This document shows positions 1-64,000 of a stretch of DNA of 64,000 bases, one piece after another. The stretch lies in NCBI GenBank assembly GCA_945861665.1, contig CAMAVS010000003.1, positions 62,001-126,000 of the forward strand, read 5' to 3'. The notes beneath the pieces are model-generated. The model had not been told where the DNA came from. It saw nothing but the letters and a program-made list of their open reading frames with translations, and searched no databases. Source of the DNA: Chitinophaga pinensis (GTDB taxonomy: Bacteria; Bacteroidota; Bacteroidia; UBA4408). Position numbers and translations under genes: made by a program. Numbering within the stretch: the stretch's first letter is position 1; every line of letters starts with the position of its first letter.

Positions 1-51
1 TGGTACAAAGATAATTGTATTGGTAAATTATTGAGGTATAATTCACTATTT

Positions 52-386
52 TATTTTTATTCCTACTACACAAATGCCATCTACCTGTTCTAAATTTACT
101 TCGCCAAGCTTCAAAGGTCTCGTCCAACATTTAACTTGTTGCTAAATGTTTTTGCTTTTGTTTTTTAATAATATGTATTTAAAATTTTTGCACCTTGATT
201 TTCATCAAACTGGTCGCTATAGCCATCAGAAGAAATATATATACGGAGTTCACGTTCAATGAAATTCGGAAAAGCAATCTGCTCAATTTTGGGATTGTGT
301 ATACCAAGTTTTGATCGTTTAATCGGGTCGATTATTGCACCAAGTTCTTGTTGGTACTTCGTTTCTATTATTTCTAAAGACGTAAT
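52..386 (-). pseudogene. Decayed 3' remnant of a SpoIIE/PP2C-type serine phosphatase
   Basis: On the minus strand an open stretch runs from 386 down to a TAA at 165-167 with no start codon. It encodes RIYISSDGYSDQFDEN, which closely resembles the SDGY(A/I)DQFGG block near the C-terminus of SpoIIE-family phosphatases. Past that stop, in a shifted frame (about 99 down to 52), the sequence encodes EQVDGICVVGIKI, like the closing Q-(T/V)-DD-(I/V)-x-V-(I/V)-G block of the same family; TFEAWRS is readable in another frame just before it. The pieces are in the right order but separated by at least one frameshift and a stop. The open stretch also begins exactly at the stop codon of the neighbouring aminotransferase, so the 5' part is gone. 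I read this as an inactivated, truncated gene; the family assignment rests on short motifs. Confidence 0.5.
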
Positions 387-1697
387 TTACTTTTTTACTA
401 CTGATGCAGTTAAGGCAATTTCAGTAATAGCTTTTACTAATAAATCGAGATCTTTTATGGTGGTATAAACATTTGGTGTAACCCTTACTCCGTGAACATT
501 TTCCCAATTAATACCAACAGTGTGTATTCTGTATTTATCGTAAAGTTGAGTGTCAATATCTTCAGGCTTCATTCCTTCGATGGAAAAGTTTGCTATAGCA
601 CAAGAAAATTCGGTCTTTAAAGAAGTATTGAGTCTTACACCTGAAATTTTGATTGCTTTTTCTGCCCAATAATTTTTTAAATAACGCAAACGTGCTTCTT
701 TACGTTTTATACCAATGGCTAAATGAAAATTGATAGCGTTTCCAATAGCTTGTTCAGTTGGAAATGATCGCGTACCTAATGTTTCGAATTTGCGAATATC
801 CTCGCTTTGTGGATTATCATTTCCCATCAATGGCCATACATTTTTTATTTTATCTTTTTTTATATACAGCATTCCTGTTCCAAAGGGTGCGCATAACCAC
901 TTATGAAGTGATGTTCCGAAATAATCACAATCTAAATCCGATAATTTATAATCAATGTGTGCAAAGGTATGTGCTCCATCCACGATTACTTCAATGCCTT
1001 TTTTGTGAGCAACTGCAGCAATTGCCTTTACGGGCATCAATTGTCCAGTCCAGTTAATCATATGCGTAATGTGAGCTATTTTTGTTTTGTCGGTGAAGGC
1101 TTTTTCATATTGACTCACAATTGATTCTTCATCTTCAATAGGAAGTTTGAAGTCGAGCCATACCAATTTAATACCATCTCTTTTTTCGCGCTGCTTCCAA
1201 GCATTAATCATATTCGGGTAATCGTATTTTGTAAGTACCACCTCATCACCTGCCTTTAAATTTAATCCAAAAATAACGCTGTTAAGTGCTTCAGTTGAAT
1301 TTCTATTAATGGCTAATTCTTCCGGTGAGCAACCTGCTAAATCAGCTAGTTTGTTTCGTAAAGGTTCTCTCCCTTTGTCTAATATTCTCCACATATAAAA
1401 GGAGGGGGCTTCGTTGCATAATTCATTGTACTTTATAAAGGCGTCTTGCACCACTTTTGGTTGCGGACTAACTCCTCCATTGTTAAAGTTTATCATAGAA
1501 GAAGATACTGTGTAAGATTGCTGAACCCAATACCAAAAGTCTTCGTCAGATGCTAACTCGGAAGGGGCTAGAGTTTCAACTCTTTTAAAAGCTTCCTTTA
1601 GTTCGATTCCAAATGAATTGTTTATAAAGGATGAAATAGAAAATACTCCTGCAGTTAAACCAACTTTTTTCATAAACGATCTGCGATTTGTTTCCAT
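387..1697 (-). CDS. Secreted-type aminotransferase class V (PLP-dependent, isopenicillin-N-epimerase-like)
   Basis: A fold-type I PLP enzyme of the class V aminotransferase/cysteine desulfurase superfamily, about 436 residues. The PLP lysine is seen in GTSLHKWLCAPFG (about residue 266), and the cofactor-binding aspartate in VDGAHTFAHIDY. The N-terminus METNRRSFMKKVG followed by a short hydrophobic stretch resembles a Tat signal (two arginines, S/T-x-F-L/M-K), so the enzyme probably acts outside the cytoplasm. I chose the ATG at 1697 rather than a TTG seven codons upstream because it gives a normal signal peptide. Related proteins are annotated as isopenicillin-N epimerases, but the substrate cannot be told from sequence. 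The gene stands alone, divergent from the phosphatase gene at 1785. Confidence 0.85.
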   Translation of the reverse strand: METNRRSFMKKVGLTAGVFSISSFINNSFGIELKEAFKRVETLAPSELASDEDFWYWVQQSYTVSSSMINFNNGGVSPQPKVVQDAFIKYNELCNEAPSFYMWRILDKGREPLRNKLADLAGCSPEELAINRNSTEALNSVIFGLNLKAGDEVVLTKYDYPNMINAWKQREKRDGIKLVWLDFKLPIEDEESIVSQYEKAFTDKTKIAHITHMINWTGQLMPVKAIAAVAHKKGIEVIVDGAHTFAHIDYKLSDLDCDYFGTSLHKWLCAPFGTGMLYIKKDKIKNVWPLMGNDNPQSEDIRKFETLGTRSFPTEQAIGNAINFHLAIGIKRKEARLRYLKNYWAEKAIKISGVRLNTSLKTEFSCAIANFSIEGMKPEDIDTQLYDKYRIHTVGINWENVHGVRVTPNVYTTIKDLDLLVKAITEIALTASVVKK

Positions 1698-1754
1698 AGT
1701 AAGGTTTATTTTCCTCAAATATTGCTATATTTTTAATGAATAGCAATAGTTTTT

Positions 1755-1762
1755 TACTTTTG
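1755..1762 (+). promoter_or_regulatory. Bacteroidota -7 promoter element (TActTTTG)
   Basis: Exact match to TAnnTTTG. A transcript start would fall near 1767, 18 bases before the GTG at 1785, which supports that non-ATG start. No clear -33 TTG is visible. Confidence 0.55.
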
Positions 1763-1784
1763 ATTTTAAATTAATTCAACAAAA

Positions 1785-2243
1785 GTGAAAATATTGATGG
1801 TTTGTTTGGGCAATATTTGTCGTTCACCGATGGCAGAAGGCATTATGCGTTTAAAAATAAAAAAATACAAATTGGCTGCTACTGTTGATTCAGCAGGGAC
1901 ATCAAGTTGTCATCAAGGGGAACATCCCGATAAAAGAAGTATATTGAGTGGTGCAAAACACGGTGTAGATATATCTAACTTGGTTTCTAGACCGTTTATT
2001 GTGAATGATTTTGAACAATTTGATGTGATTTATGCGATGGATAGTGAAAACATGAACAATATAATTCAATTAGCCGGCAATGAAAATAATAGGGAGAAAG
2101 TAAAGCTTATATTAAATGAAATTTACCCGAGTATAAACAAAGCTGTTCCAGACCCTTATTTTGGAGGAGAATATGATTTCGAAATAGTTTTTAGTTTGTT
2201 GGATAAAGCTTGTGAAGTGATAGCTAAAAAAATAAACAGATGA
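1785..2243 (+). CDS. Low-molecular-weight protein-tyrosine phosphatase
   Basis: A 152-residue cytoplasmic phosphatase with the whole family signature. The catalytic P-loop C-X5-R is at residues 7-13 (VCLGNICRSPMAEG), and the general-acid aspartate lies in the C-terminal PDPYFGG motif. Length is normal for the family. In bacteria these enzymes dephosphorylate protein tyrosines, often on polysaccharide-export kinases, but no such kinase is in this window. Translation starts at GTG 1785, with the P-loop directly after the first strand as usual, 18 bases from a predicted transcript start. The stop overlaps the next start (ATGA), so the two genes are translationally coupled. Confidence 0.92.
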   Translation: MKILMVCLGNICRSPMAEGIMRLKIKKYKLAATVDSAGTSSCHQGEHPDKRSILSGAKHGVDISNLVSRPFIVNDFEQFDVIYAMDSENMNNIIQLAGNENNREKVKLILNEIYPSINKAVPDPYFGGEYDFEIVFSLLDKACEVIAKKINR

Positions 2244-2944
2244 AAGGGAAACTATATTTGATACCAACAACATTGGGAGACATTGAACCGACTGCAACAA
2301 TTCCTGCACAAGTAAAGGAAGTAGCTAATTCTATTAGTGAATACATTGTTGAGGATGAAAAATGGGCAAGGAGATATTTGAAAAAATTGGAAATTAAAAC
2401 TCCCCTAAATGATTTAATACTTCACCCACTTAACAAACATACAAATCCGAATGATATAAATAGTTATTTGCAAAATATTTATAACGGAACAAACATTGGA
2501 GTTATTTCTGAAGCGGGTTGTCCGGGTGTTGCCGATCCGGGAGCAGAAGTAGTAAAGTTAGCTCACACAAAAGGGATTGAAGTAATTCCCTTGGTAGGTC
2601 CATCTTCAATTTTGCTCTCTTTAATGGCATCAGGGTTTAATGGGCAAAATTTCGCTTTCAATGGTTATTTGCCAATTCAACAAGATGAGCGGCATAAAAA
2701 AATACAATTGCTTGAAAAACAGATTTACCAATTTGATCAAACACAATTATTTATCGAAACGCCTTTTAGGAATGATAAACTGGTTCAAGATATATTAAAA
2801 GTATGTAAGGGCTCTACTAAACTATGTATTGCAGTAGATTTAACAATTTCCACTGAGAGTGTGCAAACCAAAACTATAGCGGAATGGCTAGTTAAAGCGC
2901 CCTTATTAAATAAGCGTCCGACTATTTTTTTGCTCTATAAATAA
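2240..2944 (+). CDS. SAM-dependent methyltransferase, RsmI-like (tetrapyrrole methylase fold)
   Basis: A 234-residue protein of the tetrapyrrole methylase superfamily, closest in character to RsmI, which 2'-O-methylates C1402 of 16S rRNA. Visible family blocks are the N-terminal LYLIPTTLGD, the SAM-site loop VISEAGCPGVADPG (about residues 90-103), and VIPLVGPSSILLSLMASGF. RsmI usually starts LYLVATPIGN and is about 40-50 residues longer; here the first loop is PTTLGDIE and the C-terminal part is short. It may therefore be the shorter RsmI paralogue common in Bacteroidota rather than RsmI itself, and the target is unsure. ATGA overlap with the tyrosine phosphatase gene indicates co-translation. 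Confidence 0.8.
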   Translation: MKGKLYLIPTTLGDIEPTATIPAQVKEVANSISEYIVEDEKWARRYLKKLEIKTPLNDLILHPLNKHTNPNDINSYLQNIYNGTNIGVISEAGCPGVADPGAEVVKLAHTKGIEVIPLVGPSSILLSLMASGFNGQNFAFNGYLPIQQDERHKKIQLLEKQIYQFDQTQLFIETPFRNDKLVQDILKVCKGSTKLCIAVDLTISTESVQTKTIAEWLVKAPLLNKRPTIFLLYK

Positions 2945-2980
2945 ACCCGAAATAGTTTAAAACAAAGGTCATATTTTTCT

Positions 2981-2988
2981 TATCTTTG
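2981..2988 (+). promoter_or_regulatory. Bacteroidota -7 promoter element (TAtcTTTG)
   Basis: Exact TAnnTTTG match. The predicted transcript start near 2993 lies downstream of a possible TTG start at 2986 and 17 bases before the ATG at 3010, so it supports the ATG. Confidence 0.55.
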
Positions 2989-3009
2989 TTTATAAATGAG
3001 TTTATAGCA

Positions 3010-4677
3010 ATGAAAAAAGTACTCACTTGTTTTTTATCTTTTTGGGCAATGTGTAGTATTGCTCAAGTTTCTCCTTCTAAATATTGGATTAAATTAGCTG
3101 ATAAAAACAATACACCTTATACTTTAAGTAATCCGCAAGGATTCTTAACACAGCGTGCTGTGAATAGAAGATTGCTGCAAAATATACCTGTTGATTCAAC
3201 AGACTTGCCCATTAATGCATTGTATATATCCGCAATAAATGCTACCGGTGCTCAAGTTATTAATAACTCAAAATGGTTTAATTCAGTTACTATATTAATT
3301 GCAAATGCTTCGCAATTAACGGCTGTTCAAGCTCTGCCTTTTGTAGTATCATCGCAACCTGTTTTTAAAAAGTATAAAACTAAAACATCTGATAAATTCG
3401 ATCCGTTGCCAGGAGTATTTGCTAAACAATCAATAATAAATCGGGAGAACGACTTACATGCATTAAATTATGGTAATTCCTTTAGCCAAATTAATATGAT
3501 TGGTGCTAATTATTTGCACGTGGCAGGCTATCAAGGACAAGGTGTTGTTATAGCGGTTATTGATGCGGGTTTTTTGAATGTTAACGTTGACCCTGTGTTC
3601 GATAGTATTCGATTGAATAATCAAATATTAGGAGTACGCGATTTTGTAACCGGTGATGGTAGTGTATACGAAGATTATTATCATGGTTCGGCTGTATTGT
3701 CAACAATGGGAGGTAATTTACCCGGGCAATTAATCGGCACAGCTCCTAAAGCAAATTATTGGTTATTGCGTTCTGAAGATGTTGGAAGCGAATATTTAAT
3801 TGAAGAAGTAAATTGGGTAATTGCTGCCGAATTTGCTGATAGTGTAGGGGCTGATATTATTAATTCTTCTTTAGGTTATACAACCTTTGATGATGCAAAT
3901 CAAAATCATACATACGCACAAATGGATGGCAATGTGGCAATTGCAACAATAGGTGCCGATAAAGCAGCCTCTAAAGGTATTATTGTAGTAAACAGTGCAG
4001 GGAATGAAGGTGGAACCCTTTGGCATTATATTGGGGTTCCTGCTGATGGAGACAGCGTTTTTACAATTGGCGCAGTGGATGCGAATAGAATAAGAGCAGG
4101 GTTTAGTTCAACCGGCCCAAGCTATGATGGGCAGATTAAGCCAAACGTTGCGGCACAAGGAGCAGGTACAATTATTACAGATGGAGTAGGAGGAACCTTT
4201 TCAGGGAATGGTACATCATTTTCTGCTCCGGTTATTTCAGGTGCTACTGCCTGCTTGGTGCAAGCTTTTCCTCTTAAAACCAATATGGAAATATTGGATG
4301 CTATACAACGAAGTTGCGATCATTATAATTCACCTGATTCGCTTACTGGATATGGTATTCCAAATTACTCTATTGCAAGTTTATTGCTATCACAGCCGGA
4401 GTATGCTAAAAAGAAATCAATTAGTTTTTTAGATGTTTTTCCTAATCCCTTTGTTTCAGAATTGGATTTTGTTTATTATTCTGCCAAATCTGAATTAATT
4501 CAAATAACACTTAACGATATTACGGGACGTATTTTATACACTGAAAGTGCGAAGGGATATAATGATGGATATATGAAAATAAGAATACCTAATTCTTCAG
4601 AATTACCTGTCGGAATGTATTTTCTTAAGCTTTCTTCGCCATCCACAACTATAATAAAAAAAGTAATAAAGAATTAA
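3010..4677 (+). CDS. S8 (subtilisin-like) serine peptidase with T9SS type A sorting domain
   Basis: A secreted subtilase of about 555 residues. After a signal peptide (MKKVLTCFLSFWAMCSIAQ) and a propeptide-like region come all catalytic residues: Asp185 in AVIDAGF, His225 in YYHGSAVL, the oxyanion Asn in VVNSAGNEGG, and Ser403 in GNGTSFSAPVISG. The last 85 or so residues, starting VFPNPFVSELDF and ending GMYFLKLSSPSTTIIKKVIKN, form a T9SS type A C-terminal sorting domain, so the enzyme should be exported through Sec and T9SS to the cell surface or medium. The start at ATG 3010 is chosen over an upstream TTG because it begins the signal peptide and follows a promoter motif. It is monocistronic and convergent with fbp. 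Confidence 0.93.
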   Translation: MKKVLTCFLSFWAMCSIAQVSPSKYWIKLADKNNTPYTLSNPQGFLTQRAVNRRLLQNIPVDSTDLPINALYISAINATGAQVINNSKWFNSVTILIANASQLTAVQALPFVVSSQPVFKKYKTKTSDKFDPLPGVFAKQSIINRENDLHALNYGNSFSQINMIGANYLHVAGYQGQGVVIAVIDAGFLNVNVDPVFDSIRLNNQILGVRDFVTGDGSVYEDYYHGSAVLSTMGGNLPGQLIGTAPKANYWLLRSEDVGSEYLIEEVNWVIAAEFADSVGADIINSSLGYTTFDDANQNHTYAQMDGNVAIATIGADKAASKGIIVVNSAGNEGGTLWHYIGVPADGDSVFTIGAVDANRIRAGFSSTGPSYDGQIKPNVAAQGAGTIITDGVGGTFSGNGTSFSAPVISGATACLVQAFPLKTNMEILDAIQRSCDHYNSPDSLTGYGIPNYSIASLLLSQPEYAKKKSISFLDVFPNPFVSELDFVYYSAKSELIQITLNDITGRILYTESAKGYNDGYMKIRIPNSSELPVGMYFLKLSSPSTTIIKKVIKN

Positions 4678-4691
4678 GCTTAAAAAGGTTT

Positions 4692-5675
4692 TTAATACTC
4701 TTTTACAAAATCAAGCGCTTTATTAACCATTTCTGACGACCCAATAAACAAGGATACGCGTTGGTGTATTTCAGTAGGTTTTATATCCAAAATACGTTGG
4801 TTATGTGTGAAAGCTTTGCCTCCCGATTGCTCTGCTATAAATGCCATAGGATTACATTCGTATAAAAGTCGGAGTTTTCCATTTGGTGTTTTTGCAGTTG
4901 GTGGATAAATAAAAATTCCCCCTTTTTGTAAATTGCGATGGAAGTCGGCAACCAATGAACCAATGTAACGAAGTGAATACGGGCGATTGCTTTCTTTATC
5001 TTTTTCTTGACAGTAATGAATATAGTTTTGAACTCCGATTGGAAACTCAATAAAATTACCTTGATTAAGTGAATAAATAGTTCCATTTTTAGGCGAATTC
5101 ATATTGGGATTGGACAAATAAAAATCATTTTTGTCGCTGTCGTACGTAAACCCATTTACTCCATTTCCACTGGTAAATACCATCATCGTTGATGATCCGT
5201 ATAATACATATCCTGCAGCAAGTTGTTTATTTCCTTTTTGTAAAAAATCATCAACAGTAACTGGTGTGTTTTCATCTAATTTTTTATAAATAGAAAAAAT
5301 AGTGCCAATAGATACATTCACATCAATGTTGGAAGAACCATCCAATGGATCCATACAAACAAGGTATTGCCCATTTTTAGAATCAATTATCAGTATGTCA
5401 TCATTTTCCTCAGAAGCTATTCCACAACAGTAACCGCTTGTAGTCAATGCTTCTATAAAAATATCGTTGGCAATTATATCTAATTTTTTTTGCGATTCAC
5501 CTTGCACGTTGGTTGCACCCGCTTCTCCTGTAATGTTTAACAAACCCGCCTTTCTCACTTTTTTACTGATAATTATTGAGGCTTTTTGAATGCTATCCAT
5601 TATGTGCAGAACACCTTCAAAATTAGTATTTAAATAAGTTTTATTGTCTTGTAAAAAATGGTGTAAACTTTTCAT
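4692..5675 (-). CDS. fbp: Class 1 fructose-1,6-bisphosphatase
   Basis: Gluconeogenic enzyme that hydrolyses fructose 1,6-bisphosphate to fructose 6-phosphate, cytoplasmic, Mg2+-dependent. The 327-residue length is typical of class I FBPases. The metal-binding block DPLDGSSNIDVNVSIGTIFS is intact, with the upstream SEENDD acidic residues that complete the metal site. The sugar-phosphate block RYIGSLVADFHRNLQKGGIF and the closing region with LRLLYECNPMAFIAEQSGGKA are also present. Its start lies 15 bases below the end of the TamL-like gene, so it may share that transcript, although the two functions are unrelated. Confidence 0.96.
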   Translation of the reverse strand: MKSLHHFLQDNKTYLNTNFEGVLHIMDSIQKASIIISKKVRKAGLLNITGEAGATNVQGESQKKLDIIANDIFIEALTTSGYCCGIASEENDDILIIDSKNGQYLVCMDPLDGSSNIDVNVSIGTIFSIYKKLDENTPVTVDDFLQKGNKQLAAGYVLYGSSTMMVFTSGNGVNGFTYDSDKNDFYLSNPNMNSPKNGTIYSLNQGNFIEFPIGVQNYIHYCQEKDKESNRPYSLRYIGSLVADFHRNLQKGGIFIYPPTAKTPNGKLRLLYECNPMAFIAEQSGGKAFTHNQRILDIKPTEIHQRVSLFIGSSEMVNKALDFVKEY

Positions 5676-5690
5676 AGTTTGTCTAAATTT

Positions 5691-8003
5691 TTAGAAAGGG
5701 TATCCTATTCCAAGGTTAAAATTAATATCTTTTACTTTAGGGTGTGTAATTATCCATGCATTGCCTACTAACTGCCCAGGATCATATATAGGCAAGGCGG
5801 CATCTAAACGGATAATGAAAAAACTAAAATCGTAACGCAAACCGAATCCACTTCCAACAGCAATCTGTTTGTAAAAAGTTTTCATATCAAATTCTGCACC
5901 CGGTCTTAATAAGTCTTTGTTTAACAACCATATATTACCTGCATCTATAAAGGTTGCTGCATTTAGCATTTTATAAACATTATACCTATACTCTATGTTG
6001 TATTGCAATTTTATGTCACCAATCCGTTCATAATTAGCAGACCCGCCATAAAACGATCCGGGGCCCAATGATCGAGCTGTCCAAGCTCTAATATCATTAG
6101 TTCCTCCTGCATAAAAACTTTTTACAAAAGGCAATACATCTGCATTTCCATAGGGTTTACCGATTCCAATAGTTGTTCTATTTACTAAAATAGTTTTACC
6201 ATAAAGTTTTTTATAAAATCGGTAATCTAAATCGACCTTAATATATTGTGAATAGCGTATATTGAACAAGGTATAATATCCATCCTCTCCTTTTTCTTTA
6301 TTGTTGTTGGTATTCACAATAGCATTAACCCCATTACCAGCAAATTCAGCATTGAATCTAAAATACGAGTATCTTTTTGTTGTTGCAACTTCTTGGTTGC
6401 TAAAAATGTAACTGTATTTCAATGCTGTAATCATAAGGGGTTTATAGCTTTGAATAATAAGTGCGTTGTTAGTCGCAAAAAGTGTGTTTTCAAAATCTGT
6501 TGATAAATCGACTCCTACGAAACTTATATCAAGAGGGTAGATAATGTGTTGTTTCGTTGGTGTTTCTTTGTAGGTATAAAACATTGAAATTGCTGCAATG
6601 CTTCTTTTGTAATCCGGCCGCTGCTGAAAATTGTAAGATGCGGTGAATTTTGTTTTTGGGTTTGCTCGTTTTGAAAAAGATGGCCGAATAAATGGAAAAA
6701 AGAATTTTGGAATATTTAGTGAAACTTCTGGTCCAAGTTCAATAGTATTGAATGTTTTTATGGGAATAATTGAAAGTTGGTCAAGAGTTTTAGAGGTTGT
6801 TCCTAGTTTTTGAACTTCAAAGGATCCTTTAAGTTTTATTTCAAAAATTTCAGCCCCTTTAAAAGAATTTTTATTTTGAAAAACAACACTTCCACCAATT
6901 CCAAAATCACCTGAGTTATGTGTTCCGTCAATCGATAAAGCCAAAGATAGTTTTGGTGATGGCGTTAGGTTAATATAGGTGTCAAGTAGTTTTGGTGAAT
7001 TATCGCCATTTATTTTTTTGAATTCTATAGATAGGCTTTTAAAGGTTCTTAATTCAGCTAAGCCTCGGTATGAATCATCCACATTTTTTTCCTTAAAAAG
7101 ATCCCCCTTACTAAAAAAAAGTGGAGTAAGTATAACCGGTGTTTTAATTGGAAGCTTTTTATGGTAACTGAATGTAAAAGCAGGAATCACGAATGTAGAA
7201 TCGATAAGGAGTAATTTAGCACTGTTCTTTATATTTATAGTTATGTTATTAATTTGATACTGACTATGACCTGATTGACTAACTAATGTATCCTTTTCGG
7301 GATTTTGAATTTCAAGAACCATGTTAATTGTGTGATTTTTTAATGCACTGTCTGCCTCGTAGTGAACATATTCTTTAATAAAATCGAAATAGCCATTGTT
7401 TTTTAGGTATAAGCTGATTCGCACTCTTTCTCTCTCTAAAACATCTTCATCATAAATATTTCCTTTTTTTACGAGTGAATTACTTTTGTCCGATTCAATG
7501 TATGAATTCACTAAAGCATCCGGTATAACATATTTTATGTTACCGAAGGTGTAGTGCTTATCAGGTTTGATAGTATAAAATACTTTTGCTCTTTTATAAC
7601 CGTAAAAGGTGGAATCTTTTACGTCCGAATTAAAATATCCTTTTTTGTTTAGATGTAGTTTTATTTGTTGCGATGATTTTTTGGTTAAGTTATTATCAAG
7701 TACAACCGGTTCCTCGCCAATAGTATTCTTTAACCATTTTTTCCATTTCCTTTCCTTTCCAAAGGATGTATAGTTGTATACACCCAAATGAAAATGAAAA
7801 ATTTGCAATATTCTTCTATTGGGTTTTTGCTTTATAATTCGGCTTATTTCGTCTTTATCAATCCTTAAGTCTTTGCATATAATTCGATTATTTTGCAATA
7901 AATATTGGTTGTCATTCAATAATCGGGTAGGGCTGCAACTAACCATAAATGAAATAAAGTAAACAAATAATAAGTAATAAATATAGGCTTTTACCGAATT
8001 CAA
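5691..8003 (-). CDS. TamL-like outer-membrane protein (BamA/TamA superfamily, lipidated)
   Basis: A 770-residue Omp85-superfamily protein. The N-terminus (about 23 residues) is a lipoprotein signal ending FMVSC, so the mature protein should start with a lipidated cysteine, unlike BamA or TamA of Proteobacteria. Residues about 30-330 contain POTRA-like segments (for example NKKGYFNSDVKD and LKNNGYFDFIKEY). The C-terminal half is an Omp85 beta-barrel, with the late signature KSFYAGGTNDIRAWTARSLGPG and a closing strand FNLGIGYPF. This matches TamL, the lipoprotein form of TamA described in Bacteroidota, which is thought to work with TamB in envelope biogenesis; no tamB is in this window. Translation starts at TTG 8003: an in-frame TAA five codons upstream excludes a longer protein, and an ATG would lose the signal peptide. 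Confidence 0.85.
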   Translation of the reverse strand: MNSVKAYIYYLLFVYFISFMVSCSPTRLLNDNQYLLQNNRIICKDLRIDKDEISRIIKQKPNRRILQIFHFHLGVYNYTSFGKERKWKKWLKNTIGEEPVVLDNNLTKKSSQQIKLHLNKKGYFNSDVKDSTFYGYKRAKVFYTIKPDKHYTFGNIKYVIPDALVNSYIESDKSNSLVKKGNIYDEDVLERERVRISLYLKNNGYFDFIKEYVHYEADSALKNHTINMVLEIQNPEKDTLVSQSGHSQYQINNITINIKNSAKLLLIDSTFVIPAFTFSYHKKLPIKTPVILTPLFFSKGDLFKEKNVDDSYRGLAELRTFKSLSIEFKKINGDNSPKLLDTYINLTPSPKLSLALSIDGTHNSGDFGIGGSVVFQNKNSFKGAEIFEIKLKGSFEVQKLGTTSKTLDQLSIIPIKTFNTIELGPEVSLNIPKFFFPFIRPSFSKRANPKTKFTASYNFQQRPDYKRSIAAISMFYTYKETPTKQHIIYPLDISFVGVDLSTDFENTLFATNNALIIQSYKPLMITALKYSYIFSNQEVATTKRYSYFRFNAEFAGNGVNAIVNTNNNKEKGEDGYYTLFNIRYSQYIKVDLDYRFYKKLYGKTILVNRTTIGIGKPYGNADVLPFVKSFYAGGTNDIRAWTARSLGPGSFYGGSANYERIGDIKLQYNIEYRYNVYKMLNAATFIDAGNIWLLNKDLLRPGAEFDMKTFYKQIAVGSGFGLRYDFSFFIIRLDAALPIYDPGQLVGNAWIITHPKVKDINFNLGIGYPF

Positions 8004-8016
8004 TGGATTGTTTTTT

Positions 8017-8024
8017 TACTTTTG
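8017..8024 (+). promoter_or_regulatory. -7 promoter element (TActTTTG) for the TrmH-family gene
   Basis: Exact TAnnTTTG match. The predicted start of transcription near 8029 is downstream of the possible ATG at 8003 and 22 bases before the GTG at 8051. Confidence 0.5.
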
Positions 8025-8033
8025 TAAGTGCTA

Positions 8034-8041
8034 CAAATTTA
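8034..8041 (-). promoter_or_regulatory. -7 promoter element (TAaaTTTG) for the TamL-like gene
   Basis: On the minus strand the motif reads TAaaTTTG. The predicted start near 8029 gives a leader of about 26 bases before the TTG at 8003. It overlaps functionally with the divergent plus-strand promoter at 8017. Confidence 0.5.
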
Positions 8042-8050
8042 GCATTAATT

Positions 8051-8836
8051 GTGCTTTCTAAAAATCAAATAAACTTTATATCATCTCTACAGCGAAAAGC
8101 TATTCGCGCAAAGAATAATTTGTTTGTTGTAGAAGGTATAAAAATGGTAGAAGAACTAATAGTTTCTTCTATTAAGATTAATAACATTTTTGCAACATCT
8201 GCCTGGGTAGATGCTAATCAGGCTGTTGTATCTTCAATTGGTAGTCAACTAATCTTGGTTTCGGATATAGAATTGCAAAGGATAAGTTCGCTTTCTACTC
8301 CAAATGAGGTTCTTGCAGTTTGTGAAATAAAACACAATGAATTTTCTTTCCTTAATTGCAAAAATAAGATCACACTTGTTTTGGACAATGTTCAAATTCC
8401 TGGAAATTTAGGGACCATTATACGAATAGCCGATTGGTTTGGCGTGCAAAATATTGTTTGTTCAGTTGATACTGTTGATGTGTATAATCCTAAAGTGATT
8501 CAAGCAACGATGGGGTCTTTTATGAGGGTTAATGTGTTTTACAAAACACTCGATGCACTATTAAAAGAAGCTCATTTGTCCGGAATTTCTATATACGGAG
8601 CTGCATTAAAAGGCAATAATATATACTCAGCCACTAATCTTGATAAGGGAATAATTGTGTTGGGAAATGAGTCAAAAGGTATTTCTGAGGAAGTATTAAA
8701 ATTATGTAATACTCAAATTTCCATTCCTCACTTCTCCATTGATACAATTAATGGCCCAGATTCATTGAATGTTGCAGTAGCTGCCGGGATTATTTGTTCG
8801 GAATTTACCCGAAGAAATGTTAAAATAGATTCATAA
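8051..8836 (+). CDS. TrmH/SpoU-family RNA 2'-O-methyltransferase
   Basis: A SPOUT-fold methyltransferase that 2'-O-methylates ribose in rRNA or tRNA; about 261 residues from GTG 8051. The N-terminal substrate-binding domain starts LSKNQINFISSLQ and holds NNLFVVEGIKMVEELI. The three SpoU motifs are present in order: NVQIPGNLGTIIRIADWFG (motif 1), IIVLGNESKGIS (motif 2) and ISIPHFSIDTINGPDSLNVA (motif 3, knot). The ATG at 8003 would add 16 unrelated residues and lies upstream of the predicted transcript start, so I take the GTG, where family members normally begin. The exact nucleotide target is unknown. The stop overlaps the next ATG by one base. Confidence 0.88.
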   Translation: MLSKNQINFISSLQRKAIRAKNNLFVVEGIKMVEELIVSSIKINNIFATSAWVDANQAVVSSIGSQLILVSDIELQRISSLSTPNEVLAVCEIKHNEFSFLNCKNKITLVLDNVQIPGNLGTIIRIADWFGVQNIVCSVDTVDVYNPKVIQATMGSFMRVNVFYKTLDALLKEAHLSGISIYGAALKGNNIYSATNLDKGIIVLGNESKGISEEVLKLCNTQISIPHFSIDTINGPDSLNVAVAAGIICSEFTRRNVKIDS

Positions 8837-9738
8837 TGGAATTGTTTAAAGAAGCACTTCTAATAAAATATACAACTCCCATTTATGCTGTTTTAATTGG
8901 CATTGAGATGGGGATTACCTATATCCATAACAAGCATTATTATACTGTAAAAGATACTTTTATAAACGTCTACCTCTCGGTTTTGAATTTAGGATTAGAT
9001 GTGTTAGTGCGTGTGTTCTGTTTGCTTGTATTAAACTTTTTTTTTCAATATCATTTTTTTGAAATTAAAAATGTATATGCATACTGGTTTTTTTTATTTT
9101 TACTTCAAGACTTAGCATTTTACTTTCAGCACCGAGTAGATCATTTTAGTCGATTTTTTTGGGCAGTTCATGTTACGCACCATTCTTCCGACCATTTTAA
9201 TTTGACAACAGGTTTTCGTTCTTCTGTTTTTCAACCGCTATACCGGTATGTGTATTTTATTCCACTTGCCCTTTTTGGATGTAAGCCAATGGATATTATG
9301 TTGATGTATGCTGCTACTCAGATATATGGAATTCTTATACACACACAATACATTAATAAACTTGGATTTTTAGAATATTTTCTAGCTACCCCTTCACATC
9401 ATAGAGTGCATCACGCATCCAATGTTAAATACCTTGACAAAAATATGGGAATGGTATTAATTATTTGGGATAAGTTATTTGGAACATTTCAAAAGGAGGA
9501 TGATGCAGAACCTATAAAGTATGGTTTAACGAAAAAGCTACCTGACCCTCATCACCCAATCAATATTGTGTTTCACGAATGGAAAGCTATTTATAATGAT
9601 GCAAAAAGAAAGTTATCTTTGAAAATAAAGTTGGGGTATTTATTTATGCCACCAGGATGGAGTCACGATGGGAGTTCTAAGACATCGAAACAATTACGAG
9701 ACGAGTTGAATAAAAAATCGCAAAATGAAAAGCAATAA
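8836..9738 (+). CDS. Sterol desaturase / fatty-acid hydroxylase family membrane protein
   Basis: A 300-residue integral membrane di-iron oxygenase of the fatty-acid hydroxylase superfamily. Several hydrophobic helices (about residues 10-30, 47-70, 80-100, 140-160) surround the histidine boxes that bind the irons: HRVDH, HVTHHSSDH and HRVHHASN, in the expected order and spacing. Such enzymes hydroxylate or desaturate lipids such as sterols, fatty acids, carotenoids or ether lipids; the substrate is not evident. It starts on the last base of the TrmH-family stop codon and overlaps the start of the next gene by 14 bases, so these three are probably one transcript. Confidence 0.88.
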   Translation: MELFKEALLIKYTTPIYAVLIGIEMGITYIHNKHYYTVKDTFINVYLSVLNLGLDVLVRVFCLLVLNFFFQYHFFEIKNVYAYWFFLFLLQDLAFYFQHRVDHFSRFFWAVHVTHHSSDHFNLTTGFRSSVFQPLYRYVYFIPLALFGCKPMDIMLMYAATQIYGILIHTQYINKLGFLEYFLATPSHHRVHHASNVKYLDKNMGMVLIIWDKLFGTFQKEDDAEPIKYGLTKKLPDPHHPINIVFHEWKAIYNDAKRKLSLKIKLGYLFMPPGWSHDGSSKTSKQLRDELNKKSQNEKQ

Positions 9739-10354
9739 AATTTTTGCACACATTGTTTTCTTTTTGCTATTACCTACTCTAAGAATATTTGGACAGCAAC
9801 AAGCTCAGCTCAACGATATAAATGTAGTAATTCACCAAGAAACATTGAATAAGTTGGTTGTGGCTTTAGGTGAAGTAAAAGGAGATTCCGAATACGATTT
9901 TATGTTTATGACTTGGCATTACCAATGGAGTGTATTGAAATCTGCTTTTGAGTTAATGCCCGGTAAAGCGAATTTTATATCGGATGTAAAAGTAGACGTA
10001 GGGCCATTCACATATTCTTCAAAGGTTAACGGTAATGTAGATGTAACGTATGACATTAAAACCAATTTGATTAGCATAAAAGTGAAAGAAGCTGTTTTTG
10101 AATTATACACTGTTATTTTCGGAAAAAAATATCACATAAAAGATATCAATCTTGCAGATTACTACCAAACACCATTTACTTTTGAAGGTCCCATGAGTAT
10201 TGAAACAGAGATGGAGTTTATGATGCCAGATAATACTATAAAAAAATTGTATGCACGAGCTACAAATTGTATATTAACAGTTCAAGATAAAAAGATAGTG
10301 GTTGCTTCTGAAATTGATTTTTTTGACAAATCAATGTTTCAAATTAGAAAGTAA
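9725..10354 (+). CDS. Exported protein of unknown function, coupled to the sterol-desaturase family gene
   Basis: 209 residues with a clear Sec signal peptide (MKSNKIFAHIVFFLLLPTL, cleavage near IFGQQ). The mature part has alternating hydrophobic and polar residues suggesting mostly beta structure, for example VKVDVGPFTYSSKVNGNV and DVTYDIKTNLISIKV. It has no cysteines likely to be lipidated, no sorting domain and no catalytic motif I recognise, so it is probably periplasmic. The start lies inside the desaturase-like gene (14-base overlap). This argues that it is made together with that enzyme and may act on or carry the same lipid, which is inference only. It ends three bases before the convergent hydrolase gene. 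Confidence 0.75.
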   Translation: MKSNKIFAHIVFFLLLPTLRIFGQQQAQLNDINVVIHQETLNKLVVALGEVKGDSEYDFMFMTWHYQWSVLKSAFELMPGKANFISDVKVDVGPFTYSSKVNGNVDVTYDIKTNLISIKVKEAVFELYTVIFGKKYHIKDINLADYYQTPFTFEGPMSIETEMEFMMPDNTIKKLYARATNCILTVQDKKIVVASEIDFFDKSMFQIRK

Positions 10355-10357
10355 TTA

Positions 10358-11158
10358 TCAACTTTTATAAACACTTCTTGCAAATTTCCGTATTGCTTTA
10401 AAGCAGTCTTGTTTTGCCTCTAAGTAGCTCATGTGTCCTGAATTTTCTAATACTAAAACTTGTGATTTTTCGGGCAAATAAAATTGCTCTTTTAAACTTT
10501 GGAACGTAACCGTTTTGTCTTTTTTTCCTGCAATAAATAACACCGGATATTGTGCAAATTTAATTATTACCTCTCTATCCATTCTTATTTTCATTCCCTC
10601 TAATCCGGCAATAATACCTTGCTTTGGCAGTTGACTTGCTTCTTTCAATAGTTGTACAATTTCCTTTTTCAGTAATGGTTTGTATTCATTGGTAAATAAA
10701 TTTGGAATAACTTCTTTTATGAATTTTTTATGGTTTCTTTTAACAATTTGTATAGCTCTATCTCTTTCTGATTTTTTTTCTGCACTATCTGCCATTGCTG
10801 TTGAGTTAAACAACCCTAGTCCTTTCATATTATCAGGGTACATCTCTGCAAAAGCCAAGGCGGCATACCCTCCCATTGAATGACCAATAATGATGTATCT
10901 GCGTAAATTTAATTTGTTTAAAACTGCTTTAACATATTCAGCCATTTGCTCCATTGTATGAATATAGCCGTTGCAATTTGAATCACCATGGCCAAGTAAG
11001 TCAATACATATAACACGGTATTGTTTTGATAATTTGTTTTGATATTCAGCCCAAATGGTAGACGATTCCAAGAAACCATGAAGCAAAACAATAGCCCTCC
11101 CTTTTCCCTTATCGGAAAAACCTATCTCTGTGTTTTTAAAAGTAATATGTTTTTTCAC
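10358..11158 (-). CDS. Alpha/beta-fold hydrolase
   Basis: A 266-residue cytoplasmic alpha/beta hydrolase. It shows the oxyanion block VLLHGFLESSTIW (about residues 25-37), the nucleophile elbow GHSMGG (Ser near 95), the acid loop FIAGKKDKTV with its aspartate, and the catalytic histidine in NSGHMSYLE. Helical cap-like sequence lies between the nucleophile and the acid. The fold includes esterases, haloperoxidases and epoxide hydrolases, so the substrate is not defined. Translation begins at GTG 11158. It lies 13 bases downstream of the aminopeptidase P gene and is probably cotranscribed with it. Confidence 0.88.
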   Translation of the reverse strand: MKKHITFKNTEIGFSDKGKGRAIVLLHGFLESSTIWAEYQNKLSKQYRVICIDLLGHGDSNCNGYIHTMEQMAEYVKAVLNKLNLRRYIIIGHSMGGYAALAFAEMYPDNMKGLGLFNSTAMADSAEKKSERDRAIQIVKRNHKKFIKEVIPNLFTNEYKPLLKKEIVQLLKEASQLPKQGIIAGLEGMKIRMDREVIIKFAQYPVLFIAGKKDKTVTFQSLKEQFYLPEKSQVLVLENSGHMSYLEAKQDCFKAIRKFARSVYKS

Positions 11159-11171
11159 CTTTTATGCAAAA

Positions 11172-12461
11172 TTATTTTGCCATCAAGGCTTCAATTTCAT
11201 CTGCTTCTATCGGAATGTTTTTCATTAAATCAACAGGACCTTTTTTACTGATTAAAATATCATTTTCCAATCGTATTCCTAAGTTTTCTTCCGGTATATA
11301 TATTCCTGGTTCGCAGGTAAAAACCATTCCTTCTTCTAGTTTACGATTAAAATCACCTACATCGTGCACATCCAATCCTAAAAAGTGAGAAGTCCCATGC
11401 ATAAAATACTTTTTGTAGGCAGGCATATCAGAGTTTTGCTTTTTGATTTGATCAACTGTTAACAATCCTAAATCAAACAATTCTTTTTCCATTAATTCTC
11501 CAACTGCTTTATGGTATTCAGGAATCAAATTACCAACCGTAAGCATTGCTGTAGCACCTTTCATTACACGAAGCACAGCGTTGTAAACGTTTTTTTGTCT
11601 TTTTGAAAATTTTCCATTTACGGGTAAGCAACGCGTTAGGTCAGATGTATAATGTCCATATTCAGCCGCTACATCCAAGAGTATTACGTCACCGTCTTTA
11701 CACTCCTTATTGTTTTCAACATAATGCAATACGCAAGCATTTGCACCCGATGCAATGATTGGTCCGTATGCAAATCCTCTAGAACGGTTATTAATAAATT
11801 CGTGAATTAATTCAGCTTCTATTTCGTATTCCATTACTCCCGGTTTTACAAATGTCAATAATCTGCGAAATCCTTTTTCGGTAATATCACAAGCTTGTTG
11901 AATAAAATCGACTTCATAAGATGATTTAATGGCTCTCAATGAATGCATAATAGAAGCAGTACGTTCTAACTTGTGTAAGGGGTATTTTAAAACAAGGTTT
12001 TTATTGAACCGCATTTCTGCAGTTTCCAAATCAATATATCTTCTAGTATGCTCATTGCTATTAAGGTAAAGAAACTCTGCTTGAAATACTATTGCTTGAA
12101 ATACCTGATCAAAATGTTGAAACCAATGAATGTTTTTAATGCCAGAAGTATTTGTTGCCTGATTTTTGTTTAGTTTAGCACCTTCCCATATTGCTATGGT
12201 TTCATTTGTTTCGCGCACAAACAAGATTTCCTTTTGTGTTTCATTCGTGGCATCAGGATAAATCAATAAAATAGTTTGTTCTTGATCAACACCGGTTAAA
12301 TAAAATAAATCGGAATTTTGAATAAATCCCATAGAGCCATCTCCATTAGTAGGCATTATGTCATTGCTTACAAATACTGCAATGGAATTCGGTTTTAATA
12401 TTTTCGCAAACCGATTACGGTTATCGATAAACAGCTGTTGATTGATGGAGGAGTATTTCAT
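11172..12461 (-). CDS. Aminopeptidase P family Xaa-Pro metallopeptidase
   Basis: A 429-residue M24B peptidase removing N-terminal residues that precede proline. The N-terminal domain (about 1-170) is followed by the pita-bread catalytic domain. All five metal ligands are visible: the two aspartates in LLDVAAEYGHYTSDLTR, the histidine in HGTSHFLGLDVHDVGD, and the glutamates in FTCEPGIYIPEE and GIRLENDILIS. No signal peptide is present, so it should be cytoplasmic. Translation starts at an ATG 24 bases after the transcript start predicted from a minus-strand TAnnTTTG motif. The alpha/beta hydrolase follows in the same direction. Confidence 0.93.
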   Translation of the reverse strand: MKYSSINQQLFIDNRNRFAKILKPNSIAVFVSNDIMPTNGDGSMGFIQNSDLFYLTGVDQEQTILLIYPDATNETQKEILFVRETNETIAIWEGAKLNKNQATNTSGIKNIHWFQHFDQVFQAIVFQAEFLYLNSNEHTRRYIDLETAEMRFNKNLVLKYPLHKLERTASIMHSLRAIKSSYEVDFIQQACDITEKGFRRLLTFVKPGVMEYEIEAELIHEFINNRSRGFAYGPIIASGANACVLHYVENNKECKDGDVILLDVAAEYGHYTSDLTRCLPVNGKFSKRQKNVYNAVLRVMKGATAMLTVGNLIPEYHKAVGELMEKELFDLGLLTVDQIKKQNSDMPAYKKYFMHGTSHFLGLDVHDVGDFNRKLEEGMVFTCEPGIYIPEENLGIRLENDILISKKGPVDLMKNIPIEADEIEALMAK

Positions 12462-12489
12462 ATAATTTATTTATGTATAAGTAACCCAT

Positions 12490-12497
12490 CAAAGTTA
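12490..12497 (-). promoter_or_regulatory. -7 promoter element (TAacTTTG) for aminopeptidase P
   Basis: Minus-strand exact TAnnTTTG match. The predicted transcript start near 12485 gives a 24-base leader to the ATG at 12461. No convincing -33 TTG at the usual spacing. Confidence 0.5.
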
Positions 12498-12678
12498 ATA
12501 TTTTGTTTTAATCAAAAAAATGATAAAAATATAAGGTAAAAAAGGTGAATAATTATTTGAAAGTAGGATTGCAACAACTGTAAAATGTCTCATTAATAGA
12601 TTATTCGATTATCCTATATTCTGTTTTAATAAGAAACAATTAAAATTGTTTTGACTAGTAAAAATTGAAATCAATTTT

Positions 12679-12686
12679 TACATTTG
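12679..12686 (+). promoter_or_regulatory. -7 promoter element (TAcaTTTG) for sdhCAB
   Basis: Exact TAnnTTTG match. The predicted transcript start near 12691 lies downstream of a possible start at 12665 and 28 bases before the ATG at 12719, so it supports the shorter SdhC. Confidence 0.5.
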
Positions 12687-12718
12687 TAGTGCTAAATAAA
12701 CAAAAGTTTAAATACTAT

Positions 12719-13381
12719 ATGGCCAACTTCTTACAATCTTCTATCGGAAAAAAAGTACTAATGAGTATCACGGGTTTATTCTTAATATCTTTTTTGGTTG
12801 TACACTGTTTCTTGAACTCCTTCATTTTTTTTAATGATGGAGGCGTGATGTTTAATGAGGGTGCTGAATTTATGGCCCATAACCCAATTATCAGAACAAT
12901 GGAGATTGTTTTGTTCATTGGTATTATTCTCCATATTGTGCAAGCCTTAATACTGACTTTGCAAAATCAAAAAGCGCGACCAATTAAATATGCTGTGCAA
13001 AATGGAGCAGCAAATAGTAAGTGGTATTCTCGCTCAATGGGTCTTTTAGGTACTTTGATTTTAATGTTTTTGATTATTCACTTAAAACATTTTTGGTATG
13101 TAAGCCGATTAACTGATGAAATAACAAGCGGTGAAGAAACCTTATTTGGAGAAATGATAGAAGTTTTTGAGAATCCAATGATCGTATTATTGTATGTGCT
13201 TGCAATGTTTTCTTTGGGTTACCATTTGTTGCACGGCTTTCAATCAGCTTTTCAGTCCTTGGGATTAAATCATAAAAAGTACAGCCCATTGATAGCGGCA
13301 ATTGGATTTTGGTTTTCAATCATTGTTCCTTTTATTTTTGCAATGATGCCCATTTCAATTTATTTCGGTTTGATAAAATAG
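12719..13381 (+). CDS. sdhC: Succinate dehydrogenase/fumarate reductase cytochrome b subunit
   Basis: The membrane anchor of complex II, about 220 residues, of the single-subunit (type B, fused) kind that binds two haems b and passes electrons from succinate to menaquinone. It opens with ANFLQSSIGKKVLMSITGLF, typical of this family, and has five hydrophobic helices with histidines placed for haem ligation (for example VVHCFLNSF, GIILHIVQAL, LIIHLKHFW, GYHLLHGFQSAF). I use ATG 12719; 18 codons further upstream would precede the predicted transcript start. First gene of sdhC-sdhA-sdhB. Confidence 0.92.
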   Translation: MANFLQSSIGKKVLMSITGLFLISFLVVHCFLNSFIFFNDGGVMFNEGAEFMAHNPIIRTMEIVLFIGIILHIVQALILTLQNQKARPIKYAVQNGAANSKWYSRSMGLLGTLILMFLIIHLKHFWYVSRLTDEITSGEETLFGEMIEVFENPMIVLLYVLAMFSLGYHLLHGFQSAFQSLGLNHKKYSPLIAAIGFWFSIIVPFIFAMMPISIYFGLIK

Positions 13382-13399
13382 AAAGTTTTAGAAAAATAT

Positions 13400-15379
13400 A
13401 TGTCAAAAATAGAAAGTAATATTCCGGAAGGAAACTTAGAACAGAAGTGGAGTAAATACAAGTCCACTGTTGCTTTGGTAAATCCCGCCAACAAACGTAG
13501 TCTGGAGATTATAGTTATTGGTTCAGGTCTTGCAGGTTCCTCTGCAGCAGCATCATTAGCCGAGATGGGCTATAAAGTGAAAGTGTTTTGTTTTCAAGAT
13601 TCTCCTCGTAGAGCTCACTCAATAGCTGCTCAAGGTGGGATTAATGCAGCAAAAAATTATCAGAACGATGGAGATAGTACCTACCGTTTGTTTTACGATA
13701 CAATTAAAGGTGGTGATTACAGAGCGCGTGAAGGAAATGTCCACCGCTTGGCTGAAGTAAGTGCAAATATAATTGATCAGTGTGTGGCGCAAGGGGTTCC
13801 TTTGGCACGTGAATATGGAGGAATGTTGAGTAACCGTTCTTTTGGCGGTACTCAGGTACAACGTACTTTTTATGCAGCCGGACAAACTGGTCAACAACTG
13901 TTATTGGGAGCTTATAGTGCCCTAGAGCGTCAAGTTGGTTTAGGAGCGGTTGAAATGTATTCGCGTCACGAAATGTTGGAAGTAGTTATTATTGATGGAA
14001 AGGCACGCGGGATTATCGCTCGCGATTTAGTGAATGGAAAGTTAGAGCGCCATTTTGGTCATGCTGTGTTATTATGTACCGGTGGATATGGTAACGTATT
14101 TTATTTATCCACCAATGCGATGGGCAGTAACGTTACTGCTGCTTGGAAAGCACATAAGAGAGGTGCATTTTTCGGTAATCCTTGTTATACTCAAATTCAT
14201 CCAACCTGTATTCCTGTTTCGGGCGATCATCAATCGAAATTAACCTTGATGAGTGAATCGTTGCGTAACGATGGAAGAATTTGGGTTCCAAAAAAACAAG
14301 GCGATACACGCAAAGCAAATGAAATTCCGGAAGAAGAAAGAGATTATTATTTGGAACGCAGATATCCAGCTTTTGGTAATCTTGTTCCACGTGATGTGGC
14401 ATCTCGTGCAGCAAAAGAACGTTGCGATGCGGGATTTGGAGTAGGGAATTCCAAAATGGCAGTTTACCTCGATTATAAGGCAGCCATTGACCGTTATGGT
14501 AAAACACAAGCAAAAAAATTAAACATTGATAATCCAACTGCCGAGCAGTTAAGTGAGTTTGGGAAACAAGTTGTACAAGAAAAATACGGTAACCTATTCG
14601 AAATGTACGATCAGATTACAGGTGAAAACCCGTATGAAGTTCCAATGCGTATTTATCCTGCCGTTCACTACACAATGGGTGGATTGTGGGTGGATTATAA
14701 TTTAATGACAACCGTACCCGGAATGTATGCATTGGGTGAGGCAAACTTCTCCGATCACGGTGCAAACCGATTAGGAGCCTCTGCTTTGATGCAAGGATTG
14801 GCAGATGGCTATTTCGTTATTCCATATACAATTGGTGCATACCTATCGAAAGAAATTAGCGTAAAACCTATATCTACCGACCACGAGGCATTTGTTAATG
14901 CAGAGAATGATGTGAGAACAATTATCGATAAATTTTTCTCGATAAAGGGTACAAAATCCGTTGATCATTTTCACAAACGTTTAGGGAAAATTATGTGGGG
15001 CAAGTGTGGAATGGCACGCAACGAAAAAGGACTGGAAGAGGCAATACAAGAAATTCGAGTATTACGTGAAGAGTTTTGGACAGATCTTCGTGTATTAGGT
15101 ACTCCAAATGAGTTTAATCCGGAATTAGAAAAGGCAGGAAGAGTTGCAGATTTTCTTGAATTGGGCGAATTAATGTGTATTGATGCACTTAACAGAAATG
15201 AATCCTGCGGTGGTCACTTTCGTGAAGAATATCAAACAGATGAAGGGGAAGCAAATCGTGATGATGTGAATTTTTCCTATGTAGCAGCATGGGAAAATAA
15301 AGGCAACAACAATTACGAATTACACAAAGAAGAATTAAAATTTGAAGCGATTAAAATTGCTGCTCGTAGTTATAAATAA
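13400..15379 (+). CDS. sdhA: Succinate dehydrogenase/fumarate reductase flavoprotein subunit
   Basis: The 659-residue catalytic subunit, oxidising succinate to fumarate with covalently bound FAD. The dinucleotide-binding motif [20 protein letters not shown] is at about residues 32-52, and the flavinylation histidine lies in [14 protein letters not shown]. Substrate-site blocks include [13 protein letters not shown] and the C-terminal flavin block [21 protein letters not shown], and [12 protein letters not shown] lies near the end. The length matches the type B enzymes of Bacteroidota and epsilonproteobacteria. It starts 18 bases after sdhC. Direction of the reaction in vivo (oxidative or reductive) cannot be told from sequence. 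Confidence 0.96.
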
Positions 15380-15484
15380 TAACAAACCGTGAAACTCCAA
15401 AAACCTCTGTGAACTCCGTGTTAAAAATTTAAACACAGAGAACACAAAGAATAGGAAGAGTCGCACAGAGAAAAAAGAAAAAAT
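15380..15484. repeat. Imperfect inverted repeat of the CTCTGTG / CACAGAG type between sdhA and sdhB
   Basis: The 105-base gap contains CTCTGTGAACTCCGTGTT (15403-15420) and, after a short spacer, AACACAGAGAACACAAAG, which is nearly its reverse complement, followed by a further CGCACAGAG. Such CACAGAG/CCGTG blocks occur as dispersed intergenic elements in many bacterial genomes. Here one sits inside an operon. A hairpin forms but has no U-tract, so it is not a standard terminator. Confidence 0.6.
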
Positions 15485-16240
15485 ATGAGTACTGGAAATA
15501 TGAATTTAACGCTGAAAATTTGGCGTCAGAAAAACGGAAAAGAAGCTGGTAATTTGGTAAGCTATCAAGTAAAGGATATTTCTCCGGATATGTCATTCTT
15601 AGAAATGATTGATGTATTAAACGAACAGCTTATTAATAAGGGTGATGAGTCTATTGCTTTCGATCACGATTGCCGCGAAGGAATTTGTGGTATGTGTAGT
15701 ATGTTTATCAATGGTCGTGCTCACGGACCCAAAGAGGGAATCACTACCTGTCAATTACATATGCGCTCATTCAAAGACGGTGATACAATTGTTGTAGAGC
15801 CTTGGAGAGCAGCATCATTTCCTGTAATTAAGGATTTAACAGTCGATCGTTCGGCATTCGATCGTATCATTGCAAAAGGTGGCTATATATCTGTTAACAC
15901 AGGAAATGCTCAAGATGCCAACAATATTCCTATTCCTAAAACAGAGGCTGATGCAGCTTTTAATGCGGCAGCTTGTATTGGTTGTGGTGCCTGTGTTGCA
16001 ACCTGCAAAAATTCATCGGCAATGTTGTTTGTTGCTGCTAAAATTTCCCAATTCGCTTTATTGCCTCAAGGACAAGTTGAGCGTGAAACACGTGCATTGA
16101 ATATGGTGAATCAAATGGACGAAGAAGGTTTTGGTAACTGTACCAATACGGGTGCTTGTGAGGTAGAATGTCCAAAAGGAATATCCTTAGAAAATATTGC
16201 TCGTATGAACCGTGAGTTTTATTTGGCAAACATTAAATAG
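15485..16240 (+). CDS. sdhB: Succinate dehydrogenase/fumarate reductase iron-sulfur subunit
   Basis: The 251-residue electron-transfer subunit of complex II. The N-terminal [2Fe-2S] ferredoxin domain shows CREGICGMC with a further cysteine in GITTCQLH. The C-terminal domain carries [13 protein letters not shown] and [12 protein letters not shown] for the [4Fe-4S] and [3Fe-4S] clusters. Together with SdhC and SdhA it completes the enzyme. It is separated from sdhA by 105 bases that hold a dispersed-type inverted repeat, and a strong terminator follows, closing the operon. Confidence 0.96.
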
Positions 16241-16262
16241 TATTTAAAAACACTAAAAGTGG

Positions 16263-16297
16263 AAGAGGCTATTGAAATTTAAATAGCCTCTTTTTTA
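16263..16297 (+). terminator. Rho-independent terminator after sdhB
   Basis: Stem AAGAGGCTATT / AATAGCCTCTT with an 8-base loop, followed by a run of T. Ends the sdhCAB operon. Confidence 0.85.
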
Positions 16298-16350
16298 TTT
16301 GCTCATTATTTACTTACATTTAGACTTTCTCATAAACATAAATTTAGTAA

Positions 16351-17580
16351 GTGCATTTTTTTAAAGCAATTATTCTGTTTTCTTTAATAGTTAATTTTTT
16401 AATCGCTCAACCTGCCTATAAGTTTAACGAACAGGGCGTAGATAAGATGAACAAAGCAAATTATATTGAAGGCATAAAGGATTTTGATAAAGCAATTGCC
16501 AAAGACCAAAATGAATTTGAATCCTATACCGATCGTGGTCGCTGTCAATATGCATTAGGTAAAAAGGATTTGGCATTCGCGGATTACTCCCAAGCAATTA
16601 AATTAAATCCCGATTATCAACAAGCCTATTATTTTAGAGGAATTGTATACTCCGATATGAACAAGGACAGGGAAGCTATTGCCGATTTTTCGAAAATAAT
16701 ACAATTACAACCTGCTTTCACAGATGCCTATGTAAAACGCGGTATGCTTTATTTTAAAAGTGCACAAAACGACCTTGCCTTAAAAGATTTAAATAAAGGC
16801 ATTGAACAAAGCAGTAGGGATGCTAAAATATTTGCTGCACGCGGAAGTATTTATAAAGCATTGAATAAAAACGAAGAGGCTGCAAATGATTATTCCCAAG
16901 CCATTAACATTGATGCAAATTATTTGGATGCATATTACAAAAGAGGATTGGTGTTGGCTAGATTAAAGAAATACGCTCAGGCAGTTGCTGATTTTACCAA
17001 ATGCGTAGAACTAAAAATGAATACCGAGGATTTGTTTTTTCAACGAGCTGCCTCCAATTTGGCTTTGGGAAAACCTGAGGAAGCATTAAAAGATTTCAAT
17101 ACCTTGATTGATGTAATGAAGACAAAAAATACCACCATCCTTAATTCACGTGGATTGTTATTGCTTCAAAAGAGTGATGGTGCAGGAGCCGCGAAAGATT
17201 TTTCCAAAACACTTATCATCGACAAGACTGATTTTTTCGCCTATTGTCAGCGAGGAAATGCATATTTAAAGCAAGGCAAAACAAAGTATCCGCTTGCTGT
17301 AAACGATTTTAATAAAGCAATTGAATTAAAATCCGATAATGTCGATGGGCATTTTGGACTGGGTAATGCTTATTTCGAATCGGGAAAATATGAAAAAGCT
17401 GTTGAATCACTTTCAAAAGCCATAAAGCTAAAGCCTAGTGCCAATGCCCATTATATTCGTGGAAAATGTAATTTTAAGCTGAATAACAAAAAGGGAATGT
17501 GCGATGATTTTTCTGTGGCAGAAAGTATGGGAAGCAAGGATGCAAAAAAGGATGCATTGTTAATGTGTAACGGACGATAA
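16351..17580 (+). CDS. Exported tetratricopeptide-repeat protein
   Basis: A 409-residue protein with a Sec signal peptide (FFKAIILFSLIVNFLIAQ) followed by about eleven TPR units of 34 residues from residue 25 to the end. Typical unit features recur: ALGKKDLAFADYSQAIKLNP, YYFRGIVYSDMNKDREA, AYVKRGMLYFKSAQND. TPRs bind proteins, so this is probably a periplasmic scaffold; no enzymatic domain is attached. Translation starts at GTG 16351. It lies 8 bases upstream of the SpmAB-like gene, so the two are probably cotranscribed, and a transporter-related role is possible but unproven. Confidence 0.88.
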   Translation: MHFFKAIILFSLIVNFLIAQPAYKFNEQGVDKMNKANYIEGIKDFDKAIAKDQNEFESYTDRGRCQYALGKKDLAFADYSQAIKLNPDYQQAYYFRGIVYSDMNKDREAIADFSKIIQLQPAFTDAYVKRGMLYFKSAQNDLALKDLNKGIEQSSRDAKIFAARGSIYKALNKNEEAANDYSQAINIDANYLDAYYKRGLVLARLKKYAQAVADFTKCVELKMNTEDLFFQRAASNLALGKPEEALKDFNTLIDVMKTKNTTILNSRGLLLLQKSDGAGAAKDFSKTLIIDKTDFFAYCQRGNAYLKQGKTKYPLAVNDFNKAIELKSDNVDGHFGLGNAYFESGKYEKAVESLSKAIKLKPSANAHYIRGKCNFKLNNKKGMCDDFSVAESMGSKDAKKDALLMCNGR

Positions 17581-17588
17581 AAAACATT

Positions 17589-18821
17589 ATGGTACTCAAT
17601 TATATTTGGATTGCTTTTTTTGTCATTGCCTTTGTGGTTGGGCTTGTTAAACTCTTATTTTTAGGCGACACAGAAATTTTTTCAACCATTGTAAACGGAA
17701 GTTTTGATTCGGCCAAAACAGCATTTGAAGTTTCACTCGGACTTACTGGCGTGATGACGCTTTGGCTTGGAATTATGAAAGTAGGTGAAGAGGCTGGAGC
17801 AATAAGGGTATTGTCAAAAATAGTATCGCCTTTTTTTAAGCGCATCTTTCCTGAAATTCCAAAGAACCATCCTTCATCGGGACATATTTTAATGAATTTT
17901 TCGGCAAACATGTTGGGCTTAGACAATGCCGCTACTCCGCTTGGATTAAAAGCGATGCAAGGTTTACAAGAATTAAATCCAGACAAAGAAACAGCTTCTA
18001 ATTCACAGATAATGTTTTTGGTGTTGAATACTGCAGGGCTTACCTTGATTCCAGTAAGTGTTATGTTGTATCGCTCTCAAATGGGTGCAGCAAATCCTTC
18101 TGATGTTTTTATTCCGATTTTATTGGCAACTTTTGTAGGCACCTTATCAGGTTTTCTTGCTGTAGCTTTTTACCAAAAAATAAATTTGCTCGACAGGGTA
18201 TTATTGTCGGTTCTGGTTGGATTCTCATTGTTTGTAGGATTCATTACCTGGTTCCTCTCAACCTTGCCGCAGGAAAAAATCGGAAAAATATCGGCAGTAT
18301 CAGGCAATCTCATTCTTTTTGGAATCATTATATTGTTCTTGGTAGGAGGTTTCATAAAAAAAATAAATGTGTACGAAACTTTTATTGAAGGAGCAAAAGA
18401 GGGCTTTGGAGTAGCTATAAAAGTTGCCCCCTACTTGGTTGCAATATTGGTTGGAGTGGCTGTTTTTAGAGCTTCGGGAGCAATGGATTTTTTAGTGAAC
18501 GGCATTGCTTTTGTTTTTGCAGCATTCAGCATCAATACTGATTTTGTTCCTGCACTTCCTACTGCTTTTATGAAATCATTGAGTGGAAGCGGTGCAAGGG
18601 GACTAATGATTGATGCAATGAAAACTTATGGCCCCGACTCTTTTGTAGGAAAATTGGTGTGTACCATTCAAGGTTCAACAGACACCACCTTTTACATACT
18701 TGCTGTATATTTCGGTTCGGTAGGAATCAAGAAAACACGTTACGCACTTACCTGCGGTTTGCTTGCCGACTTTTTTGGTTTGTTAGGAGCAATTACGGTG
18801 GCGTATTTGTTTTTTGGGTAA
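17589..18821 (+). CDS. SpmA/SpmB-like membrane protein fusion (nucleoside recognition/Gate domains)
   Basis: A 410-residue integral membrane protein with about ten hydrophobic helices and two tandem Gate-type halves. The first half resembles spore maturation protein SpmA (GLTGVMTLWLGIMKVGEEAG, then MNFSANMLGLDNAATPLGLK). The second half resembles SpmB (APYLVAILVGVAVFRASGAMD, then CTIQGSTDTTFYILAVYFGSVG). In Firmicutes SpmA and SpmB are separate proteins used in spore core dehydration; Bacteroidota do not sporulate, so this fusion must do something else, perhaps solute transport. It follows the TPR gene by 8 bases and ends convergent with the unknown gene at 18854. Confidence 0.85.
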   Translation: MVLNYIWIAFFVIAFVVGLVKLLFLGDTEIFSTIVNGSFDSAKTAFEVSLGLTGVMTLWLGIMKVGEEAGAIRVLSKIVSPFFKRIFPEIPKNHPSSGHILMNFSANMLGLDNAATPLGLKAMQGLQELNPDKETASNSQIMFLVLNTAGLTLIPVSVMLYRSQMGAANPSDVFIPILLATFVGTLSGFLAVAFYQKINLLDRVLLSVLVGFSLFVGFITWFLSTLPQEKIGKISAVSGNLILFGIIILFLVGGFIKKINVYETFIEGAKEGFGVAIKVAPYLVAILVGVAVFRASGAMDFLVNGIAFVFAAFSINTDFVPALPTAFMKSLSGSGARGLMIDAMKTYGPDSFVGKLVCTIQGSTDTTFYILAVYFGSVGIKKTRYALTCGLLADFFGLLGAITVAYLFFG

Positions 18822-18853
18822 AAACACATTGTTTGTTATACTTGCAAAAGAAA

Positions 18854-19519
18854 TTATTGTTGCGAATCTCCCTTGTCATTTTTTAAGCAAAAAAAGACTT
18901 TCATTCCAAAGTTTGGTTGTATTTTTTGGTAGTTTCTTTCATTGGTAACAAATACAATACCTTGATCGGCACTTGTATTGAACATAATTAAAATATCATT
19001 TTCTTTTTTAGTCTTAAAATTTAAATTAAATGTTAGCCCTAGCCCTAACTTATAATTTGTCCAGTTAACTTTTTTGTACTTATAATAATTCAAATTCGAT
19101 CCTAAGAATCCGGTAAAGAAATTATGTGATTTTTTATAGTCAAATGTTGAAAAAACAAAGTGATGTTCTGTATTTATAATAGTTTGGGGCAATAGAAGCG
19201 GTAAAATATTATTTTTATTTAGGTGTATTTTATTCCCTAGTGCATTTCTATGAAAAAATACAGCTTGAATAATATTATTTAATGGAAAAAATATTGAATT
19301 ACTGATAGTGTTATTATTGTATACATCTTTTTGAATTTGTGTTAGATTAGCAAATTTGGCAATGATAAAGTATTTTTTTGTTACTGGTAAAAGGGGGCAA
19401 ATACTAATTGAATATTCATTTTTGAAACCCGAAAAGCCAAGACCGAATCCTGTATTTTTAATTTGAGAATAAGAGGGTGAGGAGATTGTTACAAAAAGAA
19501 AAATTAAGTATTTCCTCAT
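18854..19519 (-). CDS. Exported protein of unknown function, possibly a small outer-membrane beta-barrel
   Basis: 221 residues with a signal peptide (MRKYLIFLFVTISSPSYSQ). The rest has alternating hydrophobic residues and many aromatic and asparagine residues (GFGLGFSGFKNEYSI, YKLGLGLTFNLNFKTKK), consistent with antiparallel membrane strands, and an almost C-terminal PNFGMKVFFCL that could be a closing strand. The actual end is polar (KNDKGDSQQ), unlike a typical barrel with terminal phenylalanine. I recognise no family. It is the single gene in its direction here. Confidence 0.6.
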   Translation of the reverse strand: MRKYLIFLFVTISSPSYSQIKNTGFGLGFSGFKNEYSISICPLLPVTKKYFIIAKFANLTQIQKDVYNNNTISNSIFFPLNNIIQAVFFHRNALGNKIHLNKNNILPLLLPQTIINTEHHFVFSTFDYKKSHNFFTGFLGSNLNYYKYKKVNWTNYKLGLGLTFNLNFKTKKENDILIMFNTSADQGIVFVTNERNYQKIQPNFGMKVFFCLKNDKGDSQQ

Positions 19520-19574
19520 TTTAATTGATTGTAAATATTAGTCCAAGACCAATCGATTTTTACCAAAAGGATTA

Positions 19575-19614
19575 TAAAAAAACAACCTCATAAAAAGAGT
19601 ATGAGGTTGTTTTA
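19575..19614 (-). terminator. Rho-independent terminator after the lipoprotein gene
   Basis: Stem AACAACCTCAT / ATGAGGTTGTT (19581-19591 and 19601-19611). On the minus strand a run of seven T follows the stem. It lies 36 bases past the lipoprotein stop and separates it from the next minus-strand gene. Confidence 0.85.
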
Positions 19615-19649
19615 AATCATTAAAATGATAATTAAAATTGCAATAAAGC

Positions 19650-20102
19650 TTATTTAAATTTAGCTAATTTTGCAGTTACTTTTACTGTTGTAATTGTAAA
19701 TATTGGAATAATAATTGGTCTTTTAACCGTAGTTGCGAATGAAGGATAAAAAACGATATCGTAACCTGCATTGTCAGTCATTAACTTGTATAATGCATAA
19801 CTTGAAGTTTTATCGCCACCAACAAATCCACCTATTACAGGGATACTTGCAAGGCTGATCATGGTACTTGCACCACCGCCAGATATACTTCCTGTTTTTT
19901 TCGTAAATAAACGTTCAAAATCAATTCCGAAAATTTTTGTTGAACTTGCCTCTGCAGAAAGCTGGGCAGAATAAGTAAAATCATCTTTTGCAAAGTTCAC
20001 GCGGTTATTTGGTTCACGCATACTCTTAGTCATTAATGTACAGCTTGATAAAAAGATAGAACATACTAGTGTTGCATAAATTAATTTAAATTTTTTTTTC
20101 AT
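19650..20102 (-). CDS. Predicted lipoprotein of unknown function
   Basis: 150 residues. The N-terminus (MKKKFKLIYATLVCSIFLSSC) ends in a lipobox (FLSSC), so the mature protein is probably an outer-membrane lipoprotein. The remainder contains a glycine-rich turn (GSISGGGASTM), a hydrophobic stretch MISLASIPVIGGFVGG that could insert in or touch a membrane, and a tail rich in valine and lysine (TTVKVTAKLAKFK). I do not recognise the family. It has its own terminator and no operon partner. Confidence 0.75.
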   Translation of the reverse strand: MKKKFKLIYATLVCSIFLSSCTLMTKSMREPNNRVNFAKDDFTYSAQLSAEASSTKIFGIDFERLFTKKTGSISGGGASTMISLASIPVIGGFVGGDKTSSYALYKLMTDNAGYDIVFYPSFATTVKRPIIIPIFTITTVKVTAKLAKFK

Positions 20103-20443
20103 TTTAATTTTGTGTTAAAATTCACCTACTCTTTTAAGGCTTTTCGGTTTTCGCCAATTTTGTTTATGTTAAATGTTAACAAATATATAATTTTTTAACG
20201 ATTAAATTAAGTTCTAATATTTATTTAATCTTCTTCTTAAGCATTATAGGTAGTGCCCAAAGTGCCATTAGAAATTTATTTTATTAAAATTGAAGCGTAT
20301 AATGATTCACATATTGCTAAATTGGTTGTAATTAAATAGTTCAATCTAATAATTTTATCTTTCGCAATCGTCCCAAAAGTCCATTTTTACCTTCACATCT
20401 TGCAAATTTTTAGCTACATTTGTGGTCTCAAAAATAGCATGTT
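20103..20443. other. Intergenic region between divergent lipoprotein and ffh genes
   Basis: 341 bases, very AT-rich. It holds the ffh promoter motif at its right end. Apart from a short palindromic stretch (TGTTAAATGTTAACA, about 20166-20180) I see no gene, RNA structure or repeat in it. Confidence 0.6.
20415..20422 (+). promoter_or_regulatory. -7 promoter element (TAcaTTTG) for ffh
   Basis: Exact TAnnTTTG match. Predicted transcript start near 20427 gives a 17-base leader to the ATG at 20444. Confidence 0.5.
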
Positions 20444-21781
20444 ATGTTTGAAAATTTAAGCGATAAACTCGACCGTGCTTTTAAGATATTAAAAGGCCAG
20501 GGACAGATTACAGAGATTAACGTTGCCGAAACGTTAAAAGAAGTACGAAAAGCACTTTTGGATGCTGACGTTAACTTTAAAATAGCAAAGCAGTTTACCG
20601 AAACGGTTAAGGAGAAAGCTTTGGGTCAAAGCGTACTTACTGCCATTTCTCCCGGTCAATTAATGATTAAAGTTGTTCACCAAGAACTTATCCAGTTAAT
20701 GGGTGGACAAAAATCAGATATACAACTTGGAGGTAATCCTACCATTATATTAATGGTGGGTTTACAAGGTTCAGGAAAAACAACTTTTTCAGGAAAATTA
20801 GCCAATTACTTAAAAACTAAAAAGGGAAAAAATCCATTATTGGTTGCCTGCGATATTTATCGTCCTGCTGCCATCGAGCAATTAAAAGTCTTGGGCGCAC
20901 AAATAGGTGTAGATGTATTTGCCGATCCCGATAGCAAAGATCCTATTAGTATTTCTAAAAGAGCCATTCAGCAAGCCCGCGACAATGGAAATTCGGTAGT
21001 TATAATTGATACTGCCGGTCGTTTGGCCATTGATGAGTTGATGATGAATGAAATTGCAGCCGTGAAAAAAGCTATTCAGCCGCACGAAATTTTATTTGTG
21101 GTAGATGCAATGACCGGACAAGATGCTGTAAATACAGCAAAAGCATTCAACGAGAAATTGAATTTTGATGGCGTAGTATTAACCAAACTAGATGGTGATA
21201 CACGAGGAGGGGCAGCACTTTCCATACGTTATGTGGTGGATAAACCAATAAAGTTTGTAGGAACAGGTGAAAAGATGGAGGCGCTGGATGTATTTTATCC
21301 TGAGCGTATGGCTGATAGAATTTTAGGGATGGGCGATGTGCTTTCATTGGTAGAGAAAGCACAAGAGCAGTTTAGTGAGGAAGAGGCCAGAAAGTTACAA
21401 AAGAAAATTGCTAAGAATCAATTTGACTTCAATGACTTTTTAAGTCAGTTACAGCAGATAAAAAAAATGGGGAATTTGAAAGATTTGGTGGGAATGATTC
21501 CCGGTGTTGGGAAATCGTTGAAAGATTTAGACATTAAAGACGATGCCTTTAAAGGAATTGAGGCAATCATTTTCTCGATGACACCAAAAGAAAGAAGTAC
21601 ACCCGATTTAATAAACGGCAGTCGCAGAAAAAGAATTGCTGAAGGAAGTGGAACCAATATTCAAGAAGTAAACAAGCTGATAAAGCAGTTTGAAGATACA
21701 CGAAAAATGATGAAGATGATGGGCAACAAAGAGCAAATGGCAAAAATGATGCGCATTATGCCACAAGGCGGTAGAAGGTAA
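20444..21781 (+). CDS. ffh: Signal recognition particle protein (SRP54 homologue)
   Basis: The 445-residue SRP GTPase that, with 4.5S RNA, brings nascent membrane proteins to FtsY. The N domain (1-90) is followed by the G domain with P-loop [15 protein letters not shown] (about 106), the RPAAIEQL block, [12 protein letters not shown] (G3) and [14 protein letters not shown] (G4). The C-terminal methionine-rich M domain ends in [20 protein letters not shown], which binds signal peptides and RNA. Length and order are normal. folD follows after 22 bases, so they may be cotranscribed. Confidence 0.97.
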
Positions 21782-21803
21782 TTTATCGAACAATAAGAAC
21801 GAT

Positions 21804-22679
21804 ATGCAACTAATTGACGGCAAAAAAATTTCATCGGATATACTTGATGAAATAATGATACAAGTTAAGGAACTACAAGCACGTGGAAAAAAAGTGCCGC
21901 ACTTGGCTACTGTTTTGGTGGGTGATGATGGGGCAAGTCAAACATATGTAGCAGCAAAAGTAAAAGCCTGCGAAAGAGTTGGTTTTGAATCGACTTTAGT
22001 TCGTTTGCCTGAGTCAACATCTGAACAGGAACTGCTTGAAAAAGTAAATGAATTAAATGCGAACAGTGCTATAGATGCCTATATTGTTCAAATGCCTTTA
22101 CCAAAACACATTAATGAACAAAAAATAATTGAAAGTATTTTCCCACAAAAAGATGTAGATGGGTTTCATCCGCAAAACGTTGGAAAAATGGCTTTGAACT
22201 TACCTACTTATTTACCTGCAACTCCTTATGGAATTATTCAGTTGCTAAAACGATATAACATTTCAACCGAAGGAAAACACTGTGTAGTAATTGGTAGAAG
22301 TAATATTGTTGGTTCTCCAATGAGTATTTTAATGGCAAGAAATTCCAATCCGGGAAATTGCACCGTTACCTTATGTCACAGTAAAACAGTCAATTTAAAA
22401 GAGCATACATTGCTTGCCGATATTATTATTATTGCCTTGGGCAGACCTGAATTTTTAACCGCCAATATGGTAAAGCAAGGTGCTGTGGTAATTGATGTTG
22501 GCATTACCCGTGTTGCATCTGCACAAACAAAAAGCGGGTTTAAATTGTTGGGCGATGTTAAATTTGACGAGGTGGCGCCCAAGTGCAGTTATATAACTCC
22601 TGTGCCGGGTGGAGTAGGTCCTATGACCATTGCTTCTTTGCTGATGAACACCTTATTGGCAGTAAATAGTAAAAATTAA
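21804..22679 (+). CDS. folD: Bifunctional methylenetetrahydrofolate dehydrogenase/cyclohydrolase
   Basis: The 291-residue FolD converts 5,10-methylene-THF to 10-formyl-THF in one-carbon metabolism, using NADP+. Visible signatures are [16 protein letters not shown] with the catalytic lysine region (about residues 51-66), [28 protein letters not shown], the nucleotide-binding [14 protein letters not shown] and the closing [19 protein letters not shown]. Length is normal. It lies 22 bases after ffh on the same strand and precedes a T9SS protein gene with its own promoter. Confidence 0.97.
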
Positions 22680-22681
22680 AC

Positions 22682-22712
22682 TTGTACAAAGCGTTATTTT
22701 TTTATATTTTTG
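22682..22712 (+). promoter_or_regulatory. Full Bacteroidota promoter (TTG, 20-base spacer, TAttTTTG)
   Basis: TTG at 22682-22684 and TAttTTTG at 22705-22712. Predicted transcript start near 22717 lies after an ATG at 22714 and 33 bases before the ATG at 22750, deciding the start of the next gene. Confidence 0.65.
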
Positions 22713-22749
22713 AATGCACTTTAAGTATTCAATACTAAGATTTTTTAAA

Positions 22750-24582
22750 ATGAAAAAACTTTTATACGTATTTCTTCTAACTATACTATCTGTTTCTGCA
22801 ATGGCAGGGCAGGGCGGACCAGATGTTTATGGTTACATTTGGAAAGACAGTTTTCAACCGGGCGGTCCAACCTACAGTTGGATTGATGTGCCTACAAAAC
22901 CAGGTGCATTTCAGGTAAAAAACTTAGCAGATGACAATACACGTGGTTCTTTTAATATTGGATTTCCTTTTCATTATTATTGGTACGATGTAAATACTTT
23001 TTGGGTTGGGTCGAATGGCTATATAGCTTTTAATAATGCTCAATTGTCATCGCCATTTGGAGCAATTCCTTCAATGGCTTTACCAAATGATTTTATTTCT
23101 GTGTTCAATGCCGATTTAAATTTTGATGGTTTAAATAATCCTGCTGCTTGCTGGTATTGGAAAAATTTGGCAGCCGACACAATGGTAATATCATGGATAA
23201 ATGTTCCTTTCTGGGATGCGAATGCAGGTGCTAACAATCAAGTGGGTTCAAATACTTTTCAAGTGATTTTGTCTGCTGTGGATAGCTCCATAACTTTTCA
23301 GTACAATACGCAACAAGGACAAAATGCACAAGGCTTTAATTTTCTTGCAATAGGCATTGAAAATAATTCCGGAAATATTGGTTTACAACATTCACACGAT
23401 ATTTATCCTCCCCTTAACTATGCAGTTAAGTATTATTACCCCAGCTTTACAAATTATCAAGTAACCGATGCATCGGTTTCATATTGCGATAATACGGAGA
23501 ATGGCGGACGTTTTATTTCAAAAGACGGGAACAATTTTAAAATGACTAGTTTAATTAAGAATACCGGAAATCAAGCTTGCGTTCCTTTCAATGTAAACTC
23601 TACTATTAAAAATTCATTGAATGCTACTCAGTTGCAGGACAATCAAATGACAGGGGGGCTTTCTCCGGGACAAACACAAGCAATGTCAATGACCAACCAG
23701 TTTGCGCCCATTACAGCTGGAACTTATTCATACACTACCACGACACAATTAGCCGGTGATGCAACGATGAGTAACAATGCTCGAACAATGGAATTGGTTG
23801 TAGTGGATACTATTCAACCCTATATCAACTTGTCTTTTACTGATTTAACTTCGGAAGGTGCCGGACTTAGTTGGCAAGGAGGCGATGGCGGTGCTGCGGT
23901 TTATTTTATTCCACCGTATACGCCTTGTAAAATTGATAGTTTGTACTTTTTTATTATGGGTAACCCAACCAATGCAAACTTCCATGCTAAAATATTTCAG
24001 GATAGTTTAGTGAATCAGCCGGGAGCATTGCTTTTCGACACATTAATTTTGGCGCAAGATATCCTTACCAATTCTTGGAATGCTATTGGAATTAATGATT
24101 CAATAGGTGTTTCAAGCGGTGGTTTTTATGTGGCTTGGGTAATGGATGGTGATGGTATTCAATTAGGACAGGATATTTCAAATCCTATTTCATTTAGAAG
24201 TTTGGAGTTGTTGGGTAATGCTTGGTCTACTTACCGTTCGGCACAAACTGAGGACTTAATGATAAACGCAACCTTAAAACGAGGTCCTCTTAACAATCAA
24301 TCTGTCAGTGAGAAAACTAATAAAGTGGCCCTCGCTGTTTATCCGAATCCATCAAATGGCATGCTTACACTTGAATTTAATAATAGCTTGAGCAACTCTA
24401 AAGTTACCTGCGAGATTATAGGAATTGACGGGAAAATAGTAAATACATATTCTTGCAGGAATGTAACTACAGGAAAAGTAATACGTAGCATTGATGTATC
24501 GGATGTTGCAAACGGAATTTATTCTGTTCGTTTTACTGCCAATAATTCAGTTGAGTACAAGAAGATTACAATTTTAAAATAA
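22750..24582 (+). CDS. Secreted protein with T9SS type A sorting domain, function unknown
   Basis: About 610 residues from ATG 22750, beginning with a signal peptide (MKKLLYVFLLTILSVSAMAG). The N-terminal region contains FNIGFPFHYYW, FWVGSNGYIAFNN and SPFGAIPSMALPNDFI, a pattern found in adhesion-like surface domains (nidogen-like or similar). The middle has a stretch resembling a CARDB/Ig-like fold (TSLIKNTGNQACVPFNVNSTI). The last 80 or so residues (VYPNPSNGMLTLEFNN to NSVEYKKITILK) are a T9SS type A sorting domain. The protein is therefore probably displayed on or released from the cell. A longer start at 22714 is rejected because it precedes the transcript start predicted from the promoter. 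Confidence 0.85.
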   Translation: MKKLLYVFLLTILSVSAMAGQGGPDVYGYIWKDSFQPGGPTYSWIDVPTKPGAFQVKNLADDNTRGSFNIGFPFHYYWYDVNTFWVGSNGYIAFNNAQLSSPFGAIPSMALPNDFISVFNADLNFDGLNNPAACWYWKNLAADTMVISWINVPFWDANAGANNQVGSNTFQVILSAVDSSITFQYNTQQGQNAQGFNFLAIGIENNSGNIGLQHSHDIYPPLNYAVKYYYPSFTNYQVTDASVSYCDNTENGGRFISKDGNNFKMTSLIKNTGNQACVPFNVNSTIKNSLNATQLQDNQMTGGLSPGQTQAMSMTNQFAPITAGTYSYTTTTQLAGDATMSNNARTMELVVVDTIQPYINLSFTDLTSEGAGLSWQGGDGGAAVYFIPPYTPCKIDSLYFFIMGNPTNANFHAKIFQDSLVNQPGALLFDTLILAQDILTNSWNAIGINDSIGVSSGGFYVAWVMDGDGIQLGQDISNPISFRSLELLGNAWSTYRSAQTEDLMINATLKRGPLNNQSVSEKTNKVALAVYPNPSNGMLTLEFNNSLSNSKVTCEIIGIDGKIVNTYSCRNVTTGKVIRSIDVSDVANGIYSVRFTANNSVEYKKITILK

Positions 24583-24599
24583 AATACTTTTTTTTAATA

Positions 24600-24645
24600 A
24601 AAGCGAGCAGCGCTGCTAATTTTAGCGAGCCCTGCTCGCTTTTTG
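24600..24645 (+). terminator. Rho-independent terminator after the T9SS protein gene
   Basis: Stem AAGCGAGCAG / CTGCTCGCTT (24601-24610 and 24632-24641) with a loop that could pair further, followed by a T run. It ends the gene that stops at 24582. Confidence 0.8.
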
Positions 24646-24676
24646 TCATTGTTAAAAAACGTTAACATTTTGATTT

Positions 24677-24692
24677 TGGTACAACATTAGCA
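24677..24692 (+). promoter_or_regulatory. Candidate sigma-54 (-24/-12) promoter
   Basis: TGGTACAACATTAGCA matches the RpoN consensus TGGCACRNNNNTTGCW at all but two defined positions and keeps the invariant GG-N10-GC spacing. A transcript start about 12 bases past GC would be near 24703, 22 bases before the ATG of the 46-residue ORF. No TAnnTTTG element is present here. Confidence 0.5.
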
Positions 24693-24724
24693 ATGCTGTT
24701 GTTGTTATGTTAAAAACTAAAACA

Positions 24725-24865
24725 ATGAGAACTAAAAAAATTAAAATCGACAATCGTCCAATCTTTAAAGTTAGGATAGATTACAGAACAGTGATTACTG
24801 TGAGAAGTTTAGATGCTATAAAAATGTGGCAAGAAAAATACCCTGAAGCGAAGATATTGGAGTAA
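24725..24865 (+). CDS. Small basic protein of unknown function (46 residues)
   Basis: A short ORF reading MRTKKIKIDNRPIFKVRI at its start and KMWQEKYPEAKILE at its end. The lysine/arginine-rich first half with regular alternation (FKVRIDYRTVITVRS) suggests a beta-hairpin and the second half an amphipathic helix. It follows a terminator and a sigma-54-like promoter and is preceded by an A-rich leader (AAAACTAAAACA) suited to Bacteroidota initiation, which together argue that it is expressed. No family is recognised and no signal peptide is present, so it is probably cytoplasmic. It ends 44 bases before the convergent mltG. Confidence 0.6.
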   Translation: MRTKKIKIDNRPIFKVRIDYRTVITVRSLDAIKMWQEKYPEAKILE

Positions 24866-24908
24866 AACAAGAATAAATAGGCATTTTTAGTTTTACACTT
24901 TTTCTTCC

Positions 24909-25964
24909 TTATTTTTTAATTCCCCTTCTATTAAGTGCTGCTCTGAATTTTTTAGCGTTGGTATTGTGTTCGTTAAGCGTTTTTGCAAAATTATGCTTCC
25001 CCGAAAAGTCTTCTTTGGCACAAAAATAAATATAGTTATGGTGCTCGTAGTATAGCACCGCATCAATCGAGGCTGTGGTGGGCAAACAAATAGGACCAGG
25101 AGGCAATCCTGCATACAAATAAGTGTTGTAAGGTGAATCGTAGCTTAATTGCTCGAAAAGTACTCTATGAATATTGAAATCACCGATAGCATATATAACT
25201 GTCGGATCGGCCTGAAGTTTCATTCCCTTTTTTAACCTGTTAATATAAACCCCTGCAATAATTGGTTTTTCCGATTTAGCATTTGATTCCTGTTGAACAA
25301 TGGATGCTATAATGGCAACCTCCGTTTGTGAAAGCCCGTTTGCCTTTGCTTTGCTTTTTCTTTCGTCATTCCAAAACGATTTATACTCTTTTGTCATTCT
25401 GTCAACAAACTGTTCGGCACTTGTATTCCAATAAAATTCATAGGTATTCGGAATAAGCAATGCCAATACATTTTGTTCATCAAAACCATATTTTTTCAAG
25501 TATTCATTGTCGTTCAATAAATCAATCAAGGATGTGGAGTCGGCTTCTATAACACGACAAACTTTCGACACAATGTCTTCTTTGGTTCTGGCAGTATTGA
25601 AAATGACTTTAACGGGCTTTTGTTCTCCTGAACGCAGTAAGTCAATTAAGCTGCTGTTATTCATTTTTCCTTTTATAAGATAGCGACCTGGCTTTACTTT
25701 ATTTTTGTATTGTTTCCGCTCAGCTACCCACTCAAAGGAAGTTTTATCTTTGATCAAATTTCTTTCATATAGTGTGTGCATCACATCTTCAAAAGTAGAC
25801 CCTGTTTTTATGTAAATATAGGTAGTTGATTTTCCAATGATTACCACATTAGATTTATATATCATTCGGTACCCATAATAAACAATATAGCCTCCCGAAA
25901 GCAAAAGTATTACAATAAGCGAGATGATTATTTTCTTCAAGAAAGATGTTTTACTTTTTGCCAT
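24909..25964 (-). CDS. mltG: Endolytic peptidoglycan transglycosylase MltG
   Basis: A 351-residue YceG-like protein that cuts nascent glycan strands at the inner membrane and so sets their length. One transmembrane helix near the N-terminus (about residues 10-30, IIISLIVILLLSGGYIVYYGY) is followed by a LysM-like region (about 40-110) and the YceG domain. The catalytic glutamate lies in IASIVQQESNAKSEKP, followed by the conserved GVYINRLKKGMKLQADPTVIYA and YNTYLYAGLPPGPICLP. It starts 2 bases after the multihaem cytochrome gene and is probably its operon partner. Confidence 0.95.
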   Translation of the reverse strand: MAKSKTSFLKKIIISLIVILLLSGGYIVYYGYRMIYKSNVVIIGKSTTYIYIKTGSTFEDVMHTLYERNLIKDKTSFEWVAERKQYKNKVKPGRYLIKGKMNNSSLIDLLRSGEQKPVKVIFNTARTKEDIVSKVCRVIEADSTSLIDLLNDNEYLKKYGFDEQNVLALLIPNTYEFYWNTSAEQFVDRMTKEYKSFWNDERKSKAKANGLSQTEVAIIASIVQQESNAKSEKPIIAGVYINRLKKGMKLQADPTVIYAIGDFNIHRVLFEQLSYDSPYNTYLYAGLPPGPICLPTTASIDAVLYYEHHNYIYFCAKEDFSGKHNFAKTLNEHNTNAKKFRAALNRRGIKK

Positions 25965-25966
25965 TA

Positions 25967-27985
25967 CTATAAACTTTTGATAATCTCTTTCGCTTTTTCA
26001 TTTTTGGGATTCATTTTCAATACTTTTTCAATTAATTTTTTCGCCTCTTTTTTATTGTTTCCATATATCAATAATCCGGCTTTATTCATTAATGCAAGTT
26101 CGTAATCCGGGTCTAAACGTAGCGCTCTGTTAAATAATATTGCTGCTTGTTTCGTATTGTTTTCTAGCAAACATATATATCCTAAGTTTGAAATAGCTTG
26201 TACAAATGTAGGGTCTTCTTTTAGTATGTCATAAAAAATATTTTTAGCGTCTTGAATATTTCCTAGTTGCGAATAAGTACTCGCCAACTTGTTTTGAAAT
26301 TCAGGATTGCTTATTGCTAATTCATTTGCTTTTTTGTAATACTTCAGTGCTACTGAAAAATTTGAATTAGTATAGTATGCTTCTCCAATACGGTAGGCAG
26401 TCCAAGCTTGCTTATTGTCCCAACTTTTTTTAATTAGCATAGAAGTCAGTATTTTAGTTTCACCTAGTTTTGAAACATAGGATAGTATTTTTGCATACTC
26501 TTTCTTTGCAAAATAAAGATGAACCAAGGAAGAAAAATTTGCCTCTATATTGGCAAGTGTTTTGTCATCTAAATATTTTTGTGCCGAATCGAGGTAAGTT
26601 GGATTAAAATCAAATTTTTCATATTGATAAATGTAAGCTAAAGCAATTGTTCCCTTTTTCGGATTTGGATCATTTATAGCATACAAACCTATAAACTGCT
26701 TTACATTTTTTGCCTCTTTACTTGCTATTGGTTTTCGAATATAATGGTCGGTTACACGCACGTGTGGTATGTCAATAGCTCCCGATTTTGGCATATGGCA
26801 AGCTACGCAGTTATTACTCTGTTTTTTTCGTGCAAATTCTTTTTCGGTACAAACAGTTTTGTTTTTTTGATTACTATGACAGTTTTGGCAGCTTGTATTG
26901 AATACTTCTTTGTCGGTAAATTTTACACTCAGGTGAGGATTGTGGCAGGTAACGCAGGTGAGTGCTTGTTTGTAAGGATGCAGTTTGTTTGATGCATCGG
27001 TAGGGCTAAAACTTTTTATAAAACATTCACTCATTTTTAATCTATCAGCGTGCGATGCCATAATAAATTCATCTTCGGCATCTTTGTATTTTGGCATAAA
27101 CACAGTTAAGTAATCCGATAATTTCTTTCCTGGCTTGAAATCAAAAAAGGACTTGTTATCTTTTAATACAGCATTTCCCTGGAGGTGACACCGCTGACAA
27201 ACATCAAACTGTAAGTCTATGGGGAGCTTTCCAGGATTTACGATACTATAGTCAATGTACTTAGAAGTATCTATAAGGTGTCCTGCATTTTTTTCTTTTA
27301 CGTGAGCACTGCCAGGACCATGACACCTTTCGCAGCTTATGCCATTTGGTACATCGCTAAATTTATTTTCTGAGCCTTCAGTAAGTCCGGGTAGGGAGTT
27401 ATGGCAACTCATACATTCCAATCCTATTTTACGGTTAAAGCGAGTGTTAAACCCATTTTCAAACCCGGGAGGTAAGTCCCAGGTTCCTTTTTGTGTATAA
27501 AACGTAAGTGGTAATTGGCGAAGGTATCCATTTGTGTTATTTATATGCGAATTGGTGTGTTGTCCCGACCCGATGATGTATGTAACGGTTTCAATTCGTT
27601 TGAAAATAGTATCCATCCCATTTAATCTAAATTCCATAATTTTCATTGAGTCGCCTTCCCAATAAGGATGATAATAAAAATCGAGATACTTGTCGTAAAC
27701 GGTAGTATGTTTATCAAACTTTGCTGAACTCTTTGGCTTAGTAGTCAAGTCGAACGATTTCCCCATACCTGTTTGTATGAATGTTTCATAAATACTAGCG
27801 TGACATTGCTTACAAGCATTCATACCTACATAACTAACACTATCAGCGTGATTAAGGTAGGTAGAAGGAGCAACTGACGTTGTGTCGCTTACAGGTAATT
27901 TGGATTCATTACCACAGTGGATTGAAAAAAATGCTACCGAGGAAAGTGAAGTAAAAAGCAGTAAGCCGTATACTTTTTTACGCAT
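25967..27985 (-). CDS. Heptahaem c-type cytochrome with C-terminal TPR domain
   Basis: 672 residues. The N-terminal segment is hydrophobic and ends SIHCGNES, possibly a lipoprotein signal, though the residue before the cysteine is unusual. Residues about 55-420 contain seven CXXCH haem sites: CKQCH, CMSCH, CERCH, CQRCH, CVTCH, CQNCH and CVACH. The spacing resembles cytochrome c554 or doubled CXXCH proteins. The C-terminal part (about 500-670) is made of TPR units (AYRIGEAYYTNSNFSVAL, ALMNKAGLLIYGNNKKEA). It is therefore an extracytoplasmic electron-transfer or redox protein with a protein-docking tail; its partner is not known. It lies between a GNAT gene (9 bases upstream) and mltG (2 bases downstream). 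Confidence 0.9.
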   Translation of the reverse strand: MRKKVYGLLLFTSLSSVAFFSIHCGNESKLPVSDTTSVAPSTYLNHADSVSYVGMNACKQCHASIYETFIQTGMGKSFDLTTKPKSSAKFDKHTTVYDKYLDFYYHPYWEGDSMKIMEFRLNGMDTIFKRIETVTYIIGSGQHTNSHINNTNGYLRQLPLTFYTQKGTWDLPPGFENGFNTRFNRKIGLECMSCHNSLPGLTEGSENKFSDVPNGISCERCHGPGSAHVKEKNAGHLIDTSKYIDYSIVNPGKLPIDLQFDVCQRCHLQGNAVLKDNKSFFDFKPGKKLSDYLTVFMPKYKDAEDEFIMASHADRLKMSECFIKSFSPTDASNKLHPYKQALTCVTCHNPHLSVKFTDKEVFNTSCQNCHSNQKNKTVCTEKEFARKKQSNNCVACHMPKSGAIDIPHVRVTDHYIRKPIASKEAKNVKQFIGLYAINDPNPKKGTIALAYIYQYEKFDFNPTYLDSAQKYLDDKTLANIEANFSSLVHLYFAKKEYAKILSYVSKLGETKILTSMLIKKSWDNKQAWTAYRIGEAYYTNSNFSVALKYYKKANELAISNPEFQNKLASTYSQLGNIQDAKNIFYDILKEDPTFVQAISNLGYICLLENNTKQAAILFNRALRLDPDYELALMNKAGLLIYGNNKKEAKKLIEKVLKMNPKNEKAKEIIKSL

Positions 27986-27994
27986 ATTGAGAAC

Positions 27995-28525
27995 TCAATC
28001 GTTTTTTAGTAATTGTAAAAAGCATTCATCCTTCCAGCCAAGGACGCTTTTGTTCCATTGCTTTTTTGTTCCTGTAACAATAAATCCTTGTTTTTCGAAT
28101 AGTGATATACTGATAGTATTGTCGGTATTAATATTACAATATAGTTGATGAAGATTTAGCACATCAAAGCAGTAGGTAATCAATAATTGCAAGGTTTCTG
28201 TAGCGTATCCCTTTTGTTTTTCAGGTTCTTCGGCAATCAATATTCCTATTCCTGCCCTTAAGTTTTTTGGGTCGAAGTCAAATAAATCAATACATCCAAT
28301 CGTTTTTTCTGCTTTATCGCAAATAATAAGTCTTAGTTGTTTGGTTGTATAAATGTCTAAATACGAATTTTGCACATATTGCTCCAATACATATTTCGAA
28401 AAGGGGCTTACAGTATTGCTCAAGTGCCAAACAGAGGTTTTATTCTCCCATTTGTACAAGATATTTACATCATCAGGTTCAAGTGCCCTTAAAAAAATTT
28501 TTTCCCCTTTTAATAAATTATACAT
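27995..28525 (-). CDS. GNAT-family N-acetyltransferase
   Basis: A 176-residue acetyltransferase of the RimJ/RimL/SpeG-like group. It shows the start pattern LKGEKIFLRALEPDDVNILYKWEN, the acetyl-CoA-binding loop region GIGILIAEEPEKQKGYATETLQ split by the Q/R-x-x-G-x-A motif (KQKGYATE), and the late NTDNTISISLFEKQGF block typical of the family. The substrate is probably an amine such as a polyamine or N-terminus, but this is not resolved. First gene of a minus-strand group with the multihaem cytochrome and mltG; promoter motif 13 bases upstream of the predicted leader end. Confidence 0.88.
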   Translation of the reverse strand: MYNLLKGEKIFLRALEPDDVNILYKWENKTSVWHLSNTVSPFSKYVLEQYVQNSYLDIYTTKQLRLIICDKAEKTIGCIDLFDFDPKNLRAGIGILIAEEPEKQKGYATETLQLLITYCFDVLNLHQLYCNINTDNTISISLFEKQGFIVTGTKKQWNKSVLGWKDECFLQLLKND

Positions 28526-28542
28526 ACTAGTGTTGAGTAAAA

Positions 28543-28550
28543 CAAAGTTA
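28543..28550 (-). promoter_or_regulatory. -7 promoter element (TAacTTTG) for the GNAT-cytochrome-mltG group
   Basis: Minus-strand exact TAnnTTTG match. Predicted transcript start near 28538 gives a 13-base leader to the ATG at 28525. Confidence 0.5.
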
Positions 28551-28617
28551 AATAAAATAAAACACCCTCATTTTTAAAATAACTTATTATATTCGCAGTA
28601 AATAAAACTGTATTGTT

Positions 28618-30003
28618 ATGAATTACGATTTGATAGTTATAGGTAGTGGTCCTGGAGGATATGTGGCTGCTATACGTGCATCACAATTAGGCTTAAAAAC
28701 TGCCATTGTGGAGCGCGAAAATTTAGGAGGCATTTGTCTTAATTGGGGATGCATACCTACCAAAGCATTGTTAAAAAGCGCACAAGTGTTTGAATACCTG
28801 AATCACGCTGCCGAGTATGGTATTAAAGTGAACGGTGTCGAAGCAGATTTTGGAGCTGTGATAAAGCGTAGTCGCGATGTAGCTGATGGAATGAGTAAAG
28901 GCGTGCAATTTTTGTTGAAAAAGAATAAGATAGATGTGATTGTTGGTACCGGAAAGTTAAAAGCTGGCAAAAAAGTGGAGGTTACAGCTGATGGCAAATC
29001 GACTGTTTACGAAGCTGAAAATATTATATTGGCATTGGGTGCACGTTCGCGCCAATTACCGAATTTGCCTCAGGATGGTAAAAAGGTTATTGGTTACCGT
29101 GAAGCGATGTCATTGTCTAAAATGCCAAAATCGATGGTGGTAGTTGGTTCAGGGGCGATAGGTTCGGAATTTGCGTATTTTTATGCTACTATGGGAACTA
29201 AAGTAACTTTAATAGAGTTTCTGCCAAGCCTTGTTCCAGTAGAGGATGACGAGGTATCGAAACAATTGGAACGTTCCTTCAAAAAAATTGGCATTTCAGT
29301 AATCTGCAATGCTTCTGTTGAAAGTGTTGATACAAAAGGAAGTGTTTGTAAAGTGAGCGTTAAAACTGCTAAAGGGAATGAAACAGTTGAATGCGATGTG
29401 GTGCTTTCGGCAGTGGGAATACAAGCTAACCTTGAAGGTGTAGGATTAGAAGAAGTTGGTATTGCAACTGACAAAGGAAAAATATTAACAAACCCATTTT
29501 ACAAGACGAACATAGAAGGTGTTTTTGCAATTGGTGATTGCATAGGCGGACAAGCCTTAGCACACGTTTCAAGTGCTGAAGGGATTATTTGTGTTGAAAA
29601 AATAGCAGGACATAATCCTGAACCATTAGATTATAATAATATACCGGGATGTACCTATTGTCAGCCTGAAATAGCATCTGTGGGCTATACGGAGAAGGCT
29701 GCCAAAGAAAAAGGCTATGAAATAAAAGTAGGTAAGTTTCCATTCTCCGCTTCAGGTAAAGCAAGTGCATCGGGAGCGAAAGAAGGCTTTGTTAAATTGA
29801 TATTTGATGCAAAATACGGTGAACTTTTGGGTGCACATATGATAGGTGCTAATGTTACTGAAATGATTGCGGAAATTGTGGCAATTCGTAAATTGGAAAC
29901 AACGAGTCACGAATTAATAAAAACAGTTCACCCACATCCTACAATGAGTGAAGCTATTATGGAAGCAGCCGCAGCAGCATATGGTGAAGTAATTCATATG
30001 TAG
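28618..30003 (+). CDS. lpdA: Dihydrolipoyl dehydrogenase
   Basis: The 461-residue E3 flavoprotein of 2-oxoacid dehydrogenase complexes and/or the glycine cleavage system, reoxidising lipoamide with NAD+. The FAD motif IVIGSGPGGYVAAIRASQLG opens the protein. The redox-active disulfide is in GGICLNWGCIPTKALL, the NAD motif is VVGSGAIGSEFAYFYATMG, and the catalytic His-Glu pair lies in TVHPHPTMSEAI. It stands alone, divergent from the GNAT gene and convergent with the S41 protease; the E1/E2 partners are elsewhere. No exact promoter motif is seen upstream. Confidence 0.97.
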   Translation: MNYDLIVIGSGPGGYVAAIRASQLGLKTAIVERENLGGICLNWGCIPTKALLKSAQVFEYLNHAAEYGIKVNGVEADFGAVIKRSRDVADGMSKGVQFLLKKNKIDVIVGTGKLKAGKKVEVTADGKSTVYEAENIILALGARSRQLPNLPQDGKKVIGYREAMSLSKMPKSMVVVGSGAIGSEFAYFYATMGTKVTLIEFLPSLVPVEDDEVSKQLERSFKKIGISVICNASVESVDTKGSVCKVSVKTAKGNETVECDVVLSAVGIQANLEGVGLEEVGIATDKGKILTNPFYKTNIEGVFAIGDCIGGQALAHVSSAEGIICVEKIAGHNPEPLDYNNIPGCTYCQPEIASVGYTEKAAKEKGYEIKVGKFPFSASGKASASGAKEGFVKLIFDAKYGELLGAHMIGANVTEMIAEIVAIRKLETTSHELIKTVHPHPTMSEAIMEAAAAAYGEVIHM

Positions 30004-30026
30004 TAAAGTGTTTTATTCATTATTGC

Positions 30027-31718
30027 TTAATTCTTTTTCTCGACCGCAGCTTCTTCTTTGTAAGTGCCTACCAAAATGGAATTGTATTTTTTATTGTCTT
30101 TCAACAATTCTATTGCCTTGTTCACTTCGTAGTCAAACCTAAAGCTATTTTCTGTTCTTCCATTTTGGTAATAATAGCGCGATGCAATTTCTAATTCAAG
30201 CATTTCTTTAATCTCATCTTTAAAGGTCACTAAATCTTCTTTTTTATTGTGCATCATTTTCGCCTTTAATGCTTCGTATTCGCTGGTAATGTTAGCATAG
30301 TATTTTTCTTTTGAAGCGGTTTCTTTTAAGTCTTTCATCATTTGTTCACTTTGGGTAGTGTAGTCGTATTCTTTATCGCCTAACCATTCCGTAAAGTAAT
30401 TGTACTCTTTTTCGGATAATTTAAAACTTTTTGCTGGTGCAATGGCAGCATGTTCTAGTCTGTATTTAGTGGCATAATCAAAAAGCAACATTTTATTATC
30501 CAAGCTAATTACAATTTTACTATACCGTTTTACCTCTGTTGTAATGTCAGGTTTTATTCCACCTCCATCGTATACAATTCTGCCGGCCTTTGTTTTAAAT
30601 TTTGTAATAAGGGAGTCGGGCACTTTACCTACACTACCATCATCGTTACGGTTGCTGTAATCCAATGCTTGTATACAACGTCCGCTTGGTATATAATATT
30701 TAGCAGTAGTTACTTTTAATTTTGAATTGTAAGTAAGGTTACGAGTAGTTTGCACCAATCCCTTACCGAAGGTACGTTGTCCTAAAATTACAGCCCTATC
30801 TAAATCTTGTAATGAGCCAGAAACAATTTCAGAAGCCGATGCGGAACCACTGTTTACTAATACTACGATGGGGATTTGCAAGTCAACAGCAGAATTTAAT
30901 GCCTTATAGGATTTTTCCCATTCTTTTACTTTTCCTTTTGTATTTACAATTTCTTGTCCTCTATCAACAAATAAATTGGAAATATTCACAGCTTCGTTCA
31001 ACAATCCTCCTGGATTTCTTCGTAAATCAAAGACTAAGCCTTTTATATTGTTTTTTTCTTTTAAGTCAACCAATGCTTTTTTTACGTCCTGTCCTGCATC
31101 TTCTGTAAATCCGGTTAACTGTATGTATCCTATTTCATCGTTTAACATTCCGTGATAAGGAACGCTGCTAATTTTTATTTCTTCGCGTGTAACTGATTTT
31201 TCAATATTTTCTTTGTCACCCTCTCTCTTAATAAGTAGTTTTAGAGTAGTGCCCGGTTGCCCTTTTAGTATTTTGCTAATTTCATCCGTTTCTTTTCCTT
31301 TAACGGATTTTCCGTCCACTTCTAAAATCAAATCTCCTGCCCTTAGTCCGGCTTTAAAAGCGGGATAGTTTTCGTACGGGTCGGTAATTACCACATACTC
31401 ACCTTTTTTGCGAATCAGTGAACCAACGCCACCATATTGTCCGGTAGTCATATAGCGGTAATCTTCTATGTCTGACTCTGAAATGTAATTGGTATATGGA
31501 TCCAATGATTCAAGCATTGCATCAATACCTTTTTGTATCAATTCACCTGGCTTGGTTTCATCCACATAATACATATTTACTTCGCGGTACAGGGTGGCAA
31601 AAATGTCAAGGTTCTTTGATACCTCAAAATAGTTGTCGACAAAGGCATAAGAGGTAAAGGAAACTATACCAATGCTTGCAATGATGATGGCTACTTTAAA
31701 TTTTTTCAGGATATTCAT
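30027..31718 (-). CDS. S41 family C-terminal processing peptidase (PDZ protease)
   Basis: A 563-residue periplasmic or membrane-anchored protease. An N-terminal signal anchor (VAIIIASIGIVSFTSYAFV) is followed by a PDZ domain (about 80-170; TTGQYGGVGSLIRKKGEY, DPYENYPAFKAGLRAGDLIL) and the S41 domain. The catalytic serine lies in VNSGSASASEIVSGSLQD and the lysine in LGQRTFGKGLVQTT. A long C-terminal tail (about 400-563) is charged and helical. Such proteases trim or degrade envelope proteins. It lies 11 bases downstream of yidD, giving the order rnpA-yidD-S41 protease known from other Bacteroidota. Confidence 0.93.
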   Translation of the reverse strand: MNILKKFKVAIIIASIGIVSFTSYAFVDNYFEVSKNLDIFATLYREVNMYYVDETKPGELIQKGIDAMLESLDPYTNYISESDIEDYRYMTTGQYGGVGSLIRKKGEYVVITDPYENYPAFKAGLRAGDLILEVDGKSVKGKETDEISKILKGQPGTTLKLLIKREGDKENIEKSVTREEIKISSVPYHGMLNDEIGYIQLTGFTEDAGQDVKKALVDLKEKNNIKGLVFDLRRNPGGLLNEAVNISNLFVDRGQEIVNTKGKVKEWEKSYKALNSAVDLQIPIVVLVNSGSASASEIVSGSLQDLDRAVILGQRTFGKGLVQTTRNLTYNSKLKVTTAKYYIPSGRCIQALDYSNRNDDGSVGKVPDSLITKFKTKAGRIVYDGGGIKPDITTEVKRYSKIVISLDNKMLLFDYATKYRLEHAAIAPAKSFKLSEKEYNYFTEWLGDKEYDYTTQSEQMMKDLKETASKEKYYANITSEYEALKAKMMHNKKEDLVTFKDEIKEMLELEIASRYYYQNGRTENSFRFDYEVNKAIELLKDNKKYNSILVGTYKEEAAVEKKN

Positions 31719-31729
31719 AATCTATAATT

Positions 31730-31951
31730 TTATGTTAAAGGATGATGCCCGTGACCACCCCAAGGATTGCAACTTAAAAAACGTTTAATAGTTAAAAAGC
31801 CACCTTTTATGGGGCCGTATTTTTGTAAGGCTTCAATGCCGTATTGAGAGCAAGTAGGTGTATAGCGACAAGCATTTGGTAATAAAGGCGATATAACATA
31901 TTGATACACCTTAATTAAAAATACAAAAGGTAAACTAATTATGCTTTTCAT
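31730..31951 (-). CDS. yidD: Membrane protein insertion efficiency factor
   Basis: A 73-residue YidD protein, of normal size. It shows the full family pattern: a hydrophobic, membrane-associated N-terminus ([19 protein letters not shown]), [36 protein letters not shown] and the histidine-rich end GHGHHPLT. YidD helps YidC insert proteins at the inner membrane. Its start lies 17 bases inside rnpA, the usual arrangement, so the two are translationally coupled. Confidence 0.95.
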
Positions 31952-32333
31952 TACTCTTTATATAATGTTGTAAAGTTAAGATTATTTTACTTTCAATTTC
32001 TTGATAAGTCAACTCTTCCTTTGCTGCATATATCAATAATATTGCCAGTTTTTTATTTTGTTTATGTAAGTGTTCGTACAACAAATACTTGTTTTTGCGA
32101 TACGCCTCTCTAATTCTGCGTTTAATTTTGTTCCTGTCAACTGCTTTTTTAAAGTTCCTTTTGGGAACAGCAATCACTATTTGAGCCGGTTTTATGTAGC
32201 TTAATGATGTAACTAAAGTATTAAAGCGAAAGGGGTGTTGGTAAATTGAAATTCCTTTTTCAGTAAGTTCGGAAAGCAACTTCTTACTGCACAAACGTTC
32301 ATTTTTTTTAAATGTATTTAGTGATTTTTCCAT
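31935..32333 (-). CDS. rnpA: Ribonuclease P protein component
   Basis: The 132-residue basic protein subunit of RNase P, which assists the catalytic RNA in maturing tRNA 5' ends. It carries the RNA-binding block [16 protein letters not shown] (usual RNR motif) preceded by [14 protein letters not shown], and the early [18 protein letters not shown] region. I start it at ATG 32333 ([14 protein letters not shown]), the usual position; a start seven codons earlier adds only hydrophobic residues atypical of the family. It overlaps yidD. Confidence 0.93.
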
Positions 32334-32457
32334 TATAACGTAGTAAATATACAATTATTACTACAATTAGAAGTTCGTATCACGAGGCTTAACAGCTTTT
32401 AACATTGGCCTGTTAGTTATATTCTTTTTTAGTTATAGAAATAATGTTTTTGAAGGG

Positions 32458-32465
32458 TATTTTTG
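32458..32465 (+). promoter_or_regulatory. -7 promoter element (TAttTTTG) four bases before ATG
   Basis: Exact TAnnTTTG match; the ATG at 32470 begins after four further bases. By the spacing expected for this element the transcript would start at the A of ATG, giving a leaderless mRNA. Confidence 0.45.
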
Positions 32466-32469
32466 TACA

Positions 32470-33249
32470 ATGATTAAAGTTATATTAAAGTTAGCTTGTT
32501 GTTTAGTATTCATTTATGGAAATGGTTTTTCTCAAATATTTGACGAGCAAATATCATCACCGAAGTTTAAAGAGCAAATTCGTTTAAACAATATAAAGTT
32601 TGTTATTGGTTGGTCCTATAATATTTCGGATAGTTTATTGAATTTAAAAGGAGTGAAATATTCCTTTGAACGTTTCGATAAATTCGGAAATAGGGTAGAG
32701 GAGGCGTTGTACTCGCATCCCGAATATTCTGATTACGAATGTACTTATGATTATAATGAAAGAGGTTTGGAATCGAAAAGCATTGCTTATAAAACACGAA
32801 CGGATAAAACGGTGTATAAAAAATGGTTTTACAAATACGATGAGAAGGCTAACCAGGTTGAGAAAACGCCCCCAAAGAGTTATAAAAACAACGAGAAGTG
32901 GATTTATAAATTCGATGCAAAAGGCAATAAAATAGAAGAGGTGAGTTATGATGTAGATGGAAATTTAAACTATGTAATCAATATTACTTACGATTATAAT
33001 AGCAATCCATTGGATAAAATATTGTTGGACGCTTATGGAAATCAGTTGGAGGAATGGGTTTATAAGTATGACGAATCGGGGTATAATTTATATGCAATGC
33101 AATATAATGCCGATAATGTATTGTTAAAAAAATACAGTTATAAGTATAATTTCAGAACAGATAAAGTGGAAGAGGTAATTGAGGACGGTAATGGCAGAAG
33201 ACTTCTTTATATAAAATACCTTTATCAGTATTACAAAGATGGGCAGTAA
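32470..33249 (+). CDS. Exported protein with YD-like repeats, function unknown
   Basis: 259 residues beginning with a signal peptide (MIKVILKLACCLVFIYGNGFSQ). The mature part is built of short repeats of the type (Y/F)-x-Y-(D/N)-x-x-G-N-x-(V/L)-(E)-(E)-x, for example FERFDKFGNRVEEAL, WIYKFDAKGNKIEEVS and WVYKYDESGYNLYAM. This resembles the YD/RHS repeat but without the core toxin or closing motifs of Rhs proteins, so a small beta-spiral periplasmic or surface protein is likely. No sorting domain is seen. It is monocistronic, behind a promoter motif and before a shared terminator. Confidence 0.75.
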   Translation: MIKVILKLACCLVFIYGNGFSQIFDEQISSPKFKEQIRLNNIKFVIGWSYNISDSLLNLKGVKYSFERFDKFGNRVEEALYSHPEYSDYECTYDYNERGLESKSIAYKTRTDKTVYKKWFYKYDEKANQVEKTPPKSYKNNEKWIYKFDAKGNKIEEVSYDVDGNLNYVINITYDYNSNPLDKILLDAYGNQLEEWVYKYDESGYNLYAMQYNADNVLLKKYSYKYNFRTDKVEEVIEDGNGRRLLYIKYLYQYYKDGQ

Positions 33250-33297
33250 AAATGGCGCGAAGGCGAGGTTTACACTCGCCTCTCTCGCCATTTTTAA
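33248..33297. terminator. Bidirectional terminator between convergent genes
   Basis: A long interrupted stem: AAATGGCG-x-GA-x-GGCGA pairs with TCGCC-xx-TC-x-CGCCATTT. T runs stand on both strands, so it can end the YD-like gene from the left and the B12-regulated gene from the right. Confidence 0.85.
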
Positions 33298-33312
33298 TTA
33301 CTCTATAAAAAA

Positions 33313-34611
33313 TTACTCTTTTTTTATCTTAACTACTTTATTTATTTCTGAGTTTTGAATTTTCATAATATAAGTCCCTATAGCAAAGTTTGAAATATCA
33401 ATGCTGTGATTTCTCTCTGAAGCATTCAATTCAAATACAGCTACATTTCTTCCCATTAAATCTGTAATGCCTACTGTGAAAGTTCCTTTCATTGTTGCTG
33501 ATAAAGAAAGTGTAAGCTTATCAGATGCAGGATTAGGGTAAACACTAACACTTACATTTTCTTTTGAATCCTGAACAGAAGATAGATTTACATAATCCAA
33601 GGCAATATTCCCTGGAGAAACTCCTGCCGAAAATGAATCTACCAACATACCGTTTGCTTGGTAAATAAATACCTTTCCGTAGCTTACATAATCAGTATTA
33701 CCTGCATAGATGTTACTTCCCAAGTTATCATAAGCCATTCCATAAAGACTCTTGTTAATCGTTAAAGTATCGTAAGTAACTAGGGTGGCAGTATTAAATT
33801 TAGCCAATTGGTTATCACCGGCAACCTGATACAATATATCTGTTGAAGCAAGTACAGATGTTCCGCAACCACCCGGAGTAGCCAAAGCAGTAGTACTTAA
33901 CACACCAGTAAGTACATTGTATTTACTGATGGAAGCTGTTGAATAATCTTGGTTGTTCAAGGTGAAAATTTCATCACTTGAAATGGTCATATAATCAGGG
34001 TTGGTACCATTTAACCCTAAATTAATCTCCCTAACATAGGTATGTGCATTCAAATTAACAACACCAATGATGCTTTTATAATTCGGAAAATCAAATGCAT
34101 TGTTAACGGCAATGTATGCGCTGTCGCCATGCACAACAATTCCTTCACAGGCATATTGAGGACCGGCTTGAGTGGTTAACTCATATTGATATGAAAAATC
34201 ATTTTTATCAAATACCTGAAAATTGTTGGTGAATACATAACCGTATTCTCCTCTGGTAACCAACAAATGGTTATTCCAGATAGCGAGTTTACGTACTCCA
34301 AAAACAGGCAATACACCCTCTCGTACAAAAGTGTTTTTATTGTACTTAATAATTTTGTCATCGGCAGCCACATACAAATAATCTCCATCAATGATAACAT
34401 CGGTTGCAAAGCGCGAACCTACAATGTTCTCAATAGTAGTGTAGTGCTTGTTAACAGGGTTGTAGGTGCCAATTGAAACAGGTACGTCAATGTTGCCGGT
34501 CATATAATCATAATGACCTTCGTTTACAACAATAACTTGTTTCAGCACATTTTGTGCAAAGGCATTAATAGTTACTACTAATGATGCCAAGAGAAATAAT
34601 TTTTTTTTCAT
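33313..34611 (-). CDS. T9SS-secreted YncE/BtuG-like beta-propeller under a cobalamin riboswitch
   Basis: A 432-residue exported protein. After a signal peptide (MKKKLFLLASLVVTINAFAQ) comes a repeat region with the patterns of seven-bladed YncE/BtuG-like propellers: VVNEGHYDYMTGNIDVPVS at the start, ATDVIIDGDYLYVAADD, KLAIWNNHLLVTRG, EGIVVHGDSAYIAVNN, NPDYMTISSDEIFTLNN and GMAYDNLGSNIYAGN. The last 80 or so residues (VYPNPASDKLTLSLS to NSEINKVVKIKKE) form a T9SS type A sorting domain. BtuG proteins of Bacteroides are surface lipoproteins that bind B12 with very high affinity; here a T9SS domain would provide the surface location instead. The cobalamin riboswitch on the leader supports a corrin-related role. 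Binding itself is inference. Confidence 0.8.
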   Translation of the reverse strand: MKKKLFLLASLVVTINAFAQNVLKQVIVVNEGHYDYMTGNIDVPVSIGTYNPVNKHYTTIENIVGSRFATDVIIDGDYLYVAADDKIIKYNKNTFVREGVLPVFGVRKLAIWNNHLLVTRGEYGYVFTNNFQVFDKNDFSYQYELTTQAGPQYACEGIVVHGDSAYIAVNNAFDFPNYKSIIGVVNLNAHTYVREINLGLNGTNPDYMTISSDEIFTLNNQDYSTASISKYNVLTGVLSTTALATPGGCGTSVLASTDILYQVAGDNQLAKFNTATLVTYDTLTINKSLYGMAYDNLGSNIYAGNTDYVSYGKVFIYQANGMLVDSFSAGVSPGNIALDYVNLSSVQDSKENVSVSVYPNPASDKLTLSLSATMKGTFTVGITDLMGRNVAVFELNASERNHSIDISNFAIGTYIMKIQNSEINKVVKIKKE

Positions 34612-34726
34612 TTTTTTAATTGGTTTTAAATAATGCTCTCAAATAATGTATTCCCTAATGAAAAATGGAGTAATGGAGAGCAACCATCAACTCACATCCT
34701 TTCCTCCGAAGGGTTGAATATATCGA

Positions 34727-34880
34727 TAATGGCAGGTCTCCTGACTTGTTCCGTTGCAATGCCTTCCCGTTATTAACAGTGGCTTATGTATTGCAATTGT
34801 TGAAGGAACTTACAGTATCGGGGAATGTCGGGGATTTGCACCCTGTTCCCTTTTAATCATTTAAATTAAATGAACCATTA
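34727..34880 (-). ncRNA. Cobalamin (B12) riboswitch
   Basis: On the minus strand the leader holds the class-defining blocks in order: GGGAACAGGGTGCAAATCCC, then ACTGTAAG, then GCCACTG, then GGGAAGG, then the B12-box AAGTCAGGAGACCTGCC. The ends TAATGG and CCATTA pair to close P1. A minus-strand promoter motif lies 8 bases above P1, so the predicted transcript starts just before the aptamer. About 110 bases separate the aptamer from the ATG of the propeller gene; a stretch with GCTCTC and GAGAGC in that interval could form the expression platform. High B12 would be expected to turn the gene off. Confidence 0.92.
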
Positions 34881-34887
34881 CTGAGAG

Positions 34888-34895
34888 CAAATATA
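34888..34895 (-). promoter_or_regulatory. -7 promoter element (TAtaTTTG) for the riboswitch transcript
   Basis: Minus-strand exact TAnnTTTG match. Predicted transcript start near 34883, three bases before the first P1 base. Confidence 0.6.
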
Positions 34896-35071
34896 AAAAT
34901 ATTTTGGGAGATGGTGTTTTTTAAACTTGAGTTTAAAAATGAGGTATAAGTGCTTTCAAGAGTGTTGTATATCATAATAAGTCGAATAAAATCGGACAAA
35001 TTTAGCTTTCTATTGCAAATGCGCTGTATGACCTAATATAATTGTATTGTAGTTAATTAAACACCTAAATA

Positions 35072-35458
35072 TTAAATCTTGTTTTTTTGTAGTTTTTGCA
35101 TCATCCAACTATCTATGGGTATGGGCTCGTGAGTATAAAACGTCCACTTATTGTTGGGTAAATTTATTTCTTGGAGAATTTTAAGCAGTTTTGGATTTGC
35201 TTTGTTAGGTAATGTTGCTGAAACATACTCCTTAAAAAGTATGTAAATTAATTCATCTCTATCGCTTAGTAGCTTTTTTATAGATAATCTTTTTACAGTT
35301 TTTCGGAGTGCTTCAATCGCATCGTACACCTTTTCATTCTTGCTTTCAATCATACACATAATTCTTAAATAAAGTATGCCCATATCCCATCTGCCTTTGT
35401 CTTTGCTTAATTGTAAAGCCCGATTGCAAATTGCAAAAGCATCCTTAAACTTTGTCAT
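35072..35458 (-). CDS. Helical protein of unknown function, probably cut at its 5' end by the IS element
   Basis: 128 residues, wholly alpha-helical in character (FKDAFAICNRALQLSKDKG, MGILYLRIMCMIESKN, AIEALRKTVKRLSIKKLL), like the last TPR-type helices of a longer protein, and ending with WTFYTHEPIPIDSWMMQKL. There is no promoter motif or signal peptide, and the IS element begins within about 25 bases of the ATG. I therefore think this is the C-terminal piece of a larger gene disrupted by the insertion, though the missing N-terminal part is not visible beyond the other IS end. A short intact gene is the alternative. Confidence 0.5.
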   Translation of the reverse strand: MTKFKDAFAICNRALQLSKDKGRWDMGILYLRIMCMIESKNEKVYDAIEALRKTVKRLSIKKLLSDRDELIYILFKEYVSATLPNKANPKLLKILQEINLPNNKWTFYTHEPIPIDSWMMQKLQKNKI

Positions 35459-35542
35459 TTTTGTAAATCTTCAGCATAAAGTGGACTAGTTTTAATCAAA
35501 TATAAGAAAGTGTTTCCAATAAATCAATAAATTTATATAACC

Positions 35543-35896
35543 ATGGAAACAAAGAAAAAACAAACCACCGAAAATTTCATCAAAGAGATTCGCAGAAAAA
35601 CTAGAAGAGTTTTTAGTTCAGAACAAAAAATCACAATTGTAATGGAGGCTTTGCGGGCAGAGATGTCAGTATCAGAGCTATGCAGAAAGTATTCCATTCA
35701 GGAATCACAATTCTACAAATGGAACAGAGAGTTTTAAGAAGCAGGTAAAAAGCAATTATCTGGTGATACAACCAGGGAAGCAACGAGCGATGAAGTTTCT
35801 GATTTAAGAAAAGAAAATCAACGTTTAAAAGAAATGGTTGCAGATTTAGTGCTTCGGTATGACATCGTAAAAAAAAGCTTGTCCGCGCTGGATTAA
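35543..35896 (+). pseudogene. IS3-type orfA (transposase HTH subunit) with an in-frame stop
   Basis: The frame encodes an IS3-type helix-turn-helix protein: FSSEQKITIVMEALRAEMS then VSELCRKYSIQESQFYKWNREF. At 35735-35737 a TAA interrupts it. Reading continues in frame with EAGKKQLSGDTTREATSDE and the leucine-zipper-like LRKENQRLKEMVADLVLRYD to a TAA at 35894-35896, which is the normal orfA end. A single base change (for example TTA to TAA) explains the stop. The full protein would be 117 residues; the truncated one keeps the HTH but not the coiled coil or the frameshift site. Confidence 0.85.
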
Positions 35897-35916
35897 CTGT
35901 AAAATATAAAAAGTAC

Positions 35917-36921
35917 ATGAGATTTACAGCATCCGAAAAACAAGAGATCATTCACATTGTGGATCGTTCAAAAATTGGTGTGAATAAAACGCTAAAAGAA
36001 ATCGGTTTGAATAAAAGCACTTTTTACAATTGGTATAAAGCTTATTCGGACTTTGGCATTGATGGTTTAGCGCCCAATCAGCGTTGTTCTAACAGACAGT
36101 GGAACACTATACCGCAAGAACAAAAAAACTTGGTTATAGAGCTTGCATTAGAGTTTCCACATTTATCATCAAGAGAACTTGCATTTAAATTAACTGATGA
36201 ACAACAAATTTTTATTTCAGAATCAAGCGTGTATAGAATTTTGAAAGCAAGAGGTTTGATAACAGCTCCTGCACATATTTTTCTTTCAGCAGCAGATGAA
36301 TTTAGTAAGAAAACTAGTTTTGTTAATGAAATGTGGCAAACTGATTTTACTTATTTTAAAATTGTTGGTTGGGGTTGGTATTATTTAAGCACCGTTTTAG
36401 ATGATTACAGCCGATATATTGTTCATTGGGAGCTGTGTGCTGGGATGAAGGTTGAAGATGTAAAAAGAACTGTTGATAGAGCGATTGTAAAAGCAAAAAT
36501 TGTAACCAAACAGCGCCCAAAATTATTATCAGATAACGGCTCATGTTATATTGCTTCTGAACTAAAAAATTATTTGAAAGATAATTATGATATGGATCAA
36601 GTACATGGAAGACCTTTCCATCCTCAAACACAGGGCAAAATTGAACGATATCATAGAACAATGAAAAATGTTGTGAAGCTCGATAATTATTACTGTCCGG
36701 AAGAGTTAGAATGTGCTTTAGAGAAATTTGTTAATACTTACAACAATGAAAGATATCATGAATCATTGCAAAATTTAACTCCTGCTGATGTAAATTGTGG
36801 TCGTGGTGAATTGATTTTAAAGGAAAGAGAACGAATAAAACAAAATTGTATTAGGAGCAGAAAAATGGAATACGAAAAATTAAAATTGAAAAACAAAAAA
36901 AATAACTTAGCTTTGAATTAA
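35917..36921 (+). CDS. IS3-family transposase OrfB (DDE integrase domain)
   Basis: 334 residues. The N-terminal HTH-like part (TLKEIGLNKSTFYNWYKAY) is followed by the integrase core with all three catalytic acids: Asp in MWQTDFTYFKI, Asp in LLSDNGSCYIAS and Glu in QGKIERYHRTMKN, with the usual NTYNNERYHESLQNLTP after it. The frame extends upstream without stop to the slippery A run in orfA, as expected for an OrfAB fusion made by -1 frameshifting, although it also has its own ATG. Intact itself, but the element lacks a full orfA. Confidence 0.92.
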   Translation: MRFTASEKQEIIHIVDRSKIGVNKTLKEIGLNKSTFYNWYKAYSDFGIDGLAPNQRCSNRQWNTIPQEQKNLVIELALEFPHLSSRELAFKLTDEQQIFISESSVYRILKARGLITAPAHIFLSAADEFSKKTSFVNEMWQTDFTYFKIVGWGWYYLSTVLDDYSRYIVHWELCAGMKVEDVKRTVDRAIVKAKIVTKQRPKLLSDNGSCYIASELKNYLKDNYDMDQVHGRPFHPQTQGKIERYHRTMKNVVKLDNYYCPEELECALEKFVNTYNNERYHESLQNLTPADVNCGRGELILKERERIKQNCIRSRKMEYEKLKLKNKKNNLALN

Positions 36922-36937
36922 CAATAAACACTCCTTA

Positions 36938-37018
36938 ATGAAAAGTTCAAATTACTTTGAAGACATACAGGTACATATAAAACCAAAGAGCTTAGAATTT
37001 GTATTTGCTAAAGAGTAA
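36938..37018 (+). other. Very short ORF at the right IS edge
   Basis: A 26-codon ORF (start MKSSNYFEDIQVHIKPKS, end LEFVFAKE) just after orfB. It may be a remnant of sequence interrupted by the IS or chance. No family is recognised. Confidence 0.2.
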
Positions 37019-37050
37019 TATTTCTCTTTATAATTTAAAAACTAAAAAAA

Positions 37051-37467
37051 ATGAAAAACATACAATCCTTCAACAGAATAATTGTAATTGTTGCAATTTC
37101 AATTATTTCTATTTTTATTAGCACAAAAGCAGAAGCCCAATGCTCTTGTCCTTAAAATGTTACTAATAATTTAACTTGCTCAATAAGTGTAAAATTTGTG
37201 AGCGTTCATGGTACTAATCCAGTTGTTGTTTGTAATACTCTTTTTGCAACTATTGGTGCTGGACAAACACAAGCTTTCGCTTGTGGTGTAGGTGCTGGGT
37301 GTACAGCCACACCTACTGATTGTGCAATAACAATCCTGACAGTAAACGGAGGTGCAGTTAATCAAACCGTTAATTCTGGTAATTCTCCAATTACTTTTAT
37401 AAATTGTGCAGGAACGCCCGGTGGGGCAAGTGCTACATGGACTAGCACAGTAACTACAATTAATTAA
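37051..37467 (+). pseudogene. Small secreted protein gene with a premature stop after the signal peptide
   Basis: The frame starts with a typical signal peptide (NRIIVIVAISIISIFISTKAEAQ) and then CSCP, followed by TAA at 37153-37155. It then continues in frame for 104 codons: NVTNNLTCSISVKFVSVHG, then CNTLFATIGAGQTQAFACG, and to TTIN before a TAA and a terminator. The downstream part is a plausible mature cysteine-containing beta-rich domain, so a CAA (Gln) to TAA change probably inactivated it. Total intact length would be 138 residues. It is close to the IS element but not interrupted by it. A sequencing error is possible. Confidence 0.75.
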
Positions 37468-37471
37468 ATTG

Positions 37472-37513
37472 TAAATGAGAGTGGGGGAATTTGTTACTCT
37501 ACTCTCATTTTTT
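37472..37513 (+). terminator. Rho-independent terminator after the broken secreted gene
   Basis: Stem AATGAGAGT / ACTCTCATT (37474-37482 and 37501-37509) followed by T residues. Its preservation suggests recent loss of the gene before it. Confidence 0.75.
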
Positions 37514-37556
37514 AATAGTAGAATTTTTACACAATGTCTTTATATATTGAATTTAC

Positions 37557-37564
37557 TATATTTG
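37557..37564 (+). promoter_or_regulatory. -7 promoter element (TAtaTTTG)
   Basis: Exact TAnnTTTG match, predicted transcript start near 37569, 65 bases before the ATG at 37634. No -33 element at normal spacing. Confidence 0.4.
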
Positions 37565-37633
37565 GTGTTAACTAACTTTAAAGTTCATTTAGTATATTGT
37601 TTTTAGAAAATCTTAAACCTTATTTATTAATAT

Positions 37634-39565
37634 ATGAAAACTAAATGTTTCACAATTATTGTTATGTTGATACTTGTAACTAGTTCTCCCATATTTTCTC
37701 AGCAGGTTAATTTTGATTGGGCTAGACAAATTGGAAGTTTAGGCTACGATGAGAGCTATTCAATAGCTTTAGATGATTCAGGAAATGTGTATACGACAGG
37801 TAATTTTCAAGGCAATGTTGATTTTGACCCTGGAGTAGGAGTTTATAACCTAATTGCTGTTGGAAATCAGAATGTTTATATTTCTAAATTGGATTCTGCA
37901 GGTAATTTTATATGGGTAAAGCAAATGGGAGCTGTGAATTCTTACTCGATAGTGTTGGATAGGCAGAGAAATATTTATATCACAGGAATCTTTCAGGGAA
38001 CAGCTGATTTTAATCCTGGGGCTGGCACTTACAACCTTACTTCCAACGCATTTCAAGATATTTTTATTTCAAAATTAAATTCTTTTGGGAATTTTGTTTG
38101 GGCAAAACAAATCAGCGGAACTACGAGTAATACTTCTTCGGCATTAACTGTTGATACTTTTGGAAATGTATATTCTACAGGAATGCTCCAAGGTACAGCA
38201 GATTTTGACACTGGAGCTGGCACTTACAATCTCATTTCGGCAGGCAGTTCAGATATATATATATTAAAATTAGATAGCTCAGGTAATTTTATGTGGGCAA
38301 AACAAATTGGAGGTGCCCTACAAGATTATGGTAAAAAAGTAGCTTTAGATACTTTAGGCAATCTATATATTACAGGAAGCTTTGAAGGTGTAGTGGATTT
38401 TGACCCGGGAGCAGGTATTTATAGCTTTACGGCAGGACAAGTAGATGTTTTTATAACCAAATTAGATGCCTCGGGTAATTTTGTTTGGGCCAAACAAATT
38501 GGGGGTGCATCCTTAGATTATTGTAACGATATTATAGTTGCTCCTTCCGGAAATGTATATTGTACAGGCCAATTTAATGGCACTGCTGATTTTGACCCAG
38601 GATTTGGGGCATTCAATCTGTCAGGAATTTCAGATATTTTTATATTGAAACTAAATGTTGCTGGAAATTTTATTTGGGCAAAACAAATGCCAGGTTCTGG
38701 GGGGGGGACCGATGATGTTGCTGCTTCAATTGATATAGACAGTAATGAAAATGTGTACACTACTGGTAGGTTTAATTCACTAACAGTAGATTTCGACCCT
38801 GGAGTCGGAACTTATAATTTTACGAATACTGGAATTCCTGGTACTGGCACCTATGATATTTTCATATCAAAACTAGATTCAATGGGTGATTTTAGATGGG
38901 CAAAACAAATTGGAGGTGGAAAGGAAGGAGGAGGGTTTGATTGGTCTAATTCAATAGCATTAGATAATCTTTGCAATGTATATATTACTGGATATTTTTC
39001 GGATACTTCTGATTTTGATCCAAGTGTTGGAATGTATAATCTTTATTCAGCTGGTTTTAGTGATATTTTTATACATAAAATGAATGTTTGTCAAATTGAT
39101 ACTTCAATACAACAAAATGGACTTGTGCTTTCTTCAAATACCAATGGAGCAGCTTATCAGTGGATTGATTGTGCTAATGGCAATATGCCAATAGCAGGAG
39201 CAACAAATAAAAATTATACAGTACTTGTTAATGGTAATTACGCAGTAATTGTTACGATGGGTAATTGTATTGATACATCCGGCTGTCGCAATATAACAAA
39301 TGTGGGGATTGATTCTGTTTTATCATTAAAAACAATTAGTGTGTTCCCTAATCCAACAAATGGAGAGATGAAGGTTGATTTAAATTATAAAATAAGCAAT
39401 GCTAGATTTCGGCTAGTTAATTTAATGGGCCAAACAATATTCGAAAAAGCGAATATCTCAGGAAGCCACTTTTTATTTGACATTTCAGAGCAGGCAAACG
39501 GTATATATTTTTTAGAAATAAACGAAATTGAAAATATCTTTAGAATGAAATTAGTTAAGCATTAA
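37634..39565 (+). CDS. SBBP-repeat beta-propeller protein with T9SS type A sorting domain
   Basis: 643 residues. A signal peptide (CFTIIVMLILVTSSPIFSQ) is followed by seven tandem repeats of about 65-70 residues, each built on ALDDSGNVYTTGNFQG, a (V/A/S)DF(D/N)PG(V/A)G block and KLDSAGNFIWVKQ. This is the SBBP (seven-bladed beta-propeller) repeat. After residue about 495 comes an Ig-like region (SSNTNGAAYQWIDCANGN) and a T9SS type A sorting domain (VFPNPTNGEMKVDLN to NIFRMKLVKH). The protein should be exported and attached to or released from the surface; the ligand is unknown. Monocistronic. Confidence 0.92.
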   Translation: MKTKCFTIIVMLILVTSSPIFSQQVNFDWARQIGSLGYDESYSIALDDSGNVYTTGNFQGNVDFDPGVGVYNLIAVGNQNVYISKLDSAGNFIWVKQMGAVNSYSIVLDRQRNIYITGIFQGTADFNPGAGTYNLTSNAFQDIFISKLNSFGNFVWAKQISGTTSNTSSALTVDTFGNVYSTGMLQGTADFDTGAGTYNLISAGSSDIYILKLDSSGNFMWAKQIGGALQDYGKKVALDTLGNLYITGSFEGVVDFDPGAGIYSFTAGQVDVFITKLDASGNFVWAKQIGGASLDYCNDIIVAPSGNVYCTGQFNGTADFDPGFGAFNLSGISDIFILKLNVAGNFIWAKQMPGSGGGTDDVAASIDIDSNENVYTTGRFNSLTVDFDPGVGTYNFTNTGIPGTGTYDIFISKLDSMGDFRWAKQIGGGKEGGGFDWSNSIALDNLCNVYITGYFSDTSDFDPSVGMYNLYSAGFSDIFIHKMNVCQIDTSIQQNGLVLSSNTNGAAYQWIDCANGNMPIAGATNKNYTVLVNGNYAVIVTMGNCIDTSGCRNITNVGIDSVLSLKTISVFPNPTNGEMKVDLNYKISNARFRLVNLMGQTIFEKANISGSHFLFDISEQANGIYFLEINEIENIFRMKLVKH

Positions 39566-39668
39566 TTTTATTAAAGATCTTAACTTAATTTGAATATTCA
39601 TTGTATAGATTGAGTTATTTACTTCAATTAAAATACTAATTGAAAGCAAATAAAGAAGATATTTTGTA

Positions 39669-39676
39669 TAATTTTG
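39669..39676 (+). promoter_or_regulatory. -7 promoter element (TAatTTTG) four bases before ATG
   Basis: Exact TAnnTTTG match followed by four bases and the ATG at 39681. Predicts either a leaderless mRNA or use of the later ATG at 39732. Confidence 0.45.
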
Positions 39677-39680
39677 CGCA

Positions 39681-40121
39681 ATGGAATTAATAGTACATTT
39701 TATACAGGTAAATTCTCAGTTTAACCAAACAATGGCCGATAATATTCACGGTGGTGAAGAATCGGAAGACAATATTAAATATTTGTGGGAAGATGAGTTG
39801 AAGGTTGCCGAAGCGGTAACTGATTTTAAAATTAATAACAATGCCACTTACACTTTGGCAGGTTATTTCCCTAACGATGCTCCTTTTACTTTTAGCATTT
39901 CCGAAATGGTTGTATGTGATTGCAATTTGATAAGTGGTAAAAATACACAGTTTGCTGTTTCAAAAAAGTTGGTGAAGAAAACAGATAGAATAGTGAATGC
40001 CGATAAAAAGGAAACCCATTTGTATTTTTATTTGAAAGACAAATTGGAAATGGAAAACCCTATGGATGGTGTGTATATATTGAAAGAAAATTTTCCGAAG
40101 GAGTTGGCAGTTGTTAGTTGA
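39681..40121 (+). CDS. Small acidic protein of unknown function
   Basis: 146 residues, no signal peptide, rather acidic N-terminal half (ADNIHGGEESEDNIKYLWEDE), then beta-like segments (YTLAGYFPNDAPFTFSISE, THLYFYLKDKLEME). I recognise no family. The promoter motif ends four bases before the ATG at 39681, so translation may begin at the very 5' end of the mRNA; an ATG at codon 18 (39732) is the alternative. Its last codons and stop lie in a GTT/TTG-rich simple repeat, which may have replaced an original end. Confidence 0.6.
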   Translation: MELIVHFIQVNSQFNQTMADNIHGGEESEDNIKYLWEDELKVAEAVTDFKINNNATYTLAGYFPNDAPFTFSISEMVVCDCNLISGKNTQFAVSKKLVKKTDRIVNADKKETHLYFYLKDKLEMENPMDGVYILKENFPKELAVVS

Positions 40122-40142
40122 TAGTTGTTGGTTGTTGGTGGG
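40100..40142. repeat. GTTG-rich simple repeat (dispersed type)
   Basis: Tract of GTTGGCAGTTGTTAGTTGA followed by TAGTTGTTGGTTGTTGG. It contains the last codons and stop of the preceding gene. Confidence 0.5.
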
Positions 40143-40167
40143 ATAGTCGTATTGTATTGATAAATAA

Positions 40168-40175
40168 TACATTTG
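40168..40175 (+). promoter_or_regulatory. -7 promoter element (TAcaTTTG) upstream of the half-tRNA and tRNA-Leu
   Basis: Exact TAnnTTTG match; predicted transcript start near 40180, six bases before the half-tRNA copy. No match to the motif is found between that copy and the real tRNA, so this is probably the tRNA promoter. Confidence 0.45.
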
Positions 40176-40185
40176 TACTCCTATT

Positions 40186-40226
40186 GTCCGGGTGGCGTCC
40201 CGATAGCTATCGGGATGGCAGACGCA
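40186..40226 (+). repeat. Partial tRNA-Leu copy with an inserted 18-bp palindrome
   Basis: GTCCGGGTGGCG and TGGCAGACGCA match the first part of the tRNA-Leu at 40260 base for base, but the AAAT between them in the tRNA is replaced by the perfect palindrome TCCCGATAGCTATCGGGA (40198-40215). The copy stops before the anticodon arm. Confidence 0.85.
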
Positions 40227-40259
40227 GTAGTAAAAGAATAAAATAAATTTACCCTTTAT

Positions 40260-40339
40260 GTCCGGGTGGCGAAATTGGCAGACGCACCATCTTGAGGGGG
40301 TGGCGGGAAACCGTGGGAGTTCGAATCTCCTCCCGGACA
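40260..40339 (+). tRNA. tRNA-Leu (anticodon GAG)
   Basis: Acceptor arms GTCCGGG and CCCGGAC pair perfectly. The D-arm (GGCGAAATTGGCAGACGC) is the leucine type, the anticodon stem CCATC/GGTGG closes the loop TTGAGGG with anticodon GAG, the long variable arm is CGGGAAACCG, and the T arm is GGGAGTTCGAATCTCC. The 3' CCA is not encoded. It reads CUC/CUU leucine codons. It lies between the unknown gene at 39681 and the convergent isoaspartyl peptidase gene. Confidence 0.95.
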
Positions 40340-40416
40340 CATTTTTAGATGTACTTGTTTCCCTTCTTTTCTTATATTTCGTATTCAGCAATCACCACAT
40401 CAATTTGTTGCATTTT

Positions 40417-41358
40417 TTATTTATAAATAGCGATAAATAAATCCTCCCCCGATTTTTTTGTTCCCCTGTACATTCCTTCCGAATTAAAAGGCAATTCTAT
40501 ATTTCCCATTCTATCGATTGCTATCAAACCGCCTTCACCACCCATTTTAACCAGTTTGTCATTGACTACTAATTTGCAGGCATCGTGTAAAGACATATTT
40601 TTATATTCCATCAAGCAAGAAATATCATAGGCTACAACAGCACGTATAAAAAACTCTCCGTGTCCGGTACAAGAGATAGCACAAGTGTTATTGTTGGCAT
40701 AGGTTCCCGCACCAATGATGGGGCTATCTCCCGCTCTGCCAAATCTTTTATTGGTCATACCACCTGTTGAAGTGCCTGCTGCAATATCACCGTTTACATC
40801 TAGAGCAACGGCACCGACTGTTCCGAATTTTTTTTCTCCGTTTTCAATTTTATCGTCTGCGTGGTCAAGTGATGTTTTATCGCTATCGCGCATACTCAGT
40901 AATTGGTCGTAACGTTGTTGTATAAAAAAATAGTCATCTTTTGCAAAAGGAATGTTTTTAAGCTTGGCAAATTCTTCGGCACCTTTACCACAAAGTAATA
41001 CGTGTTCCGATTGCTGCATCACTGTTTTTGCTAATCGAATAGGGTTAATAATATGTTGAACCCCTGCAACAGCTCCTGCCATCAATGTTTTTCCGCACAT
41101 AATTGAAGCATCCAATTCGTTTTTTCCATCGTGTGTAAATACAGCACCTTTTCCTGCATTAAACAATGCATTGTTCTCAAGCTGAATGATGGCAGCTTCC
41201 ACAGCATCAAGTGCAAGCCCACCCGATTTAAGAATATTATCTCCAGCAAGCAAAGCATCTTCTAAGCCTTGTTTGTAGGCTTTCTCTTTTTCATTGGTCA
41301 TTGTAGAACGTAATATTGTTCCTGCACCACCGTGAATTGCTATTGCATATTTTTTCAT
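40417..41358 (-). CDS. Isoaspartyl peptidase / plant-type L-asparaginase (Ntn hydrolase)
   Basis: A 313-residue T2 family enzyme that hydrolyses isoaspartyl dipeptides and asparagine. It is made as one chain and cuts itself before the nucleophile threonine in KKFGTVGAVALD (about residue 178). Also present are the N-terminal IAIHGGAGTI, the substrate-binding GTSTGGMTNKRFGRAGDSPIIGAG split over two blocks, and ISCTGHGEFFIR. No signal peptide is evident. It is the last gene of the minus-strand run that starts with mutL, 10 bases after the putative porin. Confidence 0.95.
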   Translation of the reverse strand: MKKYAIAIHGGAGTILRSTMTNEKEKAYKQGLEDALLAGDNILKSGGLALDAVEAAIIQLENNALFNAGKGAVFTHDGKNELDASIMCGKTLMAGAVAGVQHIINPIRLAKTVMQQSEHVLLCGKGAEEFAKLKNIPFAKDDYFFIQQRYDQLLSMRDSDKTSLDHADDKIENGEKKFGTVGAVALDVNGDIAAGTSTGGMTNKRFGRAGDSPIIGAGTYANNNTCAISCTGHGEFFIRAVVAYDISCLMEYKNMSLHDACKLVVNDKLVKMGGEGGLIAIDRMGNIELPFNSEGMYRGTKKSGEDLFIAIYK

Positions 41359-41368
41359 TGAACTTTTT

Positions 41369-43192
41369 TTAATTTAAAAATCGCCAGTTAACTCCAAATT
41401 TCAGGGTAGTTCCTTGCATTGGATAAAAAGGAACTATGTAATAGTTAGCAGGCATAATGTAATTGTTAATATTGTCAACCCTAACAAAAGCACGCACAGT
41501 TTTCACTTTAAAGCTAATGAAAAAATCGGCTTGAGGATAATTTCCGGTGATGTATGATTGTTGTACATAAAACTGGTTAAGGGCAGGGGAGTATGCATTC
41601 GCATAGTATCCTGAAAAGTAATTAAGATCTATACCAATGCTTGCATCCATTGCATTTTTGAAAATGTATTTTTGAAAGTACAAGGAATGTTTAGAAATAA
41701 ATTGAGGAATATTGGCTACTGCATAACTGTTTGTTGCTTGGTAACATATTAGGTTGTTGAAATGAAAATAACCCAATTTGAAATCTTTATTGAACATAGC
41801 TGTAATAACTTGCAAGGGAACATTTGCCTGAAGCGGTTGTTGATCCAATCCTAAAAAAACAAGGTTAGAAATACTATAGGCATTGATAGACAATGCGGCA
41901 TCGTATCGGGGCATTGAGAAATCGATTGAAAATTTGGCGGTGTTAATTTTTGAATAATTGTTGTACCACACAAAATTATTCGACACAAAGTGTTGGAATG
42001 TATAAGCAACTTCTTGCGACTTATACGTTGCTGTTGCTTTCAAATAACTTTTGTAACGACTGGAGTCGAAAAGCAATTTTGTATAATCCCCCGATAGTAG
42101 GAAGTCGCCCGCATTATAACCCGATACTACATACCCGCCATTGACCTTCCAATTGCCTTCTGCCGACTGCAAGTCGGACTGTAAAATAACATTATCAATA
42201 ATTATTTTTGTTCTGTTTTGCCAATGGTCGATGTGTTCATATTTCAAATTGCTTGAGAAAAACATTTTTCTTTTTTCGCCCCCTCTTTTATTTTCCAGGG
42301 TTTTCCATCCCAGGTAATTTTCGGTAATGAAATTAAAAAATTTGTCATTCGTAGAATCTGCATCAAAGTAATAACGTTCATAATAAGCACCCGGCAAGGT
42401 ATCCTTGTAAACACGATTGATTTCACTGTATGCTATTTTATGCCAAATGGCACTGGTAGGTACAACTTTTTTAGAAATAACAGTATCCTTTTTTACTTCA
42501 ACTAAATTACCAAAATTCCACCTATTTTCTATTTCTCCACCGCGTACTTGTTTGTAGTTTTTTGCTTGAGGCAGGGTTATGTCCAATAGTTGCTTGCTCA
42601 CAAAACTTTTATTGTCTACTTGTGCAACATCCAATATTCCACCATTTTCTTGCAGTACTATTTTTTCGTAATATCCTCTTGTATATATATTATAGCGTTC
42701 ATTCGCGTATTTTTGGGTGAGACTTGCCGAAAAATTCAAGCCTTCACTTGTTTGTCTGTTTAAATATCCATCCGATTTTATTCTTCTGTAATCAATAGCC
42801 AGACTTACGTATTTGTTAATTACCTGCCGATGTGTTACGGTAAAAAACTGCTCTTTTTTGAGTCCCATTACAAACTGTATTTCTGTAAACAGTTGTCTTT
42901 TAGGAAAACCATAATTTCCCGAATAATAGTGTTCTATTCCTCTAAAACTGTTGGGGATGGCTTTAAATCCAATCTCGTTTACATCCGTAAAAATAAGCGG
43001 AGTGCTAACCAAAAGTAGGCTTCCATTGTTACTGTAAAAATTATTCCACTTCATCAAGGGGTTGTATACGTGAACGCGATACAAGCTCGAATCGTTGTAT
43101 AGAATATTAATGGTGTCGTTTGGGGACTGTGCAAGTGTGGGTAGCACGGTACAGCAGCATATACAAAAAAGAAAACACTTCAGCAGCTTCAA
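41369..43192 (-). CDS. Putative outer-membrane porin (Bacteroidota Porin_10-like)
   Basis: A 607-residue protein with a signal peptide (KCFLFCICCCTVLPTLAQ) and a long series of amphipathic strands rich in tyrosine and asparagine (NRQTSEGLNFSASLTQKYANE, NVILQSDLQSAEGNWKVNGG in shorter pieces), ending in the aromatic strand LKFGVNWRFLN expected of a beta-barrel. The overall pattern (early FRGIEHYYSGNYGFPKRQLF) matches the family called putative porin in Bacteroidota. Translation starts at TTG 43192; a minus-strand promoter motif gives a 16-base leader, so it may also be transcribed apart from the upstream genes. Confidence 0.8.
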   Translation of the reverse strand: MKLLKCFLFCICCCTVLPTLAQSPNDTINILYNDSSLYRVHVYNPLMKWNNFYSNNGSLLLVSTPLIFTDVNEIGFKAIPNSFRGIEHYYSGNYGFPKRQLFTEIQFVMGLKKEQFFTVTHRQVINKYVSLAIDYRRIKSDGYLNRQTSEGLNFSASLTQKYANERYNIYTRGYYEKIVLQENGGILDVAQVDNKSFVSKQLLDITLPQAKNYKQVRGGEIENRWNFGNLVEVKKDTVISKKVVPTSAIWHKIAYSEINRVYKDTLPGAYYERYYFDADSTNDKFFNFITENYLGWKTLENKRGGEKRKMFFSSNLKYEHIDHWQNRTKIIIDNVILQSDLQSAEGNWKVNGGYVVSGYNAGDFLLSGDYTKLLFDSSRYKSYLKATATYKSQEVAYTFQHFVSNNFVWYNNYSKINTAKFSIDFSMPRYDAALSINAYSISNLVFLGLDQQPLQANVPLQVITAMFNKDFKLGYFHFNNLICYQATNSYAVANIPQFISKHSLYFQKYIFKNAMDASIGIDLNYFSGYYANAYSPALNQFYVQQSYITGNYPQADFFISFKVKTVRAFVRVDNINNYIMPANYYIVPFYPMQGTTLKFGVNWRFLN

Positions 43193-43212
43193 TTACAATT
43201 GATTTATAGGTA

Positions 43213-43220
43213 CAAAAATA
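43213..43220 (-). promoter_or_regulatory. -7 promoter element (TAttTTTG) for the putative porin
   Basis: Minus-strand exact TAnnTTTG match, predicted transcript start near 43208, 16 bases before the TTG at 43192. Confidence 0.45.
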
Positions 43221-43240
43221 CAAAAAAGATAGGGGATAGC

Positions 43241-44440
43241 TCAACTGATTTTTAGGGCAGATTTTATCAGCTTGTCTATTTTAATATTGGCATTGGTACT
43301 TTCAACAAGTATGGCAGTACAGCCATTAAAAACAGCAAATTCGGTGATGGTATTTTTTAATGCATCTATCAGTTCAGCATTTATAAGCGGCTTATTTTCA
43401 AAAATAATTTTTTTTACAATAAGTGTTTTGCTTTGTCTGTCGGCTTTCATATCAGCACGGCCAATGAAATTGCTTCCGTATAAAAGTGGCAAACAAAAAT
43501 AGCCGTGGATGCGTTTGTGTTCCGGAACATAGCATTCTATTTGATAGTTATAGGAAAATAGTTTTTCTATTCGCTTGCGTTGTATTAATAAATTATCGAA
43601 AGGCGATAAAATATGAACTTGTTGTGATGTTTCAATGGTAACATATTTTAAATTTTGTGGCTTTGTGTAATAATCTTCTTCAAGGCCGGCCAATTTTATT
43701 TTTACAATAGTACCTTGTTTTAGCAGGCTCAACAATTGTTTTTTGATTAAGGGCTTATACTTGCTTTTCAAGTACCCAATTTCTGATTCAGTAATAATTC
43801 CGTTTGAGCGTATGGCGCTTGTAATTAGGAATTCGGCATATTCATTGGCCGTTGGCATTTTAGTATTTACTGAGGAAGGTAAAACCCTTTCCGTAATATC
43901 ATATATTTTTTGAAATCCCTTACGACCAGCAACCATTAAACTACCTTCCATAAACAATTGCTCCAGTGCTTTTTTTGCAGGCTTCCAATAATACCACGAA
44001 CCTTTATTTTTATCGGGATTATCAAAATCTTTCGACATTAAAGCCCCTTCCGATTTAATTCTGTCTAGCACAAAGCGCATCACTTTTTTGTCCTGCTCAA
44101 ACCAATGTTGTTTCCCTTGTAAGTATTCGTTTTTTCTTACCAGTGAAAAACGGTAATCGCACATAGGAAGGTAGGAGGCTGCGTGACTCCAGTATTCAAA
44201 AACGCTTTTATCCTTTTGTACTAAATCCTCTAAAATTGTATTTTGATAGCCCTTGTTTCTTGACCAAAGTGTATGGTGGTGCGCTCGTTCAACAACGGCT
44301 AGGGTATCAATTTGAACATAGCCGAGATGTTCAATACTTTTAAGTGCATTTTTCTTGTTTTTCTGAGGTGCTATCCCACCCAATTGTTGACAATGCAGAA
44401 TAATATTGCGCGCCTCGTTTATGCTAAGGGTATTTTTCAT
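43241..44440 (-). CDS. YcaQ/AlkX-family winged-helix DNA glycosylase
   Basis: A 399-residue protein of the HTH_42/YcaQ superfamily. These enzymes unhook DNA interstrand crosslinks and remove bulky alkylated bases. The catalytic Q-x-D motif is seen as YVQIDTLAVVERAHHHTLWSR (QID near residue 38), and the later LSPFDNLLIQRKRIEKLFSYNY and ECYVPEHKRIHGYFCLPLLY blocks are conserved in the family. It belongs to the mutL run (10 bases after the exo/endonuclease-like gene), a sensible place for a repair enzyme. Activity on crosslinks is inferred from family. Confidence 0.87.
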   Translation of the reverse strand: MKNTLSINEARNIILHCQQLGGIAPQKNKKNALKSIEHLGYVQIDTLAVVERAHHHTLWSRNKGYQNTILEDLVQKDKSVFEYWSHAASYLPMCDYRFSLVRKNEYLQGKQHWFEQDKKVMRFVLDRIKSEGALMSKDFDNPDKNKGSWYYWKPAKKALEQLFMEGSLMVAGRKGFQKIYDITERVLPSSVNTKMPTANEYAEFLITSAIRSNGIITESEIGYLKSKYKPLIKKQLLSLLKQGTIVKIKLAGLEEDYYTKPQNLKYVTIETSQQVHILSPFDNLLIQRKRIEKLFSYNYQIECYVPEHKRIHGYFCLPLLYGSNFIGRADMKADRQSKTLIVKKIIFENKPLINAELIDALKNTITEFAVFNGCTAILVESTNANIKIDKLIKSALKIS

Positions 44441-44449
44441 AAAGAAAAA

Positions 44450-45562
44450 TTATTTTACCAATCTTGTATAACAGCTTATGGCATAATGGTCGGAATACTC
44501 ATCGGGGAAAGTTGTAAAATTATAGGACCGAAGGATGGGACTAAATAAGAGGTAATCAATTCGTAAGGAGGGGAATTCTCCCTTGTAACTTCTGCCCAAT
44601 CCATTTCCGCTTTCCATAAAAGCATCATTTAAATTTTTCGAAATGGTTTGATAGGTATATGAACTGGGTGAATCGTTAAAGTCGCCACAAACAATAACTG
44701 GGTAAGGCGAACGATTGATACTGGCGTGAATTGAATCGGCTTGTGACGACCTTTTTACATAAGCGCGTTTCATTCGTCTCAATATTTTTTTGGAACCATC
44801 AATCTCTTCCGCATCTTCATTGTTTTCGAGTTTGCTGATAAATTTATAATCTTCTTTGTTGAAATGTATTGATTGAAGGTGTGCATTGTATACGCGTATG
44901 GTATCACTATTTATAACAATGTCGGAGTACATACAACTGTTTGTTGATTTTTTATTAAAAATAACGGCTCCTGTATTTATAATTGGATATTTACTAAAAG
45001 TAGCAATTCCCCAATGATCTGTTTTGTGCAAGGTAACACTATAACGGGTGTTTACATAGGGCAGCTGAAGTGTTTTTTTTAGGGTATCAACACTGATGAA
45101 TTTATTATTATCGTCTGCATAAAATTCCTGAAATGAAATAATATCAGGCTTTTCATTTTTTATAAAGTTGAGCAGGTCATCGCGTGTTTTTTTGTTTTTA
45201 GTCCAGTTGTATAAATCGAATAATCGCACATTATAGCTCATTACTTTCATCAAGGGAGCATTTTCAAGTTCTTCCTTACTGAGTTGGTTTTTAAAATTAA
45301 GTTGTATGCCTCGTGTTAATACATTCCAGCCACATATAATTACAAGAAAGGATAAAAATGCTTGGGGTTTAAATTGTATAGCCCAATAAACAATAAATAA
45401 AATGTTAATGATAAGTACTATTGGGTAAATTAATCCGAAAAATGCCAACATCCAGAATGTTTCGGGGCTGCAAAATAATGCTAGGTAAGAAAACAAAATC
45501 GCTACGATAGCAATGATATTCAGCAGTAAAAATAGTTTATTTAGTTTGCCGAGTTGTTTCAA
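44450..45562 (-). CDS. Membrane-anchored endonuclease/exonuclease/phosphatase family protein
   Basis: A 370-residue EEP-fold hydrolase. Residues about 5-90 hold three hydrophobic helices (LFLLLNIIAIVAILFSYLAL, FFGLIYPIVLIINILFIVYW, then FLSFLVIICGW), and the EEP domain follows with MSYNVRLFDLYNW, DIISFQEFYAD, HWGIATFSKYPI, VYNAHLQSIHF, VICGDFNDSPSSY, RIDYLLFSP and YSDHYAISC, i.e. all catalytic acids, His and Asn. It might act on DNA, phospholipids or inositol phosphates. Its TTG start overlaps the stop of the second rhomboid gene (TTGA). Confidence 0.9.
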   Translation of the reverse strand: MKQLGKLNKLFLLLNIIAIVAILFSYLALFCSPETFWMLAFFGLIYPIVLIINILFIVYWAIQFKPQAFLSFLVIICGWNVLTRGIQLNFKNQLSKEELENAPLMKVMSYNVRLFDLYNWTKNKKTRDDLLNFIKNEKPDIISFQEFYADDNNKFISVDTLKKTLQLPYVNTRYSVTLHKTDHWGIATFSKYPIINTGAVIFNKKSTNSCMYSDIVINSDTIRVYNAHLQSIHFNKEDYKFISKLENNEDAEEIDGSKKILRRMKRAYVKRSSQADSIHASINRSPYPVIVCGDFNDSPSSYTYQTISKNLNDAFMESGNGLGRSYKGEFPSLRIDYLLFSPILRSYNFTTFPDEYSDHYAISCYTRLVK

Positions 45563-46443
45563 TTTTCCTTGCTAAAATTAAAAAGTATTTCTTTTTCTTC
45601 TTTGCTCAAACTTTCATATCCTGCTCGGGATATCTTGTCAAGAATAGCATCTACAACTTGTTGTTTATTGTTTCCGGTTTTCTTTTTACTTACATTTTCT
45701 TTATCGGAATAAACAACTTTCATCTTGATTTTTGTGGTGAACAAGTTTGAAATGGAGTGAATCCCTTTATTAAAGAACAATGTAAAATCATTTCCTTTTT
45801 GAAGTTGTTTACTAAATAGAAATCCAAATAGCGCTCCTCCTAAATGCGCAATGTGTCCACCGGGATTACCTTTGTCGATACTAATTAAATCAAGTATTAC
45901 CAAACCTATTGCTACATATATTAGTTTAATTCTAAATACAAAAAAGAGGTTCACAATAAAGTGTGGAATATAGGTAGAAATTGCTACAAATATTGCCAAT
46001 ACAGCTGCCGATGCTCCAAGGGCGTAAGAGAATTGAACAGCCCTCGAAAAAACGGGAAACAGGTTGAAAACAAAAATGTACAAAAATGCACCTGCAATTC
46101 CTCCCAGTATATACAATCCCAATAATCTCTTTTCGCCCAAATATTCCATAAAAAGTTGCCCGCCAAAAAATAACATTAACATATTTGAGAGGATGTGCAT
46201 AAAGTTTTCGTGCAGGAACATATAAGTAATGATTGTCCAAGGTTTATAAAGCAACAATAGTGGGTTGGATGGAACTGCCAACCATTCTGTTATAGCAGGC
46301 GCATAATCGTTGGCGTCAAATAAAAAGAAAGGAATACGAATAAGGTTTACAATTAAAAAAACAGCAACATTCACATATATTAATCGCGTTAATACAGATC
46401 CACTGCTAAAGGTTTGTTTTAATTGTGTTCCTAAGCTGCTCAT
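45559..46443 (-). CDS. Rhomboid family intramembrane serine protease (second copy)
   Basis: 294 residues with about six membrane helices. The catalytic serine lies in SYALGASAAVLAIF and the histidine in GGHIAHLGGALFGFLF; HENFMHILSNMLMLFFGG is the conserved helix-2 block. The GxSx motif reads GASA, normal for a protease. A cytoplasmic tail of about 85 residues (KNDFTLFFNK onward, ending SLSKEEKEILFNFSKEN) is added. It lies 2 bases after the first rhomboid gene and overlaps the next gene, so all are one operon. Confidence 0.93.
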   Translation of the reverse strand: MSSLGTQLKQTFSSGSVLTRLIYVNVAVFLIVNLIRIPFFLFDANDYAPAITEWLAVPSNPLLLLYKPWTIITYMFLHENFMHILSNMLMLFFGGQLFMEYLGEKRLLGLYILGGIAGAFLYIFVFNLFPVFSRAVQFSYALGASAAVLAIFVAISTYIPHFIVNLFFVFRIKLIYVAIGLVILDLISIDKGNPGGHIAHLGGALFGFLFSKQLQKGNDFTLFFNKGIHSISNLFTTKIKMKVVYSDKENVSKKKTGNNKQQVVDAILDKISRAGYESLSKEEKEILFNFSKEN

Positions 46444-46445
46444 AA

Positions 46446-47294
46446 TTAAAAAAGTGTTTTGCTTTTACGCCAATACATAATGAGTATGAATCCAAAAAGC
46501 ATACCACCTAAGTGTGCAAAGTGTGCTACGTTATCGTTTCCGCTATTCGATATGCCTGAGAATACTTCAATTGCACCATACAACATCACAAAATATTTTG
46601 CTTTAATTGGGATAGCAAAATAAATGTAAATAACATTGTTAGGGAACATCATACCAAAGGCAAGTAATAAACCAAAAACTGCGCCTGAAGCTCCTACAAC
46701 AACCGGTAAATTTAAATAGGCTTCTTTATACTCTTGCATAAAAGTTATTGAGCTACTAATGGCTTCAGTAGGATTTGTGTGTATATTCAAATTGTAATTT
46801 TTAGAAAAGCCTGTATACAATTCTTGCAGTTCAGGACTTGCCAAAGTAAATTTTGTTGAAGTGAGAAAGCTTTGTAATTTTTCTCCGCTTGGAGATGCTA
46901 CATAATCGTTTATAAGATCTGTAATGGGCTTTAAATCGTTAAAGTAAACAACTACATAATGTATTACTGCCGCACCAAGTCCGGTAACTAAGTAGTATAT
47001 CAAAAAGCGTTTTGGCCCCCAGTAATTTTCTATACTGCTTCCAAACATATACAAGGCGAACATATTAAAAAATATGTGTGCTAAACTGCCGTGCATAAAC
47101 ATATAAGTGATTAACTGATACGGTCTGAACTTGTCTGAACCGAAATAATGTAAGCCAAGTTTGTCAGTTAGTTCAATACCCAACTTGCTTTCAAAAACAT
47201 AGGTGGCAATAAAAAAAAGCACATTTATAATGAGCAGGTTTTTTACTACATCGGGCAATAATTTAAAACCGGTAGGGCGATAGTCGTAACTCAT
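46446..47294 (-). CDS. Rhomboid family intramembrane serine protease (first copy)
   Basis: 282 residues, six or so membrane helices. Active-site blocks are complete: HGSLAHIFFNMFALYMFG, VVVGASGAVFGLLLAFG (catalytic Ser) and VAHFAHLGGMLFGFIL (His). A polar loop of about 80 residues (DLKPITDLINDYVASPSGEK to EAISSSITFMQEYKEA) is inserted before the serine helix. It starts on the stop of mutL (ATGA overlap) and is followed by the second rhomboid after 2 bases. Substrates are unknown. Confidence 0.95.
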   Translation of the reverse strand: MSYDYRPTGFKLLPDVVKNLLIINVLFFIATYVFESKLGIELTDKLGLHYFGSDKFRPYQLITYMFMHGSLAHIFFNMFALYMFGSSIENYWGPKRFLIYYLVTGLGAAVIHYVVVYFNDLKPITDLINDYVASPSGEKLQSFLTSTKFTLASPELQELYTGFSKNYNLNIHTNPTEAISSSITFMQEYKEAYLNLPVVVGASGAVFGLLLAFGMMFPNNVIYIYFAIPIKAKYFVMLYGAIEVFSGISNSGNDNVAHFAHLGGMLFGFILIMYWRKSKTLF

Positions 47295-49105
47295 TTTTTG
47301 AATCGTTTATCCAGTTCCTCTGACGAAAAAGTGGTGATGGTTGGTTTTCCTGATGGATTAGAGTAGGGCATTTGACAGGCAAATAATTCATCAGCCAAAT
47401 GTTGCATTTCTTGTGTCGATAATTTCTTTCCTGACTTTATTGAAACACTTTTTGCCATAGAACGCACAAGTATATCAGTAGCCGATAATTTAATCTCACT
47501 CTTGTTTAATTTATACTGCTCCACCAAGTCTTCGAGTATGTTCTGTATATTATTTTCAGTTGCTTGCTGTGGTATGCCGTGTATGATTAATGTATACTTG
47601 CCGAACTCACTTATGTCAAATCCCAATTGTTTTATCGCAGGTATAATTTCTAATAAAACAGCCATATTCTCAGGCGAAAAATCAATAGTTTGCGGGAAAA
47701 GTAATTGTTGCGACAGTTGCTTATTGTGTTGAATTAACTGTGTTAGTTTTTCGTATTGTACACGTTCGTGTGCATTTTGTTGGTCGATGATTAAAAATCC
47801 ACTTTTAATAGGTGTAACAATATATTTGTTGTGTAATTGGAATACTTGTTTCTCTTCCTGTTCAGTATCTTGGTAGTCTATTTGCACATTTTTACTAGTA
47901 TCTACCAAGTTATTTTCCACCATCTTTTCCCAATCGGAAATGGTATGTTGATTGGGTTTTAGTTTGTAGGAGTAATTACTGTTATTTTCAGTCTCCTTTT
48001 TAAAGGGATTGTAATTTGTATCAACTTTTATTGTTGGAGCTTCTACAATATGATTACTAGGTCTAAGTTGAAAATCCAAACTTGCTTCCAATTCGAAATC
48101 AATTGTAGGAGCAATGTTATTTTTACCCAATGCTTGTTTAATAGCTGAACGCAAAATGGCATAGACTGATTTTTCATCTTCAAACTTCACTTCTGTTTTT
48201 GTTGGATGAATATTTATATCGATACTCGCAGGGTTCATTTCCATAAAGATAAAATAGGAAGGAAAAGAATCGCTGGGCAATAGCTGATCGAATGCTTTTT
48301 GTACAGCGTGGTGCAAATAATTGTTTTTAATGTAGCGGTTGTTGATGAAAAAGTATTGTTCACCTCTTGTTTTTCGTGCAAATTCCGGTTTGCCAATGAA
48401 TCCATGAAGCTTTACTATAGTTGTCTCTTCTTCGATGGGTACTAAACGTTGATTGTAATTATTACCAAAAATAGCTACTAAACGCTGTTTTAAATTGCCT
48501 TTTTCGAGATGGTAAACATCGTTGTTGTTATGGGTAAAACTAAAAGCAATTTCGGGATGAGCTATGGCAACACGTAAAAATTCCTGAATGATATGTGTTG
48601 TTTCAATGTTGTTCGATTTCAAAAAATTCCTACGTGCAGGAACATTGTAAAATAAGTTTTTAATGGAGAAACTGGTTCCAATGGGGCAACTGCAAGCTTC
48701 TTGAAGAACCAGTTCACTACCTTCAATAACAATTTGTGTTCCTGTGTCTTTATCGGGTGTACGTGTTTTTATTTCAACTTGAGCAATGGCTGCAATAGAA
48801 GCCAATGCCTCGCCTCTAAAACCTTTTGTAGTAAGTTTAAAAAGATCCTCTGATGTTTTTATTTTTGAGGTAGCGTGACGCTCAAAACTCATACGAGCGT
48901 CCGTCTCGCTCATTCCCTTTCCGTTATCAATTACCTGAATAAGTGTTTTGCCAGCTTCTTTTACGATTAGTTTAATATTTGTTGCATCGGCATCAATGGC
49001 ATTCTCAATTAACTCTTTTATAGCAGAAGCGGGTCGTTGAATTACCTCACCAGCTGCTATTTGATTGGCAACAGAGTCAGGTAAAAGATGGATAATATCA
49101 GGCAT
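47291..49105 (-). CDS. mutL: DNA mismatch repair protein MutL
   Basis: A 604-residue GHKL ATPase that links MutS recognition to repair. The N-terminal motifs are intact: ELIENAIDADAT, VIDNGKGMSETDARM, RHATSKI and TTKGFRGEALASIAA. The middle contains IDINIHPTKTEVKFEDE, and the C-terminal dimerisation domain (about 415-604) follows a variable linker. The C-terminal end has CQMPYSNPSGKPTITTFSSE but I do not see the DQHA(X)2E(X)4E endonuclease motif; IIDQQNAHERVQYEKL is a partial form (DQQNAHERVQYE), so nicking activity is possible. First gene of the operon. Confidence 0.97.
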   Translation of the reverse strand: MPDIIHLLPDSVANQIAAGEVIQRPASAIKELIENAIDADATNIKLIVKEAGKTLIQVIDNGKGMSETDARMSFERHATSKIKTSEDLFKLTTKGFRGEALASIAAIAQVEIKTRTPDKDTGTQIVIEGSELVLQEACSCPIGTSFSIKNLFYNVPARRNFLKSNNIETTHIIQEFLRVAIAHPEIAFSFTHNNNDVYHLEKGNLKQRLVAIFGNNYNQRLVPIEEETTIVKLHGFIGKPEFARKTRGEQYFFINNRYIKNNYLHHAVQKAFDQLLPSDSFPSYFIFMEMNPASIDINIHPTKTEVKFEDEKSVYAILRSAIKQALGKNNIAPTIDFELEASLDFQLRPSNHIVEAPTIKVDTNYNPFKKETENNSNYSYKLKPNQHTISDWEKMVENNLVDTSKNVQIDYQDTEQEEKQVFQLHNKYIVTPIKSGFLIIDQQNAHERVQYEKLTQLIQHNKQLSQQLLFPQTIDFSPENMAVLLEIIPAIKQLGFDISEFGKYTLIIHGIPQQATENNIQNILEDLVEQYKLNKSEIKLSATDILVRSMAKSVSIKSGKKLSTQEMQHLADELFACQMPYSNPSGKPTITTFSSEELDKRFKK

Positions 49106-49502
49106 AGGGTTAATTCCCTACAAAAGTAATCATTATTTGTAAAAAAGACGATTAAAAAAAAGGATTAAAAGCTTACAATAAGCAATAAAGAGTGCTTTCT
49201 TTGAATTTTTTCATCCACTGCCTTTCATCGAACTTTTAATCGGTAAGCTACATTAAAAGCACACGATACGAATTTAGATCTTAATTACATTTGTCTACTA
49301 TCGAAAACAGAGAAGTTCTTACTTTTTGAATGGGTAATAAATAAATTTCTGCCATTGTGTCCGTTGCACCTCTTATATCGGTAACAAATACTAAGTATAC
49401 CCGATTGCTTAACTGATAATCACATAGCTATTGTTAAATCATTTGTAATAATTAATGTCAAGTTAAGGATACTAGAAAAGTAGTTTTTTTATCACTTTTT
49501 AG
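49106..49502. other. Intergenic region upstream of mutL
   Basis: 397 bases. It contains the mutL promoter motif at 49121-49128 and a plus-strand TAcaTTTG at 49286-49293 with no ORF behind it. On the minus strand, 49427 to 49281 is an open stretch with protein-like composition but no start codon (see findings). Otherwise I see nothing. Confidence 0.5.
49121..49128 (-). promoter_or_regulatory. -7 promoter element (TActTTTG) for mutL
   Basis: Minus-strand exact TAnnTTTG match, predicted transcript start near 49116, 11 bases before the ATG at 49105. Confidence 0.5.
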
Positions 49503-51887
49503 TTAATGTGTAATGATTGTTTTTTTACTGATGGTAGAGTTGGTTGTTTTTACAACTATAGTGTAAGTGCCATTTTTTACTTGTTTGGTATTTAAAACAC
49601 AGGTGCTGTTGTTACCATTTTTATATTCTATTACTATTATTTTGCCAAGTGTATCAATAAGCGTTATTTCAAGAATCGTATCGTGTTTATTGTCGCATTT
49701 AACGGTTATGTTTTCATCACCAGGGTTTGGATAAATAATAATATTAGAACCAATGATGGGTTTATTTTGTGCACTGTGCGTATAATTTTTATTAGCAAGC
49801 GCATATTCTCCTACAACCAATGAGTCAATACTAATGGAGCCTGTTTTGTCAGCAGTATTCCCCATTGTCTTAGTATACTTAGGGAATATAATCCAATCAT
49901 CTCCTGCATTTTTTCTGAATAGCAATAATAAACTGTCTTCGTTCACAGTAATGAGCCCATTGTCTAAAAGCCCATAGGTGTAATTTACACTTGTACGCCC
50001 ATCGTAAGCAATTTTGCCTGCAGCTTTAAAGCTTGGTGGTATAATGCCATCAACTTTCCAATATCTTTCTGTTGATAATTGGTAGGGCTTTCCATACATT
50101 TTAATACTGTCGGGTGCAACCCAATTGTGCTCTATTCTCAAATACACCGAGTCGGGAACTGCATTTACTACTATATTCATAAATGCATTTGTTAAATTGT
50201 GCGCCCCTGTTGTTTTTATTACTTTATCTAAGCTACTGATGGCATCATTTAACCTTTGATTTGTATTGCTTCCGCAATATATAGGATTAGTATTTAATGT
50301 AAATGTTGCAGACGAATTAGCTCCGCTTACATTTATTATTCTTGTTTGTTTGGTCCAAGCAGCATCCATAAAGGTTAGTTCAAGTGGAACATTGTTGTAT
50401 AAATGTGGTGCTCCTTTTAGTTTTTGTTTTACAAAAACTGTAACATCAAAATTATTTCCATTGGGAACAACATTGAAAGAATCGACTGAAAAGTGCGGAA
50501 AGCCCGGACTGTAAACCCAATCGTTAAAAAAATCGGTTAAATTTATTCCCGAGTATGTTGACATATCATTTTTAAACTCATTGCTGTTTGTTTTTTTATG
50601 TTGGTGGTTGTTGAGGTAATATGTTATCCCGTTAAAAAAAGTAGTGTCGTTCATATAGCCTCTTAATGAATGAGCAACTACTGCACCTTTTTTATAAACG
50701 TGATCACCATAAGTATACTGGTGGGGTATTCCTGAAACTGCTCTATAGCCACCTTCCTTTAGATGTGTATAGCGAAGTACACTGATAAGGTTTGTTTTTA
50801 CGGCACTAATAAAAAGACTTTTTCCGTATACACTTTCGGTGAATAAATGTTCGCAATATTTTGCCCAGCCTTCGTTTAACCACATATCTTCTTGTGTTTC
50901 GCAGGTTGCTAAATTGCCAAACCAATGGTGTGATAACTCGTGTGCAAAAAGTGTTTCGTATGTTAATGTTCCGTCAATTGTCACTCTTGGATAGGATATA
51001 CAAGTAGCATGCTCCATTGCGCCACCGTTAAAAGGTACCGATACAAATCCTACTTTATTCCATCGGTAAGGCCCAAAACGGCTTTCAAATAATGATAAAG
51101 CGTTGGGAAGGTGTGTAAAGGATATTTTAAAATTTGTTGTGTCAACCGGGTTAGATGTTAACTCAATTGGAATTGTACCGTTAATGCCATTATAGGTTTG
51201 ATAAACGGTAGTATATGCACTTACTGCTACAGAGGCAAGGTAAGAAGGTATTGTTTCTGTTAGTTTCCAAGTCCAGGTTTGTGTTCCGTTTCCGTTGTTT
51301 GTTTGCCCCATTAATGCCCCATTGCATATTGCTTTGTTATTTAGCTTGGTAATAATATTAAAGTCATAAGTAGCGCGTTCCACAAAATTGTCGAAACAAG
51401 GATGCCATACACGTCCATATACGTGAGGGTTAGCAGCAAAGCCCACACCAATATTATAATAATAGCCACCCGAAAAATAAAAACCGCCAAAGCCCGATGG
51501 ATCACCTTGTGGTACACCATGATAATATACTGTTACATTGGCAGTATCAATAATATTTAGTGCATTTTGCATGTGAATGCGTAAAAGTGTATCATTGTAA
51601 TTGTAAGGTATTTGAATATTGTTTAGTGTAATGGAGTCAATTAGTAGTTTTAATAAATCTAAATCCAATTGAGTTACTCCGTTTATTTTGGCAGCAAATT
51701 TTATAATTGTACTTCCTTTTATTTGTGTGTTTGCCGAATCGGTGATATCAAGATTTAGTGTGTAATTAATGATGTCAATAGTGTCGCTTCGGTTGTTGAG
51801 TGCTTGTGCTCTATTTTGAGCGGATGCGTGTAAGGTAAAAAATATAGCACTCAATACGATTTGAATAAAATATAATTTTTTTTTCAT
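49503..51887 (-). CDS. M1 family metallo-aminopeptidase with T9SS type A sorting domain
   Basis: 794 residues. A signal peptide (MKKKLYFIQIVLSAIFFTLHASAQ) is followed by the N-terminal saddle domain and the M1 catalytic domain: the exopeptidase-type GGAMEHATCISY block (GAMEN in classic members, here GAMEH) and the zinc site HELSHHWFGN with the third ligand in WLNEGWAKY. The last 85 or so residues (IIIYPNPGDENITVK to TTNSTISKKTIITH) are a T9SS type A sorting domain, so the protein is exported to the surface or medium, probably to feed on peptides. It stands alone. Confidence 0.93.
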   Translation of the reverse strand: MKKKLYFIQIVLSAIFFTLHASAQNRAQALNNRSDTIDIINYTLNLDITDSANTQIKGSTIIKFAAKINGVTQLDLDLLKLLIDSITLNNIQIPYNYNDTLLRIHMQNALNIIDTANVTVYYHGVPQGDPSGFGGFYFSGGYYYNIGVGFAANPHVYGRVWHPCFDNFVERATYDFNIITKLNNKAICNGALMGQTNNGNGTQTWTWKLTETIPSYLASVAVSAYTTVYQTYNGINGTIPIELTSNPVDTTNFKISFTHLPNALSLFESRFGPYRWNKVGFVSVPFNGGAMEHATCISYPRVTIDGTLTYETLFAHELSHHWFGNLATCETQEDMWLNEGWAKYCEHLFTESVYGKSLFISAVKTNLISVLRYTHLKEGGYRAVSGIPHQYTYGDHVYKKGAVVAHSLRGYMNDTTFFNGITYYLNNHQHKKTNSNEFKNDMSTYSGINLTDFFNDWVYSPGFPHFSVDSFNVVPNGNNFDVTVFVKQKLKGAPHLYNNVPLELTFMDAAWTKQTRIINVSGANSSATFTLNTNPIYCGSNTNQRLNDAISSLDKVIKTTGAHNLTNAFMNIVVNAVPDSVYLRIEHNWVAPDSIKMYGKPYQLSTERYWKVDGIIPPSFKAAGKIAYDGRTSVNYTYGLLDNGLITVNEDSLLLLFRKNAGDDWIIFPKYTKTMGNTADKTGSISIDSLVVGEYALANKNYTHSAQNKPIIGSNIIIYPNPGDENITVKCDNKHDTILEITLIDTLGKIIVIEYKNGNNSTCVLNTKQVKNGTYTIVVKTTNSTISKKTIITH

Positions 51888-52132
51888 GTTATATTAATTT
51901 TTATTGTTGTCAGCTAAAACTTTTAAAGTCTTTTTTTAGTAAGTTTGATTCGCTAAAACTATAATCTACTATGAGCAAAACTATACATTTTTTCGGCAAT
52001 TCCGTTTTCGTCCAGCTGATTTTTTAAATTGGCACTAAAATTATAACCGATTCATCAAAAGCATTAATTTTGCAGTAAAATTTGGTCATATTTTATAGTA
52101 CAGCCGAGTAATAGAAGTCTTTAAAACCAATT

Positions 52133-52693
52133 TTAATAAACTCTCATTATTTTTATAAAACAATCGTTATAATATTTTTCGCTTAAGTTGTTTTCCACTA
52201 CACCCAATTTTATGCTGCTATGAATAAAATAAAGGATATTATTTTTTTTGCGTGTAATAATTCCAACGTGATTTATTTCTGATCTATTTTTAGAGTTGGT
52301 GGCAAAAAAAACCAAGTCGCCTTCTTCGGCTTTTCCTAATTCTACAGCTTTACCAAAGTTGCTTTGTTCTTTAGTGGTGCGTGGCAATGTGATGTCAACT
52401 CTTTTAAAGGAAGTCCATATTAAGCCCGAGCAATCCATTCCGTTTTTATCGACACCGCCATATTTGTAAGGCGTAGATAAATACTCATTTGCAGTGTGCA
52501 ACATTGTTTCAGTTTTTTTATCCCTACTTTGGTTATTGGGTGAAGAAGCACTTGTAGTTTTTTTTGTAATTCTACAAGAGGAGAAAGTAACAAGGAAGAT
52601 GATATAAAAAATAAAAAAGGTGCTTTTTATAAAAGCACCTTTTTTATTTGTATTATATAAATTAGGGTTAATGGTTGTAGTATTTATATTCAA
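52133..52693 (-). CDS. NlpC/P60 (C40) cell-wall peptidase lipoprotein
   Basis: 186 residues. The first 40 give a lipoprotein signal (FIFYIIFLVTFSSC), then a short linker and an NlpC/P60 domain: TPYKYGGVDKNGMDCSGLIW (catalytic Cys), KAEEGDLVFFATNS, and the histidine in SEINHVGIITRKK. It cleaves peptide stems of peptidoglycan, in the periplasm. The start is uncertain: only a TTG at 52693 keeps the full signal, but a partial promoter motif overlaps it, and a perfect 15-bp terminator-like hairpin (52613-52645) lies within the early codons. The next in-frame ATG would remove the signal. Confidence 0.85.
   Translation of the reverse strand: MNINTTTINPNLYNTNKKGAFIKSTFFIFYIIFLVTFSSCRITKKTTSASSPNNQSRDKKTETMLHTANEYLSTPYKYGGVDKNGMDCSGLIWTSFKRVDITLPRTTKEQSNFGKAVELGKAEEGDLVFFATNSKNRSEINHVGIITRKKNNILYFIHSSIKLGVVENNLSEKYYNDCFIKIMRVY
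52613..52645 (-). terminator. Terminator-like perfect hairpin, overlapping the start of the NlpC/P60 ORF
   Basis: AAAAAAGGTGCTTTT / AAAAGCACCTTTTTT with a 3-base loop, symmetrical A and T tracts on both strands. It would end the upstream C1 peptidase transcript but also encodes residues KKGAFIKSTFF of the following lipoprotein. Confidence 0.65.
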
Positions 52694-52825
52694 ATGTGCT
52701 ATTAATTTTATTACGTGAGTAAGATTGCTTCTTCGCTAAAATCTCATCGCAATTAAAGTTCATAAACTATAAATTTAATGCAAATAAAATCAATTATTTT
52801 TGTCGAAATATGTTAGGTGATGTGA

Positions 52826-53995
52826 CTATTGTATTTTTAACTTTTTAGCAATGTCTTTCGGCAATGCATTTTTGTTAATCATTATGGAAGTTGTTTTATA
52901 CTTTACAAAAGCTGCCGAAGCATAAAAATATCCTTCACAATCATTTCTGTCGGTGCCCCAAGAGTTTTTAACCAAGTAGTATTTATTTCCTTTTTGGTCT
53001 TTTGCAATGCCCGTTATTTGCATGCCGTGATCATCCGTGGTGCTTTGCTCATCGAATGCTTTTTGACGCATTTCTTGTGTAATGGTTTTTTCAATTACTA
53101 ACTCAGAAAACAAAGAATCCCTTTCAGTTTTGCTCATATCTTCAACATCTTTATTGGGTACAATGGCAATTCCATTTTTAAAAGAAAACCCAGGCTCACT
53201 TACATCGCTTCCCCAACCTATTGAATAACCATTATTGATAGCATTGTCAAGTATTTGTTCAAACTCATTTAGCGGAACATTGTAAACATCATTCCACGAC
53301 CAATTATCGGGAACTTCAATAATAAATTTTTCATAAAAAGGATGGTGGGTAAAGGATGTTATTTCAATATAATCATCGGGATTAATTCCCAAGTATTTCG
53401 AAAATTCTTTTGGAGTGTAAGATTTTCCTTGGTAATCGAATTTTTCGGGTGTTTTACCAAAATACCCATCAATGGCACCAATATATGCTTTGTTCCAATT
53501 TGGATTTAATTTCCCATCGGGCATTTTTACCATAACATCTAACATTGCTTTAAATACAGCATCTAACTCACCGTTAATAGGTTTTGTTTGCCCTTCGGGC
53601 ATTCCGCTATACGCTTCTTGCGGTACAAGACCTTTTTCACGAATAACGTTCATTACATCGTGAAAAGCACCACCCTCGCCAAAATTTGTTTTCCCCCCCA
53701 TTCGCAAATATTTTTCGCCTTTTAGTTGGTATGCATTACGAACCACATACATTTCTGAAAGATCCACACTTCCTTTTCCGTTTTTTATGATTTCACTTTC
53801 AAGAAAAGATTGAGCAGAAAAGCACCAACATGTTCCTGAACGAAACTGATTTTTAACCGAAGTAGCACCCACTTCTTTTACGCTAGTAAATTGATAGGCT
53901 CCGTTTTTTTTGTTGCTTTTATTTTGCCCATACACCGAATTGGATAATACGAACACTAAAAGTAATGTTAACGAATTGATAAAGTTTTTATACAT
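52826..53995 (-). CDS. Exported C1 family (bleomycin hydrolase-like) cysteine peptidase
   Basis: A 389-residue papain-fold peptidase. After a signal peptide (FINSLTLLLVFVLSNSVYGQ) come the catalytic cysteine in FRSGTCWCFSAQSFLESE, the histidine in TDDHGMQITGIA and the asparagine in YYLVKNSWGTDRN. The spread of these motifs and the inserted helices match aminopeptidase C/bleomycin hydrolase, which are usually cytoplasmic and about 450 residues, so an exported short version is notable but common in Bacteroidota. It has no sorting domain, so it should be periplasmic. Confidence 0.92.
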   Translation of the reverse strand: MYKNFINSLTLLLVFVLSNSVYGQNKSNKKNGAYQFTSVKEVGATSVKNQFRSGTCWCFSAQSFLESEIIKNGKGSVDLSEMYVVRNAYQLKGEKYLRMGGKTNFGEGGAFHDVMNVIREKGLVPQEAYSGMPEGQTKPINGELDAVFKAMLDVMVKMPDGKLNPNWNKAYIGAIDGYFGKTPEKFDYQGKSYTPKEFSKYLGINPDDYIEITSFTHHPFYEKFIIEVPDNWSWNDVYNVPLNEFEQILDNAINNGYSIGWGSDVSEPGFSFKNGIAIVPNKDVEDMSKTERDSLFSELVIEKTITQEMRQKAFDEQSTTDDHGMQITGIAKDQKGNKYYLVKNSWGTDRNDCEGYFYASAAFVKYKTTSIMINKNALPKDIAKKLKIQ

Positions 53996-54130
53996 TGTCT
54001 TTTTTTTGACAAAGAAAACTATTTTTTTTAAGTGACAATAGATTTAATGCCGTTTTTTGCGAAAAACAGCCAAAAACTTCAAAAGAAATAGGTTGTGTTT
54101 GTTTTTTTTAAAACTTTCTACCTAATTATT

Positions 54131-54160
54131 TTGCTTATAGTAAAATTTATTTTAATTTTG
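54131..54160 (+). promoter_or_regulatory. Full Bacteroidota promoter (TTG, 19-base spacer, TAatTTTG)
   Basis: TTG at 54131-54133 and TAatTTTG at 54153-54160. Predicted transcript start near 54165, 31 bases before the ATG at 54196. Confidence 0.65.
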
Positions 54161-54195
54161 ACATCGTTAAATAAACATATTCTTATTAAATCTTT

Positions 54196-57108
54196 ATGAA
54201 AATGGAAAAATATACATTAAAAAACAAATTAAAATCTTATTCTGCATTATCAGGCGCATTACTTTTAGCGTCAAGCGCAGCAGATGCAGGATGTGTTATA
54301 TATACAGATGTTAATCCGGATCAAATATTTACCGGAAATGGAGCTTTTAAAAACATAGATTTAAACAACGATGGAGTTTTTGAAGTTCGTGTTAGTATGA
54401 CAACCACAAGTACTTCTTATATTTATAATTCTTGGTTTGGTGGTCAGGTACTTCGAACACGTTCCAGAACAAATGTTAATGCTGCTGCATTGCCTGTAGG
54501 TGCACCGCTTGCCGCTATTGGAGGGAATTCAAATTCCGCCTCCGCTTTTAATTTTAATGCACCAATTAATGCAGCTAACAACTGGGTTGCACCATGGAAT
54601 TCTTATAAAAGAATGGCATTTGCATATACCAGCAACGGATGGTCTTACTCAGGTGGTCGTTGGTTAGCGGCTACAAATAAATATTTGGGAATAAAATTCC
54701 CTATTGCCGGACAAAATCATTATGGTTGGGTACGGATGGATGTGGATGTTCCTAATAAAAGTTTTACTGTAAAAGATTATGCTCACAATTCTGATGCAGG
54801 TACTACATCATGGGCAGGTATTGTTCGTCCTTGTTTAACCAATTTAGAAATTCCTGCTCTTGTTTATACAGAAAACGATCCAGCAACTCCAATTACAGGT
54901 AATATTTCTTTAAGTAATCCATTGATTCCTAATATGGACAGTGCAAGAGTTCATATAGCAAGAAACTTTTTTCCTGCTGAGGATGTATTAACATTTGTAA
55001 ACCAGAATGGTATTACAGGAACTTGGAATGCCGTTACTGGTATTATGAGTCTTCAAGGTTCCGCAACAAGTGCCGATTATCAATTGGCATTGCGTTCGGT
55101 TACATACCAAAATATGGTTAACACACCTTCACCTTTAACAAGAACTGTTTCTTTTCAAGTGTGGGATACTCAAGCAGCATTAGCTTGGAGAAGTGATTCA
55201 CTTACACGAGATATTCGTGTAATTCCTGTTAACGACTTACCTTTATTAAGTAATATAGAAGTACCTGCATTAATATATACTGAAAACAATCCTGCAACTA
55301 TTATAACGAATACTTTAACAGGTATCGATTTGGATAATAGAAAATGGGATACTGCAATTGTTACTGTAGTAGGTAATTTTATTCCTACTGAAGATATTAT
55401 AGCATTTGCAAATCAGAATGGTATCACAGGTACTTATAATCCATTAATAGGACAAATAACACTTTCGGGTTCGGCTACTGTGGCAAATTATGTTACTGCA
55501 ATGAAGTCGATTACTTATATGAATACCAGTGAAAATCCAAGCAGTGTTGTTAGAACTGTAAGTTATGTTGCAAAAGATACTGCAGCTTGGGGTAATACTG
55601 TAACGCGTCAAATTAATGTTATACCGGTTAATGATGTGCCTGTTTTGGCTAACATAGAAGTACCTGCTCTTACATATACAGAAAATGACCCTGCAACCCA
55701 AATATCAGCTACCATTATAGGAAGTGATTTAGACGATATTAATTGGGACAATGCTTGGATTCAAATTTCAAATAACTATGTAAATGGTGAAGATGTTTTA
55801 GGTTTCAATAACCAAAACGGTATTATTGGTTCTTGGAATGCTTTAACAGGAACCTTAACTTTAACAGGTTTGGCTTCGTTGGCAAATTATCAAGCAGCAC
55901 TTCGTTCAGTTACCTATTTCAATACAAGTCAGCTTCCTAGTCAAGTTACCAGAACTGTTTCCTTTATGGTAAATGATGGGGCACTTAACAGCAATATGCA
56001 AACACGTGATATTAATGTTGTTAATGTAAACGACCCTTCGGTTTTAGCTGATATAGAAGTAAATCCAATTGGTTATATTGAAAATGATTTCTTTACTCAA
56101 CTTACAGGTTCAACTACTGTAAATGATATAGATAATTTAACTTTGGTGAGTGGAACTATTCAAATAACGGGAAACTTTGCACTTGGCGAAGACGAGTTAA
56201 GCTTTATAAACCAAAACGGTATAGTAGGCTTGTACAATACTCTTACAGGAACAATGAATTTAACAGGTGTTGCAACCTTGGCAGATTATCAAACAGCAAT
56301 TAGAAATGTAAGGTTTAGTAGCAATAGCGACAATCCATCTGTATTATCCAGATCAGTATCATTTACTGTAAATGATGGAATTGTAAATAGTAATACCGTT
56401 ATTAGAAAAATAAACATTACTGCTGTAAACGATTCTCCTATATTGTCCTTGATTGAAATACCGCCATTGAATTATACACAAGGCGCACCTGCAACACAAA
56501 TGTCAGCTACAATTGTTGCAACAGATGTGGATAACGTTAATTTAACCGCAGGTTCTGTTCAAATAACAGGAAACTACTTTAACGGACAAGATGAGTTATC
56601 GATAGCAAACCAAGTAGGTATTACCAGCAATTGGAATGCAGCAAACGGTATTTTAACTTTAACAGGTATAGCAAGTGTTAATGCTTATCAAATGGCATTA
56701 CAAGCTGTAAAATACCAAAACTTAGCAGCATTTCCTAACCAGGCAATGCGTACTGTAACGTTTATGGTTACTGATGGTTTCTTAAATAGCTATATTGTGA
56801 GTCGCGATATTAATGTAATTAACACAGTTAGTGTGGATGCATTGGGCGATATTGATTTAGGTATCATTATCTTCCCTAATCCAAACAATGGTTCATTTAA
56901 CATTACTGTTAACAATGAAATGAAAGGCGCTGTTACCTTGTCGGTAACGGATGTACTAGGAAAAATTGTTAAACAAGTTGCAATCAATAAAACCAAGACT
57001 ACTTCAACCACATCGTTTGATTTGACTGATTTGTCAGATGGAATGTACTTTGTTCAAGTAAGTGACGGAAATACTATTCAGAAAACAAAATTTGTGAAAG
57101 GGAACTAA
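54196..57108 (+). CDS. Large T9SS-secreted repeat protein (cadherin-like/adhesin type)
   Basis: 970 residues. The signal peptide (about residues 12-31, LKSYSALSGALLLASSAADA) is followed by a 180-residue N-terminal domain. From residue about 215 come five tandem repeats of about 133 residues, each starting NIEVPALxYTENDPAT-like (NLEIPALVYTENDPAT, NIEVPALIYTENNPAT and so on), with LSFINQNGI and ending VNDxP. These resemble cadherin-like bacterial adhesion repeats. The end (IIIFPNPNNGSFNITVNNE to TIQKTKFVKGN) is a T9SS type A sorting domain. It probably extends from the surface and binds cells or polymers. Repeats four and five are the most divergent. Alternative ATG at 54202 is equally possible. 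Confidence 0.9.
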   Translation: MKMEKYTLKNKLKSYSALSGALLLASSAADAGCVIYTDVNPDQIFTGNGAFKNIDLNNDGVFEVRVSMTTTSTSYIYNSWFGGQVLRTRSRTNVNAAALPVGAPLAAIGGNSNSASAFNFNAPINAANNWVAPWNSYKRMAFAYTSNGWSYSGGRWLAATNKYLGIKFPIAGQNHYGWVRMDVDVPNKSFTVKDYAHNSDAGTTSWAGIVRPCLTNLEIPALVYTENDPATPITGNISLSNPLIPNMDSARVHIARNFFPAEDVLTFVNQNGITGTWNAVTGIMSLQGSATSADYQLALRSVTYQNMVNTPSPLTRTVSFQVWDTQAALAWRSDSLTRDIRVIPVNDLPLLSNIEVPALIYTENNPATIITNTLTGIDLDNRKWDTAIVTVVGNFIPTEDIIAFANQNGITGTYNPLIGQITLSGSATVANYVTAMKSITYMNTSENPSSVVRTVSYVAKDTAAWGNTVTRQINVIPVNDVPVLANIEVPALTYTENDPATQISATIIGSDLDDINWDNAWIQISNNYVNGEDVLGFNNQNGIIGSWNALTGTLTLTGLASLANYQAALRSVTYFNTSQLPSQVTRTVSFMVNDGALNSNMQTRDINVVNVNDPSVLADIEVNPIGYIENDFFTQLTGSTTVNDIDNLTLVSGTIQITGNFALGEDELSFINQNGIVGLYNTLTGTMNLTGVATLADYQTAIRNVRFSSNSDNPSVLSRSVSFTVNDGIVNSNTVIRKINITAVNDSPILSLIEIPPLNYTQGAPATQMSATIVATDVDNVNLTAGSVQITGNYFNGQDELSIANQVGITSNWNAANGILTLTGIASVNAYQMALQAVKYQNLAAFPNQAMRTVTFMVTDGFLNSYIVSRDINVINTVSVDALGDIDLGIIIFPNPNNGSFNITVNNEMKGAVTLSVTDVLGKIVKQVAINKTKTTSTTSFDLTDLSDGMYFVQVSDGNTIQKTKFVKGN

Positions 57109-57127
57109 TTCCTTCCAATAAATTTTT

Positions 57128-57160
57128 AGAAAAAAGCCTCGCATTTGCGAGGCTTTTTTT
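57128..57160 (+). terminator. Rho-independent terminator after the repeat adhesin
   Basis: Stem AAAAAGCCTCGC / GCGAGGCTTTTT with loop ATTT and a T run. Confidence 0.9.
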
Positions 57161-57307
57161 ATGTGCAAAATGTTCCCTTTTTTGTTAATTAGTTGTTCAT
57201 AAAAAACACTCGGTTTTATTGATGTTATAATGATGTTTGTTGGCATTAATAATGTAACTTTAAACACATTAAAAAAAATTTAAAAAATTCCATAACAAGT
57301 TGATTTT

Positions 57308-59275
57308 ATGAGCGAAACATCAAATGATTTAGCAAGTACTGATTATTCGGCAGACAGTATTCAGGTATTAGAAGGGTTAGAGGCTGTTAGAAAACGACCG
57401 GCAATGTATATTGGCGATATTGGATTTAAAGGACTTCACCATTTAGTATATGAGGTGGTAGACAATTCAATTGACGAAGCGTTGGCGGGTCACTGTAACG
57501 ATATTAAGGTTTTTATTAATGAAGATAACTCTATTACCGTAATAGATAATGGTAGAGGTATTCCTACTGATATGCACCTTAAAGAGAAGAAATCGGCATT
57601 GGAGGTAGTAATGACTGTTTTGCATGCAGGAGGTAAATTTGATAAAGAATCCTATAAAGTTTCAGGAGGATTACACGGTGTAGGTGTTTCTTGCGTAAAT
57701 GCACTATCATCGCATTTGAAAGTTACTGTTTATCGTAATGGTAAAGCTTTTACTCAGGAGTATCAAATTGGAAAGCCAATGTTTGATGTAAAAGAAATTG
57801 GTACGACCGATAAACGAGGGACAGAAGTTACCTTCAAACCAGATGTAAGTATTTTTAGTTTGGTAAGCGAATACAGTTACGAAACATTATCGGCTCGTTT
57901 ACGTGAATTGTCTTTTTTGAACAAGGGAATTAAAATTACCATAACCGATAAAAGAAATGTGGATGCAGAAGGAAATTTTGTATCTGATGAGTTTTTATCA
58001 CAAGGCGGATTAAAAGAATTTGTTACTTATTTAGATTCTACAAGGGAAAAATTAATTGAAGATTGTATATACTTTGAAAGTGAAAAACATGGTATGCCAA
58101 TTGAAGTTGCGATGACATACAATACTTCTTATTCCGAGAATATTCACTCCTATGTAAACAATATTAATACACACGAGGGAGGTACTCACCTTGCAGGTTT
58201 TCGCAGAGGTTTAACACGTACACTTAAATCGTATGCCGATAAAACAGGCTTGCTTTCAAAGGTTAAAATTGAAATAAGTGGAGACGATTTTCGCGAAGGG
58301 TTAACGGCTGTTATTTCAGTAAAAGTTCAGGAGCCTCAATTTGAAGGACAAACTAAAACTAAACTCGGTAACAATGAAGTGATGGGTGCGGTGGATGTTG
58401 CCGTTGGTGAAATGCTTAATAATTATTTAGAAGAGCATCCTAAACAAGCAAGAGTAATTGTAGATAAAGTTATTTTAGCGGCTACTGCCCGTCATGCTGC
58501 ACGTAAAGCACGAGAAATGGTGCAACGTAAAAATGTGATGACAGGCTCAGGGCTTCCTGGTAAGCTTTCGGATTGCGCCAATAGCAATCCAGAGTTATGT
58601 GAAATTTATTTAGTAGAGGGTGATTCGGCAGGTGGTACTGCTAAACAAGGAAGAAACAGAGAGTTTCAGGCAATACTTCCTTTGCGCGGTAAAATATTGA
58701 ATGTGGAGAAAGCAATGGAGTATAAAATTTATGATAACGAGGAGATAAAAAATATTTTTACAGCACTGGGTGTTTTTCGTGGTACACCAGAAGACCAGCG
58801 TGCGTTAAACATTGTGAAGTTGCGCTACCATAAAGTAGTTATTATGTGTGATGCCGATGTGGATGGAAGTCATATTACAACACTTATTTTAACTTTCTTT
58901 TTCAGGCATATGAATGAGTTAATTGAGAACGGTCATATTTATATTGCAACGCCTCCTTTGTATTTAGTAAAAAAGGGGAAAGATCAACAGTACTGTTGGA
59001 CAGAGGAAGAAAGACTAGAAGCCGTAAAACGTATGGCTGGTGGCGAAGGAAAAGAGTCGAGTGTAGGCATTCAACGTTATAAAGGTTTGGGAGAGATGAA
59101 CGCAGAGCAACTGTGGGAAACTACAATGAATCCTGAAAATAGAACATTTAGACAGGTTACTATTGAAAGTGCTGCAGAAGCGGATCGTGTATTTTCAATG
59201 TTGATGGGTGATGAGGTTCCTCCACGAAGAGAGTTTATTGAGAAGAATGCGAAGTATGCAAAAATAGATGTATAA
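57308..59275 (+). CDS. gyrB: DNA gyrase subunit B
   Basis: The 655-residue ATPase and TOPRIM subunit of gyrase, which introduces negative supercoils. GHKL ATPase motifs are seen in VDNSIDEALAGHCND, VIDNGRGIPTDMH and VSGGLHGVGVSCVNAL. The TOPRIM domain has YLVEGDSAGGTAKQGRNREF and CDADVDGSHITTLIL, and the C-terminal tail contains QRYKGLGEMNAEQLWETTMNP. The size is that of the short GyrB without the Gram-negative insertion. Preceded by a terminator and AT-rich leader; no exact promoter motif is seen (TAacTTTA at 57255 is one base off). gyrA is not in the window. Confidence 0.98.
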   Translation: MSETSNDLASTDYSADSIQVLEGLEAVRKRPAMYIGDIGFKGLHHLVYEVVDNSIDEALAGHCNDIKVFINEDNSITVIDNGRGIPTDMHLKEKKSALEVVMTVLHAGGKFDKESYKVSGGLHGVGVSCVNALSSHLKVTVYRNGKAFTQEYQIGKPMFDVKEIGTTDKRGTEVTFKPDVSIFSLVSEYSYETLSARLRELSFLNKGIKITITDKRNVDAEGNFVSDEFLSQGGLKEFVTYLDSTREKLIEDCIYFESEKHGMPIEVAMTYNTSYSENIHSYVNNINTHEGGTHLAGFRRGLTRTLKSYADKTGLLSKVKIEISGDDFREGLTAVISVKVQEPQFEGQTKTKLGNNEVMGAVDVAVGEMLNNYLEEHPKQARVIVDKVILAATARHAARKAREMVQRKNVMTGSGLPGKLSDCANSNPELCEIYLVEGDSAGGTAKQGRNREFQAILPLRGKILNVEKAMEYKIYDNEEIKNIFTALGVFRGTPEDQRALNIVKLRYHKVVIMCDADVDGSHITTLILTFFFRHMNELIENGHIYIATPPLYLVKKGKDQQYCWTEEERLEAVKRMAGGEGKESSVGIQRYKGLGEMNAEQLWETTMNPENRTFRQVTIESAAEADRVFSMLMGDEVPPRREFIEKNAKYAKIDV

Positions 59276-59289
59276 ATTGTAAGTAAATT

Positions 59290-59332
59290 TAAAACGCTTC
59301 AGCCCCGCTATTGCGGGGCTGAAGCGTTTTAC
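59290..59332 (+). terminator. Strong terminator after gyrB
   Basis: Perfect 17-bp stem AAACGCTTCAGCCCCGC / GCGGGGCTGAAGCGTTT with loop TATT, 15 bases after the gyrB stop. Confidence 0.9.
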
Positions 59333-59340
59333 TAATTTTG
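59311..59340 (+). promoter_or_regulatory. Promoter (TTG, 19-base spacer, TAatTTTG) embedded in the gyrB terminator
   Basis: TTG at 59311-59313 lies in the terminator loop and TAatTTTG at 59333-59340 just after it. The ATG at 59345 begins after four bases, so the predicted mRNA of the acyltransferase is leaderless. Confidence 0.55.
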
Positions 59341-59344
59341 TTTT

Positions 59345-59908
59345 ATGAGCTTGATTCCTAAATTAATATTTAAAATGGCTGGCTGGAAAGCTGTTGGAGG
59401 TATTCCTCCTGAAATAAAAAAATGTGTGTTGGTTGCCGCTCCACATACCAGTAATTGGGATTTTGTGTATGGTATGTGCGCACTTTCAATTATGGGAATA
59501 AAACTAAATTATTTAGCAAAAAAAGAATTATTTCATTTTCCGATAAAGAGGTTTTTAATTTCTTTGGGTGGAATAGCCGTAGATAGAAGTAAAAGCAACA
59601 GTTTGGTTGATTCAATGGTGAAGTTGTTTAATGAAAATGAACAGTTAATATTGATGGTGCCCCCGGAGGGCACTCGTAAAAAAGTAGATAAATGGAAAAC
59701 AGGATTTTATTATACTGCTTTAAATGCAAACGTTCCAATTGTGCTGGGAATTTTGGATTATGCTAAAAAGGAAGCATACATTGGAAAGTTGTTTGAACCA
59801 ACAGGGGATATAACAAAAGACTTTGAGTTTTTTCGAGAATTTTATAAAAATGCTACACCTAAAAATATGGATTGTTTTAGTGTGGAGTGTATTCGGCCAA
59901 TGCTTTAG
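59345..59908 (+). CDS. Lysophospholipid acyltransferase (PlsC-like) family protein
   Basis: 187 residues of the PlsC-type acyltransferase fold. The catalytic H-x4-D is HTSNWD (residue about 33), followed by the glycerol-phosphate block GIAVDRSK and motif III (VPPEGTRKKVDKWKTGFYY). It is shorter than PlsC (about 240 residues) and its motif I is HTSNWD rather than NHxxxxD. Such short acyltransferases in Bacteroidota may acylate lysophospholipids or other lipids. No membrane helix is evident at the N-terminus beyond an amphipathic start. Own promoter; convergent with the ABC permease. Confidence 0.88.
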   Translation: MSLIPKLIFKMAGWKAVGGIPPEIKKCVLVAAPHTSNWDFVYGMCALSIMGIKLNYLAKKELFHFPIKRFLISLGGIAVDRSKSNSLVDSMVKLFNENEQLILMVPPEGTRKKVDKWKTGFYYTALNANVPIVLGILDYAKKEAYIGKLFEPTGDITKDFEFFREFYKNATPKNMDCFSVECIRPML

Positions 59909-59983
59909 TCGTAATTTAAGATTCAGGAATATGTTACGAAAAAAACTACATTTTATGAAGAATGCTTTTTTGGTTTCTGTTTT

Positions 59984-61300
59984 TTATGCTTTATAGAATA
60001 ACCATTTCCATAATTCCTTGTATGTAGGTTTTTTGCCATACATTAAGATACCAGTTCGGTAAATTTTTGCAGCCAACCAGGTTGTTCCAATAAATCCTAA
60101 TACCAGCAATACCATTGAAAGTACAACCTCGTAATAGGGTACACCAAATGGTAAACGTACCATCATAACAATAGGTGAGGTAAGGGGGATAATTGAAAAC
60201 CAAAACGCCATTGGACTTTCGGGGTTTGTAACCACCACTTGAGCCGCAATAAAAGAAAAAATAAGTGGAATGGTTATCGGCATCATAAATTGTTGTGTAT
60301 CTGCTTCGCTATCTACAGCAGCCCCTATTGCTGCAAACAATGAACCGTATAACAAATAGCCTCCCAAAAAGTAAAATATGAAACAAGCAAGAATAACGGG
60401 TAAATTAATATTTTGCAACATTTCACCCACTTCGCCCAAATCGGGTTTGTTTATTTCTTGTTCTACGTTGGTAGGTGTGTTGCTTTTATAGGTTTGTTCA
60501 ACTACCATGGTTGAGTCGTATTTTTTTTCTAGAAAGTTATTGCTTACAACACTGGTAATAGCGATTGTTAACATTACCCACAATAAAAATTGAGTTAAAC
60601 CTACCAAAGCAATTCCAATTATTTTACCCATCATTAGTTCAAAGGGCTTAACAGATGATATAATTACTTCTATGATACGGCTTGTTTTTTCTTCAATAAC
60701 TCCTCGCATTACTTGTGCACCGTATAGGAATATGAATAAGTAAATAAGTAACCCACCTACAAATCCGATAATTATCCCAGCTTCATTGTTGCTTTTTTCT
60801 TCTTCGCCTGTTTTTTGCAACTTGTTGGCAATAACATTGAGCTTTGTTTTTACAGACTCTAATTTATTTTTGTCAATTCCAGAAGCTATTAATTTCCAAT
60901 CTTCTAGTTTGTTTTGTATTAAATTTTTAATGTTGTCCTGGGTGGTTAATCCCGGTTGTTTTTTATAAAAAAGTTGTATACTATGTGAATCTATTATGTT
61001 TTCGGGTATAAAAACTAAAATGTCATAATCGTTCTTATAAAAATTAGCTTTAGCATTTGTTAACGTATTGTTCGGAAAAAAGAAAAGTAAATTTTTACTG
61101 TTCTCTAATTTTCCTTTAAACATCATTGATTCGTCAATAATTTCAATCTTTTTAGGAACTTCAGGAATCATTTCAAGCCATACTCTTGCAAATATTAATC
61201 CGGCCATTAGTAGAGGACCAACAAGAGTCATAATGATAAAGGATTTTTTCTTAACACGGGTTAAGTATTCACGCTGTATGATAAGTGTAATTTTGCTCAT
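59984..61300 (-). CDS. ABC transporter permease (NatB/ABC-2 type)
   Basis: A 438-residue membrane protein with one N-terminal helix (IIMTLVGPLLMAGLIFARVW), a large extracytoplasmic domain (about 45-180) and a group of about five more helices (GFVGGLLIYLFIFLYGAQVM, VGLTQFLLWVMLTIAITSVV, LACFIFYFLGGYLLYGSLFA, and others). The block QVMRGVIEEKTSRIIEVIIS-SVKPFELMMGK is typical of NatB-like Na+ efflux permeases. It follows the ATPase gene by 2 bases. The substrate could be sodium or another compound. Confidence 0.9.
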   Translation of the reverse strand: MSKITLIIQREYLTRVKKKSFIIMTLVGPLLMAGLIFARVWLEMIPEVPKKIEIIDESMMFKGKLENSKNLLFFFPNNTLTNAKANFYKNDYDILVFIPENIIDSHSIQLFYKKQPGLTTQDNIKNLIQNKLEDWKLIASGIDKNKLESVKTKLNVIANKLQKTGEEEKSNNEAGIIIGFVGGLLIYLFIFLYGAQVMRGVIEEKTSRIIEVIISSVKPFELMMGKIIGIALVGLTQFLLWVMLTIAITSVVSNNFLEKKYDSTMVVEQTYKSNTPTNVEQEINKPDLGEVGEMLQNINLPVILACFIFYFLGGYLLYGSLFAAIGAAVDSEADTQQFMMPITIPLIFSFIAAQVVVTNPESPMAFWFSIIPLTSPIVMMVRLPFGVPYYEVVLSMVLLVLGFIGTTWLAAKIYRTGILMYGKKPTYKELWKWLFYKA

Positions 61301-61302
61301 TA

Positions 61303-62247
61303 CTATTCTGTTAAATTGCCAATTGGGTGGTTAATAGAACTATTCACGTTGGTAATAAATATGTCGTTCATGCTGGGTACTACTTCGCGTAAGGAATTAA
61401 TTTGTACACTAGGTAATACTGATTGCAGTAAGCTATTGGGAGTATTGCTGCCTTGTAATTTCACTTTTACTTTACAATATTCACCTTCTTGTGATTTTTC
61501 GATTAATTCATATCCTGCCCACATTGCGTTTGTAAAGCCCATTAAATTTCCTGTAAATTCAATCTCATATGTGTTTGTACGATGTGCCTTTTTTATGTCT
61601 TTCACATTACCATCCAATATTTTTTTCGATTTATTGATGAGTGCAATATGGTCGCAAAGCTCTTCTACCGATGCCATATTATGAGTGGAGAAAATAATTG
61701 TAACACCCTTTTGTTTCAATTCGAGTATTTCGTTTTTAATTAGGTTCGCGTTTATTGGGTCGAAACCGCTAAATGGTTCATCCAGTATTAATAGTTTTGG
61801 CTCATGTAAAATAGTAACAATAAATTGTACTTTCTGTTGCATACCTTTCGAAAGCTCCTCTACTTTTTTCTTCCACCAACTTTCCATTTCAAATTTTTCG
61901 AACCAGTATTTTAATTTGGCTGTAGCATCATTTTTTGACAAACCTTTCAATCGAGCTAAATACATTGCTTGTTCGCCCACCTCCATTTTTTTATACAAGC
62001 CTCTTTCTTCTGGTAAGTAACCAATATGGGCAATGTGGTTCTGGCTTAATTTTGCTCCATTAAACAAGACCTCACCACTATCGGGACCGGTAATTTGATT
62101 AATAACACGTATAAGGGATGTTTTTCCTGCTCCATTTGGACCGAGAAGCCCGAATATACTTTTTTCAGGAATACTAATACTAACATCATCAAGTGCTGTG
62201 TGATTAGCGTATTTTTTAACAATATTGTTTGCCGTTAAAATATCCAT
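61303..62247 (-). CDS. ABC transporter ATP-binding protein (NatA-like)
   Basis: 314 residues. Walker A GLLGPNGAGKTSLIRV, signature LSKGMQQKVQF, Walker B LLILDEPFSGFDP and the switch histidine in IFSTHNMASVEEL are all present. A C-terminal extension of about 90 residues (DUF4162-like, KKAHRTNTYEIEFTGNLMGF onward) is typical of ABC-2 exporters of this kind. It powers the permease encoded 2 bases downstream. It begins 43 bases after dnaJ, so chaperone and exporter genes lie in one direction. Confidence 0.94.
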   Translation of the reverse strand: MDILTANNIVKKYANHTALDDVSISIPEKSIFGLLGPNGAGKTSLIRVINQITGPDSGEVLFNGAKLSQNHIAHIGYLPEERGLYKKMEVGEQAMYLARLKGLSKNDATAKLKYWFEKFEMESWWKKKVEELSKGMQQKVQFIVTILHEPKLLILDEPFSGFDPINANLIKNEILELKQKGVTIIFSTHNMASVEELCDHIALINKSKKILDGNVKDIKKAHRTNTYEIEFTGNLMGFTNAMWAGYELIEKSQEGEYCKVKVKLQGSNTPNSLLQSVLPSVQINSLREVVPSMNDIFITNVNSSINHPIGNLTE

Positions 62248-62290
62248 TCAAGGGTGATTTGTTTATAAAACTAACAATAAATTAAAGCTG

Positions 62291-63421
62291 TTAATCAAAA
62301 TATTCTTTCATTCTGTCAAAAAAGCCTTTGTCCTTTTTAGTAGGTTTTGGGACAAAGTTTTCGGCTGTTTGAAATTTTTCTAATATTTTTATCTCCTCCT
62401 TCGATAGTTGTTGGGGTGTCCATACGTTTATATTTACCAATAAATCTCCTTTTGAATAGCTATTTACCTCTGGTAGGCCTTTTCCTCTTAAGCGAAGTAT
62501 TTTTCCGGATTGTGTTCCAGCATCAATTTTAATTTTTGCTTTTCCATCAATGGTGGGTATTTCAATTTGTGTTCCTAAGGCGGCATCAGCAAAGTTTACA
62601 AAATGTTCGTATAATAAATTGTTCCCATCGCGTCTTAATAGTTCGTCCACCTCTTCTTCTATTGCAACAATTAAGTCACCATTCACTCCGCTTCTGGCAC
62701 CTGCATTTCCTTTTCCACTCACCGACAGTTGCATTCCTTCGGCAACTCCTGCAGGAATTTTTATAGTTATAACTTCCTCATCTTTTACAATTCCATCACC
62801 GTAACATACTTTGCATTTATCGGTAATAGTTTGACCTTCTCCACCACAATCGGGACAAGTAGTTGAAGTTTGCATTTGTCCTAGCATTGTGTTCATAATG
62901 CGTGTAACTTGACCACTTCCTCTGCAGGTTTTACACGAATTAAACGAACTTCCATTTGCAGCACCACTTCCACTGCAGGGTTTACAACTAACAAATTTGT
63001 TTACTTTAATTTTTTTCTCAACACCGTTCGCAATGTCTTGCAGGTTAAGTTTTACTTTTACACGTAAATTACTTCCCTTATTTACTCTTTTTCCTCCACG
63101 ATTACCACCTCCAAAGCCCGATCCGAAAATATCTCCAAATTGACTAAAGATATCTTCCATATTCATTCCTCCACCATAATTTCCCCCACCATTTCCACCC
63201 ATAGCGGAATGTCCAAATTGATCGTATTTACTTTTCTTTTGGGAGTTGCTTAACACATCGTATGCTTCGGCAGCTTCCTTAAACTTTTCTTCGGCTGCTT
63301 TATCACCTTGGTTTTTATCAGGGTGATATTTCATGGCCATTTTTCGATAGGACTTTTTTATCTCGCTTTCATCGGCACTTTTGCCAATACCAAGAACTTC
63401 ATAATAATCTCTTTTACTCAT
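62291..63421 (-). CDS. dnaJ: Molecular chaperone DnaJ
   Basis: A 376-residue class A J-protein that delivers unfolded proteins to DnaK. It has the J domain (YHPDKN at about residue 32, HPD motif), a G/F-rich region ([19 protein letters not shown], then [11 protein letters not shown]), four zinc-binding CXXCXGXG repeats ([32 protein letters not shown]) and the C-terminal substrate-binding domain. It starts 26 bases after grpE, the usual order. Confidence 0.97.
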
Positions 63422-63446
63422 TATTTTTATTTTTTACCAAGAGTAT

Positions 63447-63983
63447 TTAGTTTCCTACAACAACCTTTGCGAAACGAATTACTTTTCCATTTAAAGTGTA
63501 TCCCTTTTCCAACTCATCAATTACTTTTCCTTTTAATTCTACTTCGGGGCTAGGTATGTTTGTTATAGCTTCGTGTATATCTACATTAAATACTGTGCCT
63601 TTTGAGTCAATTTCATCTAAACCTTTTTGTTGTAAAGTGCTTTTAAATTTATGGAATATAAGATTTACTCCTTCTTTCAAGGCATTAACATTTTGGGTTT
63701 CATTCATCGATTTTATTCCTCTTTCAAAATCGTCAACAACAGGTAAAAGTGCTTTTACCAATTCTTCTCCGGCAAACTTACTCCAATCTATTTTTTCCTT
63801 TGCCGTACGCTTTCTGAAATTTTCAAAATCGGAATATAAACGAAGATATTTATCGTTTAGTTGATTGTACTTATCTTCAGAAGATTGCTCTATATCAATT
63901 GTGGGGTTTTCGTTTAAATCGGATTGGGTAGTCTCTTCTTCATTAAGTTCTTGTAACTCTTTTTCAGTATTATCAGTATTCAT
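63447..63983 (-). CDS. grpE: Nucleotide exchange factor GrpE
   Basis: 178 residues. A long acidic N-terminal part (MNTDNTEKELQELNEEETTQ) leads into the coiled coil (YLRLYSDFENFRKRTAKEKI) and the conserved DnaK-contact domain (ALLPVVDDFERGIKS, GVNLIFHKFKSTLQQKGL, HEAITNIPSPE, and the end LEKGYTLNGKVIRFAKVVVGN). It swaps ADP for ATP on DnaK. The ATG at 63983 is 17 bases from the window edge, so its promoter is not visible. First gene of grpE-dnaJ. Confidence 0.96.
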   Translation of the reverse strand: MNTDNTEKELQELNEEETTQSDLNENPTIDIEQSSEDKYNQLNDKYLRLYSDFENFRKRTAKEKIDWSKFAGEELVKALLPVVDDFERGIKSMNETQNVNALKEGVNLIFHKFKSTLQQKGLDEIDSKGTVFNVDIHEAITNIPSPEVELKGKVIDELEKGYTLNGKVIRFAKVVVGN

Positions 63984-64000
63984 ATTAAAAAGTTTTTTGA

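Follow-up and report, generated by a model that had tools for sequence, protein, structure and literature searches.

A cobalamin riboswitch ahead of a BtuG-like propeller gene with a predicted T9SS export tail in Bacteroidota

The minus strand at positions 33313–34895 of the window, the whole 64,000-nucleotide stretch of DNA that was analysed, raises the question of what a T9SS-tailed propeller protein might be doing as the only product of a gene preceded by a cobalamin riboswitch. Read 5′ to 3′, this segment comprises a TAnnTTTG box, the riboswitch and a single gene for a 432-residue protein, with a strong hairpin beyond the gene:

34888–34895 (−): promoter −7 box TATATTTG, of the Bacteroidota TAnnTTTG type, abutting the P1 stem of the aptamer (sequence and homologous loci)
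34714–34894 (−): complete cobalamin riboswitch aptamer, RF00174 (cmscan)
34612–34713 (−): presumed expression platform and leader, ending at the start codon (strand folding and sequence reading)
33313–34611 (−): propeller-protein gene, 432 aa, ATG start (ORF, family matches, model and fold search)
34552–34611 (−): N-terminal signal peptide (MKKKLFLLASLVVTINAFAQ), about aa 1–20 (sequence, model helix 2–16 and family-wide lipobox absence)
33583–34554 (−): β-propeller domain, aa 20–343 (AF2 model, Foldseek and HMMER family profile)
33325–33543 (−): T9SS type A C-terminal sorting domain, aa 357–429 (PF18962 and TIGR04183)
33247–33296 (−): terminator-like hairpin, a GC stem within an A/T-flanked stem (folding versus shuffles)

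The neighbours of the unit are an S41 peptidase, an rnpA-like ORF (by sequence reading), two ORFs with no Pfam match and a transposase-type gene; no recognisable B12 gene is found among these neighbours in the window, and neither a TonB receptor nor btuB adjoins the propeller gene there. An IS-type transposase/integrase gene with an rve domain occupies positions 35917–36921, approximately 1 kb beyond the riboswitch, and at 37634–39565, near the unit, a further T9SS-tailed protein is encoded, one that has SBBP propeller-type repeats but no riboswitch. Elsewhere in the window, a DUF805b RNA motif (RF02914) is located at 20123–20157 (−), with 43.9 bits against a gathering threshold of 35.6.

An earlier note on this DNA had described the promoter motif, a complete B12 riboswitch and the one gene as a unit, and this description is borne out. 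The cmscan run that the note had proposed as a check returns a complete aptamer, matching RF00174 over the full model (positions 1–189) with 118.5 bits versus a gathering threshold of 31.5 (E = 4.3e-29). The copy ahead of the propeller gene is the sole cobalamin riboswitch of the 2.49-Mb genome in a whole-genome RF00174 search. Across the whole window, TAnnTTTG occurs at chance frequency (115 found versus 110 expected). Near the 5′ edge of the aptamer in homologous loci, the box is present in 17 of 25 within a 44-position stretch, for which 0.026 per locus would be expected, and in 15 of those 17 it lies no more than three bases from the start of the aptamer model. Folding and sequence reading of the leader reveal a GAGAGCA element for which two copies of UGCUCUC are alternative partners, and these competing pairings may constitute the switching mechanism. 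On the other side of the gene, between convergent genes, an 85-nt stretch folds into a hairpin at −28.5 kcal/mol (z = −4.9 versus shuffles) that a simple terminator scan does not pick up.

The encoded protein has the composition previously ascribed to it: a signal peptide, a propeller and a T9SS sorting domain. The signal peptide lacks a lipobox cysteine. Lipobox matches are seen in two of 47 homologs, where they look like chance, versus 16 of the 16 operon-encoded BtuGs. At the C terminus, PF18962 matches aa 357–429 with 54.4 bits (cut-off 27; E = 1.5e-14), and TIGR04183, a T9SS tail model, also scores above its cut-off. The T9SS translocon protein SprA (TIGR04189, 2615 bits) is encoded in the same genome, and the sorting domain together with SprA would make the 432-residue protein a T9SS type A cargo.

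Pfam detects no family up to its cut-off over aa 20–343. The AF2 model, built from 36 homologs, shows an all-strand propeller here (model pLDDT 90.7), and most 10-residue blocks of this domain exceed 90. The comparison of a predicted structure with BtuG, also suggested in the note, was made by fold search; known BtuGs include BT1954/BtuG2, BT2095 and BACUNI_02894, with PDB entries 8bmy, 8bai, 8okv and 3dsm (PMC6143338, PMC10404256). In a Foldseek search of the PDB, the 11 best fold matches are all BtuG (E = 9.9e-16 to 4.2e-14; TM by target 0.74–0.81), several of them solved with cobalamin bound, and the first and next non-BtuG structures follow at E = 1.6e-13 and 4.4e-11. Sequence identity in the structural alignment is only 14%. 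A single-sequence PDB search yields weak BtuG matches only (E = 0.03), and the family profile is needed: the HMMER family profile matches BtuG chains at E = 1.6e-11 to 1.8e-8 over profile positions 27–333, the whole propeller, and when the propeller family is compared profile to profile with operon BtuG lipoproteins, 291 columns align (E = 9e-22). Because a propeller-only profile (A2) also matched designed propellers, through repeat likeness, the weight rests on the fold search and the HMMER family profile. In both the profile and the fold comparison, no known structure comes closer than BtuG. Of the outcomes that the note had named as refuting its reading, a missing cobalamin covariance hit and a fold other than a propeller have thus both failed to appear.

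Similar to BtuG, the window protein has a propeller fold, an upstream cobalamin riboswitch and several ligand-site positions, and its distant relatives adjoin btuB. The two differ in how they are built and placed. BtuG covers BtuB as a lid that is lipidated at its N terminus, and its operon relatives belong to DUF5074; the window protein lacks a lipobox, ends in a T9SS tail and is not encoded beside btuB, although 11 distant relatives are. The Pfam family DUF5074 (PF16819) has no match in the window protein and a weak one in only one of 36 homologs. In a tree of 36 T9SS propellers and 21 lipoprotein BtuGs, the two sets are split by one branch with 100/100 support, and the window propeller falls outside the BtuG lipoprotein clade; the Bacteroides BtuGs lie outside the sample of this tree. 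The window protein is not BtuG proper, by its absent lipid anchor, the lack of a DUF5074 match and its separate clade. It is nevertheless a relative of BtuG, and its mode of action is probably similar.

Ligand-site residues named for BtuG2 include Asn54, Trp194, Tyr316, Tyr335, Trp272 and Tyr239 (PMC10404256). They were mapped through the HMMER alignment, with the 8bai chain position plus 46 giving the UniProt number, an offset checked on the Asn54–Thr64 loop, Trp194, Tyr316 and Tyr335. Asn54 corresponds to the Asn of an NEG loop (Asn in 32 of 36 homologs), Tyr316 to window Tyr290 (Tyr in 27 of 36) and Tyr335 to window Tyr308 (aromatic in 36 of 36). Trp194 falls on window Phe175, aromatic in 28 of 29, where the alignment is least secure, and Trp272 and Tyr239 are not placeable in the HMMER alignment. 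The alignment is weak, and the conserved residues at these positions are suggestive only, hinting at corrinoid binding. A propeller could instead belong to the B12 response without binding a corrinoid, as a structural or adhesive surface protein or as a binder of the transporter or of a B12-carrying protein; the versatility of propellers and the low identity of 14% would allow this, but BtuG is nearest both by profile and by fold, residues at its ligand-site positions are conserved, and we regard a non-binding role as improbable.

The note had also proposed looking in other Bacteroidota for the combination of riboswitch, propeller and sorting domain, and the combination proves to be conserved in many genomes. 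Because the homolog search was queried with the propeller without its tail, the tail and the riboswitch are independent observations. Of 395 class members, 77 gave propeller matches, and in about 34 of these the match is strong (E < 1e-45). Those relatives for which a named record exists are Bacteroidota that are either uncultured or assembled from metagenomes. All of the 36 aligned homologs bear the PF18962 tail. Of the 29 best-matching loci in other genomes, one is cut at a contig end; RF00174 lies just upstream of the gene in 26 of the 28 testable loci, and the RF00174 search finds no riboswitch in the other two. Three strong homologs, at L020, L046 and L078, have no detectable riboswitch, which weighs against the capture reading. 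The lone gene in the window and the transposase-type gene roughly 1 kb beyond the riboswitch would fit a chance placement, in which an unrelated T9SS propeller had come to lie behind a riboswitch formerly serving another gene. This explanation was dropped as highly improbable because riboswitch and T9SS propeller occur together again and again: in 26 of 28 testable loci, and also in gene rows that hold btuB. In closer relatives, the propeller gene is often followed downstream by a gene for a small DUF6580 protein (cluster c3; L048 10497–11024 and other loci) that appears membrane-like by sequence and has no PDB sequence match; it is a candidate B12-related membrane component.

The close relatives of the window unit have no adjacent btuB. 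In 11 more distant loci, the T9SS propeller gene shares one gene row with a btuB-type receptor behind a cobalamin riboswitch, and nine of these rows also hold a lipoprotein btuG (DUF5074). The absence of an adjacent TonB receptor, one of the points of the note, is accordingly true of the window and fails in the deeper branch of the family. The B12 reading of the propeller is strengthened because these deeper-branch members sit with btuB and lipoprotein BtuG. The same rows also offer an argument for the non-binding role, in that a binder is already available there in the form of a distinct lipoprotein BtuG. Two further proteins are encoded in these rows. One (cluster c7; L082 10362–11339 and eight other loci) is a T9SS-tailed protein of about 325 aa, next to the propeller or btuB in B12 operons, with no Pfam match besides the tail, a well-conserved core and a structure model of pLDDT 50.5. 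The other (cluster c8; L079 10223–11716 and six other loci), of about 495 aa and probably secreted, has an FGE-sulfatase domain, and its gene directly follows the T9SS propeller gene in B12 gene rows.

A search of the window genome with TIGR01779 and an operon-BtuB profile, together with an inspection of the genes around 14 Plug proteins, turned up no dedicated btuB. The two profiles return generic receptor matches only, and none of the 14 Plug proteins was recognised beside B12 genes when their neighbourhoods were compared with the operon genes of relatives. A lipoprotein btuG was not found in this genome either, and a BtuF-like Peripla_BP_2 protein is present as a single copy away from the unit. 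In seven genomes of the window's own family, the propeller is absent at the search threshold. Six of the seven have a btuB-type gene, a DUF4465 gene or both behind riboswitches, where the stretch is long enough, and in several btuB is accompanied by a lipoprotein btuG behind the riboswitch. A T9SS-tailed DUF4465 gene lies under its own cobalamin riboswitch in several of these genomes, mostly alone:

L178 7410–8417, L179 7907–8857, L180 957–1976, L181 7872–8978, L182 949–1956: T9SS-tailed DUF4465 genes
L176 3336–4286: T9SS-tailed DUF4465 gene beside btuB/btuG

The window genome would thus fill with the propeller the riboswitch slot that its sister genomes fill with DUF4465 or btuB. DUF4465 proteins (BtuJ) are proven to bind B12 (PMC13398666), so the counterpart under a cobalamin riboswitch in the sister genomes further argues against the non-binding role. 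The family's riboswitch operons also contain a 99-aa ORF between btuB and btuG (L174 7193–7492, L175 2395–2694, L177 2765–3064, L172 2856–3155).

Taken together, the gene of this unit is likely to be repressed by B12 and to encode a BtuG-like protein that captures corrinoids outside the cell after export by the T9SS, where we infer the ligand, the direction of regulation, the localisation and the hand-over. When cobalamin is scarce, the riboswitch would be unliganded and the propeller gene expressed. The signal peptide would take the protein across the inner membrane, where it would adopt its BtuG-like fold, and the T9SS would recognise the C-terminal sorting domain and move the protein through the outer membrane, to end on the cell surface or be released nearby. 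There, the propeller would act like BtuG in binding corrinoids, whether cobalamin or others, and hand them over to a TonB-dependent transporter in the outer membrane. For the distant branch, the BtuB encoded in the same operon presumably plays this part, the lipoprotein BtuG could serve as its lid, and the T9SS propeller would be an extra, more outward capture protein.

T9SS cargo may stay anchored or be released, and in studied species a type A sorting domain often results in surface anchoring. As a sub-variant of the capture reading, the propeller might be a released, diffusible corrinoid scavenger (haemophore-like) or vesicle cargo and not cell-anchored. The release known for T9SS cargo, the absent lipid anchor and the lack of an adjacent btuB in the window or close relatives speak for such a form; the frequent surface anchoring by type A domains speaks against it, and we consider it doubtful. 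With either placement, the T9SS propeller probably captures B12, at the surface or as a secreted protein, and is widespread in Bacteroidota.

Among described B12 proteins, the window protein resembles DUF4465 (BtuJ; PMC13398666) in lying under its own cobalamin riboswitch, and the sister-genome DUF4465 proteins have the same kind of export tail. The two differ in domain and Pfam family, DUF4465 not being a propeller of the window type, and T9SS is not mentioned in the DUF4465 paper (PMC13398666). BtuH (PMC8941943) is likewise an accessory B12 binder in Bacteroidota B12 loci, and BtuG1 fuses a propeller with a BtuH domain; unlike the window protein, BtuH is a different domain, and no T9SS sorting domain is mentioned in PMC8941943. 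No open-access literature was found that joins T9SS with BtuG or with a cobalamin riboswitch in this sense, and no description of a BtuG-like propeller with such predicted T9SS export was found there.

B12 is a contested nutrient, and the Bacteroidota capture proteins in the publications consulted are lipoproteins from Bacteroides of the gut, of which BtuG is tied to BtuB. A conserved family using the T9SS route, every named member of which is here a metagenome-assembled genome or an uncultured Bacteroidota bacterium, would extend B12 capture to other lineages, and T9SS-exported B12 capture would add a nutrient-uptake role to the T9SS. Tentatively, the Bacteroidota may possess a T9SS-based branch of B12 acquisition that does not depend on a dedicated BtuB lid. 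Binders of at least two families (the BtuG-like propeller and DUF4465) would be exported in it, each controlled by a cobalamin riboswitch of its own, and they may be released as extracellular scavengers of corrinoids that cells share or steal. The propeller family would provide a defined gene set for comparing cell-bound with shared corrinoid scavenging.
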